Of a DNA stretch of 64,000 nucleotides, positions 1 to 64,000 are shown piece after piece. The notes under the pieces were generated by a model, which did not search any database, was not told the DNA's origin, and was given only the letters and a program-made list of their open reading frames with translations. Source of the stretch: Curtobacterium pusillum (lineage in GTDB: Bacteria > Actinomycetota > Actinomycetes > Actinomycetales > Microbacteriaceae); NCBI GenBank assembly GCA_002025645.1, contig CP018783.1:1922001-1986000 (forward strand), given 5' to 3'. A program made the position numbers and the translations under genes. The stretch's first letter is position 1. Every line of letters begins with the position of its first letter.

Positions 1-283
1 AGACGTCGGAGAGCTTGCCGTAGATCGGCGTCGTGATGGTGCTCGCGATGAGGTACGCGGTGGTCACCCAGGCCTGCTGGTCGAGGCCGTGCAGGTCGTC
101 ACCGATGGTGCGGATCGCCGTGCCGACGATCGTCTGGTCGAGCGACGACAGGAACATGCCGGCCATGAGGCCGTAGATGACGAGGAGGATCTGACGGTGC
201 GACATGATCGGCTTCCCGGGCTGGCCGGCCGGGGAGCTCTGTCGTCCGCGCTGCACCTCGACGGGTGCGGTGGCAGTAGACAT
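1..283 (-). CDS. MFS drug-efflux transporter, DHA2 type (N-terminal part)
   Basis: The first 94 codons of a major facilitator protein; the rest lies beyond the window edge. After a hydrophilic N-terminus of about 30 residues comes membrane segment 1, which ends in LDQTIVGTA. This matches motif D1 of the 14-helix DHA2 drug:H+ antiporters (EmrB/QacA group). A second segment (AWVTTAYLIASTI) runs into the start of a GKLSD loop, the family's motif A. The ATG at 283 is preceded by AAGGACC. The likely job is proton-driven export of drugs or other small compounds; the substrate cannot be read from the sequence. It is divergent from the kinase-like gene at 470 and its promoter carries an inverted repeat. 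Confidence 0.88.
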   Translation of the reverse strand, partial: MSTATAPVEVQRGRQSSPAGQPGKPIMSHRQILLVIYGLMAGMFLSSLDQTIVGTAIRTIGDDLHGLDQQAWVTTAYLIASTITTPIYGKLSDV

Positions 284-381
284 GGGGGTCCTTCAGGGGT
301 GCGTGTGGTGGTCGTGGTCGCGAGGGACGCCGGAGCGTTGTGGCGGGCCGATGGCGGCGGGTCAACCTTGCAGACGCTGCA

Positions 382-418
382 ACTTTACACCACGAGCAGG
401 TTTGCCGCCAACGCAAAC
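382..418 (-). promoter_or_regulatory. Promoter of the MFS gene with candidate repressor operator
   Basis: On the minus strand a -35-like TTGGCG (406-411) and a -10-like TAAAGT (382-387) are separated by 18 bp. The inverted repeat GTTTGC-N7-GCAAAC (400-418) covers the -35 box. This layout suits a TetR- or MarR-type repressor of the pump. No such regulator is visible beside it, so it may lie past the window edge. Confidence 0.45.
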
Positions 419-469
419 TTTCCTATTGCGCACGTTTGGTGAATAGCTTCTCAGCTAGCGTGCTCCGGT

Positions 470-1423
470 ATGGGGCGAACGAGCTGGGGCGACGTACCGG
501 GGACACTGCGCGCACGGATCGAGGCGATCCTCGGCGGACCGGTCGTCGATGCGGTCTCCCAAGCGGGCGGGTACTCTCCCGGCGGTGCCGATCGCGTGGT
601 CACCGCGAATGGGCGCCGGGCCTTCGTGAAGACGCTCGCGCGGTCACGGAACGACGACGGCTTCCGCCTGCACGAACAGGAGGCCCGGGTCATGGCGCAC
701 CTGCCGGCGTCCGTGCAGGCACCTCGCCTGATCGACACGCTGCACGAGACGGTGGACGGTGACGAGTGGATCGCGCTGGTGCTCGAGGACGTCGACGGAC
801 AGCACCCGGGTCGAACGCTCGACGGCTCGGACGTGACCGCGGTCCTCGACGCGCTCGACACCCTGCCGCCCGCGACCGGACCCCTGGCGGCACTGCCGCG
901 GCTCACCGACGAGCTCGCCGACGAACTCGGGGCGTGGGACCGGATGGTCGCCAGCGGGATGCCCGAGGTCGTCCCGGCACACGTCGCGTCGGCCGCAGCC
1001 GACCTCGCACACGCGGCTCGGCCGGCCGCCGGGCTCCTCGACGGCGAGTACCTGGCACACGTGGACTGCCGCGCGGACAACCTGCTCGTCAGTGCCGATG
1101 GTCGGGTCTGGGTCGTCGACTGGCCGTGGGCAGCGGTCGGCGTCCACTGGTTCGACCCGCTGACGTACCTGCTCGACACGCTCGTCCGCGGCGAAGACAC
1201 CGACGTCGAACACCACCTCGCGACGCACCGGGTGTTCGCCGGACTGCCTGGGACGACCGTCGACGCCGTGCTCGCCGGACTCGCGGGGACCTTCTTCGAG
1301 AAGGCGTCGCGGCCCGCCGTCCCGAACATGCCGACGCTCCGCGCGTTCCAGCGCGCCGAGGGACTGGCAGCAGCGGAATGGCTGCTCCGGCGGTGGGGCC
1401 GAGGCCGCGCAGTACCCCGTTGA
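470..1423 (+). CDS. Phosphotransferase (APH/choline kinase-like) family protein
   Basis: A 317-aa protein of the aminoglycoside phosphotransferase/choline kinase fold. The catalytic loop HVDCRADN (His197, Asp199, Asn204) and the following metal-binding VVDWPWA match the Brenner-type H-x-D-x4-N and D-x-W signatures. The N-lobe has the expected nucleotide-binding lysine region (RAFVKTL). Such proteins phosphorylate hydroxyls of antibiotics or small metabolites; the substrate here is unknown, and proximity to an efflux pump does not prove a resistance role. There is no clear SD; TAGCGT lies 8 nt before the ATG, so a leaderless transcript is likely. Confidence 0.8.
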   Translation: MGRTSWGDVPGTLRARIEAILGGPVVDAVSQAGGYSPGGADRVVTANGRRAFVKTLARSRNDDGFRLHEQEARVMAHLPASVQAPRLIDTLHETVDGDEWIALVLEDVDGQHPGRTLDGSDVTAVLDALDTLPPATGPLAALPRLTDELADELGAWDRMVASGMPEVVPAHVASAAADLAHAARPAAGLLDGEYLAHVDCRADNLLVSADGRVWVVDWPWAAVGVHWFDPLTYLLDTLVRGEDTDVEHHLATHRVFAGLPGTTVDAVLAGLAGTFFEKASRPAVPNMPTLRAFQRAEGLAAAEWLLRRWGRGRAVPR

Positions 1424-1462
1424 TCCAGGAAGCGCGGCACCGCGGAGCGTACGGTCCCGCAC

Positions 1463-1900
1463 ATGACTGACGAGCACGAAGGCCAGCGTCCCGAAGACGA
1501 TGCTGCGCGGCTCGGACTCGTCGTCGTCGGTGAGGCAGCAGCACTGCACTCCGGCGACGAGGCGGCTCTGGACGCGAGCGAACAGAACATCCGCGACACC
1601 ATCGACGAGATGATCGACGAACCACTCACCCCACGCCAGGAGCAGGTGGTCGAACGGTTGGCGTCGGCCGGGGGCACGCTCACCGCAGGGCTCAGCGGCG
1701 CCCTCGCCGCCCAGACGGGCCGGAGCGTCGACGACATCCTGGAGGGCGCCGCCCGCAGCGTCGTATGGCAGCAGCGGCTGGCGGATCAGCGCGACGCCGA
1801 GTCCGGTGATCGCAGCCACGGCGTGGGCCACGGCCAGCGCGAGGACGCCGGCGGGCAGCAGCGCGAGCACCGGAACGACGACGGGCGCGACGAGGACTGA
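1463..1900 (+). CDS. Hypothetical protein, 145 aa, with His/Gln/Arg-rich tail
   Basis: Not recognised. Residues 1-115 are acidic, look helical and keep a strong G/C third-position bias. The last 30 residues (rich in H, G, Q, R, D) look unlike folded protein. The ATG follows TACGGT by 7 nt, which suggests a leaderless start. The 3' end overlaps an antisense frame starting at 1918 on the minus strand, just 10 nt after the flotillin stop, which would encode two hydrophobic segments; only one of the two frames need be real there. Both the function and the exact C-terminus are uncertain. Confidence 0.5.
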   Translation: MTDEHEGQRPEDDAARLGLVVVGEAAALHSGDEAALDASEQNIRDTIDEMIDEPLTPRQEQVVERLASAGGTLTAGLSGALAAQTGRSVDDILEGAARSVVWQQRLADQRDAESGDRSHGVGHGQREDAGGQQREHRNDDGRDED

Positions 1901-1928
1901 ACCCCGCCGCGCCCGCACCGGCGATCGA

Positions 1929-3380
1929 CTACTCGGTCACGGACTCCTGCGCCTGTTCGCGCACCACCGCACGGGCGGCAGCCTGACCGGTCGTCGTGCT
2001 CTTCACGATGTCGCTCAGGGTGAACCCGGCGGTGGTGCCGAGCAGGGCATCGACCTCGCTGAACTGGCTCACGACGCTCTTCGACAGCGCGCCTGCGCCG
2101 TCGGACGAGACGACCGTCAGCTTGTCGATGTTGCCCATCGGCGCCGCGAGCTCGCGGGCGATGCTCGGCAGGGTCTCGATCGCCTTGACCCGCAGGACGG
2201 CCTCGGAGTGCTGCGCGAGGGCATCGGCCTGGGCCTTCGTGGCGTCGGCCTCGGCCTGACCCTTGGCGCGGATCGCGTCGGCAGCGGCCTCGCCCTCCGC
2301 GCGGGAGGCGTCGGCCGCGAGCTTGCGCGCCTCGGCTTCGGCCTTGGCCTCGGCGGCGATCGCCTCGGCAGAGATGCGACGGGCCTCGGCCTGCGCACGG
2401 GCCGTCTCGACCTGTGCGGCAGCGGCAGCTTCGGCCTCGACCCGGGTCTTGCGCGCCTGCGCCTCGGCGACGGCGGACACCTCGGACTCGAGCTCGGCAC
2501 GACGGAGCTCGGCACGCTTCTGCGCGGTGAGCTGCTCCTGCTCCACGACGCCCTGCGCCGCACGGGCCTGGGCGAGCGGGCCGGCCGCAGCCGCTTCGGC
2601 CGACGCACGGTCGGCGTCGAGCTGGAGAGCCGCACGCCGGATCGCGAGGGTGTTCTCCGCCTCGGCGATGGCCTGGTCCGCGGTGGCCCGGGCCTCGCGC
2701 GCTTCGCGGTCGGCCTGGGCCTCGGCGTTCTCGGCCTCGAGCCGGACGCGGGCGCGCTCGGCACGACCGAGGTCGCTGATGTACTCGTTGCGGTCCGAGA
2801 TGCCCTTGATCTCGAAGGAGTCGACGTCGAGCCCCTGGCTGTGCAGGGCGTCCTTCGCGACGTCGAGCACGGCGACGGTGAGCTGGTCACGGTTCCGGAT
2901 GATCGTCGACACGTCGGTCGCACCGATCGAGGCGCGGAGCGAACCCGACAAGACCTCTCGAGCGAAGTCGTCGATCTTCTTCTCCTGCCCGAGGAAGCGC
3001 TGTGCCGCCGCCCGGATGGAGGCGTCGGCCTCGCCCACCTTGACGAGCGCCACGGCCTCGACGTCGATCGTCACGCCGCGGGAGTCCTGCGCGTTGACGT
3101 TGATGTCGATCGCCCGGGAGCTGAGCGACAGCTTCGCGACCTTCTCGAAGAACGGCCGGACGAGCACACCGGCGCCGAGCACGACCTTGATGCCGGACTC
3201 GACGGTCTCGGTGCCGTCGGAGTTCTTCACCTTGCGGGACCGCTTGCCCGTGATGATGAGTGCTTCGTCGGCGCCGGCGTTGCGGTAGACGAGCTTGGCG
3301 TAGACCAGCGCGATGACCGCGAGGACGATGATCCCCACGATGATCAGCGGGACGGCTCCGAGCGCGAACAGGACTTCCAT
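1929..3380 (-). CDS. Flotillin-like SPFH-domain membrane protein
   Basis: A 483-aa protein. One N-terminal membrane segment (about residues 6-25) is followed by an SPFH/band-7 domain with the AGADEALIITGKRSRKV opening typical of flotillins. A long Ala/Glu/Arg-rich coiled coil follows (about 200-400), then a C-terminal flotillin region ending near GTTAGFTLSDIVK. Family role: scaffold of ordered membrane patches, linked in bacteria to membrane fluidity and protein quality control. The ATG at 3380 is chosen because GGAGGGG lies about 7 nt upstream and the membrane segment begins straight after it; upstream in-frame codons give an unlikely basic extension. No NfeD partner is visible nearby. Confidence 0.88.
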   Translation of the reverse strand: MEVLFALGAVPLIIVGIIVLAVIALVYAKLVYRNAGADEALIITGKRSRKVKNSDGTETVESGIKVVLGAGVLVRPFFEKVAKLSLSSRAIDINVNAQDSRGVTIDVEAVALVKVGEADASIRAAAQRFLGQEKKIDDFAREVLSGSLRASIGATDVSTIIRNRDQLTVAVLDVAKDALHSQGLDVDSFEIKGISDRNEYISDLGRAERARVRLEAENAEAQADREAREARATADQAIAEAENTLAIRRAALQLDADRASAEAAAAGPLAQARAAQGVVEQEQLTAQKRAELRRAELESEVSAVAEAQARKTRVEAEAAAAAQVETARAQAEARRISAEAIAAEAKAEAEARKLAADASRAEGEAAADAIRAKGQAEADATKAQADALAQHSEAVLRVKAIETLPSIARELAAPMGNIDKLTVVSSDGAGALSKSVVSQFSEVDALLGTTAGFTLSDIVKSTTTGQAAARAVVREQAQESVTE

Positions 3381-3465
3381 GACTCCCCCTCCGGACCAGG
3401 CCGAGCCTGGATTCCGCATCTGTTGTTCCTTTGCGTCCCATCCTAGGAGAGAGCGCGGACAGACG

Positions 3466-3502
3466 GGAGGCGCGGTGCGGGTCGGACCCGCACCGCGCCT
3501 CC
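3466..3502. repeat. Palindromic repeat, family A (terminator-like)
   Basis: Two perfect 18-nt arms (3466-3483 and 3485-3502) around one base, with core GGAGGCGCGG/CCGCGCCTCC. It lies just past the nadE stop, before flotillin on the same strand, so it probably ends nadE transcription. It belongs to a family of seven in this window. Confidence 0.85.
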
Positions 3503-3523
3503 TGGACGGTGTTGCGTGAGCGC

Positions 3524-4372
3524 CTACGCGCCGGCACGCCACCAGTCGTCGAAGGGCGTCGCCGGGACCTGGCGCTTGTGCTCCGTCGCGCGGTAGCGCG
3601 ACTCGATCGCCTCGGCGACCTCGAGCGGCACGTCGTGCCCCTGCAGGTAGGCGTCGATCTCGGCGTAGCTGAGGCCGAGGTTCGCCTCGTCGGTCTGGCC
3701 GGGCGTCTCGTCGAGCAGGTCCGCCGTCGGGGCCTTCTCGTAGAGGCGAGCCGGGGCGCCGAGGTGCTCGAGGAGCTGTCGGCCCTGGCTCTTCGACAGG
3801 CCGGTGAGGGGTGTGAGGTCCACGCCGCCGTCGCCGTACTTCGTGAAGAAGCCGGTCACGGCCTCGGCCGCGTGGTCGGTGCCGACGACGAGGAGTCCGC
3901 GCTGCCCGGCGACGGCGTACTGGGCGACCATGCGCATCCGGGCCTTGACGTTGCCCTTCACGAAGTCGCTCAGCTCGACGCCGGAGGCCGCGGTGTCCTG
4001 CACGACCCCGTCGACGCCGTGCTCGATGTTCACGGTGATGCCCGGGTCGGCCGCGATGAACTGCAGCGCGAGCTGGGCGTCGTCCTCGTCGGCCTGCACG
4101 CGGTAGGGCATGCGGACCGTGGTGAACTCGGCGGGGTGCCCCTCGGCGCGGAGGGACTCGACGGCGAGCTGCGTCAGGCGGCCGGCGAGCGTGGAGTCCT
4201 GGCCGCCGCTGATCGCGAGCAGGTAGCCCTTGGCGCCGGTGGTGAGCAGGTAGTCACGGAGGAACCCGACGCGACGGGAGACCTCCTGCTCCGGGTCGAT
4301 GGTCGGCTGGACGTTGAGGTCCGCTGCGATGGCGGCTTGGAGTTCACGCACCACCCCAGTATCCCGCTGCAT
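3524..4372 (-). CDS. nadE: Ammonia-dependent NAD+ synthetase
   Basis: A 282-aa protein, close to the usual 275 aa of the short ammonia-dependent NadE. It carries the P-loop SGGQDS (residues 55-60) of N-type ATP pyrophosphatases and the [17 protein letters not shown] and GTDHAAEA blocks of NadE. It adenylates nicotinate adenine dinucleotide and amidates it with ammonia, the last step of NAD synthesis. No glutaminase domain is present. The ATG at 4372 has a weak SD. GTG codons at 4354 and 4351 are alternatives, because a GATACT box precedes them and would give a leaderless start. Confidence 0.95.
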
Positions 4373-4390
4373 CCGCCCGGTGCACAGGGT

Positions 4391-4558
4391 TCAGCGCGCG
4401 GGTTCCGCTCCGACCGGGCGGATCGTGTTGTCGTGGTCGGCGCCGATCGCGCACGTGCAGACGACGGCGATGGTCTCCTGCGCCTTCGTGAGCACGAACC
4501 GTTCGACGTGCGGCGGTCCGACGTGGCGGTCGAGCGGGTGGGTGTCGTGGTCGTGCAC
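4391..4558 (-). CDS. Small hypothetical protein, 55 aa
   Basis: A short GTG-started frame with GAGG six bases before the start and strong G/C third positions. The product begins with a His/Asp-rich stretch (HDHDTHPLDRH). It then has a strand-like core, FVLTKAQETIAVVCTCAIGADHD, centred on a Cys-Thr-Cys pair (shown here only as a landmark). The family is not recognised. It lies just upstream of nadE on the same strand, 18 nt before the nadE ATG, so the two could be cotranscribed. The paired cysteines and histidines would allow metal binding; that is speculation. Confidence 0.45.
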   Translation of the reverse strand: MHDHDTHPLDRHVGPPHVERFVLTKAQETIAVVCTCAIGADHDNTIRPVGAEPAR

Positions 4559-4633
4559 GGTGGGCCTCACTTCGCGGATCGAGGACAGGGATCGGGAACA
4601 GGCGGGGACGAGGACGGGACGGAACGGGGACGT

Positions 4634-4671
4634 GCCGGTGCGGTGGTGGCCCGAACCACCACCGCACCGGC
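4634..4671. terminator. Intergenic hairpin, 16-bp stem
   Basis: Perfect arms GCCGGTGCGGTGGTGG (4634-4649) and its complement (4656-4671) around a 6-nt loop. It lies between the anchored surface protein and the small ORF, both on the minus strand, and probably acts as a second terminator behind the surface protein gene. Confidence 0.6.
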
Positions 4672-4709
4672 GGGTCCGCGACGACCCGAACGCGTCGCGG
4701 ACCCCGGGA

Positions 4710-4739
4710 GACGGGCGCCGGTACCCGCCGGCGCCCGTC
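4710..4739 (-). terminator. Terminator hairpin of the surface protein gene
   Basis: Perfect 12-bp stem GACGGGCGCCGG/CCGGCGCCCGTC with a 6-nt loop, starting four bases after the stop codon of the surface protein gene. Confidence 0.7.
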
Positions 4740-4743
4740 CGGG

Positions 4744-6843
4744 TCAGGCGCGGCGCAGGCGTCGCGCGACGAGGGTGCCGCCACCGGCCGCGAGGAGCAG
4801 ACCGGCGAGGAGCATCAGCGGCAGGACCTCGGCACCCGTGTAGGCGAGGGTGCCCGTGCCGGAACCGTTCCCGACTGCGCCCGCACCGCCGGCGCCACCT
4901 GCACCTCCTGCGCCACCCGCACCACCGTTCCCGCCGGGGGTCCCGGGCGTCCCGGGGGTCCCAGGCGTCCCGGGCGTTCCCGGGTCCGTCGGGTCGACCG
5001 GGGCCGCTGCGACCGCGAAGGTCACCGAGTCCGGGTCGCTGACGAGCGTGCCGATGGTCTCGACCGCGACGGCCTCGTGGTCACCGACCGCGACGTCCGG
5101 GAACGTGACCGTCCAGGTCCCGTCCTCGTCCGCGACCGTCGACTGGACGCCGTCGTCGTCACCGTCGAGCGTGACGTCGACGTCGGCGCCCGGCTCCGCC
5201 GTACCCGTGACCGGGACGTCGGTGGTGTCGTCGTCGGCCGGTACCGCGTAGTCCGTGCCGTCCTCCGGCGTGGTGATCGCGATGCCGGCGAAGGGATCTG
5301 CCTGCACGGTCGCGGTCGCCAGGTCGACGGTCGCGAGGTTCGCGGCCGGCAGGAGCTGCACGCGGACGGCCCGGACCGTGGTGGCCCCGGTGGAGTCTGC
5401 GGTCGGCTCGGTGAACGCCGGTGCCGTCTGTGAGTTGATCGTGATCGAGACGAGCTGGTTCACGATGTCGAGCAGCGGGTCGAGCGCCGTGACGGTGCCG
5501 GTGACGGTGGTGAGCAGGGCCTGCACGGTGTCCGCGACGAAGTCCCCGCCGAGCACGTCGCCGACGATGCCGGTGAGCGCCGGCACGATCGTGGAATCGA
5601 GCAGCGGCTGCAGGAGCGGGTTCAGCGTGCCGAGCACCGGACCGAGGATCCCGGTGCCGGCGACGGTGAGGGTGGCGCCGTCACCGGTGCCGAGCAGGTC
5701 GCCGACGGTGGTGTCGACCGTGAGGGTCAGGCCGGCCACGTTCGCGCCGAGCAGGTCGACGCCGGTGTCGACGACGAGCTGCACGTCGGCGACGTCGAGC
5801 GCGTTCGTCAGCGTCGACGTGAGGAGCGCCGGGAGCTGTTCGGTGAGGATGTTCGAGATCGCCCCGGTGATCTGCGCGTTGATCGTGTCGCTGGCGAGCA
5901 GCGTCGTGTTCGCGGGCAGGTCGTTCAGCGTGTAGAGCTGCCCGAGGTCGATCGAGACCACGCCGGAGGACAGGTCGATGGTGACCGGGCCGTCCGTCAG
6001 GGACTGCTGCGTGACGGTGGACAGCGCACCCTGCAGGTCGACGTCTGCCGTGAGCTGCGCCGTGGTGTCGTCGAGCGAGAGCACCCCGAGCCCGAGGCTG
6101 TTGACGGCCGTGGTGACCGGGCCGAGCAGCGACGCGGTGAGGTCGGTGGTGAGCCCGTCCTCGCCGAGCGCCGCGTTCACGGTGTCGTCGGTCGTGCCGA
6201 GCGAGGTGTCCAGCGTCTGGACGAGCTGCTGCACGGCCGGGCTGACGAGCCGGACCTGTGCGCCGGCGACCTGGTAGTCGGTGGTGACGTCCGCTCCGTC
6301 GAAGGTGCGGTCGGCCTCGGCCCGGGCGGACAGTGCGCCGAGTCCGACGGAGAGTTCGCTGACGACCCCGTCGACGTCGAGGTCGCCGAGGAGCGGGGTG
6401 AGGTTGACGGTGGCACCGGCGCCGGGTGTGCCCGGACCGACCTGGATCGCACCGTCCGCGCCGACGGCGCCCGCGGCGGCGACCGCCGAGGTGGTGTCGG
6501 TGGCGGCGACCTGGCCGGCGACGCCGACGTTCACCAGGCCGTTCTGGCCGAGCAGCTGGATGCCACCAGGGACGTTGATCCCGATGCTGTTGAGCACCGA
6601 GAGGTCGAGCGGGTCGGACTGACCGCCGGCGGTGCCTCCAGGGGCCGTGGCCCCGAAGGACCCGGCGAGCGCCGCGACGTCGTCGAGGTCGATGGTGCCG
6701 CTGCCGGCGAGGAGCCGCCCTTCGGCCTGCGTCGCGTCGGACGCGGCGGCGTGGGCGGGGAGCGCGGCTCCGCCGATGATCACGGCCGCGACGGTGGCCG
6801 TGGCGCCCGCGCGGAGCGCGAAGCGTGTTGCAGTGCGTGGCAT
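4744..6843 (-). CDS. Secreted choice-of-anchor G-type surface protein with LAXTG sorting signal
   Basis: A 699-aa protein. A signal peptide ends near AHA (residue 32). A large Thr/Val/Asp-rich beta region follows (about 35-510), starting with EGRLLAGSGTIDLDDVA, which resembles the actinobacterial choice-of-anchor G family. Next comes a bacterial Ig-like domain (about 510-610, with VPVTGTAEPGADVDVTLDG), a PGTPGTPGTPG run and a GAGGAGGAG run, and then the sorting signal LAYTG (666-670), a hydrophobic helix and an RRLRRA tail. LAXTG is the motif preferred by class E sortases, so wall anchoring is likely. The ATG at 6843 has GGAG 11 nt upstream and starts the signal peptide cleanly. The ligand is unknown. 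Confidence 0.82.
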   Translation of the reverse strand: MPRTATRFALRAGATATVAAVIIGGAALPAHAAASDATQAEGRLLAGSGTIDLDDVAALAGSFGATAPGGTAGGQSDPLDLSVLNSIGINVPGGIQLLGQNGLVNVGVAGQVAATDTTSAVAAAGAVGADGAIQVGPGTPGAGATVNLTPLLGDLDVDGVVSELSVGLGALSARAEADRTFDGADVTTDYQVAGAQVRLVSPAVQQLVQTLDTSLGTTDDTVNAALGEDGLTTDLTASLLGPVTTAVNSLGLGVLSLDDTTAQLTADVDLQGALSTVTQQSLTDGPVTIDLSSGVVSIDLGQLYTLNDLPANTTLLASDTINAQITGAISNILTEQLPALLTSTLTNALDVADVQLVVDTGVDLLGANVAGLTLTVDTTVGDLLGTGDGATLTVAGTGILGPVLGTLNPLLQPLLDSTIVPALTGIVGDVLGGDFVADTVQALLTTVTGTVTALDPLLDIVNQLVSITINSQTAPAFTEPTADSTGATTVRAVRVQLLPAANLATVDLATATVQADPFAGIAITTPEDGTDYAVPADDDTTDVPVTGTAEPGADVDVTLDGDDDGVQSTVADEDGTWTVTFPDVAVGDHEAVAVETIGTLVSDPDSVTFAVAAAPVDPTDPGTPGTPGTPGTPGTPGGNGGAGGAGGAGGAGGAGAVGNGSGTGTLAYTGAEVLPLMLLAGLLLAAGGGTLVARRLRRA

Positions 6844-7266
6844 GGTGCCTCTTTCTCCGGCGGAGCAGTGCTCCGCCGCTGATCCATCCCCCGCTGGTGG
6901 TGCGGGGGATCCGACGGGCTCGCTGGTGAGGCGGCCCGGAGTCACGTGTGCGCGTCGTGCTCCGCGCGGGCGCGGCTATCCGGGGTGATCACCCCCGGGG
7001 CGACGGAGACCGGACCCGGCCGCGACGGACGGGCGCATCGACCGTGCGCGCATCGTTCGTCCTCGTGCCATGTCCTGATCCCCTCGGGTGGGCTCGGCGG
7101 CGTCGCCGAACTGAGGATGGGCGGTTGGTGAGACCGCGTTCCTGTGCAATCTACAAGGGACAGGCCCCACCCTGGCGATACCCCCGTTCGGGGTGCGCGG
7201 GCGTGAGGAGCGCGACAGACAGTTCGATCGTTGACAGTTAGAGCTCGAACGGTTAGTGTTCTGATC
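6844..7266. other. Divergent intergenic region between surface protein gene and marR
   Basis: A 423-bp stretch with no convincing gene. It holds a GGAG ribosome site for the surface protein (near 6854) and the palindrome GGGGTGATCACCCC at 6982-6995, a possible operator about 140 bp upstream of that gene. It also holds a short CCCCGTTCGGGG hairpin near 7182-7193 and the marR promoter at its right end. No clear -10/-35 pair was found for the surface protein. Confidence 0.5.
7231..7266 (+). promoter_or_regulatory. marR promoter with palindromic operator, leaderless start
   Basis: A consensus -35 TTGACA (7231-7236), a 17-bp spacer and TAGTGT (7254-7259) end 7 nt before the ATG, with no SD, so transcription should begin at or next to the start codon. 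The spacer is largely the imperfect palindrome GTTAGAGCTCGAAC (7237-7250), well placed for autorepression by the MarR protein. Confidence 0.65.
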
Positions 7267-7710
7267 ATGACGCAGCAGGCACCCCGGTTCGACTCGCCCC
7301 TCCAGCAGATGCGCTGGATCGGGTGGGCGCAGCGCAAGGCGGCCGAGGAGTGGGTCCGCGAACGCGACCTCACCCAGGAGCAGTCCTTCGTGCTCGGGTA
7401 CCTGCAGCACACGCCCGGGGCGATCCAGCGGGACATCGCCGACATCACCCGGACCAGTGCGGCCAGCGTCTCGAGCCTCCTGCAGGGACTCGAGCGTCGC
7501 GGGCTCGTCGAACGACGCGCGGACGCCGAGAACGCCCGGACGAAGCGCGTGCACGCCACCGACGAGGGCATCGCCCTCATCGCCGGGTTCGAGGACGCGA
7601 TGATCGCCCTCGACGACGTCCTGCTCGCGCCCCTCGACGCGGACGAGCGAGCCACCCTGCAGGCCCTCCTGCAGAAGGTGACCGCCGAACTGCCCGAACC
7701 CACCCGCTAG
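7267..7710 (+). CDS. MarR-family transcriptional regulator
   Basis: A 147-aa winged-helix protein of normal MarR length. Helix-turn-helix region: GAIQRDIADITRTSAASVSSLLQ (about residues 55-77), then the wing with RRADAENARTKRVHATDEG, the family's DxR-type wing motif. It probably represses itself and the MATE pump 145 bp downstream until a ligand binds. The ATG at 7267 is chosen over an upstream codon at 7231 because it follows the -10 box directly and 7231 lies inside the -35 element. Confidence 0.9.
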   Translation: MTQQAPRFDSPLQQMRWIGWAQRKAAEEWVRERDLTQEQSFVLGYLQHTPGAIQRDIADITRTSAASVSSLLQGLERRGLVERRADAENARTKRVHATDEGIALIAGFEDAMIALDDVLLAPLDADERATLQALLQKVTAELPEPTR

Positions 7711-7855
7711 CGCCGACCCACTCAGCGCACCCCGCGCCTCCAGACCGACCGCCGGAGGCCCCACCCACCCACGCGACGGCACCCGCCGCCCGCGCGCCCC
7801 GTCATGCCCTGACCCACCGCCAGGGCAGCGGAGCCCTGCCCAGAAGGAGGCAGTC

Positions 7856-9289
7856 ATGACCACCACGACCCCCGAGAACACCGCCGCGGCGAAGAACCGC
7901 TGGTACCTGTCCGCCGCCCCGATCACCCGCGCGCTCGTGCACCTCTGTGTGCCGATGGCCGCAGCGATGGTCGTCAGCGCCGTCTACAACGTCATCAACG
8001 CCGGGTTCATCGGCTCGCAGCACGACACGTCACTGCTCGCCGCCATCACGTTCGGGACGCCGCTCCTCGGCATCATCATGGCGGTCGGTGGCGTGTTCGG
8101 CGTCGGCGGCAGCGCGCTCATGTCGCGCATGCTCGGCGCCTCCGAACACGACCCGGCCAAGGCGCAGGACATCAAGCGCGTCGCCTCCTTCGCACTGTGG
8201 GGCGCCGTCGTCACGGGTGCGGTCCTCGCCGTCATCGGCCTGGTGTTCCTGCACCCGCTCGTCGCCGTGCTCGGTGCCGACGCCGCCGCAGTGCCGGCCA
8301 CGAGCGCGTACGTGTCCGTCACGCTCGCGTTCGTCCCGGTGCTCGCCGCGTCGTTCGCCCTCGAGCAGATCGTCCGGTCCGAGGGAGCGGCACGGCAGGC
8401 GATGGTCGGCCTCGTCCTGTCGACCGTCGGCAACCTCGTGTTCGACGTGCTCTTCATCCTCGTGCTGCACTGGGGCGTCGCCGGCGCCGCGCTCGCCATC
8501 GGCCTGGGCAACGTCGTCGCGATCGGCTACTGGGTCGTCTGGCTCCAGCGGAACAGCGAGAACGTCAGCTTCGCGCCGAAGTGGTTCACGCTCCGTCCGG
8601 ACATCCTCAAGGGCGTGTTCGGCATCGGCTCGAGCGAACTCCTGCAGGCCTCGTTCCTCATCGTCACGACCCTCGTGCTCAACAACCTCGCCGCCGCCTA
8701 CGGGGACGACCCGCTCGCCGCGATGGGTGTCGCCGTCCGCATCGCCCAGGTCCCGGAGTTCCTGGTGATGGGTGTGACCATCGGCGTGCTGCCGCTGCTC
8801 GCCTACGCCTTCGGCAAGGGCGACGCAGCCCGCCTGCGTGCAGCACTCCGCGGCGCCGCGTTCACCGTCGGCACGATCGTCCTGGTCTTCTCCGGCACGG
8901 TGTTCGTCTTCCGCGAGCAGGTCTTCACGATCTTCTCCGGCGACCACTCGGTGCTGGCGATCGGCCTGACCATCCTGACGGCGCAGCTCGTCGCGACGAT
9001 CGTGAACGGGTTCACCGGACTGCTCACCTCGCTGTTCCAGGCGACCGGGATGGTGCTGCCGGCGATGGTGCTCTCGATGGCGCAGGGCGTGCTGTTCATC
9101 CCGATCGTCATCGTCGGGAACCTGTGGTTCGGGCTCGCCGGGATCATCTGGGCGCTCACGGTCACCGAGGTGCTCGTGTTCGTCGCAGCCCTCGTGCTCT
9201 GGGCAGCGTCCCGGGGGCGGATCGCCCGCGGTCTCGCGGAGGGGTCGCCGGAGCGCGCGGAGGCGACGCTGGAAGAAGCGGCCGTCTGA
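7856..9289 (+). CDS. MATE-family multidrug efflux transporter
   Basis: A 477-aa membrane protein with about 12 hydrophobic segments in two related halves, as in MATE exporters. N-half marks include PMAAAMVVSAVYNVINAGFIG and a G-rich FGVGGSALMSRMLGA stretch; ALEQIVRSEGAARQAMV is the conserved loop between helices 4 and 5. It exports cationic drugs using an H+ or Na+ gradient. AAGGAGG lies 5 nt before the ATG. The preceding marR gene on the same strand is its likely regulator. The gene ends at a family A palindrome. Confidence 0.92.
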   Translation: MTTTTPENTAAAKNRWYLSAAPITRALVHLCVPMAAAMVVSAVYNVINAGFIGSQHDTSLLAAITFGTPLLGIIMAVGGVFGVGGSALMSRMLGASEHDPAKAQDIKRVASFALWGAVVTGAVLAVIGLVFLHPLVAVLGADAAAVPATSAYVSVTLAFVPVLAASFALEQIVRSEGAARQAMVGLVLSTVGNLVFDVLFILVLHWGVAGAALAIGLGNVVAIGYWVVWLQRNSENVSFAPKWFTLRPDILKGVFGIGSSELLQASFLIVTTLVLNNLAAAYGDDPLAAMGVAVRIAQVPEFLVMGVTIGVLPLLAYAFGKGDAARLRAALRGAAFTVGTIVLVFSGTVFVFREQVFTIFSGDHSVLAIGLTILTAQLVATIVNGFTGLLTSLFQATGMVLPAMVLSMAQGVLFIPIVIVGNLWFGLAGIIWALTVTEVLVFVAALVLWAASRGRIARGLAEGSPERAEATLEEAAV

Positions 9290-9311
9290 CGGTCTGGACG
9301 CACGCAACGGC

Positions 9312-9353
9312 GGACTGGAGGCGCGGTGCCAGCGGGCACCGCGCCTCCAGTCC
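9312..9353. repeat. Palindromic repeat, family A (terminator of the MATE gene)
   Basis: Perfect 19-nt arms (9312-9330 and 9335-9353) with a 4-nt loop, beginning 23 bp after the MATE stop codon. This is the GGACTGGAGGC subtype. Confidence 0.85.
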
Positions 9354-10075
9354 GTCGCGTGCGCGCGTCCGGCCGTGGCGGCGTGCGCGGCTGGACATCT
9401 GCGCGTCTCGCGACAGTGCACGAGTCGATCGACGGGCGCGGTGTCGGTCGATGCACACGCAACGCATACGCGGCCATCGAGCGACACGACGCGAGTCGAT
9501 CGACGAGCGCCGTGTCGAAATCCGCGCGGCGACCTGAGCGACGACGCCGCTTCGTCGCGGCTACGACAGGACGAGCTCCAGCAGCGAACCCGCGACGGGA
9601 GCCACCGGAGTGCGGGTGGAACTGACGAACAAGTCGACGAGCGGTGCGAACGGAACGGTGACGGCGGTCATGGCGACCAGCCCTTCGTCGGAATGATGCG
9701 CACCCCGGATTCGACCAGGCCGTCCCGCTGCGCCAGACCCCGCGACCGCGAGGAGCATCAAGACCACGGAACCCTGAGTCGGCCCGGTCTGCCCAGCGTA
9801 CTGTCGTCGGTCGATCCGCACGAGGACCGTCCGGTACCCGCACTCGACCGCCCCGAACCCGAGTCCCCCGAACTGGGGAGACCGATCTGTCTGTCCACAC
9901 TTCGGCGGACCGCTAGGGTGGACACCAGCAGCGAGTCACACCCGACCGGCGCTCCCCTCGCCGGGACCCACTGCGAGCATCGACGCTCCGGCCCTCGAGC
10001 ACTTCCCTGCAGCTCGGGCCGGAGCGCGATGGCCCCGGTACGGTGGGCGGGCACACCCGTACCCCGAGGAGCCCC
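9354..10075. other. 722-bp region without a convincing gene; two copies of a 36-nt palindromic unit
   Basis: Two 36-nt units (9411-9446 and 9482-9517) match at 30 of 36 positions. Both begin CGACA, have GAGTCGATCGACG in the centre and end GTGTCG, so each can fold on itself. Right of them a minus-strand frame (9561-9672 from its last ATG, 36 codons) has modest codon bias and may be a decayed gene end. A hairpin (9984-10026: CGCTCCGGCCC/GGGCCGGAGCG) lies 50 nt before the next gene. TAGGGT at 9912-9917 is a possible -10. Confidence 0.5.
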
Positions 10076-11218
10076 ATGCCCCTGTTCGGCAGCCCAGCCA
10101 GCACCACGACCACCACCACGGAACCGTCCGACCTGACGAAGAAGTGGTCCGACTCGTTCGGCGGCCTCGCGACCCGGTGCCTCCAGCTCATCGTCGTGCT
10201 CGTCGTCGCCATCGGCATCGTCTACGCCGCCGCCACGCTCAGTGTCGTCACGATCCCCGTGCTGCTCGCCCTGATCATCGCGTCGGCCATGCACCCCGTC
10301 GTCTCGTGGCTCCGGCGGCACAAGGTCCCGTCGATCCTCGCGACGCTCGCCGTCCTGATCGGCGTGCTCGTCGTGCTCGGCCTCGTCGGCTGGCTCATCG
10401 TCGTCGCCGTGATCTCGCAGTGGCCGGACCTGCAGAAGTCCGCGCTGCGCGGCTTCGACCAGTTGCAGGACTTCGCGTCGACGTTGCCGATCTCGATCGA
10501 CCAGTCGCAGATCGACGAGGCCGTGAAGGGCATCCAGGACTTCGTCACCAGCTCGCAGTTCGGGTCCGGAGCCCTCGCCGGCGCCTCGGCCACCGCGAAC
10601 TTCCTCACCGGCCTCGTGCTGATGATCGTCGTGCTGTTCTTCTTCCTCAAGGACGGCCCCCGCATCTGGGAGTTCCTGCTCCGCCCCTTCACCGGTTCCC
10701 GGTACGACCGTGCTCGTCGTGTCGGTGACCGCGTCGTCCAGACGCTCGGCGGCTACGTCCGCGGAACGGCGACGGTCGCCGCGGTGGACGCCGTGGGCAT
10801 CGGTGTCGGCATCGCCATCGTCGGGGTGCCCCTCGCGCTCCCCCTGGCCGTCGTCGTGTTCATCACGGCGTTCATCCCGATCGTCGGCGCGACCGCGGCC
10901 GGCATCCTCGCGGCCCTGGTCGCCCTCGTCGCGCTCGGCCCCGTCCAGGCGCTGATCGTGGTCGGCATCGTCGTGCTCGTCAACCAGCTCGAGGGCAACC
11001 TGCTCCAGCCCGTCCTGATGGGCAAGACGCTCAAGCTGCACGGCCTGGTCATCCTGATCGGCCTGACCGCCGGCACCGTGCTCGCGGGCATCACCGGGGC
11101 GATCATCTCGGTGCCGCTGCTCGCCGCCGCGTGGGGAGCGATCCAGGTGTGGGAAGGGCCGGACCAGCCGGCGCGGCCGTGGCGGCAGAAGCGCGTGGAG
11201 ACCGCCGAGGCGCGCTGA
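10076..11218 (+). CDS. AI-2E family transporter (PerM/YdiK-type membrane protein)
   Basis: A 380-aa protein with about eight membrane segments. A helix pair at about 35-80 and one at about 85-115 flank a soluble stretch (LPISIDQSQIDEAVKGIQDF); the C-terminal block TAFIPIVGATAAGILAALVAL and the NQLEGNLLQPVLMGK motif are diagnostic of the AI-2E/UPF0118 family. Members have been linked to export of autoinducer-2 or to Na+/H+ exchange; which applies here is unknown. The ATG at 10076 has GAGGA 6-10 nt upstream. A stable hairpin in the leader (9984-10026) could be an upstream terminator or attenuator. Confidence 0.88.
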   Translation: MPLFGSPASTTTTTTEPSDLTKKWSDSFGGLATRCLQLIVVLVVAIGIVYAAATLSVVTIPVLLALIIASAMHPVVSWLRRHKVPSILATLAVLIGVLVVLGLVGWLIVVAVISQWPDLQKSALRGFDQLQDFASTLPISIDQSQIDEAVKGIQDFVTSSQFGSGALAGASATANFLTGLVLMIVVLFFFLKDGPRIWEFLLRPFTGSRYDRARRVGDRVVQTLGGYVRGTATVAAVDAVGIGVGIAIVGVPLALPLAVVVFITAFIPIVGATAAGILAALVALVALGPVQALIVVGIVVLVNQLEGNLLQPVLMGKTLKLHGLVILIGLTAGTVLAGITGAIISVPLLAAAWGAIQVWEGPDQPARPWRQKRVETAEAR

Positions 11219-11241
11219 GGCTCTCGACACCACTGCAGACG

Positions 11242-11281
11242 GACGGGAGGCGCGGTGCCAGCTGGCACCGCGCCTCCCGTC
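11242..11281. repeat. Palindromic repeat, family A, perfect 40-bp palindrome
   Basis: Uninterrupted palindrome (11242-11281) with core GGAGGCGCGG/CCGCGCCTCC between the convergent ends of the AI-2E transporter gene and argG. It is followed by a smaller hairpin GTGCGTGC/GCACGCAC (11287-11306). Confidence 0.85.
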
Positions 11282-11314
11282 GGTCTGTGCGTGCGCGTGC
11301 ACGCACGCGCTCCG

Positions 11315-11356
11315 GAACGACAGAGTCGACGTCGTACGACGTCGACTCTGTCGTTC
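11315..11356 (-). terminator. Perfect 42-bp palindrome, argG terminator
   Basis: Arms of 21 nt beginning GAACGACAGAGTCGACGTC, perfect and without loop, 18 bp past the argG stop. Being symmetric, it can serve both converging genes. Confidence 0.75.
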
Positions 11357-11374
11357 AGCGTCGGTCCGTCGAGG

Positions 11375-12994
<1,620 letters not shown>

Positions 12995-13001
12995 TCACAC
13001 T

Positions 13002-14105
13002 CTAGCGGCGGAACGGCTCCAGGAAGGCCCGGAGCTCCCCGACGAACAGGTCCGGCTGCTCGAACGCTGCGAAGTGCCCACCGCGGTCGAGTTCGTGGTG
13101 GTACACGAGGTTCGTGGTCCGCTCGAGCCACTCCTTCGGCGCCCGCACGAGGTCACCGGGGAAGATCGAGAACCCGGACGGCACCTCGACCCGCCGGGCC
13201 ATCTGCTCCGCCGGGACCCCCGCGTTCGCGTGGTACATCCGCATCGCCGACCCGATCGTCCCGGTCGCCCAGTACTCGGTGAGCAGGGCTAGGACCTCGT
13301 CGCGGGCGTAGACCGACCACAGGTCCCCGTCGCAGTCGCTCCATGACCGGAGCTTCTCGACGATCCACGCCGCGAGGCCAGCCGGGGAGTCGTTCAGCCC
13401 GACGGCCGCGGTCTGCGGCTTGGTCCGGTGCATCATCGCGTAGGCGCCCTCGGCCGTCCGCCACCGGTCGGTCTCGGCGACGAACGCACGCTCGGCGTCC
13501 GACAGCGTCGACGGGTCGAGCCCGGGCCAGGCGAGGCCGCCGTCGATCCGGTGCACGGCGACGACCCGGTCGGGGTGGTCGAGCGCGAGGTACCGAGCGA
13601 CGTGGGTGCCGATGTCCCCGCCGGACACCGCGAACCGCCCGTACCCGAGGTCGGTCATCAGCGTCGCCCACATCCCGGCGACCGCGCGGGCGTCGATCGG
13701 CTGCGGCGGTGCGTCGGAGAAGCCGTAGCCGGGCATGTCCGGAACGACGACGTCGAACCCGGCGTCGACGAGCATCGGCAGCACCTTGCGGTACCGCCAC
13801 CCGGAGTCCGGCCAGCCGTGCGCGAGCAGGACCGGCAGCGCGTCCGGGGCGTCGGCGCGGGCGTGCAGCACGTGGATCCCGATGCCGTCCACCACGACCC
13901 GGCGCGACGGGAGCGCGGCGAGCGCAGCCCGGTGCGCGTCGAAGTCGAACCCGTCCGCCCAGTACTCGACGAGCGCGCGCAGCTCGTCGACGTCGACCCC
14001 GAGCGACCACCCGGTCCCGGCGGGAGCGTCCGGCCAGCGGGTCGCGCGCAGGCGCGCACGCAGGTCGTCGATCGTCGTGTCGTCGATCTCGGGGGTCTCC
14101 GCCAT
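13002..14105 (-). CDS. Epoxide hydrolase family protein (alpha/beta fold)
   Basis: A 367-aa protein with the N-terminal epoxide-hydrolase domain (about residues 1-110; WSLGVDVDELRALVEYW) and an alpha/beta-hydrolase core. HGWPDSGWRY carries the oxyanion-hole HGxP. Asp164 in GGDIGTH is the likely nucleophile, and His in RGGHFAAFEQP is the base. The cap holds the usual Tyr-containing stretches. It probably opens epoxides to diols or acts on related small substrates. No operon partner is evident: tRNA-Arg is upstream-adjacent in the map and a family A palindrome lies on the other side. The ATG at 14105 gives the standard family length. Confidence 0.88.
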   Translation of the reverse strand: MAETPEIDDTTIDDLRARLRATRWPDAPAGTGWSLGVDVDELRALVEYWADGFDFDAHRAALAALPSRRVVVDGIGIHVLHARADAPDALPVLLAHGWPDSGWRYRKVLPMLVDAGFDVVVPDMPGYGFSDAPPQPIDARAVAGMWATLMTDLGYGRFAVSGGDIGTHVARYLALDHPDRVVAVHRIDGGLAWPGLDPSTLSDAERAFVAETDRWRTAEGAYAMMHRTKPQTAAVGLNDSPAGLAAWIVEKLRSWSDCDGDLWSVYARDEVLALLTEYWATGTIGSAMRMYHANAGVPAEQMARRVEVPSGFSIFPGDLVRAPKEWLERTTNLVYHHELDRGGHFAAFEQPDLFVGELRAFLEPFRR

Positions 14106-14174
14106 GGCGGCACGCTACGCCTGCCCACCGACAGCCGGTCGCCGCAGCCGACACGGTCCTGGTCCGGCACCGGG

Positions 14175-14220
14175 ACGGACGGGAGGCGCGGGTCGGGCCC
14201 GCACCGTGCCTCCCGTCCGT
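14175..14220. repeat. Palindromic repeat, family A (imperfect)
   Basis: Arms start ACGGACGGGAGGC and end GCCTCCCGTCCGT, with two mismatches or gaps inside. It lies 32 bp downstream of the secreted phosphodiesterase stop on the minus strand, so it likely terminates the phosphonate operon. Confidence 0.8.
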
Positions 14221-14251
14221 CGCGGCGTCAGCCGTGTTCTCCGGGTGCTGA

Positions 14252-15745
14252 TCAGCCGACGCGCGGTGCGTCGACGGCCCAGTACCAGTTGTTGTCACCG
14301 TTCGTGAGGGCCCACGCGACGCGCATGCTCGTCTTGCCCGCCGGGACGGCGACGGTCACGGTCTGGATCGCGGCGGTCGAGTCGCCGGCCAGGGTCGAGG
14401 CCGTGGTCCAGGTCGCGCCGTTGTCGAAGCTGACCAGGACCGACGCGGTCTCGTTGCCCTCCTTGCGATAGTGGGACCCGAAGGTGATCGTCGCGGTCGA
14501 CCCGGCGCTGACCGCGTACGGTGCCGAGACGAGGCGGCTGTTGAAGAGGCCGGTGTGGGCCTTGTCCGACCACTCGTCCGAGTCGGCGACGGCGAAGACC
14601 CCGCGGGCACGGACGTTGGTCTCGCGTCCCTGGCCCGGATCGGTCTTGGTCCAGAAGTCGTCGTCGGTCAGCGACCAGCCGCGCCACTCGGTGACGCCGC
14701 CGGTCCCCATGCCGGTGTTGTCGATGCTCCAGCCGGACGGGACGGCGTGCGTCCAGCCCTTCGTGGCTGCCGGGATCGCGGTCTCGTCCACCGCAGGAGC
14801 GAGTGATCCGACCATGCTGTCGAACGGATCGGTCGAGGCGGTCGCGAGCGGACGGCCGTCGAGCGCCGCGGGGATCGGGACACCGAACGTGCTGAGGACG
14901 TCCGCTGCGATGTCGACGTTCTTCGGCTTGACGGCCGGGGTCGTCCTGGTGATGCCGGGTCCGGTCTTGATGATGAACGACGAACGTTCCGGCGGGGTGT
15001 TGCCGCCGTGACCGCCCGCGTCGGTGTGGCCGTGGTCGGCGGTGACGATGATCGACCACTGCTCCGACGTCGGCCGCTTCGCGACGGCCTGCCGGATCTG
15101 CCCGACGTAGCCGTCGACCTCCGCCACGGCAGCGAGGTACTCGCTCGATGCCGCGCCGTCGGCGTGGCCGGCCTCGTCGACGTCGTCGAAGTGCACGAAC
15201 GACGCGTTCGGCGCGGCGGTCTTCCCGAGTTGTCCGAGGACGTTGGCGGCGGTGTCGCTGTCACCCGTCGAGACGTACCGGGTGTCGACGGCGCTCGTGA
15301 TCAACGGGGAACCGGCCGACCCGTCGATGATGGGTGCCCAGGTCGCGGCGGCGTAGGTCGAGAGCGCCGGGTTGGCCGTCTCGAGGCGGCTGAGGAAGTC
15401 GGGGTACTGGGTGATGTTGCTCGACGTGCCCCACGAGTTGCTCAGGACGCGGTGCTTGTCGGGCCAGACACCGGTCAGGTTCGTCGCCCACCCGGGGCCG
15501 GACAGCGTCTGCGACATCGGTGCGGCGTACAGCCAGGTGGTGCTGGAGTACCCGGAGGCGATGAGGGCTTCGAGGTTCGTGGCGTTCGCCGGAGCGATCT
15601 TGTCGAAGCGGAGTCCGTCGATGCCGACGACGATGACGTGCTGGTCCGAGGCGGCGGCAGCGGCGGGCATCGCGCCGACGCCGAGGCCGGCCACGGCGAG
15701 CGCGAGCGTCGACGCCACCGCGACGACCTGCTTCCGGCGGATCAC
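14252..15745 (-). CDS. Secreted alkaline-phosphatase-superfamily phosphodiesterase (NPP type)
   Basis: A 497-aa protein. A signal peptide (about residues 1-32, MPAAAAA) precedes a type I phosphodiesterase/nucleotide pyrophosphatase domain (about 35-320). Metal ligand Asp43 is in VVGIDGLR; likely nucleophile Ser82 is in LSGPGWATNLTG; VHFDDVDEAGH and VTADHGHTDAGGHGG hold further metal ligands. Residues about 340-497 look like an extra beta-sandwich domain. The GTG start overlaps the HAD gene's TGA (GTGA), so the two are coupled. Context suggests it frees phosphonate or phosphate outside the cell; phosphonoacetate hydrolase belongs to the same superfamily, but identity with it is not shown. Confidence 0.82.
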   Translation of the reverse strand: MIRRKQVVAVASTLALAVAGLGVGAMPAAAAASDQHVIVVGIDGLRFDKIAPANATNLEALIASGYSSTTWLYAAPMSQTLSGPGWATNLTGVWPDKHRVLSNSWGTSSNITQYPDFLSRLETANPALSTYAAATWAPIIDGSAGSPLITSAVDTRYVSTGDSDTAANVLGQLGKTAAPNASFVHFDDVDEAGHADGAASSEYLAAVAEVDGYVGQIRQAVAKRPTSEQWSIIVTADHGHTDAGGHGGNTPPERSSFIIKTGPGITRTTPAVKPKNVDIAADVLSTFGVPIPAALDGRPLATASTDPFDSMVGSLAPAVDETAIPAATKGWTHAVPSGWSIDNTGMGTGGVTEWRGWSLTDDDFWTKTDPGQGRETNVRARGVFAVADSDEWSDKAHTGLFNSRLVSAPYAVSAGSTATITFGSHYRKEGNETASVLVSFDNGATWTTASTLAGDSTAAIQTVTVAVPAGKTSMRVAWALTNGDNNWYWAVDAPRVG

Positions 15746-16428
15746 CGGGTCACCAGCTCGGCACCGAGCAGGAGCTCGGGGAGTGCGCTGACCGACGCCA
15801 GGACGTGGTCGTGCGGTTCCGCCTCGAGCGCCTCGCGCGGTGTCTGGCCGGTGAGGACCCCGACGCTGACGGCGCCGGCGTTCTTCGCGGCGCGCAGGTC
15901 GACGACCGTGTCGCCAGCGGCGAGGACACGACGGACGTCCGTGACGCCGGTCCACTCCATCGCGCGGTGGATCATGTACGGCGCCGGGCGCCCCGTGGGG
16001 ACGTCGTCGGTGGTGACGACCGCGTCGAGGTCCTCCCCGACCTGCCAGCCCACGCTCTCCAGCAGGAGGTCGACGATGTCGCGGGAGAAGCCGGTCGTCA
16101 ACGCGACCGTGACCCCGGCTCCCCGGAGCGTCCGGACGGCGTCTGCGACGCCCGGCAGGATCACGGCCGGCTGTTCGGCGTACCGGGACCGGAGGATCGC
16201 GCGGAACCGCTCGAACGATCCGGCCACCTGCTCGGTCGTCGGCGTGACTCCGCCGAGACGGAGCAGTGCGTCGATGGCGGTGACCTTGTCGGTCCCCATC
16301 CAGGTCTGCAGGTCGGAGGCGTCGACGGTGGCGCCGCGTTCCTCGACGGCGGCGCGGAGGGCGTCGTAGACGATTCCGCCGTCGTCGAGGGTCGTGCCCG
16401 CGATGTCGAGGGCGACGAGGTCGATCAT
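15742..16428 (-). CDS. Phosphonatase-like HAD hydrolase
   Basis: A 228-aa HAD enzyme of the PhnX-like group. The nucleophile motif is LDIAGTT (Asp8, then Ala10 where most HADs have Asp), as in phosphonoacetaldehyde hydrolase. The cap motif WMGTDK (Lys48) sits where phosphonatase has its Schiff-base lysine. GDTVVDLRAAKNAG is motif IV. It probably cleaves a C-P bond in an oxidised aminophosphonate, next to the FAD enzyme and transporter of the same cluster. The ATG at 16428 has GGAAGG nearby and fits the family start; an upstream ATG at 16464 would overlap the phnS stop (TGATG). Confidence 0.85.
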   Translation of the reverse strand: MIDLVALDIAGTTLDDGGIVYDALRAAVEERGATVDASDLQTWMGTDKVTAIDALLRLGGVTPTTEQVAGSFERFRAILRSRYAEQPAVILPGVADAVRTLRGAGVTVALTTGFSRDIVDLLLESVGWQVGEDLDAVVTTDDVPTGRPAPYMIHRAMEWTGVTDVRRVLAAGDTVVDLRAAKNAGAVSVGVLTGQTPREALEAEPHDHVLASVSALPELLLGAELVTR

Positions 16429-16463
16429 GGTGGTCCTTCCGGAGTGGGGGTCGGTGGTGGTCA

Positions 16464-17543
16464 TCAGAGGGTGCCGGTGGCGGTGTTCCAGTCGCCCACG
16501 TACGAGTCGAGGTTCTTCGCGATGTCGTCCCAGTCCGGGTGGACGATCTCCACGCCGTCCATGAGCGCGTCGAGCTTCTCCGCCTCGTCGCCGGTGGGGT
16601 GGACGTCGGAGCGTGCCGGGAAGCCACCGGCGACGGTCGTGGCCTGTTCCTGCGCGTTGTTCGTGTAGAGGAAGTCGAGCAGCTTCTTCGCGTTCGCGGT
16701 GTGCGGGGCGTCCTTGACGAGTCCGACCGAGTACGGCACGGACATGGTCGTCGGGGTGCCGTCCTCGCCGGCGAGGAAGAAGATGCCGAGGTTCGGCATC
16801 GACTCCTGCTGGGCGTTGTTCATCTGCACGTCGCCGTTCGCGATCGTCAGCTCACCCTTGTCGACCTTCGCGGCGAGGGCACCGGTGGAGTCGGACGGCC
16901 CGACGTTGTTGTCCTGCAGCTTCGTGAAGTACGCGTTCGACTGCTTCGCGCCGAGGACCTCCCGGGCCAGCATGAGCATCGCCGTCCCGTCACCGGCGAC
17001 ACCGGGCGTGGAGTACTGCAGCTTGCCCTGGTACTCGTCGTCGAGCAGGTCGTCCCAGGTCCCCGGCGCGTCGGGGACGTCCTTCGTGTTGCGGATGAAG
17101 CCGATGTAGTTGTTCACCAGCGCCTCGTAGGTGCCGTCGGCCGCCTTGTCGGACTCGGGGACCGCGTCGCTCCCCTCGGGGGCGTACTTCGCGAGGAGGC
17201 CGTCCTCCGACGCGGTCTGGATGAACGGCGGCAGGGTGACGAGCAGGTCGGCCTGGGTGTTCGAGGACTCCTGCTTGACGCGCTGGAGCACTTCCCCGGA
17301 CCCGGCCTCGACGACCTTGACGTCGATGCCCGTCTCCTTCTCGAAGGCGGCGAACACGGTCTGGTAGTAGGAGTCGTCACCGTCGTTGAGGCCGTCGGCG
17401 GTGTACACGGTGACGGTCTTGGCGGAGGTGTCGGCCTTCGCGGCCGAGCTGCCGGCGGAACAGCCGGACAGGGCGGCGACGGTCGCGCCGGTGAGGGCGA
17501 GGGCGGTGACGGTGCGGAACAGGGTCCAGCGGGGCGTGGTCAT
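16464..17543 (-). CDS. phnS: 2-aminoethylphosphonate ABC transporter substrate-binding lipoprotein
   Basis: A 359-aa protein. A lipoprotein signal ends in LSGC (Cys28). The mature part follows the PhnS pattern closely: TVYTADGLNDGDDSYYQ, LVTLPPFIQTA, KLQYSTPGVAGDGTAM, NNVGPSDSTGALAAKV and ANGDVQMNNAQ. It binds 2-aminoethylphosphonate or a close relative outside the membrane and hands it to the permeases. It lies 32 bp after the second permease gene and immediately before the phosphonatase-like gene. Confidence 0.92.
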   Translation of the reverse strand: MTTPRWTLFRTVTALALTGATVAALSGCSAGSSAAKADTSAKTVTVYTADGLNDGDDSYYQTVFAAFEKETGIDVKVVEAGSGEVLQRVKQESSNTQADLLVTLPPFIQTASEDGLLAKYAPEGSDAVPESDKAADGTYEALVNNYIGFIRNTKDVPDAPGTWDDLLDDEYQGKLQYSTPGVAGDGTAMLMLAREVLGAKQSNAYFTKLQDNNVGPSDSTGALAAKVDKGELTIANGDVQMNNAQQESMPNLGIFFLAGEDGTPTTMSVPYSVGLVKDAPHTANAKKLLDFLYTNNAQEQATTVAGGFPARSDVHPTGDEAEKLDALMDGVEIVHPDWDDIAKNLDSYVGDWNTATGTL

Positions 17544-17575
17544 GGTGTCCGATCGGGTCGATGAGCGGGAGGAGG

Positions 17576-18377
17576 TCAGACGCGGACGCGGCCGGCGAGG
17601 ACGCGTTGCAGGACGAGCAGGACGAGCAGCGTGATGCCCATGAGGACCACCGCGAGGGCGGCTCCCTCGTAGAGGCGGATGCCGCGTGAGGTGAACGAGA
17701 AGATCTGCAGGGGAAGGGTCCGCCACGTCGGCGGGGCGACCATCGTCGACGCGGTCAGCTCCCCCATCGACATCGCGACGCAGAGCGCGGCGGCGCCGGC
17801 GAGCGCCGGTCGGAGTTCGGGCAGGGTCACGGTGCGCAGGATGCGCAGCGGTGACGCTCCCAGCGCGGCGGCTGCCTCCTCGACGGCGGGGGGGGAGTCG
17901 CGCGACCCCGGCGGTGATCGGCTGGTAGGCGAGCGAGACCACGAGCACGGTGTGCGCGATGAGGACGATCCACACGGTGCCGTTGAGCGGGAGGGGCCCC
18001 GACGAGAACGCGATGAGGACCGCGAGGCCCACCGCGACGGACGGGATCGCCACCGGGAGCAGGAACAGCGTGTCGAGCAGACGACGCAGCCGGGGTGCGT
18101 CCCGTGCGGCGAGCGCGGCGGTGGTCGCGACGACGAGCGCAACGACGGTCGAGACCACCGCGGAGACGATCGAGGCGGTGATCGTGGCGACCGTGGCCGA
18201 CTCGGTGAACACGGTCGCGAAGTTGCCCGTCGTGGCGCCCGACGGCAGCGCTCCGGACCAGGAGGTCGAGAACGCCCCGACCAGCAGGACGCCGAACGGC
18301 AGGACGAAGAGCGCGAGGATGACGATGGCGGTGATCAGGTGGACGACGAAGCGTCCGGAACGGGACCTAACGAGCAC
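17576..18377 (-). pseudogene. phnV: ABC permease of the aminophosphonate transporter, frameshifted
   Basis: The coding strand has a run of eight C near 17888-17895. Removing one C joins two good frames across ...TAGVARL and PPAVEEAAAALGASP into a 266-aa permease, including the EAA loop (EEAAAALGASPLRILRTVTLPEL). As sequenced, the span is 802 nt, one base over a whole number of codons, and translation stays in the wrong frame, running on through the start of phnS. The GTG at 18377 has GGGAGG 5 nt upstream and overlaps the first permease by 11 nt. It could be a real mutation, slippage-based phase variation or a sequencing error. Confidence 0.85.
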
Positions 18378-19269
18378 GGTTTCCTCCCAGCGCTCTGGCG
18401 GTGATCTGTCGGTACAGCAGGTACAGGCCGAGCGAGAGCACGATGTTGACCAGCGCGGCGATGGCGGCGACCTGGTAGTTGCCCCGGCTGATCGCCTGGC
18501 TGTAGACGAGTGTCGGCAACGTCGACACGTCCTTGGCGCCGGCGAAGAGGACGATCCCGAACTCGTTCATCGTGCGCATGAGGACGAGCGCGCCACCGGC
18601 CAGGAGCGCCGGCGCCACCTCGGGCAGGATCAGGGTCCGGACTATGCGCGCAGGTCCGGCCCCGAGGGACTCGGCGACCTCGACCTGGCTGCGGTCCATC
18701 ACCTCGAGCGCGGAGAGCACCGGACGGACGACGAACGGCGTGAAGTAGGTGACCTCGGCGAGGATCACCCCCCACTGGCTGTCCAGAAGGTGGATCGGCG
18801 GCACCGCTCCCCCCGTCGCTGCGTCGAGCGCTCCGTTGACGATGCCGACGTTGCCCCAGATGAACACCAGCGCGAGCGTGATCAGGAACGACGGGAACGA
18901 GAGGTAGACGTTGAGCGCAGCTGTGACGAAGCGCGCCCCGCGGAAGGGCACGTACGCGATCACGATCGCGAGGAACGTCCCGATGACGATGCAACCGACC
19001 GTGGCGATCGCCGCGACCCGGACCGTGGTGGCGATCGTGTCGAGGAAGACCTGGTTGCCGAAGAGGACGCCCCACTCGGCGACGGAGAACCGGCCGCTGC
19101 CGTCGTCCGCGGCGTTGCTGATCAGGAGCAGGACCGGGTACACGACGAGGATCGCCATGACCGCGATCGGCAGTGCGCCGACGAACCAGGCCGTCGGGAC
19201 ATCGCGCGGCCGTGGAGGACGCGGTCCGGGCGGGGCGGCTGGGAGCCGAGGCCCGGCCGTGAGCGTCAC
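18367..19269 (-). CDS. phnU: ABC transporter permease, aminophosphonate system
   Basis: A 300-aa inner-membrane protein with six predicted helices and the binding-protein-dependent permease loop VAESLGAGPARIVRTLILPEV (EAA motif). A Pro/Arg-rich cytosolic N-terminus (about 25 residues) precedes helix 1. It forms the translocation channel with the second permease. The GTG start overlaps the TGA of the ATPase gene by 4 nt (GTGA), showing tight coupling in the operon. The assignment to aminophosphonate rests on the neighbouring PhnS-type binding protein. Confidence 0.88.
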   Translation of the reverse strand: MTLTAGPRLPAAPPGPRPPRPRDVPTAWFVGALPIAVMAILVVYPVLLLISNAADDGSGRFSVAEWGVLFGNQVFLDTIATTVRVAAIATVGCIVIGTFLAIVIAYVPFRGARFVTAALNVYLSFPSFLITLALVFIWGNVGIVNGALDAATGGAVPPIHLLDSQWGVILAEVTYFTPFVVRPVLSALEVMDRSQVEVAESLGAGPARIVRTLILPEVAPALLAGGALVLMRTMNEFGIVLFAGAKDVSTLPTLVYSQAISRGNYQVAAIAALVNIVLSLGLYLLYRQITARALGGNRAR

Positions 19270-20432
19270 GAGATCACCCCGACGGGCTGCGCAGCGAGGT
19301 CGGCCCGCGAGACGGACGGTGTGGCGCTGCCGTCCGTCCTCGCCGCGACCCGGGCGCGCGTTGCGCCGAGGACCGTCACGTCGTCCGGTTCGAAACCGAC
19401 ACCGATCGTCTGCCCGATCGCGGGCAGGTCCCGGAGTTCGAGGGTCTCGACCGAGAACGGCTCACCGTGGACGGTTCCGGAGATGAGGTGCGTGGCGCCG
19501 CGCCACTGGATGTCGTCCACCTCCATCGGCAGCACGTTGGTGGCGTGTTCGGTGGCCGACAGGACCCGCACACGATGGGGGCGGACGGACAAGGACACCG
19601 CCGCTCCGCGCGCTGCATCGATCGACACGTTCAACACCTGTCCGGGCGCCGCGGTCATGGCCGCGGTGTTCCGGGTCAGCGCGATGCACGGCAGGACGTT
19701 CGACGCGCCGAGGAACCGGGCGGTGAACTCCGCGCTCGGATCCCGGTAGAGCTGCGCGGCCGTCCCGAACTCGACGAGACGGGAATCCGCCATCACCGCG
19801 ATCCGGTCGGCGAGCGTGAGGGCCTCGTTCTGCCCGTGCGTCACGTAGAGCATGGTGACGTCGGGGAGCTCCCGGTGCAGCCGAGCGAGCTCCGCCATCA
19901 TCCCCTGCCGCAGCTGCTGGTCGAGCGCCGAGAGCGGTTCGTCGAACAGCAGGACCTCCGGTCGTGGGGCGAGTGCACGGGCGATGGCGACGCGCTGCTG
20001 CTGTCCTCCGGAGAGGGTGCGCGGCAGCCGGTCGGCGAACGCGGCCATCCCGACCATGTCGAGCGCTTCCGCCACCCGCGGCCGGACGTCCCGACGCGGG
20101 ATGCCCCTCGCCCGGAGCCCGTACCCGACGTTGTCGGCGATGCTCATGTGCGGGAACAGCGCGTAGCTCTGCACGACCATCCCGAGCCCGCGTCGACGCG
20201 GTGGGAGCCCGGTGACGTCCTTCCCGCCGAGGTGGATGCTGCCGCGGGTGGGTGCGACGAACCCCGCGACGGCACGGAGCGCCGTCGTCTTCCCCGCACC
20301 GGACGGGCCGAGCAGGGCGACGACCTCGCCGCGGTCCGCGGTCAGGGTGAAGTCGTCGAGGATGACCGCGCCGCCGTTGCCGGCGACCGTGACGTTCCGG
20401 AACTCGATCCCGGGGGTGGTGCTGGTGTCCAT
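19266..20432 (-). CDS. phnT: ABC transporter ATP-binding protein, aminophosphonate system
   Basis: A 388-aa ATPase. Walker A is GPSGAGKTT (residues 42-50), followed by the Q-loop VVQSYALFPH, signature LSGGQQQR, Walker B VLLFDEP and switch His in YVTHGQ. The C-terminal 130 residues form a TOBE-like regulatory domain (SLSVRPHRVRVL). This is the length and layout of the spermidine/Fe3+/phosphonate-type importer ATPases. AGGAG lies 5 nt before the ATG at 20432. It follows the FAD oxidoreductase gene by 26 bp and overlaps phnU. Confidence 0.92.
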   Translation of the reverse strand: MDTSTTPGIEFRNVTVAGNGGAVILDDFTLTADRGEVVALLGPSGAGKTTALRAVAGFVAPTRGSIHLGGKDVTGLPPRRRGLGMVVQSYALFPHMSIADNVGYGLRARGIPRRDVRPRVAEALDMVGMAAFADRLPRTLSGGQQQRVAIARALAPRPEVLLFDEPLSALDQQLRQGMMAELARLHRELPDVTMLYVTHGQNEALTLADRIAVMADSRLVEFGTAAQLYRDPSAEFTARFLGASNVLPCIALTRNTAAMTAAPGQVLNVSIDAARGAAVSLSVRPHRVRVLSATEHATNVLPMEVDDIQWRGATHLISGTVHGEPFSVETLELRDLPAIGQTIGVGFEPDDVTVLGATRARVAARTDGSATPSVSRADLAAQPVGVIS

Positions 20433-20458
20433 GGGAACTCCTGGGAGGTGGATGTCGC

Positions 20459-21631
20459 TCAGACGGCGACGGCGGTCGAGGACTCGGGGACGGACGTGGC
20501 GGTGCCGCGCGGTGCGAGGACGCTCGGCGCGATCCCGAGGCCGGTGGTCATGCCGATCCCGGTGGTGACCGTGACGACGTTGACCCCGGGGAGCGGCTCC
20601 TCGATGAGGAACTCCCGACCGGGCGCCGACGCGTAGACGCCCTGCCACCGCTCACGGACCCGGATCCGTTCGGCCCCGAAGAGCCGCGCGGTCTCCGCGA
20701 TGACCAGCTCGAAGCCCGCCTCGTCCTGGAACGGGGGAGCGTCGACGTCACGCACGTGCGTGTCGCCGATGATGAGCGAACCGTCGAACGGCGACGTGTA
20801 CATCTGGTTCAGGTCCCACGCGACGCCGGCGGGCAGGGACGCGCGCAGTGATTCGCGGAGCGCGCCGGCACTCGGCATCGCCGCGAACCCGCTGTAGCGC
20901 AGCAGCGACCACCCGGTGAGCAGCGGGACGGTCAACGGGAAGCGCAGATCGACGTCGGCGCGGAGCATGTGCAGCCGGCAGCGCACCACGTCTACCTGTT
21001 CGGCCAGGCGCGGGAACAGCCGGTCGACGTCGTGGTTCGTGCACACGACGATGCGATCGGCTTCGAACGTGCCGCGGGAAGTCGTCACCCGACCGGACTC
21101 CACCGTGAGTGCCGTCGTGCGCCAGGAGAACCGGACGCCCTGCGATGCGAGCCACGTGGCGATCGCCGGTGCTGCCTCCCGTGGGTCCACCTGCAGGTCG
21201 AGCGGCAGGAACGCTCCCCCGACCACGGGACCCGGGTCGACCGGGACACGATCGACGACCGCTCGCGCGTCCAGCCGCTCCGTGTCCGGATCGCTCGCCG
21301 TGTACTCCTCGACGACGGCGAGTTCCGCAGCCGTTCGAGCGACCACGACCGTGCCCGACTCCCGTGCCGTGAAGCCTGCGGCATCGGAGAGGTCCAACCA
21401 CCGTCGTCGGGCCTCGGTGGCGTAGCCGCGGGCCTCCCCGGTCTGCGGCGTGATGCACGCGTGCCCGAAGTTCCGGACGCTCGCGCCGTGCACCGCACCA
21501 CCTGCGCGGTCCACGACCGCGACGCTCAGGCCCTGCAGCAGGGCTTCGTACGCGTGGGCGAGGCCGACGATGCCGGCACCGATCACGACGACGTCGAACG
21601 CGGGTGCGGTGGAGGAAGAGGTCGGGGTCAT
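20459..21631 (-). CDS. FAD-dependent oxidoreductase, aminophosphonate-associated (DAO family)
   Basis: A 390-aa flavoenzyme of the D-amino-acid/glycine oxidase fold. The GAGIVG dinucleotide motif is at residues 18-23. ASVRNFGHACITPQTG and a C-terminal VTVTTGIGMTTG are typical of the subgroup that travels with phosphonatase-like hydrolases and phosphonate transporters. It likely oxidises the amino carbon of an imported aminophosphonate to an aldehyde for the HAD enzyme. It is first in the operon. The ATG at 21631 lacks an SD; the start is supported by the position of the FAD motif. Confidence 0.85.
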   Translation of the reverse strand: MTPTSSSTAPAFDVVVIGAGIVGLAHAYEALLQGLSVAVVDRAGGAVHGASVRNFGHACITPQTGEARGYATEARRRWLDLSDAAGFTARESGTVVVARTAAELAVVEEYTASDPDTERLDARAVVDRVPVDPGPVVGGAFLPLDLQVDPREAAPAIATWLASQGVRFSWRTTALTVESGRVTTSRGTFEADRIVVCTNHDVDRLFPRLAEQVDVVRCRLHMLRADVDLRFPLTVPLLTGWSLLRYSGFAAMPSAGALRESLRASLPAGVAWDLNQMYTSPFDGSLIIGDTHVRDVDAPPFQDEAGFELVIAETARLFGAERIRVRERWQGVYASAPGREFLIEEPLPGVNVVTVTTGIGMTTGLGIAPSVLAPRGTATSVPESSTAVAV

Positions 21632-21786
21632 GTGGACACCGTGACACGGCAAACGAGCACGTAGGTAGACAAGCACCGATTTTTCACGCGCTCGTAACGT
21701 TTTGTCGTCCGATGTTCACACGATTCCTGCAGATGGACAGGTCAGCCCCCTCGTACTGCGCGTGATTCGGGTAGTAAGGTTCCTAC
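21632..21786. promoter_or_regulatory. Divergent control region of the aminophosphonate operon and its GntR gene
   Basis: Inverted half-sites CACGTAGG (21658-21665) and CCTACGTG (21782-21789) face the two genes, 116 bp apart, and may be contacts for the GntR protein. TAAGGT (21775-21780) lies 6 nt before the regulator's GTG and fits a leaderless -10 box. No strong promoter was identified for the operon side. Confidence 0.45.
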
Positions 21787-22554
21787 GTGGCCGACGTCCT
21801 GTACAAGCTGATCGCAGATGCCCTCCGTGACGAGATCATCAACGGGTCACTCGCGCCCGGTGACGACGTCCCGACCGAAGCCGAGCTCGGCGCGCGCTGG
21901 AACGCCTCGCGGGGGCCGATCCGCAACGCCCTCGCCGTGCTGCGCAGCGAAGGACTCATCGAGACGACCAGGGGCCGCCCCAGTCGGGTCGTGTCGCGGA
22001 AGACCAGCCAGCCCGTCGACGTGTACGTCCCGTTCACGAGATGGGCGAAGGGGTTCGGCAGGAACCCGGGAGCACACACCGAGCAGGTCTCCCTCAAGCG
22101 CGCGGACGACGCAGCCGCCCGCGCGCTGCGCATCGAGCCGGGCTCCCTGGTGGTGCAGCTCATCCGCCTGCGCCTGCTCGACCGCGTCCCGACGATGCTC
22201 GAACGGACCACGTTCACCGAGACCGTCGGCCGGCTGCTGTTCCAGGCCGACCTCGACGGCGGCTCCATCACGGAGTACCTCGCCACGCACGGCCACGTGT
22301 TCAGCGGCGTGCACCACGAGATCGACGCGGTCGCGGCCGACGAGCTCGACACCCGGCTGCTCGGCGTGCAGCCCGGATCGCCCCTGCTGCGGCTCCAGCG
22401 CACCTCGGAGGACGAGCACGGTGTGCCGTTCGAGTTCTCCGACGACCGGTACCGGCCGGACGTGGTGCGGTTCACGATCGACGCGACGGGCCGTCAGCGC
22501 AACGGTGAGCACCTGATCCAACCGAAGGCGGCGGACGCCGGCGTCGGCACCTGA
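21787..22554 (+). CDS. GntR-family regulator with UTRA ligand domain
   Basis: A 255-aa protein. The N-terminal winged helix (about residues 1-75) has the GntR pattern LRDEIINGSLAPGDDVPTEAELG followed by RNALAVLRSEGLIETTRGR. The UTRA effector domain (about 90-235) has the usual TMLERTTFTETV and pair of glycine-rich strands. It is divergent from the aminophosphonate operon and therefore its probable repressor, sensing a phosphonate or intermediate. It starts at GTG with no SD, 6 nt after TAAGGT. Confidence 0.88.
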   Translation: MADVLYKLIADALRDEIINGSLAPGDDVPTEAELGARWNASRGPIRNALAVLRSEGLIETTRGRPSRVVSRKTSQPVDVYVPFTRWAKGFGRNPGAHTEQVSLKRADDAAARALRIEPGSLVVQLIRLRLLDRVPTMLERTTFTETVGRLLFQADLDGGSITEYLATHGHVFSGVHHEIDAVAADELDTRLLGVQPGSPLLRLQRTSEDEHGVPFEFSDDRYRPDVVRFTIDATGRQRNGEHLIQPKAADAGVGT

Positions 22555-22703
22555 CGAGGTGTCCTGCCGGTCGATCGGCTGCTCGGACACCGGCATCACG
22601 GCTGTGGTGCGCCGTCAGCCAGCATGCGGATCGGCCGGGATCCGTCCGTTCGGAATACGGTGACCGGAAGAGTCTGTAGCGACCACCTGGTGAGGGGTAC
22701 ACC

Positions 22704-23525
22704 ATGACCGACGCAACACGCACGGATCATCTGCCAACTGGACCTCTCAAGGTCCGCCCGAGGGTGTGGATCGGGTTCGCGATATACGTCGGCTACGTCG
22801 TCGTGGTCTTCACCATCCAGAGGCTCTCCGGTGTGCCCTACACCGACCTCTCCGACAGCGGCAGGAACTTGTTCTTCGGCGCAGGACTGTTCCTGATCAT
22901 CAGCGCGGTCCTGCTCGTCATCACCGTCACGTTGCTCGGCTGGTGGCGTCCGGCACTGTTCGACCGGCACCGGAGCGTCCGCTGGCCGATCATCGCCCCG
23001 ATCCTGCTCGGGCTCGCACTGATCGGCAATCTGGCCGCGACGGACTGGTCCAGCTACGACGCCGCCTTCTTCGCCGCTTCCATCGTGCTGATCCTCGTCG
23101 GGTTCACCGAGGAGATCACGACCCGCGGCCTGCTCCTCACCGCGCTCCGCAGTCGTCTCGGCGAAGGGTGGGTGTGGTTCATCAGCACGGCGGCGTTCGC
23201 GCTGATGCACCTGGTGAACGCGTTGAGTGGCCAAGCCATCGGACCGACGATCCAGCAGGTCGGGTTGACGTTCATGGCCGGAACCATCTTCTACATCCTC
23301 CGCCGTACCACCGGCACCCTGATCTGGGCGATGGTCCTGCACGGGCTCTGGGACTTCTCCGTCTTCGCCCTCACCCACGGCACGCCCGGGCCGCTCGCCG
23401 CCATCGGGGCCGGCGGGGAGATCGTCGCCGGCGTCCTCGCGTTCATCGCGGTCGCGTTCGTGATCCGTGGCTCCCGCGAACGCATCGACACCACAGCACC
23501 TCCAACCACCCGAGGTGCGTTCTGA
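22704..23525 (+). CDS. CPBP-family intramembrane metalloprotease
   Basis: A 273-aa protein with about seven membrane segments. The CPBP/Abi signature is complete: EEITTR (Glu136-Glu137, Arg141), a second motif FALMHLVN with the metal-ligand histidine, and a third HGLWDF. Relatives of Rce1 in bacteria process membrane-bound peptides or provide bacteriocin self-immunity; the substrate here is unknown. GAGGGG lies about 8 nt before the ATG. It is followed by a second CPBP gene, but the two share only family motifs, so recent duplication is not obvious. Confidence 0.88.
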   Translation: MTDATRTDHLPTGPLKVRPRVWIGFAIYVGYVVVVFTIQRLSGVPYTDLSDSGRNLFFGAGLFLIISAVLLVITVTLLGWWRPALFDRHRSVRWPIIAPILLGLALIGNLAATDWSSYDAAFFAASIVLILVGFTEEITTRGLLLTALRSRLGEGWVWFISTAAFALMHLVNALSGQAIGPTIQQVGLTFMAGTIFYILRRTTGTLIWAMVLHGLWDFSVFALTHGTPGPLAAIGAGGEIVAGVLAFIAVAFVIRGSRERIDTTAPPTTRGAF

Positions 23526-23664
23526 GTTTCGCCGACCGCCCGGTTCCGAGCAAGCCGGCACCTTCCCGGCTGAGGCTGTTTCGGATACGTTCAGCGCAGA
23601 CAGCGCTTCCGATCAGGCGGAGGCAACGTCGCTCATAGCTACCGAGTCCCAGGGAGACATCGAG

Positions 23665-24552
23665 ATGGCTGGATCAGGTTCGAAGTGGCAGGGGTTCTGG
23701 GATCGGGGCGGGTTCTGGCGCGCGGCGCTCGTCGCGGTCGGGTACATCGCGATCTACCTCGGTGTCGGGCGCCTGATCGGTTGGGTGTTCGCGGGTTCCA
23801 TCAAGGCGGAGGATCCGCTCGGCGACACCACGACGGCGGTCCTGGGGCTCGTGGTCCCGACGGCGATCGGTTCGGTCGTGCTGTTGGCGTTCGCGTGGAG
23901 CATCGGGTTCCTGCCGCGGCCGCTGTTCGGCCCGCAGCCGGTCCGGGCGCGGTGGTGGATGTGGGGTGCGCCGATCCTGGTTGCAGCTGCGGCGGTGTTC
24001 CACTTCCTCGGTGCCCCGTACGGCCGGTACACCCCCGGCGTCGTCATCGCGTTGCTCTTCGTCGGTCTCTTCGTGGGGTTCTCCGAGGAGATCCTGACCC
24101 GTGGACTCGGGGTGAGCCTGCTGCGCCGCGGTGGCTACAGGGAGTGGAGCGTCATGGCTCTGTCCTCGCTCCTGTTCGCGTTGCTGCACCTGACGAACGC
24201 CTTCTCCGGGCAGCCGATCACCACCGTGCTGATCACCGTCGTGTACACGTTCGGGTTCGGCATCAGCATGTACCTGACCATGCGGGTCGGCGGGAACCTC
24301 GTCTGGCCGATGCTGCTGCACGCGATGACCGACCCGTCGACCGCGCTGGCCGCCGGCGGCATCGACGAATCCGTCTCCACCGGCAGCAACACGGCACTCC
24401 TCATCGCGACCGTCGCCACGTTCGCGTACGACGCGTTCGCGATCGTCGGCTTCATCGCCACCCGCGGTGACGCCGAAGGGCGAGCCGACGCCGACGAACC
24501 GCGCCGCGCACCCCACGACCACCCGGCGTCGCCCGCCGTGGCGACCAACTGA
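23665..24552 (+). CDS. CPBP-family intramembrane metalloprotease, second copy
   Basis: A 295-aa membrane protein with motif 1 SEEILTR (Glu141-Glu142, Arg146), motif 2 FALLHLTNAFSG and motif 3 LLHAMTDP. Hydrophobic helices span about residues 15-270, and a hydrophilic tail of about 30 residues ends the protein. The ATG at 23665 is chosen because GGGAG lies 9 nt upstream and helix 1 follows. An earlier in-frame ATG at 23467 would overlap the first protease gene and add a non-globular segment. It has the same orientation as its neighbour and is probably expressed with it. Confidence 0.86.
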   Translation: MAGSGSKWQGFWDRGGFWRAALVAVGYIAIYLGVGRLIGWVFAGSIKAEDPLGDTTTAVLGLVVPTAIGSVVLLAFAWSIGFLPRPLFGPQPVRARWWMWGAPILVAAAAVFHFLGAPYGRYTPGVVIALLFVGLFVGFSEEILTRGLGVSLLRRGGYREWSVMALSSLLFALLHLTNAFSGQPITTVLITVVYTFGFGISMYLTMRVGGNLVWPMLLHAMTDPSTALAAGGIDESVSTGSNTALLIATVATFAYDAFAIVGFIATRGDAEGRADADEPRRAPHDHPASPAVATN

Positions 24553-24563
24553 GAGGACCGACC

Positions 24564-25034
24564 ATGTCCCGCGAAACTCACGCCCGCGAAGGCGCCGAGA
24601 AGGCCACCGGCGACCACGTCCTCGACGTCGCCCTCGTCTCCCCGAATGGATCGACGTTCGCCCGAGTCCTCGGTGCGACCGCCGGCGCCGGCCTCGGCGG
24701 CAACAACAGCGCGTCCTGGAGTGTCGCCGGTGCACTCATCGCCGACCGACTCAGCAGCAACGCCCACGGCACCGATCCGACCACGGTCCTCGCGATCACC
24801 GAGGACGAGCTCCACATCCTCGGCCGCGACTCCACAGGCCTCGTCGGCCACTGGAAGGACCTCGAACTCGTCGCGACGATCCCGCGCAGCAGCTTGGCGG
24901 TCGAACGCCACCACCGCGGCACGACGCTCGCGATCGAGCTCACCGACACCACGACCGGCGTGACACTCGAGTTCGAGGCGCGCCCCGTCGGCAACCTCGG
25001 CGTCAAGGACCTGCTCCGCGAACTCGAGAGCTGA
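24564..25034 (+). CDS. Hypothetical protein, 156 aa
   Basis: Not recognised. It starts 11 bp after the second protease gene, with GAGAGG before the ATG, so it is in the same transcript. There is no signal peptide or strong membrane helix; a Gly/Ala-rich stretch lies near residues 35-50. The remainder alternates short hydrophobic strands (TVLAITEDELHILG, HWKDLELVATIP, TTLAIELTDTTTGVTLEFEA) in a pattern like a PH-type or beta-barrel domain. It may be a partner or substrate of the membrane proteases. It ends at a family A palindrome. Confidence 0.6.
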   Translation: MSRETHAREGAEKATGDHVLDVALVSPNGSTFARVLGATAGAGLGGNNSASWSVAGALIADRLSSNAHGTDPTTVLAITEDELHILGRDSTGLVGHWKDLELVATIPRSSLAVERHHRGTTLAIELTDTTTGVTLEFEARPVGNLGVKDLLRELES

Positions 25035-25041
25035 CCTGCAT

Positions 25042-25085
25042 CGGACTGGAGGCGCGTGGCGGGCCCGCCACGCGCCTCCAGTCCG
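25042..25085. repeat. Palindromic repeat, family A, perfect 44-bp palindrome
   Basis: An uninterrupted 44-bp palindrome (25042-25085), GGACTGGAGGC subtype, between the hypothetical protein gene and the converging 3' end of the split HNH gene. It probably terminates both. Confidence 0.85.
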
Positions 25086-25109
25086 GTGCGGCGACAGCCG
25101 CTCAGGCCG

Positions 25110-25265
25110 CTACGCGGCCACGAGGTACTCGTCCCACTCGGACTGCGGACGCTCGATGCCCCGCACCACCCACGAGGCACCGTGCGGTGCCTTCGGGCGG
25201 AACCGGAGCCGCCAGCCCATCTCCTGCGGGGTGCGATCACCCTTCGTGTTGTTGCACGCCAGGCA
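25110..25265 (-). pseudogene. 3' fragment of the split HNH endonuclease gene
   Basis: It encodes CL followed by ACNNTKGDRTPQEMGW and a further 33 residues, ending in WDEYLVAA and TAG. This is the end of an HNH zinc/catalytic module without its beginning. Joined to the fragment at 31015-31359 over the shared core CAGGCA, it restores a 164-codon frame with no extra bases: ...ENLVACC-LACNNTKGDR... The fragment has no start signal of its own and is cut off by the mobile element. Confidence 0.88.
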
Positions 25266-25279
25266 TTACCTGAACTAAC
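25260..25279. repeat. Element end with attachment core (tnpB-distal side)
   Basis: Core CAGGCA (25260-25265) followed by element end TTACCTGAACTAAC (25266-25279). It pairs with the inverted copy at 31001-31020. Confidence 0.8.
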
Positions 25280-25340
25280 GCGACGAGCATGGTGCTCCCC
25301 GAGTCGGCGAGCAGGCCCGGCGGCACCGACCGTGTCATGG

Positions 25341-25688
25341 TCAACACGGCCGGCGCTTCTCCGTGCTGAAGGCGGCCGACACTCCCCGCGCTCGCGCGGT
25401 AGCGATGGCTGCGATCGGCACTGCCAGGAAGCAGATCAAGACCGCAATCGCCCGGAGATTCCCGAACTCGGTGAGCGGGCTTATATCTGCTGGCGCCAGA
25501 AGAACCAGGATCGCGGTCACCGCGACGGCGACGACTGCAATGCCGCTAACCTCGATGACGGACAGCACGCGAAGGCGTCGTCGAGTCCAGCCGCCGACGC
25601 GCATCAATGTTGTCGCTTGAGCGGCCGAGGCGGAGGTACGTCGAGCGACAACGGTGCATATGAGGATGACTGCCGCGGTCACTCCCAT
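25341..25688 (-). CDS. Small membrane protein, element cargo
   Basis: A 115-aa protein of unknown family. Three hydrophobic segments are visible: residues 1-15 (MGVTAAVILICTVVA), about 38-60 (SGIAVVAVAVTAILVLLAP) and about 70-92 (NLRAIAVLICFLAVPIAAIA), with basic stretches between. The ATG at 25688 lacks a good SD; a GTG two codons on is possible. It lies next to the element end and is divergent from the other small membrane protein. Third codon positions hold more A/T than the core genes. Function unknown. Confidence 0.5.
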   Translation of the reverse strand: MGVTAAVILICTVVARRTSASAAQATTLMRVGGWTRRRLRVLSVIEVSGIAVVAVAVTAILVLLAPADISPLTEFGNLRAIAVLICFLAVPIAAIATARARGVSAAFSTEKRRPC

Positions 25689-25836
25689 CGCCGGCAGGGG
25701 CGTGTCAACCCCATCGCCCCATGCGCTCGTCCGGGCGCACGACGGGACACGATCGGGTAACGGCGTGCGCCGCGACTGCGCAATCCTCGATAGCGCGGAC
25801 GGGCGTTGAAAGACGCGCGTCGACGAGGATGGGACG

Positions 25837-26250
25837 ATGACGGACCCGCAGGAATCTGAAAGTGGCCAGGATTCGGGGCGGGATGCGTCTCGCCCAAATG
25901 CTCGGCTCCGCAGCCAAGAGTCCGACGAAGCGACGATGCGCCGAAGCATCGCTAATGCCTCTCCTTTCAACTTCGGATTCGCGTACAGCGCGCCCGAGAC
26001 CGGCGCAGACCCCGAACGTCCGGTAACCAGGCTTGGACTTGTTTGGCGGATTGTTGCATCGACTGGCCTGGCCGCAGTTGGCATCAACGCCGTGGTAGTC
26101 ATCATTCGGCTGCTCGCTCGGACCGAGCCCGGTTGGGTTGGGGCGCTGGGCATGGCCGTTATCGCGATGCTGGCGCTGGCATACCCCGCCGTCAACGTCG
26201 CCCGGCTCGTGCGTAGCGTTCGCCGGCGACGCCAAGGCCACGCGGTCTAG
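25837..26250 (+). CDS. Small membrane protein, element cargo
   Basis: A 137-aa protein, not recognised. A polar, Ser/Arg/Asp-rich N-terminus (about 65 residues) is followed by two membrane helices (about 70-92 WRIVASTGLAAVGINAVVVII and 100-122) and a basic tail RSVRRRRQGHAV. GAGGA lies 8-9 nt before the ATG. It has the same orientation as the HTH gene downstream. It could be a membrane anchor or immunity-type protein; nothing in the sequence decides this. Confidence 0.6.
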   Translation: MTDPQESESGQDSGRDASRPNARLRSQESDEATMRRSIANASPFNFGFAYSAPETGADPERPVTRLGLVWRIVASTGLAAVGINAVVVIIRLLARTEPGWVGALGMAVIAMLALAYPAVNVARLVRSVRRRRQGHAV

Positions 26251-26374
26251 CCCCTGGGACTTCGACGGCTGAGGCGAGCCGTATAACAGGGGCGAGACCG
26301 TCCGAGCGGACACCGAGCGCGCGATGGAGGCTCGGCAGATCGGGGCCATTGGGTAGGAGCAGTAAGCTTCGGAC

Positions 26375-26716
26375 GTGGCCCGGACCGCGCGGAAGCGCCC
26401 AAGCGAGTTGACCGCCGAGTGGCCGTCGGCGGAGTCCGAGGTACCGTCCGGTGAGTCAGCCCGGCAACTGGCAGTGCGGCTCCGGGACGTCATTGGTGAA
26501 CGTTCGCTTCGCTCTGTTGCCCGAGACGCTGGTGTGGACCACAAGACGCTGTCCGGCATTCTTGATGGGCAGACGTGGGCTGACCTGGAGACGATCTCCA
26601 AACTTGAGTACTCACTCGGGGAAATGCTGTGGATGTACGTGCTGCCTGCGGCGCCGGTGGAGGGGCTTCGGTACACGGTGCGCCGCGCAGCCGCCGTGAT
26701 GGGCGGGGACGCTTAG
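26375..26716 (+). CDS. HTH (XRE-like) protein, element cargo
   Basis: A 113-aa protein. The first 35 residues are polar; a compact helix-turn-helix follows: VRLRDVIGERSLRSVARDAGVDHKTLSGIL (about residues 32-62), the core of an XRE/Cro-like fold. It starts at GTG 6 nt after TAAGCT without SD, so it is probably leaderless. Its last codons overlap the tnpB stop on the opposite strand by 4 nt. It is a candidate regulator of transposition or of the cargo, comparable to an excision control protein. Confidence 0.65.
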   Translation: MARTARKRPSELTAEWPSAESEVPSGESARQLAVRLRDVIGERSLRSVARDAGVDHKTLSGILDGQTWADLETISKLEYSLGEMLWMYVLPAAPVEGLRYTVRRAAAVMGGDA

Positions 26717-29199
26717 CTCGGGGGCCCGATTGTGGGCAGCCCGAGGCTCACGGGACCCGCCTTGTCGATGTCTTCCCTACGGTGCAGCTGCGCGAGCTTG
26801 TTACGGCCGGCATCGAGGCTGATCTGGAGCCCTTCGACTTCCCCGAACCAGCCGTTCTGATTCGCTTCGACGATGCGTTCCTCGAGGTTCTCGACGATTT
26901 CGATGAGTCGCCATTCTTCGCGTGGGTCCATCTGCAGCAGTGAGCAGCGGATGCAGGCGTGCTCGTGGATGCAGTCGGCTCCGTACGCGCGGCCGCAGTT
27001 GCCGAGCGACACCTTCCGTTTCTTGAAGTGGGCGAGGAACGCCTCGGTTTCCTCCGTGGTGGGCTCCCGGTATTCAGCTCCGGGGCGGAGGGCCCGGCGG
27101 CGGTCGATGAACGCGCGGAAGTGCCGGAAGGTCTCCTGCGGGTAGTGGGCGGTATAGCCCTGGGTGGTGTCGAGGTTGTCGTGTCCAAGTACCTTCGCGA
27201 GGATGTGCGGAGGCAGACCTGCGAGGACGGCTTCGGTTGCGAAGATGCGTCGAAGGTCGTGGTTCTGGAACGTGATGGGGTCGCCGTGGTCGTCGACGAT
27301 GCCCGCTTCGGCCGCAGCAAGCCCGAGCTGCCTGAGCACCCATGCCCGATTCACCGGGCGGTTCTCCCCATTCCAGAACCGCTGGAACAGGAACGGCAGC
27401 GGGTCTGAAAGGGTCTTCTCGGCATAGTCATATCGGCGGATCAGCGGGATGGCGCCGGAGCCAGGGTCCCGGACGCGGCTGATGACGGCGTAGAGGGTGG
27501 ACGCCAGCTGCGGGGAGACGTTGATGATGCGTTCTTCGTCGTCCTTCGACGGCGCGATCTGCAGCAGTGGGATGACCTCCCCCGTGTCGGGGAGGCGGAA
27601 CTGGACGAGGCTGAGGTGGGTGATTTCCTCCAACTCCTCGATGCGAACACCGGTTTCGGTCATCAGGGTGAACGCTGCCCACCGCCAGAAGCACTGCTCT
27701 TCCCGGAAGACGATGTCGAACAGGTCTCCGGTGTCGAGGCGTTGCACGAGAATCCCGCCGTGCTTGATAGTGCCGCCCTTCACCCCGCCGAATGCCGCCG
27801 ACTGACTCACCGGTCGAAGCAATCGGACGCCGTCGACGGTAAATTCCGTTCCCGGTTCGACGCTCCGCGTCGCTTCGAGGGCCCGCTTCGTCCACCGGCG
27901 GTCGTCTTCAACCTTGTTCATCAGGATGGGCAGCTTCGGCAGACGGATGCGGGTCCGCTGGTGGCTTTCCGCGCGTTGCTGGGTCTTCCGCTTCGCTTGC
28001 GCCCTCGTGGCAGACGGGCTCACCGGGTTGCGGGAGGCGAACTCCCCGAACCGGTCCGGGTCGGCTTGCGCCCAGTGGTTGATGTCGTAGTAGAACGACC
28101 GGATCGCTCCGACAATGACCGCCCAGTCTTTTCGCGGTTGGCCCTTCTTGTGTCCCACCTGCACCGTCTGGATTCGCTCCACCCACGCCTCGTACTGTTC
28201 CGGGGTCAGGTCGAGGCTGTCGATGCCCGGGTAGAGGTCTTCGAGTTGTGTCCAGAAGTTCGTCAACAGCTTGGTGACGTACCCGACCTTCGTTGGGTAG
28301 TCGAGGCCCTGCGTGCGGACGCGGATGTAGTCCACAAAGAGGTTCCGCATCTTCGGGCTACGGATACCGGTCTTGTCGACGAGGGTCGCAATCGTCTGCT
28401 GCCCCTTCCGCTGACGGGTGCGGAACGTTGTCGGAGCGCCGTCGGGTAGCAGGCCGAGCCATCCCATCGCGTTCCATGCCGCACCGGTGGGTTTCTTCTC
28501 CCGGTTCCCGTCGGCGGCGTCGCGGGCGATGACGAGCTCCTCCGGCGTGATGTCTGCAATGCGGGTCTTCCCGGTCACGGAGAGGATCTGACCGAGCGTC
28601 TGGACGGCTTGCGCGCGCGCTCGCTCTTGCGCGACGCCAGGGGCTGCGTGTTCGGTGCTGACCTCGAGGACGCGGTCGCGTGTGTCTGGGTCGCGGTATT
28701 CGAGGACGTAGTTCGGTAGTCCGCGGAGCCGGACGTGCTGGCGGTGCAGGAAGCCAATGCTCGGCCGGATGGCACCCGTCGCTGCGAGGAGGCCTATACC
28801 CATCGTCGCGTTGCTCCGTGTGTAGGCCAGGCCGGTCGTGGCGTTCCACTCCTCGATCGCCTCCGCGGACCAGTCTTCCCGGAGCTCGATTCGGGACGCA
28901 TGCCACCGTTCATCCCAGTCAGCGCCAGGTAATCCGGCCAGCCATCCGATGGCGAACTTGAACGCTTTTCGTCGAGCCGACCGGTCGACTCTGTTCATGG
29001 TCTTCACGCGCGCTTCGAGGTCGAGCTCGAGCTCCTCGGCCGTATAGAGGCGTTCTGGCCAGTCCGCGAGCCGCTCCAGTTCGAGAGGGGCGGCGTCAAC
29101 GACTTCGGGGCCCATGTCCGGGTCGGGCAGCGGGAGCACCTCTTTGCGGAAGTGTTTCGTCCCCGCTTCCGCAGTCACGCCATTCCCGGGGTCGGTCAT
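26713..29199 (-). CDS. tnpB: Tyrosine recombinase, TnpB-like
   Basis: An 828-aa site-specific recombinase. The catalytic domain is in the C-half: Arg519 (TGVRIEEL), His647-x-x-Arg650 (NHDLRR), His673 (KVLGH) and nucleophile Tyr682 (TTQGY). A cysteine cluster near the C-terminus (NCGRAYGADCIHEHACIRC) resembles the Zn-binding tail of Tn554 TnpB. The long N-half is likely DNA-binding and is larger than the 630 aa of Tn554 TnpB. The ATG at 29199 overlaps the tnpA TGA (ATGA) and has GGAGGAG upstream. All catalytic residues are present, so it may be active. Confidence 0.9.
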   Translation of the reverse strand: MTDPGNGVTAEAGTKHFRKEVLPLPDPDMGPEVVDAAPLELERLADWPERLYTAEELELDLEARVKTMNRVDRSARRKAFKFAIGWLAGLPGADWDERWHASRIELREDWSAEAIEEWNATTGLAYTRSNATMGIGLLAATGAIRPSIGFLHRQHVRLRGLPNYVLEYRDPDTRDRVLEVSTEHAAPGVAQERARAQAVQTLGQILSVTGKTRIADITPEELVIARDAADGNREKKPTGAAWNAMGWLGLLPDGAPTTFRTRQRKGQQTIATLVDKTGIRSPKMRNLFVDYIRVRTQGLDYPTKVGYVTKLLTNFWTQLEDLYPGIDSLDLTPEQYEAWVERIQTVQVGHKKGQPRKDWAVIVGAIRSFYYDINHWAQADPDRFGEFASRNPVSPSATRAQAKRKTQQRAESHQRTRIRLPKLPILMNKVEDDRRWTKRALEATRSVEPGTEFTVDGVRLLRPVSQSAAFGGVKGGTIKHGGILVQRLDTGDLFDIVFREEQCFWRWAAFTLMTETGVRIEELEEITHLSLVQFRLPDTGEVIPLLQIAPSKDDEERIINVSPQLASTLYAVISRVRDPGSGAIPLIRRYDYAEKTLSDPLPFLFQRFWNGENRPVNRAWVLRQLGLAAAEAGIVDDHGDPITFQNHDLRRIFATEAVLAGLPPHILAKVLGHDNLDTTQGYTAHYPQETFRHFRAFIDRRRALRPGAEYREPTTEETEAFLAHFKKRKVSLGNCGRAYGADCIHEHACIRCSLLQMDPREEWRLIEIVENLEERIVEANQNGWFGEVEGLQISLDAGRNKLAQLHRREDIDKAGPVSLGLPTIGPPS

Positions 29200-30338
29200 A
29201 GCTCTCCTCCGAAGAGTCCGCGCATCACCTCGGGGTCGTACCCCCTGGCGATGGGTGCGGTCGAAGGGTCGATACGGGCGCGGCTGAAGTGCTCGAGCAT
29301 CCGCTTGTACACGTCGGTGGGGTGCGGTTCGAGGTAGACCATCGTGGTGTCGAGATGCTCGTGACCCAGGACCCACTGCACGTCCGTGATGGGCAGATTC
29401 GGGTCTTGCACCATCCGGTACGCGGCGGTGTGCCGCAGCTGGTGGAGCGTGTACTTCGTGCCGAGCTTGTCCTGCGCGCGGGTGAAGACCTGCCGGACAG
29501 CGTGATAGTTCAGGTCCCGGTAGGGCTTGCGGAGCGTGAGCCAGACGACATCACCGGAGATGATCCGTCGCGTTCCGATGTAGATCCGCAGGTATACCAT
29601 CGCGTCGGGAGACGCCGGCACCCACTGCTCCTTCTTCGACCCTTTGCGACTCAGGCGAATGAGGTTCTCACCCCAGTTGATGTCGCCGCCGCGGATGTTC
29701 AGCAGTTCACTCGCTCGCGCGCCGGTAGCGAGGTACAGCGACATCAACGCTCGGTCCCGGTTCGTCCCGAGTCCAAGGAACAACCGGTCGAACACCTCGT
29801 CCGGGATGGACCGCGGAGCACGCTTGGGGACCTTCTGCCGACCAACGGCACGCCTGGTGGGGGTGCGGGAGCGGACCTGGTTCAGGCTTGGCCGATATGC
29901 CGGCCCCGCGACTGGAGTGACGATGGGACCGCTACCCGCCCAGGCGTGGAAGTCGTAGAAGGCGGTGACGACGCTCCAGTTGAGGTTGATGGTCCGGGCG
30001 GCGTACCCGCTGCCCTTCGTGCCGCTTGTGCTGCCGCGTTTCGGCGTCGCCACCTGCATCCACCCAATGAAGTCGACGAAGTCCGTCGACGTCGCACGTT
30101 CCCACGTGGTGCCGATCGCCGACAGGAACCGAAACCAGCGCAGCAGCACGTACGCGTAGGAGCGGAGCGTGCCCGGTTCGAAATCATCGACGGCGATGTG
30201 ATGCAGGTACACACTCGCCGCAGGCACCGGTTCCCCGGAGGCGTCGGTGACCTCCCACAGTGCGCGGAGGTGCGGAGCGGAGCGGACGGCGCCGATCACG
30301 GGCACGTCGATCGCGCGCAGGTCACGCGGTAGTTCCAC
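29196..30338 (-). CDS. tnpA: Tyrosine recombinase, TnpA-like
   Basis: A 380-aa recombinase. The N-terminal core-binding domain (about residues 40-170; TLRSYAYVLLRWFRFL, FVDFIGWMQ, TINLNWSVVTAFYDF) follows the Tn554 TnpA pattern. Catalytic set: Arg208 (TGARASELL), His299-x-x-Arg302 (HQLRH), His326 (VLGHEH) and Tyr335 (TTMVY). GTG start at 30338 with GGGAGG upstream; the end overlaps tnpB by 4 nt. TnpA and TnpB probably act together at the CAGGCA core. Confidence 0.9.
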   Translation of the reverse strand: MELPRDLRAIDVPVIGAVRSAPHLRALWEVTDASGEPVPAASVYLHHIAVDDFEPGTLRSYAYVLLRWFRFLSAIGTTWERATSTDFVDFIGWMQVATPKRGSTSGTKGSGYAARTINLNWSVVTAFYDFHAWAGSGPIVTPVAGPAYRPSLNQVRSRTPTRRAVGRQKVPKRAPRSIPDEVFDRLFLGLGTNRDRALMSLYLATGARASELLNIRGGDINWGENLIRLSRKGSKKEQWVPASPDAMVYLRIYIGTRRIISGDVVWLTLRKPYRDLNYHAVRQVFTRAQDKLGTKYTLHQLRHTAAYRMVQDPNLPITDVQWVLGHEHLDTTMVYLEPHPTDVYKRMLEHFSRARIDPSTAPIARGYDPEVMRGLFGGEL

Positions 30339-30360
30339 GGGGCTCCCTCCCCCGTCGCAA

Positions 30361-30398
30361 GAATCCCCACCACAACCAGACGGCCATGGTGGGGATTC
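30361..30398 (-). terminator. Terminator between the element HNH gene and tnpA
   Basis: Perfect 12-bp stem GAATCCCCACCA/TGGTGGGGATTC with a 14-nt loop, two bases after the HNH stop on the minus strand. It should separate HNH expression, driven from the host side, from the recombinase genes. Confidence 0.75.
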
Positions 30399-30400
30399 TA

Positions 30401-30934
30401 TTACCCAGCGAGTTCGAGGACAGAAGCTTTCGCCCACGGTTCGGTGTACTCAGCCCAGGCAGGCCGCTTCCACCGCTTGCTGATCAGTGTCGCGACCGAC
30501 GGTGCCGGCTCCCGGAGTTCGAACGGCAGTTTCCAGCCGAGCTCAGACAGCAGCCGGTCCGCTTTCTTGCAGTTGCACTTCGTGCACGCGACCACCACGT
30601 TGCCCCACGTGTTGGTGCCGCCGCGTGCCCGTGGGATGACGTGGTCGATGGTGTTGCCGTGCTTGAAGCAGTACGCGCAGGTGTAGTCGTAGAGTTCAAG
30701 GACGGCGCGGCGGGTCATCGGGACTGACTTGCGTGGCACGCGGATGAACTGCCGGAGGAGCACCACGTCCGGTTCCGTGTAGACCCGGCCGGCGCTGTGC
30801 ACGAGCCGGTCGCTCTCGGCGAGGACGGCTGCCTTCTCGTTGAGCACGAGCAGAAGCGCACGTCGGGAGGAGATGACGGCCATCGGCTCGTAGCTTGCGT
30901 TGAGGACGAGCGTGCGCCGTTCGCTGCGCTTCAT
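30401..30934 (-). CDS. HNH endonuclease carried by the element (paralogue of its target)
   Basis: A 177-aa HNH protein. Residues 7-60 (RTLVLNASYEPMAVISSRRALLLV... only landmarks given) and the module CAYCFKHGNTIDHVIPRARGG with a second Cys pair (CTKCNCKK) are clearly homologous to the gene the element interrupts; the C-termini differ after LGWKLPF. Zinc cysteines and the catalytic DH are intact. The ATG overlaps the stop of the truncated host gene (ATGA) and has its own GGAGGT 6 nt upstream, so it is translated from the host gene's mRNA. A terminator follows. Cellular role unknown. Confidence 0.9.
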   Translation of the reverse strand: MKRSERRTLVLNASYEPMAVISSRRALLLVLNEKAAVLAESDRLVHSAGRVYTEPDVVLLRQFIRVPRKSVPMTRRAVLELYDYTCAYCFKHGNTIDHVIPRARGGTNTWGNVVVACTKCNCKKADRLLSELGWKLPFELREPAPSVATLISKRWKRPAWAEYTEPWAKASVLELAG

Positions 30935-31359
30935 GCGGTCACCTCCACGCCCTTCTCCATGCGACGGAGGGCGACGAAGGTCAGAAGTGCGAGCAGGACC
31001 GGTAGTTCAGTAAACAGGCAGCAGGCGACGAGGTTCTCCCACGAGTCCTCGCCCCCGCGCGAACGTGGCTGCACGTGGTCGATGGTCGTCGCGTGCCGGT
31101 CGCAGTACGCGCACCGGTTCGCGTCCCGGCGGAGCACACCGCGACGGGACACCGGCACGAGCCGCGAGTGCGGGATGCGGACGTACCGGGTGAGGATGAT
31201 GACGGACGGACGGTCGTAGGTGGACGTCGAGCCCGTGACCGGGTGCTCGAGGTCTGCGGCGACGATGGCGGCCTTCTGGTTCATGACGAGCACGAGGGCC
31301 CGTCGGAACGAGATCACCGCGAGGGGCTCGTAACCGGCGTTGAGGACGAGAGTGCGCAT
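30931..31359 (-). pseudogene. 5' part of the split HNH endonuclease gene, fused to element sequence
   Basis: Codons 1-115 of the host gene (start MRTLVLNAGYEPLAVISF; HNH module CAYCDRHATTIDHVQPRSRGG) are intact up to ENLVACCL. From the core at 31020 the frame runs 27 codons into the element (FTELPVLLALL...) and stops at a TGA that overlaps the element HNH start. The second zinc Cys pair, CNN and the C-terminus are lost, so activity is unlikely. GGAAGGG lies before the ATG at 31359, and host expression signals are kept. Confidence 0.88.
31001..31020. repeat. Element end with attachment core (HNH side)
   Basis: Element end GGTAGTTCAGTAAA (31001-31014), the inverted counterpart of the other end, followed by core CAGGCA (31015-31020), which is also coding sequence of the HNH gene. 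Confidence 0.8.
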
Positions 31360-31465
31360 GGTTTCCCTTCCGACGTGCCTGGACGGCTTCCAGGCGCTGC
31401 GGGTGCGTCGGACCGGGACTCCGCGCAGGTGACCGTCGCTCGCGCACACGTCCCCTGAACCACGA

Positions 31466-31591
31466 AGAGCACCACCCGGCTGGGCAGTGCTCTCGTCATG
31501 CAGGGGCGTGCTCGTGCACGCAGGCGGTGGTCGACCGTATGTCGACGTGCGCGCGCCGACCCATGGTGCGGGTCGTGCGGAACGCTGACAT
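31466..31591 (-). promoter_or_regulatory. Possible leader peptide ORF with attenuator-like hairpin upstream of the HNH gene
   Basis: A 31-codon frame (31496-31591) starts 5 nt after GGAGACCCC. Its product contains RRAHVDIRSTTACVHEH, which resembles the short RxHVDLxR...C leader peptides known in actinobacteria ahead of cysteine and sulfur genes. Two bases after its stop lies a hairpin, AGAGCAC/GTGCTCT with inner CCC/GGG pairs (31466-31493). The ORF, hairpin and HNH start are in order on the minus strand. The remainder of 31360-31715 holds no other gene. This is inference from layout and a short motif. Confidence 0.4.
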
Positions 31592-31645
31592 GGGGTCTCC
31601 CTGCTCGGGGCCGTTCGGACCGGTGCAGCGTCAGGGTACGTCAGA

Positions 31646-31678
31646 AACCGGCCCGGCACGAGGGTGCACGGGCCGGTT
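31646..31678 (-). terminator. Terminator of the NlpC/P60 gene
   Basis: 10-bp stem AACCGGCCCG/CGGGCCGGTT with a 13-nt loop, followed by TTTC on the minus strand, 38 bp past the stop codon. Confidence 0.7.
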
Positions 31679-31715
31679 CCGGCGATGTTCACGGGATCGA
31701 CGTCCCGCGGTCGGA

Positions 31716-32681
31716 TCAGATGCCGAAGCGGACGATGTGGTAGTCGCTGGTCCAGATCGGGCGGATCGAGACGGAACCACCGGGCTTCGGGGCGTCCATG
31801 ATCATGCCGTTGCCCATGTAGAAGCCGTCGTGCGCCTCGTTGTTGAAGATGACGACGTCACCGGGCTGGGCCTCGGACTCGGGGATCGTGGTGCCGGCCT
31901 GGTCCTGCAGCGGCACCGAGTGCGCGAGGTTGATGCCGTACTGGGCGTACACGAACATGACGTAGCCCGAGCAGTCGAAGCCCGACGGGTCGGCGCCGCC
32001 GAAGACGTACGGGGTGCCGATGTACTGCTTGGCGGTGGCGACCACGGCCGGCAGCGAGAACGGGGTGTTCGCGGCCGAGGCGGTCGCGACGTAGTCGGAC
32101 GCACTCGGGCCGGTGTACGCGGCGTACTGCGAGGCGGTCTGCGCACGGGCGGCCTGCGTCGCCGCGGCCTGCTTGGCGGCTGCGGCGGCGGCCTTCTTCG
32201 CGGCCTCGGCGTCGAGCGTGGACTGCGCGGTGGCGCCGTAGCCGTCACGGCTGGTGCCGGCGAGGGCGACCGCGTCGGACACGGAGAAGTTCTGGGCCTC
32301 GGTCGTGCGGATCTGGCGCTGCGCGTTGGCGGCGTCCGAGCCGGTGGACTGCTGCGTCGCGGCGAACGCCGGGGCGACGGCCACGGTGCCGAACATGCCC
32401 GCGGCGACGGTCAGCACGACGGGCGCGAGGAAGCGGCGCTTGCGGGCGGAGGAGCTCGCCTTCGCCGTGGCGGCGGTGCGGGCGGCCTGCGCTGCACGAC
32501 GACCGCCGGGGAGCGGGGCGTCGCGGACCGGGGTCACGCGTCGGGTGGGTTCCGCGGTACGGGCAGCCCGGCGGGAGAGCGGGGCGTCGGTGGCGTTCAC
32601 GGTGTTCGTCGGGTTCGCGGGCGTCTGGTCGTCCGCGGCGGAACCGGTCTGCGTCAAGGGATGTCTCCGGCGTCTCGTCAT
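31716..32681 (-). CDS. NlpC/P60 (C40) peptidoglycan endopeptidase, secreted
   Basis: A 321-aa protein. A basic, Ala/Arg-rich cytosolic lead (about 75 residues) precedes a signal segment (VVLTVAAGMFGTVAVAPAFA). An Ala/Lys-rich helix follows, then the C40 domain (about 210-321) with Cys237 in GFDCSGYV and the His of EAHDGFYMG. It should cut within peptidoglycan stems (D-Glu-diamino-acid bond), as RipA-type enzymes do during division. The ATG at 32681 is chosen; a codon at 32720 is an alternative. Upstream, GTAAC-N6-GTAAA (32859-32874) resembles direct-repeat sites of the MtrA regulator, which controls such genes in relatives. Confidence 0.87.
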   Translation of the reverse strand: MTRRRRHPLTQTGSAADDQTPANPTNTVNATDAPLSRRAARTAEPTRRVTPVRDAPLPGGRRAAQAARTAATAKASSSARKRRFLAPVVLTVAAGMFGTVAVAPAFAATQQSTGSDAANAQRQIRTTEAQNFSVSDAVALAGTSRDGYGATAQSTLDAEAAKKAAAAAAKQAAATQAARAQTASQYAAYTGPSASDYVATASAANTPFSLPAVVATAKQYIGTPYVFGGADPSGFDCSGYVMFVYAQYGINLAHSVPLQDQAGTTIPESEAQPGDVVIFNNEAHDGFYMGNGMIMDAPKPGGSVSIRPIWTSDYHIVRFGI

Positions 32682-32929
32682 CACTGCCAGCGGGGGTGAT
32701 CGCCGGCCGTGCAACCCCATCCGTTCGTCATCGTTTCCGATCGAGACAGGAGACGGGTTCGAGACGTCCTGTCACGGGTCCTGGGCCTCGTGGGTGGCCT
32801 GCGGACTCGACGAGTGTACGTGGACGCCGTTACCTTGTCGAGATGAAAACGCCGGTTTGTAACGGAACGGTAAAGAAGCCCTGATCAGACCGCAGAAAAC
32901 CGGTGCGCCCCAGTTTCGGGGGCAGCGCG

Positions 32930-33625
32930 TCAGGAGCGCTCGATGTAGACGTGCTGCGCGACCTCGCTGGGGAGCTCGATCCCCGCGTCCTCGCCGTCGA
33001 CACGAACGGCGACGTAAGCCCCGGCGCGCTGCACGCTCGCGAGTCGACCGGGCATGACGCCGGCGGACCGCAGCTGGTGGAGGAGCTCCGGTTCGAACTG
33101 CACGGGTTCGCCGAGGCGACGGATCACACCGGTCGCGACGGCGTCGGTGCCCTCGGTCGCGGCGACGATGTTCTGCACGCCCTCGAGGAACCCGGGAGCC
33201 GCGGGGCCGCCGATCTCGGCGAGGCCGGGGATCGGGTTGCCGTACGGCGACTCGGTCGGGTTGCCGAGCATCTCGAGCAGGCGGACCTCCACCTGCTCGC
33301 TCATCACGTGCTCCCAGCGGCATGCCTCGTCGTGGACGAACGCCCAGTCGAGCCCGATCACGTCGGACAGCAGGCGCTCCGCGAGGCGGTGCTTGCGCAT
33401 GACGTGGGTCGCGCGAGAGCGTCCCTCGTCGGTGAGTTCGAGATGCCGGTCGCCGGAGACGACGACGAGTCCGTCGCGCTCCATGCGGGCGATGGTCTGC
33501 GAGACCGTGGGACCCGAGTGGCCGAGACGCTCCGAAATGCGGGCGCGCAGCGGAACGATCGCCTCCTCCTCCAAGTCGAGGATGGTGCGAAGGTACATCT
33601 CCGTGGTGTCGACGAGATCGGTCAC
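32930..33625 (-). CDS. ideR: Iron-dependent repressor IdeR/DtxR
   Basis: A 231-aa protein with near-textbook DtxR/IdeR sequence: VDTTEMYLRTILDLEEE, the HTH segment RISERLGHSGPTVSQTIARMERDGL, and metal-site residues in HDEACRWEHVMSEQVE (Cys, Glu, His ligands), followed by the C-terminal SH3-like domain. With Fe2+ it represses siderophore and iron-uptake genes. The GTG at 33625 is preceded by GAGAGG and gives the conserved start (TDLVDTTEMY). It is divergent from serC. The strong match is to iron-type rather than MntR-type members, which lack this full C-terminal domain. Confidence 0.93.
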   Translation of the reverse strand: MTDLVDTTEMYLRTILDLEEEAIVPLRARISERLGHSGPTVSQTIARMERDGLVVVSGDRHLELTDEGRSRATHVMRKHRLAERLLSDVIGLDWAFVHDEACRWEHVMSEQVEVRLLEMLGNPTESPYGNPIPGLAEIGGPAAPGFLEGVQNIVAATEGTDAVATGVIRRLGEPVQFEPELLHQLRSAGVMPGRLASVQRAGAYVAVRVDGEDAGIELPSEVAQHVYIERS

Positions 33626-33792
33626 GGTCCGCCTCTCATGTCTGGGCCCAGCGCGCCCCACCCTACTTGTTCGAGGCGACATCCAATGACCAACACTTGC
33701 ACGGCGCAAGGAAGTCCGTGCCGGTGCGGGTCCGCCCCGTCCGGCCGGTGCACGGTCACGAGCGTTGGGATACCGCTCGTTAGGATCGGTGC

Positions 33793-34908
33793 ATGGCAGA
33801 CATCGTCATCCCCGCCGAACTCCTCCCGACCGACGGCCGCTTCGGCTGCGGACCGTCCAAGATCCGTGGCGCGCAGCTCGAGTCCCTCGTGACCCGCGGG
33901 GCGACGATCCTCGGCACCTCCCACCGCCAGAAGCCCGTGAAGGACCTCGTGGGCAGCGTCCGTCAGGGCATCGCGGACCTGTTCGACGTCCCCGAGGGCT
34001 ACGAGGTCGTCCTCGGCAACGGCGGCTCGACCGCGTTCTGGGACGCCGCCGCCTTCGGCCTGATCGAGCGCCGCGCCGAGAACCTGTCCTTCGGTGAGTT
34101 CGGGTCCAAGTTCGCCAAGGCCGCCGGTGCGCCGTGGCTCGAGGCACCGCACGTGGTCGAGGCGCCGGGTGGGTCGCTCGCCGCACTCGAGGTCGTCGAG
34201 GGCGTGGACGTCTACGCCTACCCGCACAACGAGACCTCGACGGGCGTCATGGCCCCGGTCGTCCGTGCCGCGGGTGACCCCGGCGCCCTCACCGTCGTCG
34301 ACGCCACGAGCGCCGCCGGTGGTGCCGCGTTCGACGTCAGCGCCACCGACGTCTACTACTTCGCGCCGCAGAAGAACTTCGCATCGGACGGCGGCCTCTG
34401 GCTCGCACTGTTCTCTCCCGCCGCGATCGAGCGCGTCGAGCGGATCGCCGCGAGCGGCCGGTACATCCCGGAGTTCCTGTCGCTCAAGAACGCCGTCGAC
34501 AACTCGCGCCTGAACCAGACGCTGAACACCCCGGCGCTCGCGACCCTGATCCTGCTCGACGACCAGGTCCGCTGGATCAACGAGTCCGGTGGGATCGCGT
34601 GGGCGGACACCCGCACGAAGACCTCGTCGTCGACGCTGTACGACTGGGCCGAGTCGGTCGACTACGCGACGCCGTTCGTCACCGATGCCGCCGCCCGCTC
34701 GCAGGTCGTCGCGACGATCGACCTCGACGACTCCATCGACGCGAAGGCCGTCGCCGCGACCCTCCGCCAGAACGGCATCGTCGACACCGAGCCGTACCGG
34801 AAGCTCGGCCGCAACCAGCTCCGCATCGCGACGTTCACGGCGATCGACCCGGACGACGTCGCGAAGCTCGTGCAGGCGATCGACTTCACGGTGAACGCGC
34901 TGCGCTGA
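33793..34908 (+). CDS. serC: Phosphoserine aminotransferase
   Basis: A 371-aa PLP enzyme of the mycobacterial/actinobacterial SerC type. PTDGRFGCGPSKIR is the N-terminal substrate loop; YYFAPQKNFASDGG holds the PLP lysine. NETSTGVMAPV and VVDATSAAGGA belong to the cofactor site. It converts 3-phosphohydroxypyruvate and glutamate to phosphoserine in serine synthesis. TAGGAT (33781-33786) ends 6 nt before the ATG and there is no SD, so the mRNA is probably leaderless. A strong bidirectional terminator follows. Confidence 0.95.
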   Translation: MADIVIPAELLPTDGRFGCGPSKIRGAQLESLVTRGATILGTSHRQKPVKDLVGSVRQGIADLFDVPEGYEVVLGNGGSTAFWDAAAFGLIERRAENLSFGEFGSKFAKAAGAPWLEAPHVVEAPGGSLAALEVVEGVDVYAYPHNETSTGVMAPVVRAAGDPGALTVVDATSAAGGAAFDVSATDVYYFAPQKNFASDGGLWLALFSPAAIERVERIAASGRYIPEFLSLKNAVDNSRLNQTLNTPALATLILLDDQVRWINESGGIAWADTRTKTSSSTLYDWAESVDYATPFVTDAAARSQVVATIDLDDSIDAKAVAATLRQNGIVDTEPYRKLGRNQLRIATFTAIDPDDVAKLVQAIDFTVNALR

Positions 34909-34926
34909 CCGGGCACCCACCACGCT

Positions 34927-34969
34927 GAACGGCCGCAGCCCCACGGGATCCGTGGGGCTGCGGCCGTTC
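34927..34969. terminator. Bidirectional terminator between serC and the DUF3027 gene
   Basis: Perfect 19-bp stem (34927-34945/34951-34969, beginning GAACGGCCGCAGCCCC) with a 5-nt loop, between converging stop codons. Confidence 0.85.
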
Positions 34970-34984
34970 TCGTCGTTGCGCGGG

Positions 34985-35674
34985 TCAGGAGCCGTGGCGC
35001 TCCGGGTCGACCTCGCCGGCGTCGAGCCGGTCCGTCTCGAGGTCCTCGTCGGGGTCGACGGGGCGGACCCGGCTCGACCGGCGGCGGGCTCCGCGGGACG
35101 GCGGCGGGGTCACGACGGCCTCGTCCTCGTCATCGTCGTCGTCCGCGTCGTCGAGTTCGTCGACGTCCACACCCTCGATGTCGTCGTCGTCCGACTCGTC
35201 GAGGTCGTCCTCGTCGGCGTCGAAGTCGTCCTCGTCGTCGGACTCGTCGTCATCGGACTCGTCGTCGTCCGCGTCGTCGTAGTCGGCGTCCTCGGCGTCT
35301 TCGTCGTCCGCGTCTTCGTCGTCGTCGTCCGCTTCGTCGTCGTGCTCGGCGTCCTGCCCTGCGCGGTACTCGGCGAGCCGCTCGGACCACGGCACCCAGT
35401 CCGGCGCGACGAGCGAGCCGTCGCCCGGCATGAGCTCGACCTCGAGCACGGTGGGCTCGTCACCCTCGACCTGCGCGATGGAAACGGTCCACCGCCACCC
35501 GGGGTAGCCCGGCATGCGGTTCGCGAAGAGGACCGACACGACGCCGTCCCCCTCGTCGACGGTCCCGGCGGGCGCGCCGACGGTCGATTCGGGGGTCACC
35601 TCGAGCAGGGCCTTCCGCGCGCGGGCGGTGAGGTCCTCGGAAGGGGCCGGGGCGGTGGGGGAGGTCTCGGTCAT
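34985..35674 (-). CDS. DUF3027 protein with long acidic tail
   Basis: A 229-aa protein. Residues 1-110 match the actinobacterial DUF3027 block (PGYPGWRWTVSIAQVEG, VLEVELMPG, LVAPDWVPWSERL). From about 115 to 190 the chain is almost all Asp and Glu, then a short basic ARRRSSRVR stretch and an acidic end. The function of the family is unknown; the acidic tail suggests contact with basic proteins or a nucleic-acid mimic, but that is a guess. The ATG at 35674 overlaps the stop of the upstream CSD gene (TGATG). Confidence 0.82.
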   Translation of the reverse strand: MTETSPTAPAPSEDLTARARKALLEVTPESTVGAPAGTVDEGDGVVSVLFANRMPGYPGWRWTVSIAQVEGDEPTVLEVELMPGDGSLVAPDWVPWSERLAEYRAGQDAEHDDEADDDDEDADDEDAEDADYDDADDDESDDDESDDEDDFDADEDDLDESDDDDIEGVDVDELDDADDDDDEDEAVVTPPPSRGARRRSSRVRPVDPDEDLETDRLDAGEVDPERHGS

Positions 35675-36051
35675 CACGCGTCCAACTGGTCAGCGACGTG
35701 CCGCAGGATCGCGGCGATACGGGTGCCGTTCTTCGGGTACCGGCCGTGCCGGAAGTCCCCGCTGATGCGGTCGAGCTCCTTCACGAGGTCCTCGACGATC
35801 ACGGCCATGTCGTCCGCCGATCGCCGCGACATCTTCGCCAGGGACGGCTGCGGGTCGAGGAACCGCACGGACAACGCCTGCGACCCCTTCTTCCCCTGGA
35901 CGACGCCGTACTCGAGCCGCGATCCGGCCTTCACCGACGTGACGCCGTCGGGCAGCGAGGACGCGTGCAGGAAGACGGGTTCACCGTCGTCGCCGGTGAT
36001 GAACCCGAACCCCTTCTGGTCGTCGTAGAACTTGACCTTGCCGGTGGGCAT
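35674..36051 (-). CDS. Cold-shock-domain protein with C-terminal extension
   Basis: A 125-aa protein. Residues 1-65 form a cold-shock domain with RNP1-like KGFGFITGD and RNP2-like VFLHASSL. The following 60 residues (SADDMAVIVEDLVKELDRI...) are a helical extension absent from CspA. It binds single-stranded RNA or DNA. Cotranslated with DUF3027 (TGATG overlap), a pairing common in actinobacteria. GAGGAG lies about 9 nt before the ATG. Confidence 0.88.
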   Translation of the reverse strand: MPTGKVKFYDDQKGFGFITGDDGEPVFLHASSLPDGVTSVKAGSRLEYGVVQGKKGSQALSVRFLDPQPSLAKMSRRSADDMAVIVEDLVKELDRISGDFRHGRYPKNGTRIAAILRHVADQLDA

Positions 36052-36107
36052 TGGTGGGACTCCTCGAGGTCGTGGAACGGCCGTGGTGCGTCGGATATCC
36101 TGGGTCG

Positions 36108-36407
36108 ATGGCCAACCCGACCCGGTCCACCGGGAACACGCAGGATTCCGCGGAACCCCCGGTGACGTTCAATCGTACCGAACGCGCCCTCGCGTTCATG
36201 GTCGGTGGGATCTTCATCGCGGCGTTCCTCTGCATGGCGGCGATGATCGTCATGTGGCTGACCGCCCCGAGTGCGCAGGGATCGATGCCGTGGCCCGTGA
36301 TCATGGCGATCCCGCTCATCGGGTTCCCGATCGGCATGGTGCTGGTGTTCACGCTCCTCGCCATCACCTGGACGCGCAGGGCGCGAGCGAACCGGACGGC
36401 GCGCTGA
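36108..36407 (+). CDS. Small membrane protein, 99 aa
   Basis: Unknown family. A polar N-terminus of about 25 residues precedes two membrane helices (ALAFMVGGIFIAAFLCMAAM and IMAIPLIGFPIGMVLVFTLL) and a basic tail RRARANRTAR. TATCCT (36096-36101) ends 6 nt before the ATG at 36108 and there is no SD, so it is probably leaderless; this favours 36108 over an upstream ATG at 36051. It is divergent from the CSD gene and 28 bp before the helicase-associated gene, with which it may be cotranscribed. Confidence 0.68.
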   Translation: MANPTRSTGNTQDSAEPPVTFNRTERALAFMVGGIFIAAFLCMAAMIVMWLTAPSAQGSMPWPVIMAIPLIGFPIGMVLVFTLLAITWTRRARANRTAR

Positions 36408-36435
36408 GGCCCGCGCAGGACGATCGCGGCGGACG

Positions 36436-38196
36436 ATGACGACCACCGCAGACCTCGCCGCCCGGCTCCGGGCGATGCCCGACGATGCCCTCGAACGACT
36501 CGTCGTGGCCCGACGGCTGCCCGCGGCGGTGCTCGCCGAGGCGGGTCCGCTGCGCATCTCGGACTTCTTCGACCTCGCCGAGGCGCTCCGCACCGACGAC
36601 GCCGTCGACGCCGCGATCGAGCACCTTCCCCGCGCGACGCTCCTCGCGCTCCGTGACGGAGCAGGGTCGGTCGACGACCTCGCTCCGGCGGTCACGCTCG
36701 GCCTCGCCGACGAGGACGGCGGCGTCGACGACGCGGTCGCGGCCCGTCTGGCGGCGCACCCGGACATCGCCGGTCTGCCTGGAGGAACGGATCACCCCCG
36801 TCACGCCGGTCCGCCGCCCGAGACGGTCGACGAGGCACGCGCCCGGACGACCGGCGCGGAGCACGCCTTCGCGACGATGACCGTGCTCGCCGAGCTCCTG
36901 CGCGCCGTGTCCGACGGAGCCGTCCGCGAACTCGTGAAGGGCGGCATCGGGACCCCGCTCGCGAAGACCCTCGGCGAACGCGCGGGCGCCGACGCCCAGG
37001 TCGTGCCGGACCGCCTGGCGCTGCTCGAGCGCACCGGGTTCGCCGAACCGGGCGACGGCACGTGGGCGACCACCGCCGCCGGGGACGCCTGGCTCGTGGC
37101 GAGCTGGCCGGACCGCTGGTCGACCCTCGTCTCGGCGTGGCGGACGTCCCTCGACCCCGCACTCCACGACGTCCTCAACACCGCCGGGGACGACCTCCGT
37201 GACCTCGTGTCCGTCGGCCGCTGGGCCTACCCGGCGGGCGCCAGGTGGCTCGACGCCGTCCTGCTCGAGGTCGCCGGCACCGCCAACGCCCTCGGCCTCA
37301 CCGTGGACGGTCTCGTCACGAGCACCGGCCGAGCGCTCCTCGACGGCGATGCGACACCGGCCGCCGAGGACCTCCCGCGCACGGTCGACGGCGTGTACCT
37401 CCAGCACGACCTCACCGTGATCGCCCCGGGCCCGCTCGCACCCGTCGACGACGCCGCGCTCCGGAGCGTCGCCGTGCTCGAGGCGCCCGGACTCGCGGCG
37501 CGGTACCGGATCTCCGAGGACTCGCTCCGACGAGCGTTCCGCGCCGGACTCACGCGAGACGAGGTCGTGGCGCTGCTCGAGCGGCTGTCCTCGACCGGGC
37601 TCCCGCAGCCGCTCGCCTACCTCGTCGACCAGGTGGCCTCCCGTGACGGCAGCATCGTCGTCGACGTCGGCGCGGACGGTGTCGGGAGCCGCGTGCACGG
37701 CACCGCCGACCAGCTCGACCTCATCGGTGTCGACGCCGAGCTGCGCCAGCTGGCGTGGGAGCGCGTCGACCTGACGACCCTGGTGACCCGCTACCCACCG
37801 CACGTCGTCCACACGGCGCTGGAGGACCAGCGCTACCCGGCCGTCCTGACGGCCGCAGCCCGCCCCGCGACGGGATCCGTGCCTCCAGGCCGCCGACGCG
37901 GTGGCGGACGCAACCCGGAGCAGGCGGCGCACGCTCTCGTGGAACGACTCCGCGTCACCACCGAACGCGGCGACGCGGAACCGGAGCAGGAGTGGCTCGG
38001 GCGGCAGATCGACCTCGCGGTCCGCGGGCGCACCCCGATCCGGCTGACCGTGCGGATGCCGGACGGCACGGAGCGACCGTTCTCGATCATCCCGACCTCG
38101 GTGGCCGCCGGACGCGTCCGGGGGCGCGACACCGCCGTCGACGTCGAACGCACCCTGCCGCTCTCCCTGGTGGTGGCTGTGGAGAGCGACGCGTGA
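36436..38196 (+). CDS. Helicase-associated (Helicase_C_3) domain protein
   Basis: A 586-aa protein of the actinobacterial family that sits next to XPB. It has an Ala/Leu-rich N-half with winged-helix-like repeats and the conserved middle block PRTVDGVYLQHDLTVIAPGPL. Then come ARYRISEDSLRRAF and a C-terminal region with a PLAYLVDQVA motif. No Walker motifs are present, so it is not itself an ATPase. It probably assists the XPB helicase encoded 57 bp downstream. There is no strong SD at the ATG at 36436. Confidence 0.85.
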   Translation: MTTTADLAARLRAMPDDALERLVVARRLPAAVLAEAGPLRISDFFDLAEALRTDDAVDAAIEHLPRATLLALRDGAGSVDDLAPAVTLGLADEDGGVDDAVAARLAAHPDIAGLPGGTDHPRHAGPPPETVDEARARTTGAEHAFATMTVLAELLRAVSDGAVRELVKGGIGTPLAKTLGERAGADAQVVPDRLALLERTGFAEPGDGTWATTAAGDAWLVASWPDRWSTLVSAWRTSLDPALHDVLNTAGDDLRDLVSVGRWAYPAGARWLDAVLLEVAGTANALGLTVDGLVTSTGRALLDGDATPAAEDLPRTVDGVYLQHDLTVIAPGPLAPVDDAALRSVAVLEAPGLAARYRISEDSLRRAFRAGLTRDEVVALLERLSSTGLPQPLAYLVDQVASRDGSIVVDVGADGVGSRVHGTADQLDLIGVDAELRQLAWERVDLTTLVTRYPPHVVHTALEDQRYPAVLTAAARPATGSVPPGRRRGGGRNPEQAAHALVERLRVTTERGDAEPEQEWLGRQIDLAVRGRTPIRLTVRMPDGTERPFSIIPTSVAAGRVRGRDTAVDVERTLPLSLVVAVESDA

Positions 38197-38253
38197 TCCA
38201 CAGGTGAGTCGGACCGCGCCGGTTCGCAGGCAAGCGGCCTAGGCTGATCCGTC

Positions 38254-39951
38254 ATGAACGGACCGCTGATCGTGCAGAGCGACCGCACCGTGCTCCTCGA
38301 GGTCGCACACCCCGACGCCGAGGACGCACGCCACGACCTCGCGGTCTTCGCCGAGCTCGAACGCGCTCCCGAGCACGTGCACACGTACCGCATCACGCGG
38401 CTCGGACTCTGGAACGCGCGCGCGGCCGGACACGACGCCGAGAACATGATCCACACGCTCGAGCACTTCGCGAAGTTCCCCGTGCCGCAGAGCGTGACGG
38501 TCGACATCCGGGACACCGTCGCGCGCTACGGCCGACTCGTCATCCGGCGTGAAGAGCGCCCGGACGCCCCGGCGATCGCGAACTCGCCGTCCGAGGAACT
38601 CGAGCTCCAGCCGGTCCTGCTGCTCACCGCGACGGAGCCGTCGGTGCTGGCCGAGGTCATCCGGTCGAAGCGCATCAAGCCGTTGCTGGGCAACATGCGC
38701 TCCCCGGAAGAGGTCGAGTTGCTGCCGTGGGCACGCGGGCAGATCAAGCAGGAGCTCGTGAAGCTCGGGTGGCCGGCCGAGGACCTCGCCGGCTACACCC
38801 CAGGACAGCCCCACGCCATCGACCTGGACACGTCGGAGTGGCACCTCCGTCCGTACCAGGAGCAGGCCGTCGACACCTTCTTCGCGCAGGGATCGGGCGT
38901 GGTCGTGCTGCCCTGTGGCGCCGGCAAGACGCTGGTCGGCGCCGGCGCGATGGCGACCGTGAAGGCGACGACGCTCATCCTCGTCACGAACACCGTGTCC
39001 GCCCGGCAGTGGCGGTCCGAGCTCCTGCGCCGGACCACCCTGACCGAGGACGAGATCGGCGAGTACTCCGGCAGCGTCAAGGAGATCCGACCGGTCACGA
39101 TCGCGACCTACCAGATCCTCACCGCCCGCCGGAAGGGCGAGTACACCCACCTGTCGCTGCTCGACGCACTCGACTGGGGCCTCATCGTGTACGACGAGGT
39201 GCACCTCCTGCCCGCGCCGGTGTTCAAGCTGACCGCCGACCTGCAGGCGCGCCGGCGACTCGGCCTCACCGCGACGCTCGTGCGCGAGGACGGCCGCGAG
39301 GGAGACGTGTTCTCCCTCATCGGGCCGAAGCGCTACGACGCCCCGTGGAAGGAGATCGAGGCGCAGGGGTACATCTCCCCCGCCGAGTGCTTCGAGGTCC
39401 GCATCGACCTGCCCCACCAGGACCGACTCGAGTACGCGGCGTCGAGCGACGACGAACGGTACCGGCTGGCGGCGACCTCGCCCGCGAAGACCCCGGTGGT
39501 CCGCGAGCTCATCGAGAAGCACCGCGGGGAGCAGATCCTCGTGATCGGGCAGTACATCGACCAGCTCGACGACCTGGCGTCGTCGTTGGACGCCGCCGAG
39601 ATCACCGGCGCGACGCCCGTCGACGAACGCGAGCGGCTGTACCAGGCGTTCCGCGACGGGTCGATCGACGTGCTCGTCGTCTCGAAGGTCGCGAACTTCT
39701 CGGTCGACCTGCCCGACGCGACCGTGGCGATCCAGGTCTCCGGGTCCTTCGGATCGCGGCAGGAAGAAGCCCAGCGACTCGGCCGACTCCTCCGCCCGAA
39801 CAAGGACGGACTCCCGGCGTCGTTCTACACGCTCGTGACCCGCGACACCGTCGACCAGGACTTCGCCCAGAACCGTCAGCGCTTCCTGGCCGAGCAGGGG
39901 TACTCGTACACGATCCTCGACGCCGACCAGGTACAGGCGCCCGTGGGCTGA
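38254..39951 (+). CDS. DNA repair helicase XPB (bacterial)
   Basis: A 565-aa superfamily 2 helicase. An N-terminal domain (about residues 1-190) precedes motif I PCGAGKT, motif II DEVH (VYDEVHLLPAP), motif III LTATLVREDG and motif VI QRLGRLLRP. The RED-type residues of XPB lie in the REDGREGDV stretch. It unwinds DNA 3'-5' in repair. It follows the helicase-associated gene and forms the conserved pair. TAGGCT lies 8 nt before the ATG with no SD, so a separate leaderless start is possible. Confidence 0.92.
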   Translation: MNGPLIVQSDRTVLLEVAHPDAEDARHDLAVFAELERAPEHVHTYRITRLGLWNARAAGHDAENMIHTLEHFAKFPVPQSVTVDIRDTVARYGRLVIRREERPDAPAIANSPSEELELQPVLLLTATEPSVLAEVIRSKRIKPLLGNMRSPEEVELLPWARGQIKQELVKLGWPAEDLAGYTPGQPHAIDLDTSEWHLRPYQEQAVDTFFAQGSGVVVLPCGAGKTLVGAGAMATVKATTLILVTNTVSARQWRSELLRRTTLTEDEIGEYSGSVKEIRPVTIATYQILTARRKGEYTHLSLLDALDWGLIVYDEVHLLPAPVFKLTADLQARRRLGLTATLVREDGREGDVFSLIGPKRYDAPWKEIEAQGYISPAECFEVRIDLPHQDRLEYAASSDDERYRLAATSPAKTPVVRELIEKHRGEQILVIGQYIDQLDDLASSLDAAEITGATPVDERERLYQAFRDGSIDVLVVSKVANFSVDLPDATVAIQVSGSFGSRQEEAQRLGRLLRPNKDGLPASFYTLVTRDTVDQDFAQNRQRFLAEQGYSYTILDADQVQAPVG

Positions 39952-40002
39952 CGCACGCACCGCTCTCAGGAAACCATTAGGGAACGGTCAGAAGATAGGA
40001 CC

Positions 40003-40698
40003 ATGAGCGATGGCCCCAAGATCCTGATCGTCGACGACGAGCCGAACATCCGCGACCTCCTGACGACCTCGCTGCGCTTCGCCGGCTTCGCCGTGCGCGC
40101 AGTGGGCAACGGCGCTCAGGCGATCTCCGCCGTGCTGGAAGAAGAGCCGGACCTGATCATCCTCGACGTGATGCTCCCCGACATGAACGGCTTCGGCGTC
40201 ACCAAGCGCCTCCGCTCGTCGGGCTACACCTCGCCGATCCTGTTCCTCACCGCGAAGGACGACACCGAGGACAAGATCACCGGCCTCACCGTCGGTGGCG
40301 ACGACTACGTCACGAAGCCCTTCTCGCTCGACGAGATCGTCGCCCGCATCAAGGCCATCCTCCGTCGCACCATGAACGACGAAGAAGACGCGATCATCCG
40401 CGCCGGTGAACTCACCATGGACCAGGACACGCACGAGGTCACCATCGGCGACGCGCAGATCGAGCTCTCCCCCACCGAGTTCAAGCTGCTCCGCTACCTC
40501 ATGCTCAACCCGAACCGCGTGCTGTCGAAGGCCCAGATCCTCGACCACGTGTGGGAGTACGACTTCAACGGCGACGCCGGCATCGTCGAGTCGTACATCT
40601 CGTACCTGCGTCGGAAGCTCGACCAGTACTCGGCCGAGCCGATCATCCAGACGAAGCGCGGCTTCGGCTACATGCTCAAGGCGACGAAGGCCTCGTAA
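40003..40698 (+). CDS. Two-component response regulator, OmpR family
   Basis: A 231-aa regulator. Receiver domain: acidic pair Asp11-Asp12, phospho-acceptor Asp55 (LIILDVMLP), Thr of LFLTAKDD and Lys in DDYVTKPF. The OmpR-type winged helix begins near 130 (IELSPTEFKLLRYL) and ends GFGYMLKA. Overall closest to the actinobacterial PrrA/TcrA/CseB-like group. A TTAGGGAACGGTCAGAA stretch before AGGACC and the ATG may include its control site. The kinase gene follows after a hairpin. Confidence 0.9.
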   Translation: MSDGPKILIVDDEPNIRDLLTTSLRFAGFAVRAVGNGAQAISAVLEEEPDLIILDVMLPDMNGFGVTKRLRSSGYTSPILFLTAKDDTEDKITGLTVGGDDYVTKPFSLDEIVARIKAILRRTMNDEEDAIIRAGELTMDQDTHEVTIGDAQIELSPTEFKLLRYLMLNPNRVLSKAQILDHVWEYDFNGDAGIVESYISYLRRKLDQYSAEPIIQTKRGFGYMLKATKAS

Positions 40699-40726
40699 CG
40701 CCTCTCGGACTTCTGGGTCCGTCTTC

Positions 40727-40761
40727 ACGGCGGCCGTCGGGTTTCGACCCGCGGCCGCCGT
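40727..40761. terminator. Hairpin between response regulator and kinase genes
   Basis: ACGGCGGCCG/CGGCCGCCGT, 10 bp, with three further inner pairs and a 6-nt loop. It could reduce read-through so that less kinase than regulator is made; TATCGT (40763-40768) may give the kinase gene its own promoter. Confidence 0.6.
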
Positions 40762-40777
40762 CTATCGTTGGGGAAGC

Positions 40778-42490
40778 ATGCACACGCGAATGAGCCGCTG
40801 GTGGGACGGGATCTCCCTGCGCACCAAGATCACCGGGATCACGGTCCTGTTGGTGGCGCTCGGCCTGCTCGTCGCCGGGCTCGGCACCATGACGGTGCTC
40901 TCGACCTACCTCATGTCGCAGCTCGACACCAGCGTGAAGAACACGACCGAGCAGCTCGAGGGTCAGAACATCAGCGACGGTGAGCAGTACTGCAAGCTGT
41001 CCGTCGTCCTGTCGCAGAGCGCCTACGTCGCCGCGTACAACTCGGACAGCGACCGGATCTGCCAGACGAAGGCGTCCAGCCGGCCCGACATCCGACAGCT
41101 CGACTTCTCGGCCGCGGCCCAGAGCGGCGTCCGCTTCTCGCTGTACGACAGCCAGCACAACCACGAGTGGCGCGCCCAGGTCATCCCGGCCTCGTTGCAG
41201 GACCAGTCGAACGGCACCACCCAGACGGGCTACGTCCTCGTCGCGGTCTCCAGCGCCGACACCGACCAGACGATCGCCCGCTTCACCGTCATCTTCCTCG
41301 GGTTCGGTATCTCGGTCATCCTGCTCGGCGCAATGCTCACCCGACTCCTCGTGACGGCGACCTTCGACCCGTTGCGCGACGTCGAGGACACCGCTGCGCG
41401 CTTCGCCGCCGGGGACTTCAACCAGCGACTCGAGTCGGACACCCCGAACACCGAGGTCGGACGCCTCAACCGCTCCCTGAACTCCATGCTCGAGCGCATC
41501 GACACCGCGTTCGAGGACCGCCAGCGCACCATCGACCAGATGCGCCGTTTCGTCGGGGACGCCTCCCACGAACTCCGCACCCCGCTCGTCTCACTGCGCG
41601 GGTACGCCGAGCTGTACCGGATGGGTGCCCTCCGCAAGGAAGAAGACGTCGCCCAGGCGATGGAGCGCATCGAGAAGGAGGCCCAGCGCATGGGGCTCCT
41701 CGTGCAGGACCTCCTGCAGCTCGCGCGCATCGACGAGTCGAAGCCGCTCGAGCTCGGGCCGGTCGACCTCGTCGCCATCGCCCGCGACTCCGCGCTCGAC
41801 ACCATGGCGTCGAACCCCGACCGCGAGATCCAGGTGCTCGTCGAGGACTCGGTCACGGGCGAGAGCGTTCCGCACGCCGTCCGTCCGGCGTCGGCACCGG
41901 GGTCGGACTCGAGCGACGCACCCCCGGCATCGCCCACGTCCGCGAACACCACCGGACCGATCGCGTTCTCGCGCCAGACGATCGCACGGCTGCGTGCCCG
42001 GCGGACCCGAGCGATGGGCGTGGACGGCGACCTCGCCCCGAGCGACGAGACGACGCCGCTGCCCACGGTCGTGCTGCCGAAGCGCCCGCCGATCGTCCTG
42101 GCGGAGGAGAACAAGATCCGCCAGATCGTCACGAACCTGATGGGCAACGCCATGCGGTTCACGGAGCACGACGACCCGATCGAGATCGGCATCGGTGTGG
42201 ACGACGAGCGCGGCATGGCGCACATCGACGTGATCGACCACGGTGAGGGCATCCCGCCGCAGCTGCGCGACAAGATCTTCCAGCGCTTCTGGCGTGCCGA
42301 CACCTCCCGCGCACGGGACACCGGTGGCTCGGGCCTCGGGCTCGCCATCGTGTCGGGCATCGTCGCGGCGCACCACGGTTCGGTCGAGGTCTTCGACACC
42401 GAGGGCGGCGGCGCCACCTTCCGCGTCTGGCTGCCCCTGCTGCCCCGCGACTACGCCGCCCCGGCCCCCGCCGCCCCCGCCGGCGCCTGA
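40778..42490 (+). CDS. Sensor histidine kinase
   Basis: A 570-aa membrane kinase. Helix 1 (about residues 20-45) and helix 2 (about 170-195) flank an extracellular sensor with two cysteines. A HAMP domain follows, then the H-box VGDASHELRTPL, an N-box NLMGNAMRFTEH, G1 DHGEGIP and G2 GGSGLGLAIV. An unusual Pro/Ser/Thr-rich insert of about 60 residues (EDSVTGESVPHAV...LPTVVLPKRPP) splits the ATP-binding domain before the N-box. It pairs with the regulator upstream. The ATG at 40778 is chosen; 40790 is possible. Signal unknown. Confidence 0.88.
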   Translation: MHTRMSRWWDGISLRTKITGITVLLVALGLLVAGLGTMTVLSTYLMSQLDTSVKNTTEQLEGQNISDGEQYCKLSVVLSQSAYVAAYNSDSDRICQTKASSRPDIRQLDFSAAAQSGVRFSLYDSQHNHEWRAQVIPASLQDQSNGTTQTGYVLVAVSSADTDQTIARFTVIFLGFGISVILLGAMLTRLLVTATFDPLRDVEDTAARFAAGDFNQRLESDTPNTEVGRLNRSLNSMLERIDTAFEDRQRTIDQMRRFVGDASHELRTPLVSLRGYAELYRMGALRKEEDVAQAMERIEKEAQRMGLLVQDLLQLARIDESKPLELGPVDLVAIARDSALDTMASNPDREIQVLVEDSVTGESVPHAVRPASAPGSDSSDAPPASPTSANTTGPIAFSRQTIARLRARRTRAMGVDGDLAPSDETTPLPTVVLPKRPPIVLAEENKIRQIVTNLMGNAMRFTEHDDPIEIGIGVDDERGMAHIDVIDHGEGIPPQLRDKIFQRFWRADTSRARDTGGSGLGLAIVSGIVAAHHGSVEVFDTEGGGATFRVWLPLLPRDYAAPAPAAPAGA

Positions 42491-42504
42491 CGCCGCCGAG
42501 GTCG

Positions 42505-42545
42505 CACGAACTGCCGATCCGGGACGCGCTTGGCGGCAGTTCGTG
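42505..42545. repeat. Palindromic repeat, family B
   Basis: Arms CACGAACTGCCG (42505-42516) and CGGCAGTTCGTG (42534-42545) with a 17-nt loop, between the converging kinase and DUF559 genes. The same arms recur at 43605-43655. Confidence 0.65.
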
Positions 42546-42591
42546 AAACCACGCTGGAACTCCTGCGGCGTGTTGAGCGATCTCGACGGCT

Positions 42592-43479
42592 TCACGCTCG
42601 GGCGCCCACCGACGACCGAGCGATGAACGCCTGCCGAAGTCGCTCGAACAGCACCCCGGGCCGGCCGATGTCCGTACGGTTCGCGTGGAGGACGAGCCAG
42701 CCGTGCACGGTCATCGAGTTGTCACGCCGCTGATCGTGTTCGAACGTCCCACGCTCGCGGTGGTGATCCCCGTCGTACTCCAGAGCGATGCGCATGTTCC
42801 GCCACCCCATGTCCACCCTCGCGAGGAACCGTCCCGCATCGTCGAACACCTCCACCTGCAGCTCCGGTTCGGGGAAGCCCGCGTCGACGACCGCAAGACG
42901 CAGCCACGTCTCCATCGCTGAGTCCGCCCCGACACGGACCAGGTCGATGGCAGCACGTGCGACGGCAACGAACCGCTCGCCGGGCAGGATCGTCGCGGCC
43001 AGGGCGTCGACGGTCGTTGGACCACGATGACCGACGAGGAAGTCGCCGACCGCCACGAGCTGCCGGACCGTCAGCAGCCCCGCACACTCGCGCCACGCCC
43101 GCTCGGGTCCGCTCACCCGTACGGTGTCGAGAGCGACGACGGCATCTCCAACCCGGCGTCGGTGTCCGACGACCCCGGGCCGGCGCATCAGTGGCCCGGC
43201 ACCGACAGTCGTGACGTGCACGCTGCCTTCGTGCGCACGGGGCAGCGGAGCGCCCCAGCGTTCAAGGGCGGTCGTGTGGCTGAAGTGCTGGTCACGGCGC
43301 ATCACGAGCGCGACAGCGGTGGCGAGGGACATCGACGTGTCCGTCGTCCGTACGCCGTGCAGGGGCCGTGACAAGTCTCGGCGCCGGAGCCGACCGGCGT
43401 CGACCCCTGACGCGAGGGCGTCGCGGACCAGGAACCCGTTCGGGTCGAGTTCGTCGGGGAGCGTGCTGGGCCGTCGCAT
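42592..43479 (-). CDS. DUF559-type nuclease-fold protein with AbiEi-like N-terminus
   Basis: A 295-aa protein. Residues 1-110 look like the winged-helix transcription-regulator start seen in AbiEi-type antitoxins (GVDAGRLRRRDLSRPLHGVR). The C-half carries a PD-(D/E)xK-like core: ESAMETWLRL, RFLARVDMGW and IALEYDGDHHRE, as in DUF559 and very-short-patch-repair nucleases. Such standalone proteins are frequent in Microbacteriaceae; their role is not established. No toxin partner is next to it. The start at 43479 has no SD. Confidence 0.7.
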   Translation of the reverse strand: MRRPSTLPDELDPNGFLVRDALASGVDAGRLRRRDLSRPLHGVRTTDTSMSLATAVALVMRRDQHFSHTTALERWGAPLPRAHEGSVHVTTVGAGPLMRRPGVVGHRRRVGDAVVALDTVRVSGPERAWRECAGLLTVRQLVAVGDFLVGHRGPTTVDALAATILPGERFVAVARAAIDLVRVGADSAMETWLRLAVVDAGFPEPELQVEVFDDAGRFLARVDMGWRNMRIALEYDGDHHRERGTFEHDQRRDNSMTVHGWLVLHANRTDIGRPGVLFERLRQAFIARSSVGARA

Positions 43480-43604
43480 GGCGAGAGTGTGGCGGCGCGG
43501 TGCCCAACGCGACCGCTTCGGAAGCCGAACTGTGGAGAACGAGGCGACCCGCGCCTCCTGTGCGTTCTTCAGCGGTCGCACAACACGCCGCCTGCGGGCG
43601 GCGG

Positions 43605-43655
43605 GGTCGCACGAAGTGCCGCCCGCCGCGCCCGCGGGCGGCAGTTCGTGCGATC
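43605..43655. repeat. Palindromic repeat, family B (extended)
   Basis: 22-nt arms (43605-43626 and 43634-43655) with two mismatches, around CACGAA(G/C)TGCCGCCCGC. It lies upstream of the DUF559 gene and just past the groEL terminator. Confidence 0.7.
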
Positions 43656-43674
43656 TCGGCAGCCCCGCGCACGC

Positions 43675-43711
43675 GGAAGGGCCCCGCACGCGCAGCGTGC
43701 GAGGCCCTTCC
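43675..43711 (-). terminator. groEL terminator
   Basis: 17-bp stem (43675-43691/43695-43711, GGAAGGGCCCCGCACGC) with one mismatch and a 3-nt loop, 11 bp past the groEL stop. Confidence 0.85.
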
Positions 43712-43722
43712 GGAAGGACTGC

Positions 43723-45763
<2,041 letters not shown>

Positions 45764-45921
45764 GATCTCTTGCTCCCTGCGGTGGTGCTGTTCCGGACGG
45801 CGCAGTCGCCGTCTTGGCACGACTCTTACCGAACAATGCCGACAGAGCAAGGGGTGTGACGTTCTTTCACGATGATTCCGACAAGAATCAACGTGCCTGA
45901 AACACGCCCGTCACAAATGCG

Positions 45922-46503
45922 TCAACCGGCGTAGTCGGCACCGAGGACGACGCTGATGTCGGCATTCGGGAACGCCGCCGACTGCTGCACCGCGGTCACG
46001 CCGAGGGACTTCGCGATCCCCTGCGCGACCGACGCCTGTGCCGCCTGCTGGTAGTACACGATCGTCGCGGTCGTCCCGGTGGTGCCGGCGTCCCCGGTCG
46101 ATGTGACCTTCCACCCGGCCGAGGTCAGCGCGGCACTGGCCTTCGCCGCGAGGCCGGTCGTCGTGGTGCCGTTCAGGACGACGACGCTCGTCGTTCCCTG
46201 GTCGGCAGGCGTCCCGGCTGCGGGAGCCTGCGGCGCCGAGGAGGACGGCGACGACGACGGCTCGGAGGTCGCCGACGCGGACGCCGAGGACGACGCCGAC
46301 GGCGAGGTCGAACCGTCGAAGGAGTAGCTGCCGTTCAGCAGGGCGAGGACGAGCACCCCGATCCCGACGAGCACACCCGTGGCGAGGGCGGCCCAGGCGA
46401 ACGCGATCCAGCCGCGGCCCCGGCGCTGCGCGCCCCGGTGCGCTCCGACCCGCGGGCCGTCGGCGACGTCGTCGAACCGGTCTCGGGGGTATCTCGTCGT
46501 CAT
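45922..46503 (-). CDS. LytR C-terminal (LytR_C) domain membrane protein
   Basis: A 193-aa protein. A polar, basic N-terminus (about 30 residues) precedes one membrane helix (WIAFAWAALATGVLVGIGVLVLALL) and a long Ser/Ala-rich linker. The LytR_C domain (about 105-193) has TTSVVVLNGTTTTGLAAKASAAL and ends ADISVVLGADY. It lacks the LCP catalytic domain, so it is probably a cell-wall-associated accessory protein. The ATG overlaps the upstream DUF3263 stop (ATGA). Confidence 0.87.
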   Translation of the reverse strand: MTTRYPRDRFDDVADGPRVGAHRGAQRRGRGWIAFAWAALATGVLVGIGVLVLALLNGSYSFDGSTSPSASSSASASATSEPSSSPSSSAPQAPAAGTPADQGTTSVVVLNGTTTTGLAAKASAALTSAGWKVTSTGDAGTTGTTATIVYYQQAAQASVAQGIAKSLGVTAVQQSAAFPNADISVVLGADYAG

Positions 46504-46796
46504 CGTTCCTCTTCACGTCCTTCGGGTGCTGCGCCGGGAGCGACGAAGCTGCGCGCCGCCCGGGCACTGGTGCGCGCGTGGCGGAGCCGCTGCAGCCGGG
46601 AGACCAGCTGCGGGTCGTACGCGAGCGCCGCGGGCGAGTCGATCACGCGGTTCAGCACCTGGTAGTACCGCGCCGGCGTCATGTCGAACTCGACCCGGAT
46701 CTCCGCTTCCTTCGTGCGGTCGTGCCGTGCCCGGTCGTGCTCGAAGGCGAGCACGTGCTTGGCGAGCTCGTCGAGCTCGACGGGTGTGGCGGTCAC
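46500..46796 (-). CDS. DUF3263 protein
   Basis: A 98-aa protein with the short actinobacterial DUF3263 block: ELAKHVLAFEHDR, then RVEFDMTPARYYQVLNRVIDSPAALAYDP and RLQRLRHAR. This looks like a helix-turn-helix fold and a DNA-binding role has been assumed, without proof. The GTG at 46796 is chosen because the family begins shortly before ELDELA; an ATG further upstream would add about 13-19 residues. Translationally coupled to the LytR_C gene, a conserved pairing. Confidence 0.8.
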   Translation of the reverse strand: MTATPVELDELAKHVLAFEHDRARHDRTKEAEIRVEFDMTPARYYQVLNRVIDSPAALAYDPQLVSRLQRLRHARTSARAARSFVAPGAAPEGREEER

Positions 46797-46892
46797 TGCG
46801 GTTCCGATCACGGTGAGGTAACGGGTCTCGCACATCGTAGGGGTGGAGATCACCCGGACCCTGGCACGCCGCTGGACTGTCGCGAAGACCGG

Positions 46893-47888
46893 TCACAGGT
46901 TCGGATCGCGCAGCCACCGCACGCGCACGCCGAACGGGTCGGAGACGGCCATCGCCACCCCGTCGAGCGAGGCGGTCGCGAACGCATCGGGGTCGGCGGG
47001 GTCGACGTCGTCCGGCAGGGTCGCCGCGACGCCGCTGAGGATGCCCGTCCGCTCGAGCGCGATCCAGTGCACACCGCGGTCCCGCAGCCGGTCGACGACC
47101 CGCTGGCGGTCCGCTCCGGGGACGTAGACGAGCGTCCCGGTCGTCAGGACGACCGGCACGACGCCGTCCGGCAGGGCGTCCAGTGCACGGTCGAGGTCAC
47201 CGGGCAGCGTGCCCCGGATCCGGACTGGAGGCACGGCGAACGTCGCGCGCGCCGCCTCGCGCATCAGGGCGGTGCGGTCCGTCGCCTCCGGAGGGACCGC
47301 CTCGACGAGTCGGTCGAACGCGTGCGGCTCGGCGAGGTCGATCGGGTTCGGATCGAGCGCGATCCGCGCCCCGACGGCGATCGGCGTGCTCGTCGGGAGT
47401 ACATCGACGCCGGAGACGTCCGCGGTGAGGTGCACCGACGGATCGATCGGCGCCGTGCGGATCCGGAGGAGGACGTCCCCGCGTCGGTGGTCGAGCGTCA
47501 CGCGGTCCGGGATCGAGCAGAGACCCGCCGCCGCCCCCGCGTCGACCAGGCCCAGCGGGCGGTCCACCCGTGCGGCGAGCGCCGCGAACAGCGGGATGAC
47601 CGGTGCGAGCCGCCGCGGGTCGTTGGCCTGCACCGTGGCGGAGGCGAGGGCCGCGACCAGGGCGGGACGTGCCTCCATGCCGAGCGCGCGCAGCGCACCG
47701 GGGTCCGAGGGATCCGCACCCAACCGCCGCGCGACCGCGAAGAGCAGTTCGGGCTGCCGCTTCGACTCCGGGACCTCGTCGAGCAGGGACACCATGCCGT
47801 CGTCCAGCGACCGCGCCCACGCGGCGTAGGACGGCGAGGCGCTCGCGATGCGCTCCGCGTAGGCGGCGTACCGCTGCCGCGTGTCCAT
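46893..47888 (-). CDS. DUF2332 protein
   Basis: A 331-aa protein of the DUF2332 family found mainly in actinobacteria and alphaproteobacteria. Characteristic parts: SPSYAAWARSLDDGMVSLLDEVP near the start, a glycine-rich VDAGAAAGLCSIPD that recalls a SAM-binding loop, and a VVLTTGTLVYVPGADRQRVVDRL strand-helix. A methyltransferase-like fold is possible; no activity is known. The ATG overlaps the GNAT gene's stop (TGATG), so the two are coupled. Confidence 0.82.
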   Translation of the reverse strand: MDTRQRYAAYAERIASASPSYAAWARSLDDGMVSLLDEVPESKRQPELLFAVARRLGADPSDPGALRALGMEARPALVAALASATVQANDPRRLAPVIPLFAALAARVDRPLGLVDAGAAAGLCSIPDRVTLDHRRGDVLLRIRTAPIDPSVHLTADVSGVDVLPTSTPIAVGARIALDPNPIDLAEPHAFDRLVEAVPPEATDRTALMREAARATFAVPPVRIRGTLPGDLDRALDALPDGVVPVVLTTGTLVYVPGADRQRVVDRLRDRGVHWIALERTGILSGVAATLPDDVDPADPDAFATASLDGVAMAVSDPFGVRVRWLRDPNL

Positions 47889-48361
47889 CAGTGACCGGGA
47901 CGGTGCATGCCGACGTGCCGGATCCCGGCCTCGTCGTAGGGGGCACCGAAGCGCGTGAAGCCGTGGCGTTCGTAGAGGCCCGCGACGTACTCCTGGGCGT
48001 GCAGGACGACGGCGTCGTGCCCGTGCGTCTCGAGCACCGCGGCGACGAGCCGAGCCGCGATCCCCCTCCCACGGTGGTGGGGGTCGGTGGCGACCCGGCC
48101 GATCACCCACGCGGGCGGCTCGGCGCCGTCGGGGTGGACCTCGTCGGGCGCCGGACGGATCAGCCGGAGGTACCCAACCGCATCGGCATCCGTGCCGAAC
48201 CACCAGTGCTCGGTGTCCGCTTCACGGTCACGGCCGTCGAAGTCCTCGGCGGTGACGCGTTGTTCGAGTGCGAACACGCGGTTCCGCAGCACCACGATGC
48301 CGTACAGTTCGTCCGTCGTCAGACGGTCCCAACGGGCGTGGTGCACGGAATGTTCGGACAT
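47888..48361 (-). CDS. GNAT-family N-acetyltransferase (ElaA-like)
   Basis: A 157-aa acetyltransferase. The ElaA-like start DELYGIVVLRNRVFALEQRV is followed by the acetyl-CoA loop ATDPHHRGRGIAARLV and a LHAQEYVAGLYERHGF ending. Substrate unknown. TAAACT ends 7 nt before the ATG without SD, so the transcript is probably leaderless. It is divergent from msrB and coupled with DUF2332. Confidence 0.88.
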   Translation of the reverse strand: MSEHSVHHARWDRLTTDELYGIVVLRNRVFALEQRVTAEDFDGRDREADTEHWWFGTDADAVGYLRLIRPAPDEVHPDGAEPPAWVIGRVATDPHHRGRGIAARLVAAVLETHGHDAVVLHAQEYVAGLYERHGFTRFGAPYDEAGIRHVGMHRPGH

Positions 48362-48427
48362 CGTGGCGAGTTTACCGAAGTGGTCGGGAACACCCCGGAA
48401 GAGCCCGGCCGGAAGCAGGAGGAAACA

Positions 48428-48838
48428 ATGACGTACAACGTCGACAAGTCCGACGCCCAGTGGCGCGAGGAACTCTCCCCGGACCAGTACGCCGTCCTCC
48501 GTCAGGCCGGCACCGAACGCCCCTGGACCGGTGAACTCCTCGACGAGGAGCGCGCCGGCGTCTACACGTGTGCGGCCTGCGGTGCGGAGCTGTTCAAGAG
48601 CGGCACGAAGTTCGACTCCGGCTGCGGCTGGCCGTCGTTCTACGAGTCGGTGAACCCGGACGCGGTGCAGCTGCTCGAGGACAACTCCCTCGGCATGGCA
48701 CGCACCGAGGTCCGTTGCGCGAACTGCGGGTCGCACCTCGGGCACGTGTTCCCGGACGGTTTCGGCACCCCGACGGGCGATCGCTACTGCATGAACTCGA
48801 TCTCGCTGAACTTCGCGGAGCAGCCCGCCGGCGAGTGA
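48428..48838 (+). CDS. msrB: Peptide-methionine (R)-S-oxide reductase
   Basis: A 136-aa MsrB of normal length. Zinc site Cys48/Cys51 (CAAC) and Cys97/Cys100 (CANC); the catalytic Cys121 is in RYCMNSISLNF. Cys66 in SGCGWPSF is a possible resolving cysteine. It reduces methionine R-sulfoxide in oxidised proteins. AGGAGG lies 6 nt before the ATG. tRNA-Thr follows 37 bp downstream with its own -10-like box. Confidence 0.95.
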   Translation: MTYNVDKSDAQWREELSPDQYAVLRQAGTERPWTGELLDEERAGVYTCAACGAELFKSGTKFDSGCGWPSFYESVNPDAVQLLEDNSLGMARTEVRCANCGSHLGHVFPDGFGTPTGDRYCMNSISLNFAEQPAGE

Positions 48839-48875
48839 GCACCGGGCGTGCCCGCCGCTAGGATGGGGCGCGTCA

Positions 48876-48948
48876 GCCGGCATGGCGCAATTGGTAGCGC
48901 ACCGTACTTGTAATACGGGGGTTGCGGGTTCAAGTCCCGCTGCCGGCC
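48876..48948 (+). tRNA. tRNA-Thr (anticodon TGT)
   Basis: A 73-nt cloverleaf: acceptor GCCGGCA/TGCCGGC, D-stem GCGC/GCGC, anticodon stem CCGTA/TACGG with loop CTTGTAA (anticodon TGT) and T-loop TTCAAGT. The discriminator base is C. TAGGAT at 48859-48864 is a likely -10 box. Confidence 0.94.
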
Positions 48949-49040
48949 CCATATACTGGATCTGCAGGCCGCGAGCGATCGCCGTCCGCACCGCCTTCAG
49001 CCCCGCCCCGCGCGGGGCTGTCGTGCGTCCGGGGATGCGA

Positions 49041-49739
49041 TCACGGCCAGAGGCCCGCTCCCTGGCTACACCGCTCGATCTCGGCGACGAGTGCGGCGAT
49101 CACCCGCCGCTGCCGGGGATCACGCTCAGTCACCGTGAGCGAGCGGACCCACACGAACGCCACCAGGTCGGCGATCTGCAGCATGCGCGAGTGGTGGCTC
49201 GGTGCGAAGTGCACGGTGTCGAGGAGTCGCTCCGGACGCGAGTGCATGTACGTACCCGGAGTCCCGTAGGCCTGGAACACGGCGAAACGCTCACGATGTC
49301 GCTCGCGGTCGGCGCGTTCGTCAGCGATGACCAGTGCGTGGGTGTCTCGCTCCGCCGCGATCCGATCGACCCACTGCAGCACGTGCTGGAACGCGACGTG
49401 TTCCGCTCGGTGCAGATCCTCACCGCAGCATCCGTCGCGGTGATGACCCGACCGGACACCCCGCAGCAGCACCACGGCACCGGAGTCGCGGACCGCTTCC
49501 ACCACGTCGATGAACACCTTCGCCCGCACCCGCGGCGGGACGTCGTCCCATCGTTCCTTGCCGTGGAAGATCGGATGGGCGTGGATCTCCGTTCGCTCGT
49601 CGACGCCGTACTCGGCGAGGGACGACACGATCTGCTGCACGCGTGCGGTGAGCTCGCGAGTCTGCCGCGCATCCGCCACCACGGCGCCGAAGCCGTAGAG
49701 GTCCGGCTTGAATGACTCGTCGACGAAGCAGAGCAGCAC
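49041..49739 (-). CDS. DUF3800 protein
   Basis: A 232-aa protein of the RNase-H-like DUF3800 family. The opening LLCFVDESFKPDLYGFGAVVA carries the conserved VDES acidic pair, and the middle has LVIADERADRERH, the second acidic strand. The end includes MLQIADLVAFV with the third acidic residue. Such proteins are often linked with mobile or defence regions, and a nuclease role is inferred from the fold. Start uncertain: the GTG at 49739 leaves no room for an SD and TATTCT is only 3 nt away. Confidence 0.78.
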   Translation of the reverse strand: MLLCFVDESFKPDLYGFGAVVADARQTRELTARVQQIVSSLAEYGVDERTEIHAHPIFHGKERWDDVPPRVRAKVFIDVVEAVRDSGAVVLLRGVRSGHHRDGCCGEDLHRAEHVAFQHVLQWVDRIAAERDTHALVIADERADRERHRERFAVFQAYGTPGTYMHSRPERLLDTVHFAPSHHSRMLQIADLVAFVWVRSLTVTERDPRQRRVIAALVAEIERCSQGAGLWP

Positions 49740-49790
49740 ATCAGAATACTGACGTACACAGACGAACCGGTGGCTTCGGCGCTCCGATGC

Positions 49791-49822
49791 GAAGGCCCCG
49801 GGTGGGAACACCCGGGGCCTTC
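49791..49822. terminator. Strong hairpin between DUF3800 and aldo/keto reductase genes
   Basis: Perfect 14-bp stem GAAGGCCCCGGGTG/CACCCGGGGCCTTC with loop GGAA. It lies 147 bp downstream of the reductase stop and should keep its transcription out of the DUF3800 gene. The DNA between holds nothing else that could be supported. Confidence 0.75.
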
Positions 49823-49968
49823 GGCGCGTGGAACACGGATCAGGGGGCGTTCCGAGCGCTCGACGCGGTAACCAGCCGGTCGTGCAGTGATGGTGACACC
49901 TCACTGAACGCAGTGTCCACACCGGGGTCGAACCTCGCGGAAAGCCGCAGAACGCGGACAGCCGACGC

Positions 49969-51000
49969 TCAGCGTCCGCCCGTGATCTTCCGCTCGCGCT
50001 GCGCGACGCCCGCCGCGCCGTACGGGTAGTCGTCGATCCGCGGCGCACTGGCCTCGGTGAGGCTGTCGAGTTCGGCCTGGTCGAGCACGAGGTCCGCGGC
50101 GCCGAGGTTGTCCTCGAGCTGCGACACCGTGCGCGCGCCGAGGATGACGCTCGTCACCGCGGGACGGGCGAGCAGCCACGCGAGGGCGACCTGCGACCGC
50201 GATGCCCCGTGCGCGTCGGCGACGGCGGACACCGCGTCGAGGACGGCCCAGGTGCGCTCGTCACCGTTGCGGGCCTCCCAGGCCTCCATGCCGCGCTGCG
50301 GGTTCTCGCCGAGCCGGGTGTTCCCGGTCGGCGCCTCGTCGCGCTGGTACTTGCCGGAGAGCCAGCCGCCGGCCAGCGGCGACCAGGGCAGCAGGCCGAT
50401 CCCGGCGTCGAGGCACGCGGGGACGATCTCGTGCTCGATGTCGCGGACGAGCAGGTTGTACTGCGGCTGCAGGGTGACGGGCGGTGCCCACCGGTGCGCC
50501 TTCGCCTCGTAGACCGCCTTGGTGATCTGGTGGCCGAGGTAGTTCGAGAACCCGTACGAGCCGATCTTCCCGGCGGAGACGGCGTCGTCGAGGAAGCGGA
50601 GGGTCTCCTCGATCGGCGTCAGGGCGTCCCACGCGTGCATCTGGTACAGGTCGATGTGCTCGACGCCGAGCCGCTCGAGGGACGCGTCGAGTGCCACCCG
50701 GAGGTGCCGACGGGACAGCCCCACGTCGTTCGGGCCGTCGCCCTGGGGGAAGCGGCCCTTCGTGGCGAGGACGACCTGCTGCGCCTCGGTGGGGTGCGCG
50801 GCGAGCCAGCGGCCGATGATCCGCTCGGACTCGTTGCCGGAGTACACGTCGGCCGTGTCGATCAGGGTGCCGCCGGCGGCGACGAACGTGTCGATGATGG
50901 TGTGGGAGGTGGGTTCGTCGGCTTCGCTGCCGAACGTCATGGTGCCGAGGGTCAGCGTCGACACCGATGTCCCGCTGTTGCCGAGGAGTCTGTAGTCCAT
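49969..51000 (-). CDS. Aldo/keto reductase
   Basis: A 343-aa NADPH-dependent reductase of the (beta/alpha)8 type. Catalytic Asp and Tyr are in LIDTADVYSGNESE; the Lys strand is VVLATKGRF; the His is in YQMHAWD. The cofactor loop is SVILGARTVSQLEDNLGA. It probably reduces aldehydes or ketones; the substrate is unknown. TACCGT lies 7 nt before the ATG at 51000 and no SD is present, supporting a leaderless start there. Confidence 0.92.
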   Translation of the reverse strand: MDYRLLGNSGTSVSTLTLGTMTFGSEADEPTSHTIIDTFVAAGGTLIDTADVYSGNESERIIGRWLAAHPTEAQQVVLATKGRFPQGDGPNDVGLSRRHLRVALDASLERLGVEHIDLYQMHAWDALTPIEETLRFLDDAVSAGKIGSYGFSNYLGHQITKAVYEAKAHRWAPPVTLQPQYNLLVRDIEHEIVPACLDAGIGLLPWSPLAGGWLSGKYQRDEAPTGNTRLGENPQRGMEAWEARNGDERTWAVLDAVSAVADAHGASRSQVALAWLLARPAVTSVILGARTVSQLEDNLGAADLVLDQAELDSLTEASAPRIDDYPYGAAGVAQRERKITGGR

Positions 51001-51053
51001 GGCCGGGACGGTACGCGTGGCCCGCTCCGACAACGAGGACCTGGCAGTACCCG

Positions 51054-51839
51054 TCAGCGTGCGGCGGACAGGAAGGTGATGGCTGCTTCGCGGAAGTGGC
51101 GGGACGTCGGTGCGTTGAAGTGGTTCCGGCCGGGGATCTCGAAGAACGAGGCGTCCGGTGCCGCCGCCGCGAGCCGCACCGCGCTGTCCCGGATGCCGTC
51201 CTCGCTGCCCGCTGCCATGAGGATCGGCTGCGCCGGTGCGTTCCCGGGCGTCGGCTCGATGCTGTCGCGCATGCCCTCGACCATCGCGACGAGCGCGGCG
51301 AGGTCGTTGCCCTCGACGTTCCCGGCCATCGTCAGGTAGCCGTTCGTCACGCGGTCCTCGATCGGCGTGCCGTCGGCGAGGAACGCCTTCGCCTGGTCGA
51401 CCCGCACGCGCCGCATCGGGTCGGCGTCCGGGATGCCGCCGAACACCGCGCGGGTGATCCGGTCCGGGATCCGCTCGGCCGTGTGCCAGCCGACCCGGGC
51501 GCCGAGCGAGTACCCGAGGTAGGCGACGTCGTCGAGCAGGTACGTGTCGATGACGGCGGTCACGTCGGCGACCAGCAGGTCCATCGAGTACGCGCCGGGG
51601 TCGCGCGGCTTCGAGCTGGCGCCGTGCCCACGCTGGTCGAGGGCGACGACCCGGTAGCCGGCGCGGACGAGGTCGCGGGTCCAGCCGGAGGCGTGCCAGT
51701 TGAGCAGCGCCCCGGAGGCGAACCCGTGCACGGCGACGACGGCCGGTGCCTCCGGGTCGCCGAAGTCGTAGGTGGCGATCTTCATGCCATCAGGGGACAT
51801 CACGGCACGGGGACGGGGCGCTTCGGGGACGAGTGACAT
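51054..51839 (-). CDS. Alpha/beta-fold hydrolase
   Basis: A 261-aa hydrolase. Oxyanion hole: AVHGFASGALLNW. Nucleophile elbow: YLGYSLGARVGW (Ser of GYSLG). The acid is in AGSEDGIRD and the His in IPGRNHFNAP. A member of the esterase/haloperoxidase-like group with unknown substrate. GGAGGGG lies 4 nt before the ATG. Divergent from nnrE. Confidence 0.9.
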   Translation of the reverse strand: MSLVPEAPRPRAVMSPDGMKIATYDFGDPEAPAVVAVHGFASGALLNWHASGWTRDLVRAGYRVVALDQRGHGASSKPRDPGAYSMDLLVADVTAVIDTYLLDDVAYLGYSLGARVGWHTAERIPDRITRAVFGGIPDADPMRRVRVDQAKAFLADGTPIEDRVTNGYLTMAGNVEGNDLAALVAMVEGMRDSIEPTPGNAPAQPILMAAGSEDGIRDSAVRLAAAAPDASFFEIPGRNHFNAPTSRHFREAAITFLSAAR

Positions 51840-51872
51840 GTCCCCTCCAGGCTACCGGGGCACTGTGGTCCC

Positions 51873-52580
51873 ATGGACGGCTACGGCGGCGATCAGATCC
51901 GGGCGGCGGAACGGCCGCACCTCGACGCGGGCGAACCCCTCATGCAGCGCGCGGCCGACGGACTGGCGCGGATCGTCGGCGACCTGCTCGACGACCCGGC
52001 CGTGCGGCCGGGCGACGGACCGGGATCGGTCCTCCTGCTGGTGGGCAGCGGCGACAACGGTGGCGACGCCCTGTTCGCGGGTGCTCGCCTCGCATCGGCC
52101 GGGAGGCACGTGGCGGTCCTGCGCGTCGGCTCACGCATCCACGAGGCGGGCCTGGCAGCAGCGCTGGACGCCGGGGCGCGCCTCCTGGACGACCCCACCG
52201 GTCCTGCCGGACCGGCGGCCGTCACGACCGCCGCCGCGCTCGAGGCGGACCTCGTGCTCGACGGGATCCTCGGGATCGGGGTGCAGGGGCCTGCGGCCCT
52301 CCGCTCCCCTGCACGCGAGGTCGTCGACGCGATCCGGGAACTCGCGCGCGACCAGCGCGCCCCGTTCGTCGTCGCGGTCGACGTGCCGAGCGGCATCGAC
52401 GTGGACACGGGCGGCATCGCCGACGAGCACGTCCTGCACGCCGACGTCACGGTCACCTTCGGCGGGGTGAAGGCCGGGCTCCTGATGGGACCGGCAGCCA
52501 CGCTCGCCGGACGGATCGAGCTGGTGGACGTCGGGATCGGTGCGGACCTGGCGACGACGGAGCCGCTGGTCCGCACCTGA
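51873..52580 (+). CDS. nnrE: NAD(P)H-hydrate epimerase
   Basis: A 235-aa YjeF_N-type protein. VLLLVGSGDNGGDALFAGARLA is the GxGNNGGDG-type loop (here GSGDNGGDA). VLDGILGIGVQGPA and VVAVDVPSGIDVDTGGIADEHVLHADVTVTFGGVKAGLL (only partly needed for the family call) contain the K+ and active-site Asp. It epimerises damaged NAD(P)HX for repair by the dehydratase. No dehydratase (YjeF_C) domain is attached. Convergent with gldA, 11 bp away. Confidence 0.88.
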   Translation: MDGYGGDQIRAAERPHLDAGEPLMQRAADGLARIVGDLLDDPAVRPGDGPGSVLLLVGSGDNGGDALFAGARLASAGRHVAVLRVGSRIHEAGLAAALDAGARLLDDPTGPAGPAAVTTAAALEADLVLDGILGIGVQGPAALRSPAREVVDAIRELARDQRAPFVVAVDVPSGIDVDTGGIADEHVLHADVTVTFGGVKAGLLMGPAATLAGRIELVDVGIGADLATTEPLVRT

Positions 52581-52591
52581 CCCCGATCCGC

Positions 52592-53734
52592 TCAGTGGTG
52601 CTGGTACAGGACCGGCTCCGGTAGGCCGTGCTCGGCGCGGATGCTCCGGGAGATGCCCTCGATCGCCACGAGGGCGTCCACCACGAGCTCCGGCGTCACC
52701 GGGAACGGCATGTTGTGGATCGTCTCGCCCTCGACCGTCGCGGCCTCGGCGACGGCGAGCAGGACGTCGCGGTCGTCGACCGTCAGACCGATCTCGGTCA
52801 GCGTGTTCGGCAGCCCGACCTTCGTGGTGAACACGACGAAGTCCTCGATCTCCTCCGCCGGGGCGCCCTCGAGCACGAGCTGCGCGATCGTCCCGACGTT
52901 GACCTTCTGGCCGTGCGCCAGACCGTGCGCCTGCGGGGCCGCGGTCAGGCCGTTGTGGATCGCGTGTGCCGCTGCCAGTCCGCCGGACTCGAACCCGAGG
53001 CCGGACAGCAGCGTGTTCGCCTCGACGACCTTCTCGAGCGCGGGGGTGACGACCTTGGCCTTGACCGACTCGATGGCCTGCAGGGCGTTCTCGTGCAGCA
53101 GCTTCCAGGACAGCTCGGCGAGCGCGACGCCCGTCTCGGTCTGCAGCCCGCCGGCCATGGTGTCCGCGTGCGCACGCTTCGCCGCACGGGCCTCGACCCA
53201 CGTCGCGAGCGCGTCGCCGATGCCCGCGACGAGGAACTGCACGGGCGCGTTCGCGACGAGCTTCGTGTCGATGAGCACGAGGTCCGGGTTGTGCGGGAAG
53301 AAGCGGTACTCGATGAACTCGCCCTCCTCGGAGTAGACGACCGCGAGCGCCGAGGTCGGGGCGTCGGTGCTCGCCGCCGTCGGGACGCTCGCCCACCGGA
53401 TGCCCGCCAGGTGGCCCGAGGCCTTCGCCGCGTCGATGGCCGAACCACCGCCGAGGCCGACGATCACGTCCGCCTCGGTCTCGCCGATCTTCGTCACGAG
53501 GTCGTCGATGGCCTGCGGCGTCGCGAACCGTCCGAACCCGACCCGCTCGACCGGCAGCCCGGCCGCGTCGAAGCTCGTCCGGACGGCCGACTCGACGATC
53601 CCCCAGACGACGTCGTCGGCGACGATGAGCGGGCGCTTCCCGATCGGTGCGACGAACTCGCCGACTCGGGTGATCGCGTCCTTGCCCTGGACGTAACGGG
53701 CGGGGCTCATCACGGTGCTGATGGGGGTGGCCAT
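52592..53734 (-). CDS. gldA: Glycerol dehydrogenase
   Basis: A 380-aa iron-type/GldA alcohol dehydrogenase. The NAD loop is GLGGGSAIDAAK, then STDAPTSALAV; metal ligands include an Asp in GIGDALATW and histidines in AAHAIHNGL and AHGLAHGQKV. It oxidises glycerol to dihydroxyacetone with NAD+. GGAAGG lies before the ATG at 53734. No dihydroxyacetone kinase is nearby. Confidence 0.92.
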   Translation of the reverse strand: MATPISTVMSPARYVQGKDAITRVGEFVAPIGKRPLIVADDVVWGIVESAVRTSFDAAGLPVERVGFGRFATPQAIDDLVTKIGETEADVIVGLGGGSAIDAAKASGHLAGIRWASVPTAASTDAPTSALAVVYSEEGEFIEYRFFPHNPDLVLIDTKLVANAPVQFLVAGIGDALATWVEARAAKRAHADTMAGGLQTETGVALAELSWKLLHENALQAIESVKAKVVTPALEKVVEANTLLSGLGFESGGLAAAHAIHNGLTAAPQAHGLAHGQKVNVGTIAQLVLEGAPAEEIEDFVVFTTKVGLPNTLTEIGLTVDDRDVLLAVAEAATVEGETIHNMPFPVTPELVVDALVAIEGISRSIRAEHGLPEPVLYQHH

Positions 53735-53825
53735 GGTGTGGTTCCTTCCAGGTTGTGCGACAGGTGTCGGGATCACCGACGTTCCCGACGGTACGCGGGA
53801 CACCTCCGGGCCGTACATTCGGGGC

Positions 53826-54716
53826 ATGACGTTCAACGAGGACTCGCAGCTCAAGGGCGGGAAGGTCACCCGTCGTGGCCGGGGTGCGGCGATCGGCGGC
53901 GGCGCGGTGGGTGTCGGCGCGATCGTGGTGTTCCTCGTCGCCCAGTTCACCGGGGTCGACATCAGTCAGTTCGTGGGCGGTGGCGGCACGACGCAGATCC
54001 AGCAGCAGGGCGAGACCGTCGACGCGGCGAGCGAGTGCCGTACCGGCCGGGACGCCAACCTCAAGGTGGAGTGCCGGATGGAGGGCGCGGCCGAGTCGCT
54101 CGACGGGTACTGGACGTCCGAGGCCGGCAAGCTCGGGATCTCCTACACCTCGCCCGGGTTCGTGCTCTTCACCGGGTCGACCGACACCGGGTGCGGTCAG
54201 GCCTCGGCCGCGACCGGTCCGTTCTACTGCCCGCCGGACCGCGCGATCTACCTCGACACCGCGTTCTACGACGACCTGCAGTCGAAGTACGGGTCGTCCG
54301 GCGGTCCACTCGCCCAGATGTACGTCGTCGCGCACGAGTGGGGCCACCACATCCAGCAGCTGCAGGGCGCCTTCGCCAGCACGGACCGGTCGGGGACCGG
54401 TGCGTCGTCGGGCAGCGTCCGCGTCGAGCTGCAGGCGGACTGCTACGCCGGTGCCTGGGTAGGGGACGCCGCGAACACGAAGGACGCGAACGGCGAGACG
54501 TTCTTCGAGCCGATCACGCGCTCGGAGATCAACGACGCCCTGTCCGCCGCGAGTGCGGTCGGCGACGACAGCATCCAGCAGAAGTCGAGTGGCCGGGTCG
54601 ACCCGGACTCGTTCACGCACGGCTCGAGCGAGCAGCGGCAGAACTGGTTCATGCGCGGCTACCAGCGCGGTGCGACCTCGTGCGACACGTTCAGTGTCCC
54701 AGGGTCGTCGCTCTGA
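53826..54716 (+). CDS. Neutral zinc metallopeptidase (YpfJ family)
   Basis: A 296-aa protein. A cytosolic basic start is followed by one membrane helix (about residues 20-40), then the YpfJ-type peptidase domain. Zn motif HEWGHH: His170, Glu171, His174; ELQADCYAGAW supplies the third ligand. Substrates unknown. TACATT ends 6 nt before the ATG without SD. It converges with the DsbA-like gene, 9 bp away. Confidence 0.9.
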   Translation: MTFNEDSQLKGGKVTRRGRGAAIGGGAVGVGAIVVFLVAQFTGVDISQFVGGGGTTQIQQQGETVDAASECRTGRDANLKVECRMEGAAESLDGYWTSEAGKLGISYTSPGFVLFTGSTDTGCGQASAATGPFYCPPDRAIYLDTAFYDDLQSKYGSSGGPLAQMYVVAHEWGHHIQQLQGAFASTDRSGTGASSGSVRVELQADCYAGAWVGDAANTKDANGETFFEPITRSEINDALSAASAVGDDSIQQKSSGRVDPDSFTHGSSEQRQNWFMRGYQRGATSCDTFSVPGSSL

Positions 54717-54725
54717 CGACTGCGG

Positions 54726-55652
54726 TCAGCTGGAGGGCGTCGCGCTCGGCGTCGTGGTCCCGGTCGGCGTCGGCGTCGGCGTCGGCGTGGACTCGGTCGC
54801 CCCCGCCGCCGTCACCACGAAGGTGCGGAAGTCGTCGTTCGTGATCGGCGACGTGAGCTCGTAGCGCTGCCCGTTCACGAGCACGAGCGGCACGCCAGGG
54901 AAGTCCTTCGAGGAGGAACCCGGCACGTCGCCACCGACCACCGAGCTGGTGCGCTCGTCGACCCACTTGCTGAAGGTCTGGTCCTCGATGCACTTGGTGA
55001 TCGCGGAACGCTGCTGCAGTCCGTCGACACCGGTGACGACCCGGGTGAGCTGCGCGTCGGTGAGCCCCGCCGTGCCCTGGTCCGGCTGCTTCGCGAACAG
55101 GGCGGCGTTCACGGCGAAGAACTGGTTCGGCGAGTGGTCCGCGACGCAGGCGGCGGCGTTCGCTGCCCGGAGCGAGTACTTCGTGCCCTGCGAGCGGTTC
55201 GACAGCGTGGCGACGGGGTGGATGTCCACCGTCGCCGCTCCGGAGTCGACGAGGCTCTCGATGTAGTCGCCGTTGGCCTTCTCGAACTGGCCGCAGGTCG
55301 GGCAGAGGTAGTCGACGTACATCGTGATGCGGACTGCGCCGGAGCCGTCGGTAGCGGTCGGCGCCGGCGACTGGGACGACGCGGTGACGGCCTTGAGGTC
55401 CTGCCCGATCGTGATCCCGCCCTGCGACATGTTCGACGGGCCCGGTCCGGCGGGCTTCACGGAGTCGACGAGGACGAGCGTCACGATCGTCGCGGCCGCG
55501 AGCAGCACGACGCCGAGGCCGATCTGCAGCCCGAGCCGGACGCCGCGCTGGCGACGCTTCTGCTGGGTGCGGGCTCGCTGGGCGCGCTGCCGCGCCGCTT
55601 CACGTCGTTCGTTCCGCGCGGCGCGGGAGTCACCCTCGGGGCGGTTGGTCAT
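54726..55652 (-). CDS. Membrane-anchored DsbA-family thioredoxin-like protein
   Basis: A 308-aa protein. An Arg/Ala/Gln-rich cytosolic stretch (about 1-40) precedes a membrane helix (about 41-65) and an extracellular DsbA/thioredoxin_4 domain. The active site CPTC (Cys117, Cys120) is in MYVDYLCPTCGQFE and the cis-proline loop in FPGVPLVLVNG. A Thr/Pro/Ser-rich tail ends it. Likely forms or isomerises disulfides in secreted proteins, as related actinobacterial proteins do with VKOR. Confidence 0.88.
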   Translation of the reverse strand: MTNRPEGDSRAARNERREAARQRAQRARTQQKRRQRGVRLGLQIGLGVVLLAAATIVTLVLVDSVKPAGPGPSNMSQGGITIGQDLKAVTASSQSPAPTATDGSGAVRITMYVDYLCPTCGQFEKANGDYIESLVDSGAATVDIHPVATLSNRSQGTKYSLRAANAAACVADHSPNQFFAVNAALFAKQPDQGTAGLTDAQLTRVVTGVDGLQQRSAITKCIEDQTFSKWVDERTSSVVGGDVPGSSSKDFPGVPLVLVNGQRYELTSPITNDDFRTFVVTAAGATESTPTPTPTPTGTTTPSATPSS

Positions 55653-55893
55653 GCGTCCTGGTCCTCACTTGGTCGTCGTCCGCACGGCCTTCCCCCGCTC
55701 GGCGGACGGACCCGCCGATCGTAGCGGGGCTCGATGGGAACCACCCAACCAGGTGGGAACACTGGCGCACCCGGCGGAGATCGTGTTGTATGAACCTCGA
55801 TGGTCGACGGCGACCATCCGGGGCCCGCACGGGCAACCGCTTCACTCGGATCGTCCGGCACGTACCTGCCGGTGAAGGAAGGACCGAACGCTC

Positions 55894-56994
<1,101 letters not shown>

Positions 56995-57013
56995 CGCTGG
57001 AAGACCACCAACA

Positions 57014-57045
57014 GGAGGCGCGGTGCCAGCTGGCACCGCGCCTCC
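57014..57045. repeat. Palindromic repeat, family A, perfect 32-bp palindrome
   Basis: An uninterrupted palindrome (57014-57045) between ugpC and the DUF4032 gene, both on the plus strand. Its inner 26 bp are the same as in the copy at 11242-11281. Confidence 0.85.
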
Positions 57046-57085
57046 CGTCCGTCCCACCGTTCGCACGCACCCAGAGGAACCCATC

Positions 57086-58393
57086 GTGTCCGACTCGATG
57101 TCCATCACCGCAGCCTCGGTCGATCCCGGCCTCCTCGACCTCCCGTGGGACCTGCCCCTCGCCGACTGGCCGGACGACACGATCGTCGCGCTGCCGAAGG
57201 GCATCTCGCGGCACCTCGTCCGGTTCGTGCACCTCAGCGGGTACGTCGCCGCCGTGAAGGAGACCGGCGAGGAGATCGCGCGCTCCGAGTACGAGATGCT
57301 CCGCACGCTCCAGCGCATGGACGTCCCGTGCGTCGACCCCGTCGCCGTCATCACCGGTCGGGTCAGCGCGGACGGTGAGCCGCTGCACCCCGTCCTCGTC
57401 ACGCGGCACCTGCGGTTCTCGTTGCCGTACCGCGCGCTGTACTCGCAGACGCTCCGTCCGGAGACCGCGACGCGCCTCGTCGACGCCCTCGCACTGCTGC
57501 TGGTCCGTCTGCACGTGATCGGGTTCTACTGGGGTGACGTCTCGCTGTCGAACACCCTGTTCCGGCGTGACGCGGGTTCGTTCGCGGCGTACCTCGTCGA
57601 CGCCGAGACCGGCAAGCTCTACCCGGGCGGCCTGTCGAACGGGCAGCGCGAGAACGACCTCGAGGTCGCTCGTGTGAACATCGCCGGCGAGCTCCTCGAC
57701 CTCGAGGCCGGCGGACGACTCGACGAGAACGCCGACGCCGTGGACGTCTCGAACCGGATCGTCGCGCAGTACCGGACGCTCTGGAAGGAGCTGACGGGCA
57801 CCGAGCAGTTCGACATCAAGGAGCGCTGGCGGATCAACGACCGCGTCGAGCGGCTCAACGCACTCGGCTTCGACATCGAGGAGCTCTCGATCCACACGAC
57901 CGAGGGCGGCTCGCAGGTGCGGATCCAGCCGAAGGTCGTCGATGCCGGACACCACCAGCGTCGTCTGCTGCGCCTCACCGGCCTCGACGCCGGCGAGAAC
58001 CAGGCCCGGCGGCTGCTCAACGACCTCGACTCGTACCGGGCGCGCAACGGCCGTGACCAGCTCGACGAGGAGATGGTGGCGCACGAGTGGGTCTCACGCG
58101 TCTTCGAACCGGTCATCCGGTCGATCCCGCGGGACCTCCGTGGTCGACTCGAACCGGCCGAAGTGTTCCACGAGCTGCTCGAGCACCGCTGGTTCATGTC
58201 CCAGGAGGAAGAGCGTTCGGTGTCGCTCCCCGAGGCCACGACGGCGTACATCAACGACGTGCTGCGGCACCGTCGCGACGAGCGGCTGCTGATCAACCCG
58301 CCGACCTCGTCGATGACGCTGCCGATCCCCGTGGTCGACGACACGGCGCCGGTCTCCCCCGACGACGTCGAGGACTGGCGCGCCACCGTCTGA
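57086..58393 (+). CDS. DUF4032 protein, kinase-like N-terminus
   Basis: A 435-aa protein conserved in actinobacteria. The N-half resembles a lipopolysaccharide-kinase/protein-kinase fold: GYVAAVKETGEEIARSEYEMLRTL has the Lys and Glu pair, and RLHVIGFYWGDVSLSNTLFRR resembles a catalytic loop (GDVSLSN). AYLVDAET follows like a DxD/DFG position. The C-half is DUF4032 proper. Possibly phosphorylates a small molecule; unproven. The GTG at 57086 is chosen for its AGAGGAA site; an ATG four codons later is possible. Confidence 0.83.
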   Translation: MSDSMSITAASVDPGLLDLPWDLPLADWPDDTIVALPKGISRHLVRFVHLSGYVAAVKETGEEIARSEYEMLRTLQRMDVPCVDPVAVITGRVSADGEPLHPVLVTRHLRFSLPYRALYSQTLRPETATRLVDALALLLVRLHVIGFYWGDVSLSNTLFRRDAGSFAAYLVDAETGKLYPGGLSNGQRENDLEVARVNIAGELLDLEAGGRLDENADAVDVSNRIVAQYRTLWKELTGTEQFDIKERWRINDRVERLNALGFDIEELSIHTTEGGSQVRIQPKVVDAGHHQRRLLRLTGLDAGENQARRLLNDLDSYRARNGRDQLDEEMVAHEWVSRVFEPVIRSIPRDLRGRLEPAEVFHELLEHRWFMSQEEERSVSLPEATTAYINDVLRHRRDERLLINPPTSSMTLPIPVVDDTAPVSPDDVEDWRATV

Positions 58394-58451
58394 CGCGCGC
58401 CGCGCCCGCGCCACGCCCGCGCCCGCGCCACGCGCGTGCGCCCGATCGTGA

Positions 58452-58494
58452 GCAGAAATGGTCGCCTCCCGGACCGGGAGGCGACCATTTCTGC
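58452..58494. terminator. Perfect 21-bp-stem palindrome between DUF4032 and rlmB
   Basis: Arms of 21 nt (58452-58472 and 58474-58494; GCAGAAATGGTCGCCTCCC...) around a single A, between converging genes. It shares CCTCCC/GGGAGG with family A but not the rest. Confidence 0.8.
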
Positions 58495-58549
58495 ACACGA
58501 AGTGCGCGACTCCGCGCGACGACGCGCGACGACGCGCGACGACGCGCGG

Positions 58550-59560
58550 CTACTCGGCGCGACGGCGCCGGGCGACCTCCCACAGGGTGACGCTCGCGGC
58601 GATGCCCGCGTTGAGGGACTCCGTCGCGCTCGAGATCGGGATCGACACGATCGCGTCGCAGGTCTCGGTGACGAGGCGCGACAGGCCCTTGCCCTCCGAG
58701 CCGACGACGATCACGATCGGACGGTCGGCGAGCTCGAGGCCGTCGAGCTCCACGTCACCGTCACCGTCGAGGCCGAGCACGAACAGCCCCATCGACTTGA
58801 GGGACTTCAGGGTCTGCGTCAGGTTCGGGGCCATCGCGACCGGGGTACGGGCGGCGGCACCGGCACTGGTCTTCCACGCGGAGGCCGTCACGCCGACGGA
58901 GCGACGCTGCGGCACGATGACGCCGTGTCCGCCGAAGGCCGCCGTCGAGCGGATGATCGCACCGAGGTTGCGCGGGTCCGTGATGCCGTCGAGTGCGACG
59001 ACCAGCGGGACCTCGTCCTTCGCGAAGGCACGCTCGACGAGGTCCTCGGCCACGGCGTACTCGTACGCCGGCACCTTGAGCGCGACACCCTGGTGCACGC
59101 TGTCGTGCCCGGTGATGCGGTCGAGCTCCGGACGCATGATCTCCATGATCGGCACGCCGCGGTGGTTGGCGAGCGCCAGGATCTCCTTGACGCGGTCGTC
59201 CACCTCGATGCGGGCGGCGACGTACAGCGTCGTGGAGGGGGTCTTCGTGCGCAGGGCCTCGAGCACCGAGTTGCGGCCGGTGACCAGCTCGGAGTCGTCG
59301 CTCTTGCGCTGTGGCGGACGGCCCGTGCGCTGCTGCGGCGAGCTCGACGCACCGTGACGACCACGAGCGTTCTCGTAGCGCTCCTTCGCGGCCTTGCGCT
59401 TGCCGGCTGGGTGGTACGGACGGTCCTCGGCCTTCGGGGTCGGCTTGCGACCCTCGAGCGCCTGCGCACCCTGGCCGCCGGAGCCGACCTGCTTGTTGCC
59501 CTTGCGGCCGGAGCGGACGGCGCCGGGCCGGCCCTTCTTGCTCCCCGAGACGTTCTTCAT
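58550..59560 (-). CDS. rlmB: 23S rRNA (guanosine-2'-O-)-methyltransferase RlmB
   Basis: A 336-aa SpoU/TrmH protein. A Lys/Arg/Gly-rich N-terminal extension (about 85 residues) precedes the substrate-binding domain (VTGRNSVLEALRT). The knotted methyltransferase domain has motif 1 DGITDPRNLGAIIRSTAAFG, motif 2 IVIVVGSEGKGLSRLV and motif 3 SIPISSATESLNAGIAASV. It methylates a 23S rRNA guanosine (Gm2251 in E. coli). GGAGAG lies before the ATG. Follows cysS by 28 bp on the same strand, a common actinobacterial order. Confidence 0.93.
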   Translation of the reverse strand: MKNVSGSKKGRPGAVRSGRKGNKQVGSGGQGAQALEGRKPTPKAEDRPYHPAGKRKAAKERYENARGRHGASSSPQQRTGRPPQRKSDDSELVTGRNSVLEALRTKTPSTTLYVAARIEVDDRVKEILALANHRGVPIMEIMRPELDRITGHDSVHQGVALKVPAYEYAVAEDLVERAFAKDEVPLVVALDGITDPRNLGAIIRSTAAFGGHGVIVPQRRSVGVTASAWKTSAGAAARTPVAMAPNLTQTLKSLKSMGLFVLGLDGDGDVELDGLELADRPIVIVVGSEGKGLSRLVTETCDAIVSIPISSATESLNAGIAASVTLWEVARRRRAE

Positions 59561-59588
59561 TGCTCTCTCCTGTCCGGCACTGCCGTTG

Positions 59589-60998
59589 TCAGGCGATGCT
59601 CCAGCGTGTACCAGATGCGGTGTCTTCGATGGTGATGCCCGCGGATGCGAGATCGTCGCGCACGCGGTCGGCCGTGGCGAAGTCGCGTGCCGCCCTGGCG
59701 TCGGAACGCTCCTGCACGAGGCGTTCGACGAGGGCTGCGAGTGGTGCGGCCGATGCGTCGTGGCCACCGCCGGACCAGTGGTCGGCCCGCGGGTCGATGC
59801 CGAGCACCTCGACCATCGCGGCCACCTGATGGTACGCGGTTCCGACCGCTTCCGCATCGTCGGTGTCCAGGGCGGCGTTCCCGGCGCGGACGGTCTCGTG
59901 CAGCACGGCGAGGGCCTGGGGTACCGAGAGGTCGTCGTCCATGGCTGCCGCGAACGCGTCGGGCACCCCCGGGGCGTTGGCCAGCGAGACCCCCTCGAGC
60001 CGGGTCTGGGCACGTGCGAGGAAGCCGGCGATCCGGTCGAGCGCCGCCTCGGCCTCGGCGAGGGAGCCATCGTGGTGGTCGATCGTGGAACGGTAGTGGG
60101 CGGCGCCGAGCGCGTACCGGACGACGATCGGCCGGGCGGAGCCGAGCATGTCCGCGGCGAAGACCGAGTTGCCGAGCGACTTCGACATCTTCTGCCCGTC
60201 GACCGAGACCAGGCCGTTGTGCAGCCAGTACGAGGCGAACGGGTCGCCCGCGGCAGTCGACTGCGCGAGCTCGTTCTCGTGGTGCGGGAAGCGCAGGTCG
60301 AGTCCGCCGCCGTGGATGTCGAACGCCGGGCCGAGGTAGCGCCGGGACATCGCCGAGCACTCGATGTGCCAGCCCGGACGGCCGGGACCCCAGGGCGAGT
60401 CCCAGTTCGCGGTCGACGGCTCACCGGGCTTGGCGCCCTTCCAGAGCGCGAAGTCGCGGGGGTCGCGCTTGCCGCGGGGGTCGGCGTCGGCGGCCTCGAC
60501 CATGTCCTCGCGACGCTGGCGGGTGAGGGCGCCGTAGGACTCCCAGCTGCCGGTGTCGAAGTAGACGTCGCCGGAGCCGTCGGCCGCCGCGTACGCGTGG
60601 CCCCGCTCGATGAGCCGCTCGATGATGTCGTGCATCTGCGGCACGCTGGCGGTCGCCCGCGGCTCGTACGTCGGGGGCAGGATGCCCAGGGCCGTGTAGG
60701 CGGCCGTGAACTCGAGCTCGACGCGGTACGCGCGGGCGAACCACTCCTCGTCGGTGCCGGCGGCGAGGTCGAGCACCTTGTCGTCGATGTCGGTGACGTT
60801 CCGCACGAGGGTGACCCGGTACCCGCGGTGGCTCAACCAGCGGCGCCAGACGTCGTAGACGAGCGCGGAGCGGAGGTGACCGATGTGCGGCGACGACTGC
60901 ACCGTCGGCCCGCAGACGTACATGCTCACGTGTCCGTCGACCAGCGGGACGAGGTCGACGACGGCAGCGGCGCGGGAGTCGTAGAGGCGAACGGTCAC
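59589..60998 (-). CDS. cysS: Cysteinyl-tRNA synthetase
   Basis: A 469-aa class I synthetase. Cys29 of YVCGPTV is a zinc ligand; HIGH is at residues 38-41; [10 protein letters not shown] and [14 protein letters not shown] form the zinc and cysteine pocket; KMSKSLGN is present. It charges tRNA-Cys and is distinct from the mycothiol ligase MshC, which lacks this full C-terminus. GTG start at 60998, 7 nt after TAGGCT with no SD, so probably leaderless. Confidence 0.95.
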
Positions 60999-61016
60999 GC
61001 CCCCAAGCCTAGGACG

Positions 61017-62198
61017 TCAGGACGCCCGGACGACGGCTGTTGCGATCGCGGCGAGCCCTTCGCCGCGGCCGGTGAACCCGAGGCCGTCGGTCGTCGTGCC
61101 GGACACGGCGACGGGAGCCCCGACGACGGCCGCGAGGGCGTCCTGCATCTCGGTCCGGCGGGCGCCGATGCGCGGGCGGTTGCCGATCACCTGCACGGTG
61201 ACGGACACCGGGACCATGCCCGCTTCAGCGAGGAGACCGACTGCGCCACGGACGAAGACGTCGCCCGCCGCTCCGGCGTAGGCGGGGTCCGACGTGCCGA
61301 ACGTCCCGCCGATGTCGCCCAGGCCGCCCGCGGAGAGCAGGGCGTCGCAGACCGCGTGCGCGACCGCGTCACCGTCGCTGTGCCCGGAGAGACCGGCCTC
61401 GCCCGGGAAGTCGAGCAGCCCGACCCGGCACGGAGCGGCCGCGTCGAAGGCGTGCACGTCGACACCCAGCCCGACCCGCGTGTCCAGCGGAGAAGAGGAA
61501 CCGGAGCGCGCGCGCACGATCGACTCCGCCCGCCCGAGGTCCCACGGGGTGGTGATCTTGAAGGCGTCGGCGTCGCCGGGGACGAAGCGCACCGTGCCGC
61601 CCGCCGCCTGGAACACCCCCGCGTCGTCGGTCTCGGACTGCGACGACACCGCGTACGCCTGCCGGAGCGCGTCGAGCGGGAAGCCCTGCGGCGTCTGCAC
61701 CCCGACGAGAGCAGACCGGTCGACGGTCTCGACGACGACGTCCCCCGCGACGCGCTTGATCGTGTCCGTGACGGGCAGCGCCGGGACGAACCCGGCAGCC
61801 GACCCGTCGGCGAGCGACCCGGCGACCGCGTCGAAGACCCGGTCGAACTGCGCCGTCGGCGTCAGGCACCGCGCTGCGTCGTGCACAAGCACCGAGGTGA
61901 CGGAGTCCGGCAGGACTGCCAGGCCGGCCTCGACCGAGCCGTGGCGATCCGTGCCTCCCGGCACCACCGCCGTGTACGCGACCGCAGCCCCGGCGACCGA
62001 GGCGACCACCTGTCGACAGTCGTCGAGCAGCGCCGCGGGCGCGACCACGACGACGAGCGTCGGCGACGCCAGGGCGAACAGCGGCTCGAGCGCCCGCGCC
62101 AGCATGAGCGTGCCGGCCACGGGGACGAACGCCTTCGCCGTACCGATGCCCAGGCGTGTGCCGGACCCGGCCGCAACGACGACGACCGCCCTGTCCAC
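61017..62198 (-). CDS. ispDF: Bifunctional IspD/IspF, MEP isoprenoid pathway
   Basis: A 393-aa fusion. IspD (about residues 1-230): [29 protein letters not shown] and [10 protein letters not shown]. IspF (about 235-393): [31 protein letters not shown] and [12 protein letters not shown]. It makes CDP-methylerythritol and the cyclic diphosphate, two steps of the MEP pathway. The start is unclear: the GTG at 62198 gives the normal length, but AAGGG abuts it. It may rely on coupling with carD, whose stop is 50 nt upstream. Confidence 0.93.
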
Positions 62199-62247
62199 CC
62201 CTTCGGGGAACAGAACGGTCGAGGTCGCGTTCAGTGGTTCGGTGCGC

Positions 62248-62730
62248 TCAGGAGGCGAGGACCTCGTCGAGGACGGTCGATGCCTTGTCCTCGTCGGTCT
62301 TCTCGGCCAGCGCCAGCTCGGAGATGAGGATCTGCCGCGCCTTGGCGAGCATCCGCTTCTCCCCCGCGGAGAGCCCGCGGTCCTGGTCGCGTCGCCAGAG
62401 GTCGCGGACGACCTCGGACACCTTGATGACGTCACCCGAAGCGAGCTTCTCGAGGTTCGCCTTGTACCGGCGGGACCAGTTCGTGGGCTCCTCGGTGAAC
62501 GGAGCGCGCAGGACCTCGAACACCTTGTCGAGGCCCTCCTTGCCGATCACGTCGCGGACACCGACCAGGTCGACGTTGTCCGCCGGTACCTCGATCGTCA
62601 GGTCACCCTGGGTGACCCGCAGCTTCAGGTAGACCTTTTCCTCGCCCTTGATGACGCGCGTCTTGACTTCAGAGATGGTTGCCGCCCCGTGATGGGGGTA
62701 GACCACGGTCTCGCCGACCTCGAATTGCAT
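62248..62730 (-). CDS. carD: Transcription factor CarD
   Basis: A 160-aa CarD. The N-terminal RNA-polymerase-interaction domain has [17 protein letters not shown]; the C-terminal DNA-binding helices include [17 protein letters not shown] and [27 protein letters not shown], with the tryptophan used to wedge open promoters. It stabilises RNA polymerase open complexes, notably at rRNA promoters. GGAG lies about 9 nt before the ATG. First gene of carD-ispDF. Confidence 0.95.
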
Positions 62731-62870
62731 GTATCAGGCTCCGTTCCGAGACACCCAGTTTACCACAAGCAGTTTTCGGGTAAGGGGCACCTAACACCTG
62801 GCACCCCCGCCGATCGGTAGGATGGTCGTCGGACCGTCCGGTCCACATCGTGATCTTCCGGAGGAATCTC

Positions 62871-63416
62871 TTGCGAGCTCGGGTACTCGTGTCCGTCGCC
62901 GTTGCGGCAACCATCGCGCTCGGCGCCACCGGCTGCGAGTTCATGTCGCCCGCGCAGACGACGGAGATCAAGCAGATCACCGACGGCGTGAACGTGTCGA
63001 CCGGCAAGATCGACGTCCGCAACGCGCTGCTCATCTCCGACGACGGTGAGGGCGCCCGCTTCATCGGCACGCTCGTGAACAACGACGAGACCGACGACAT
63101 CACCGTCTCCGTCGAGATCGGCGGCGACACCGAGACCGTCGAGGTCCCGGCCAGCGGCCACGTCGACCTCGCCAACGACGCCAAGCACGACACGCTCGAC
63201 TTCGACGGTGCGGACGCCGAGCCCGGCGCGCTCGTCAAGGTCTACTTCTCCTACTCGGGCGCCGAGGGCGTCTCCGCCAGCGTGCCGGTGCTCACCAGCT
63301 CGCAGGAGGAGTACGCGACGCTCGCGCCGACCTCCTCGCCGGAGCCGACCAGCGAGATCACGCTGCCGGTCGAGACCCCCGTCGCGACGCCGACTGACGT
63401 CCCGGTCAACCCGTAA
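62871..63416 (+). CDS. Putative lipoprotein
   Basis: A 181-aa protein with a lipobox LGATGC (Cys22). The mature part (about 35-150) is a beta-type domain with DVRNALLISDDGEGARFIGTLVNNDETDDITV, which looks like the copper-chaperone/DUF461-type or FxLYD-like folds of secreted actinobacterial proteins. A Pro/Thr-rich tail ends it. The TTG at 62871 is chosen because GGAGG is 6 nt upstream; a GTG at 62850 would lack an SD. TAGGAT (62818-62823) is a probable -10 box. Role unknown. Confidence 0.75.
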   Translation: MRARVLVSVAVAATIALGATGCEFMSPAQTTEIKQITDGVNVSTGKIDVRNALLISDDGEGARFIGTLVNNDETDDITVSVEIGGDTETVEVPASGHVDLANDAKHDTLDFDGADAEPGALVKVYFSYSGAEGVSASVPVLTSSQEEYATLAPTSSPEPTSEITLPVETPVATPTDVPVNP

Positions 63417-63433
63417 GCACACACCGCAACCGC

Positions 63434-63478
63434 CTGGAGGCCCGGTGCGAGTCCCATGGACTCGCACCGGGCCTCCAG
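63434..63478. repeat. Palindromic repeat, family A
   Basis: Perfect 21-nt arms (63434-63454 and 63458-63478; CTGGAGGCCCGGTGCGAGTCC is only its left arm's pattern) around CAT, between the converging lipoprotein and regX3 genes. Confidence 0.8.
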
Positions 63479-63527
63479 TCCGTTGCGCTGCGCGCGGGGC
63501 GCGACCCGTGGGCCGCGGCCCGTCGCG

Positions 63528-64000
63528 TCAGCCCTCGATGCGGTAGCCGAGCCCCCGGACGGTGACGAGGATCTCCGGAGCGCTCGGGACGCGCTCGATC
63601 TTCGACCGGATGCGCTTGATGTGCACGTCGAGCGTCTTCGTGTCCCCGAAGTAGTCCGACCCCCACACCCGGTCGATGAGCTGCCCGCGGGTGAGCACGC
63701 GCCCGGCGTTCCGGAGCAGCAGCTCGAGGAGCTCGAACTCCTTGAGCGGCATCGGCGTCTCGGAGCCGTCCACCGCGACCGTGTGCCGCTCGACGTCCAT
63801 CCGGATGCCGCCGACCTGCAGGATCCCGCTGTCCGCCGGGTCGTCCTCGGTGCGGCGGCGGAGCACGGCACGGATGCGCGCCAGGAGCTCCCGGGTCGAG
63901 TACGGCTTCGTCACGTAGTCGTCGGCGCCGAGCTCCAGCCCGACGACGATGTCCACCTCGGAGTCCTTCGCCGTCAGCATGATGATCGGGATGTTCGAGC
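63528..64000 (-). CDS. regX3: Response regulator RegX3 (C-terminal part)
   Basis: The last 157 codons of an OmpR-family regulator whose start lies past the window. The receiver end reads IIMLTAKDSEVDIVVGLELGADDYVTKPYS, then the winged helix with LPLKEFELLELLLRN-like sequence and TRGQLIDRVWGSDYFGDTKTLDVHIKRIRSKIE. The closest pattern is RegX3, partner of SenX3 in phosphate sensing. Its position next to carD-ispDF is conserved in relatives. The phospho-acceptor Asp is outside the window. Confidence 0.88.
   Translation of the reverse strand, partial: SNIPIIMLTAKDSEVDIVVGLELGADDYVTKPYSTRELLARIRAVLRRRTEDDPADSGILQVGGIRMDVERHTVAVDGSETPMPLKEFELLELLLRNAGRVLTRGQLIDRVWGSDYFGDTKTLDVHIKRIRSKIERVPSAPEILVTVRGLGYRIEG

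Follow-up and report, generated by a model that had tools for sequence, protein, structure and literature searches.

A Tn554-related transposon of Curtobacterium pusillum interrupts an HNH nuclease gene and carries a complete homologue of it

In a window of 64,000 nucleotides of Curtobacterium pusillum DNA (contig CP018783.1), a 5,749-bp element inserted at 25266-31014 interrupts a 164-codon HNH gene, and its own first gene is a complete HNH homologue with 47% identity to the broken host gene. The insertion is confirmed. As a whole, the locus is probably best explained by a target-replacing Tn554-related transposon with cargo able to displace the host HNH gene. A previous sequence-only reading had proposed a Tn554-like site-specific element within an HNH gene, which is supported by intact relatives, recombinase lineage, ends, cores and the lack of a detectable TnpC. 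That interpretation was right but incomplete: it missed the carried HNH gene and the ATGA that this gene shares with the broken frame, as well as a second genomic copy and genomes with an element-type HNH gene at the place expected of the host-type gene. The features of the locus are as follows (window positions).

25110..25259, minus strand: 3' part of the host HNH gene with stop codon, belonging to the rejoined frame
25260..25265, minus strand: 6-bp core on the 3'-half (tnpA-distal) side, TGCCTG in gene direction, CAGGCA forward
25266..31014, no strand: whole element, 5,749 bp, identical copy on contig C2
25266..25277, plus strand: tnpA-distal (left) end, TTACCTGAACTA read inward, inverted repeat of the other end
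25837..26250, plus strand: passenger ORF, 137 aa, no family found
26375..26716, plus strand: small HTH protein, weak family match below cut-off
26713..29199, minus strand: tnpB, long tyrosine recombinase, 828 aa, ATG overlapping the tnpA stop (ATGA)
29196..30341, minus strand: tnpA, tyrosine recombinase, ~381 aa (start inferred)
30401..30934, minus strand: cargo HNH gene, 177 aa, PF14279 (3.1e-13), 47% to the host gene
30931..31014, minus strand: in-frame extension of the broken gene, 27 codons plus TGA, the TGA overlapping the next ATG (ATGA)
31003..31014, minus strand: tnpA-proximal (right) end, TTTACTGAACTA read inward
31015..31020, minus strand: 6-bp core on the 5'-half (tnpA-proximal) side, TGCCTG in gene direction, CAGGCA forward
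31015..31359, minus strand: 5' part of the host HNH gene, 115 codons including the core, intact in relatives

Removal of 25266-31014 together with one CAGGCA core restores an uninterrupted reading frame of 164 residues. The rejoining of the two HNH pieces, already proposed from the sequence, is borne out by this reconstruction and by intact genes in relatives. The split falls on the codon for the first cysteine in the second CxxC pair, in agreement with the earlier placement at the second zinc-cysteine pair, and the described identical 6-bp cores and inverted ends are both located at the element borders. The empty site, which the sequence-only reading had suggested looking for, was found in all other sampled genomes of the genus (9/9), with gene and motif intact in each. 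The joined flanks align to these genomes unbroken across the junction; identity reaches 97.5% for L075 (1,662 columns, one gap) and 76–91% for the remaining eight. Furthermore, a second copy on the 567-kb contig C2 (L006, 2558-8306) shows 0 differences in 5,749 bp and occupies the equivalent codon of a different HNH gene; insertion at this site is therefore not due to chance, and the two identical copies point to recent movement within the genome. The intact genes of relatives and the second copy without a mismatch rule out a chance match of the cores. No close DNA match to the element was found in plasmids. Across the family, the HNH gene is not essential, with no match in 44/398 genomes.

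The coupled recombinase pair had been matched to TnpA and TnpB with all catalytic residues, and the R, HxxR, H and Y motifs of both proteins indeed align with those of the Tn558-like pair L205, at 21–25% identity only (TnpA 21%, E 1.6e-18; TnpB 25% over 304 positions, E 1e-13). The pRHL2 relative (L041) shares 42% with TnpA and 39% with TnpB. Actinobacterial Tn554-related transposons combine an adjacent long and normal tyrosine recombinase, some of them, such as that of pRHL2, without TnpC (PMC3414803). Here, the two recombinases measure 828 and ~381 aa, and sequence comparison places them in this actinobacterial class. The absence of TnpC noted earlier agrees with a tblastn search of four elements (E up to 10) that gave no match, using as query the TnpC reading of L205, which is itself interrupted by stops; a diverged TnpC may have escaped this search. 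Unlike the present element, the actinobacterial transposons are given no target gene or carried copy in the available part of that source (PMC3414803). For the four HNH-site elements tested, both TnpA and TnpB fall into a single clade (support 100). In a scan of GTDB contigs, TnpB alone as query retrieved no relative, while a two-row TnpB alignment retrieved Agromyces mediolanus and a weak Saccharomonospora match, the latter without HNH. Phages gave two weak matches to TnpB.

The element shares with Tn554, Tn558 and Tn6188 of Firmicutes the tnpA-tnpB order, the catalytic motifs, the C-terminal cysteine motif of TnpB, 6-bp junction sequences and insertion at a fixed position of a conserved gene (PMC3788773). 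In contrast, those transposons target radC and possess TnpC, and the accessible text mentions no replacement radC (PMC3788773), whereas the target here is an HNH gene, for which a literature search found no description as target of a Tn554-like element. In the Tn554 family, the target is not duplicated, with the incoming 6 bp at one end and the target 6 bp at the other. In genome G781, the target hexamer TGCTTC (present in 9/9 intact relatives) lies at the tnpA-distal and TGCCTG at the tnpA-proximal end; this arrangement seems to reverse the published polarity, or else the last three bases are part of the element. Strand-biased circularizing elements (SEs) likewise pair a tyrosine recombinase of normal size with a large one and share, with GInts, the 6-bp footprint, but in the sections of the sources seen both have four-gene cores, which include a third recombinase-like protein without catalytic function (Tfp/GinC), and occur in proteobacteria, and SEs bring the incoming 6 bp to the recombinase-distal side, where in G781 the target's 6 bp remains (PMC10214605, PMC5385486).

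Related elements were found at the same HNH codon in four further genomes, with the same orientation and cargo: G608 (32.2 kb), A. mediolanus (8.4 kb), G781 (12.2 kb) and G679, where the element is decayed and the evidence comes from the 5' junction alone. The sequence-only reading had proposed a search for the recombinase pair next to HNH fragments, and members of its lineage were indeed found there in other genomes. With the two copies of C. pusillum, 6/6 copies lie at the equivalent codon (G679 judged from its 5' junction only). Passengers vary between elements. Homologues of the small HTH protein occur at the same position in two of three other elements read whole (Agromyces 50%, G781 48%) and are absent from G608. 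An Rfam search gave three matches, none reaching the gathering score.

All copies also carry an HNH gene. The broken host frame enters the element for 27 codons and ends on the ATGA that starts the cargo gene, and a full-length cargo HNH with this overlap is always located at the tnpA end (6/6 copies), even between elements with only ~48% identical recombinases. Site, orientation and cargo can be read from the sequences of the copies, as can the empty site from those of relatives. Homology between cargo and resident gene spans almost the whole length and extends to the N-terminal half, and the cargo is under purifying selection (dN 0.17, dS 0.92 against the G201 gene). In genomes with both host halves (G000, G608, A. 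mediolanus, G781), it is the sole full-length close HNH homologue found. At 21 other TnpB loci no HNH gene was seen, with the contig ending within ~330 bases of tnpA in four of them (L049, L051, L057, L060).

The ATGA overlap is less telling than its appearance suggests: given the frame, 25–51% of shuffled leaders also end there. With a further factor of 1/3 for the frame of each, agreement of five elements by chance would have an estimated probability of ~4e-5 if they were independent, but the elements are related. As a mark of the element alone the overlap is weakened by genus g55, where a native upstream ORF likewise terminates at the ATGA with which the HNH gene starts, in all 27 loci read (18/18 host-type, 9/9 element-type); in the window's genus this is the case in 0/9 loci.

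Element-type genes also occur as the resident HNH gene. At the NlpC locus, they stand in place of the host-type gene in 9/28 genomes of g55, where a tenth, G781, carries the element, and in 2/7 genomes of g5; resident element-type genes stand at loci without a recombinase match. In the tree, chromosomal element-type genes are interspersed with element cargo (joint clade support 100/93), and the resident members do not form one clade (p-AU 1e-182, with groups picked after the first tree was seen, the long branches h_L118, h_L121, cargo_G608 and o_L180 omitted and every second remaining host and order row dropped). In the start-motif comparison, L090 and L094 were omitted for having no start motif, and L085 and L163 represent one genome. 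These distributions suggest a transfer from cargo to chromosome. The opposite is less likely, though to be taken seriously: the chromosomal genes could be older host genes spread by homologous recombination and captured by elements, with no replacement at all. Close cargo-chromosome pairs (window with G201 80%, G781 with G761 86%) would fit this scenario, as would the native leader ORF of g55 and the flank homology with a host-type relative that resumes ~44 bases before the start codon. Six g55 loci were read and showed no remnant of the host HNH start, so that such loci could have arisen by ordinary recombination. However, G201 keeps the host start codon, followed by a 28-codon leader ending on the ATGA of an element-type gene, and G679 is a decay intermediate. 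Capture would further require the coincidence of swaps in two genera at precisely the targeted gene.

Alternatively, the cargo may serve the element, either as a nuclease of the homing type, with uninterrupted HNH genes as the DNA to be cut or nicked, or as a helper of TnpA/TnpB, its likeness to the target merely mirroring its origin. The protein keeps the conserved C and H residues of the HNH_5/HNH nuclease domain, its closest solved structures come from the HNH domains in Cas9- and IscB-type proteins and from a small HNH endonuclease, and the gene invariably lies at the tnpA end. We nevertheless consider this role improbable, as the homology to the resident gene includes the N-terminal half, element-type genes occupy the place of the resident HNH at loci without recombinase match, and the 21 other TnpB loci, with the contig ends noted, show none. 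A cargo without significance, a useless remnant acquired through imprecise movement as the varying passengers might suggest, is disfavoured and very improbable given the same place and overlap in 6/6 copies, the purifying selection and the cargo of G608, which forms a separate long branch of another lineage.

For the target-replacing transposon, we propose that the TnpA/TnpB pair inserts the element in a single orientation at the second-CxxC codons of HNH_5-type nuclease genes and brings a complete homologue of the gene broken. Host expression signals would read the broken gene, whose frame continues past the core into the element as far as the ATGA, where ribosomes would re-start on the replacement HNH, followed by tnpA and tnpB in the same direction. 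Such built-in expression would rescue HNH function and imply a low cost to the host. After decay of the recombinases, the cargo HNH may be left behind, become the resident gene and be open to renewed invasion. The separate branch of the G608 cargo and the non-essential nature of the HNH gene across the family count against this proposal. Immunity by a recoded target is not supported: element-type genes are themselves interrupted in A. mediolanus and G781, and carrying the gene thus gives no lasting immunity.

By analogy, a precedent for this strategy is the recA island (RME) of Vibrio cholerae S24, for which function, excision and targeting were demonstrated in one strain (PMC4405046). There, too, a conserved gene is split at a fixed site and a complete divergent copy is carried. 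The recombinases differ (a phage integrase and a XerS-like one), the carried recA comes with a promoter region of its own that contains a LexA site, and the portion of the source seen mentions neither an ATGA fusion nor relatives with a displaced gene, unlike the HNH elements (PMC4405046).

Elements that target conserved genes must offset the damage, and here repair seems to be built in via translational coupling. Since snapshots resembling insertion, decay, scar and re-invasion exist in public genomes, displacement of the host gene by cargo is directly testable. If true, it would caution against taking every single-copy 'orthologue' at a conserved locus as native. The joint reading, in which a transposon lineage lives by allele-swapping one host gene through break, ATGA coupling, decay and re-invasion, has in our view an even chance of being correct. 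In that case, the replacement HNH would have been recruited at least twice (window type and G608 type), and whole bacterial lineages would have domesticated transposon cargo as their resident HNH.

The insert, its cores (the 6-bp sequences at its borders), its ends and the rejoined 164-codon HNH frame described in the sequence-only reading were all recovered from the window sequence. The 5,749-bp element (25266-31014) separates the 5' part of the host gene (31015-31359) from its 3' part (25110-25259). The comparison with related genomes for an empty site, also proposed there, bore this out: in the family sample, the joined flanks aligned in one piece across the site in all nine other genomes of the genus, the best alignment (L075) reaching 97.5% identity, with a single gap in 1,662 columns, and the other relatives 76–91%. 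The same 9/9 relatives have an intact CCLACNN motif. As the host HNH gene was matched in 354/398 genomes of the family, probably Microbacteriaceae (321/350 of those of good quality), it is conserved, though not universal.

The earlier description of the insert holds as far as it goes, but it overlooked a complete HNH gene, hereafter the cargo, within the element:

30401-30934, minus strand, cargo HNH gene, first gene of the element (PF14279, E 3.1e-13)

The cargo and host proteins share 47% identity over 161 aligned positions. In the direction of the gene, the broken host frame runs through the core TGCCTG and 27 more codons to a TGA sharing bases with the cargo's ATG (ATGA), a short way downstream of a GGAGG; the tnpA/tnpB junction of this element also is an ATGA overlap. 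Apart from the cargo, no full-length close homologue of the HNH gene was found in the window's genome or in three further carriers of related elements (genomes G608 and G781, and Agromyces mediolanus). Comparison with the corresponding gene of genome G201 (dN 0.17, dS 0.92) shows purifying selection on the cargo, with dS about 1.9 in the G781 pairs; an alignment of 38 HNH proteins, the cargo among them, has 20 invariant columns. Among solved structures, the closest chains belong to a small HNH endonuclease and to the HNH domains of Cas9- and IscB-type proteins.

The assignment of the paired tyrosine recombinases to the Tn554 type was upheld by comparison with a Tn558-like pair (L205), as the catalytic motifs line up and so does a cysteine motif that follows the TnpB domain, at 21% identity for TnpA (E 1.6e-18) and 25% for TnpB (E 1e-13). 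The same comparison revealed no TnpC-like sequence, as previously noted. PMC3414803 describes a Tn554-related class of actinobacteria in which one recombinase is long; some of the elements listed there have no TnpC, including that of pRHL2, which corresponds to L041 of the present sample.

An identical copy of the 5,749 bp (0 differences) resides on a 567-kb contig of the same genome, where the gene interrupted is a different HNH gene; its first part and the host gene share 41% identity. A gene that is intact on the Curtobacterium megaplasmid pS16 agrees with this target in the reading of the first part and is a near match in the last part; dut and exonuclease genes are found in the vicinity of both. 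The cores of this copy are TGCCTG at the side of the 5' half and TGCGGG at the other. Two identical copies indicate recent movement, in one direction or the other. The neighbourhood of dut, exonuclease and HNH genes on this contig (L006) is common to the megaplasmids pS16 and D40. In a separate genus (g49; L116, L117), nine genomes match the host HNH gene weakly (E about 1e-25 to 1e-28), and a quick tree placed two of these sequences near the megaplasmid type; possibly, they represent another replacement.

The recombinase pair was then sought beside HNH fragments, as had been suggested, by TnpB searches of 299 family genomes, 394 class genomes and GTDB contigs. It was found in G608, A. mediolanus and G781, and G679 retained a TnpA fragment only. 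In G608 (TnpA 51%, TnpB 48%), the HNH 3' part follows tnpB, and the 5' part and then a complete HNH gene lie 32.2 kb away. The loci of A. mediolanus JCM 3346 (L068; 8.4 kb; TnpA 47%, TnpB 48%, HTH gene 50%) and G781 (12.2 kb) comprise both HNH halves, cargo, TnpA, TnpB and HTH genes. The decayed G679 copy, seen from its 5' side only, shows the HNH 5' part, cargo and the TnpA fragment. Besides G608, none of the other 21 of 22 TnpB loci examined contained an HNH gene, the contig ending within ~330 bases of tnpA in four. The four HNH-site elements tested fell into one clade (support 100) in the TnpA tree (23 rows) as well as in the TnpB tree (25 rows). Passengers vary, judging by their translations: a sulfatase-like gene in A. 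mediolanus (L068 12300-16400) and acetyltransferase-, methyltransferase- and phosphotransferase-like genes in G781 (L167 4260-11600); G608 encodes a 1,228-aa protein (L070 4799-8485).

Regarding core polarity, the tnpA-distal core of G781, TGCTTC, equals the sequence of 9/9 intact relatives, its proximal core is TGCCTG, and proximal cores end in CTG or TTG in 6/6 copies. According to PMC10214605, SEs and Tn554-related elements alike carry over a copy of 6 bp, taken at the donor's left, to the right side of the new site. With the tnpA side read as left, the polarity in G781 seems to be the reverse, unless CTG is the element's own.

In all six copies, the HNH 5' part runs into the element and ends on the ATGA of the cargo, via leaders that are unlike each other (62-215 nt in five distinct elements). 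Shuffled leaders of given length likewise stop first at ATGA in 25–51% of cases; with 1/3 added per frame, the chance of an overlap in all five is ~4e-5, an arithmetic value that assumes independence, while the elements are not fully independent. As a control, the HNH gene of genus g55 (L107-L109, L111, L136-L140, L142-L159) is preceded by an ORF of 35-87 codons that runs to an end on its ATGA (GTGA in one case) at 18/18 host-type and 9/9 element-type (cargo-like) loci, versus 0/9 loci in the window's genus. Such coupling is therefore native to some hosts, and the overlap, read from sequence, supports coupled expression as a theme but alone is no mark of the element.

At 15/20 distinct loci folded, host-type and element-type alike (for example L124, about 10550-10510, L127, L070 and L122), a strong hairpin with a T run behind it precedes the HNH start, in most cases by 34-205 nt; it is lacking in the window, in three relatives from the same genus and in L097. 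The hairpin may act as an attenuator or mark where a leader transcript ends. Several g55 leader ORFs span the hairpin, a possible native coupled leader peptide.

Element-type HNH genes also occur as residents, a possible DISPLACEMENT of the host gene. Of the g55 genomes, 18/28 have host-type and 10/28 element-type HNH (57–61% to the window cargo), one of the latter being the element-bearing G781. In genus g5, 2/7 genomes are element-type (G201 79%, G697 73%); contig C2 of G697 encodes a further HNH, which is distant (39%). At the eight flank-read loci (6 g55, 2 g5) of the 11 free of the element, the same NlpC-like gene adjoins as in the host type, with no TnpA/TnpB match at E up to 0.01 within 20 kb; in the remaining three, the NlpC-like gene was found in the short locus. 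A careful tree (68 rows, G608 cargo left out) placed cargo, element-type residents and two invaded targets on one side of a branch (100/93), and residents alone were rejected as a clade (p-AU 1e-182, for groups picked after seeing the quick tree). Exchange between element and chromosome thus probably happened more than once. In the quick tree (105 rows), the G608 cargo forms a separate long branch outside a 17-row clade (support 90). In G201, the host 5' region is preserved through the start codon: alignment to three host-type relatives breaks off 5 bases inside the gene, and a 28-codon leader after this codon runs to the ATGA of the element-type HNH, where it stops. G697 retains an ATGCGCACC start too, with a frame that no longer ends on the overlap; no remnant of the host start was found in six g55 element-type loci read. 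Two changes are needed to place the element-type state (with G781 counted) on the g55 NlpC tree of 28 rows, and well-supported branches force one of them. Between the HNH gene of G201 and a downstream stretch that lies close to the gene in two relatives are ~2.4 kb extra (L122 7085-9487), which may be a relic of an element.

Altogether, target, orientation, cargo, overlap and movement within the genome are shown at the sequence level. A strategy of breaking and replacing a gene has a precedent in the V. cholerae recA mobile element, which brings a divergent copy (PMC4405046); that paper refers in addition to a Clostridium difficile case that involves thymidylate synthase. As far as our literature searches go, the HNH target and the replacement copy are new for a Tn554-related element, as are the ATGA coupling of this copy and the signs of lasting displacement. 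In the proposed mechanism, the host's own signals would express the broken HNH frame, ribosomes would resume translation at the ATGA to read the replacement gene, and the protein it encodes would stand in for the lost host one.
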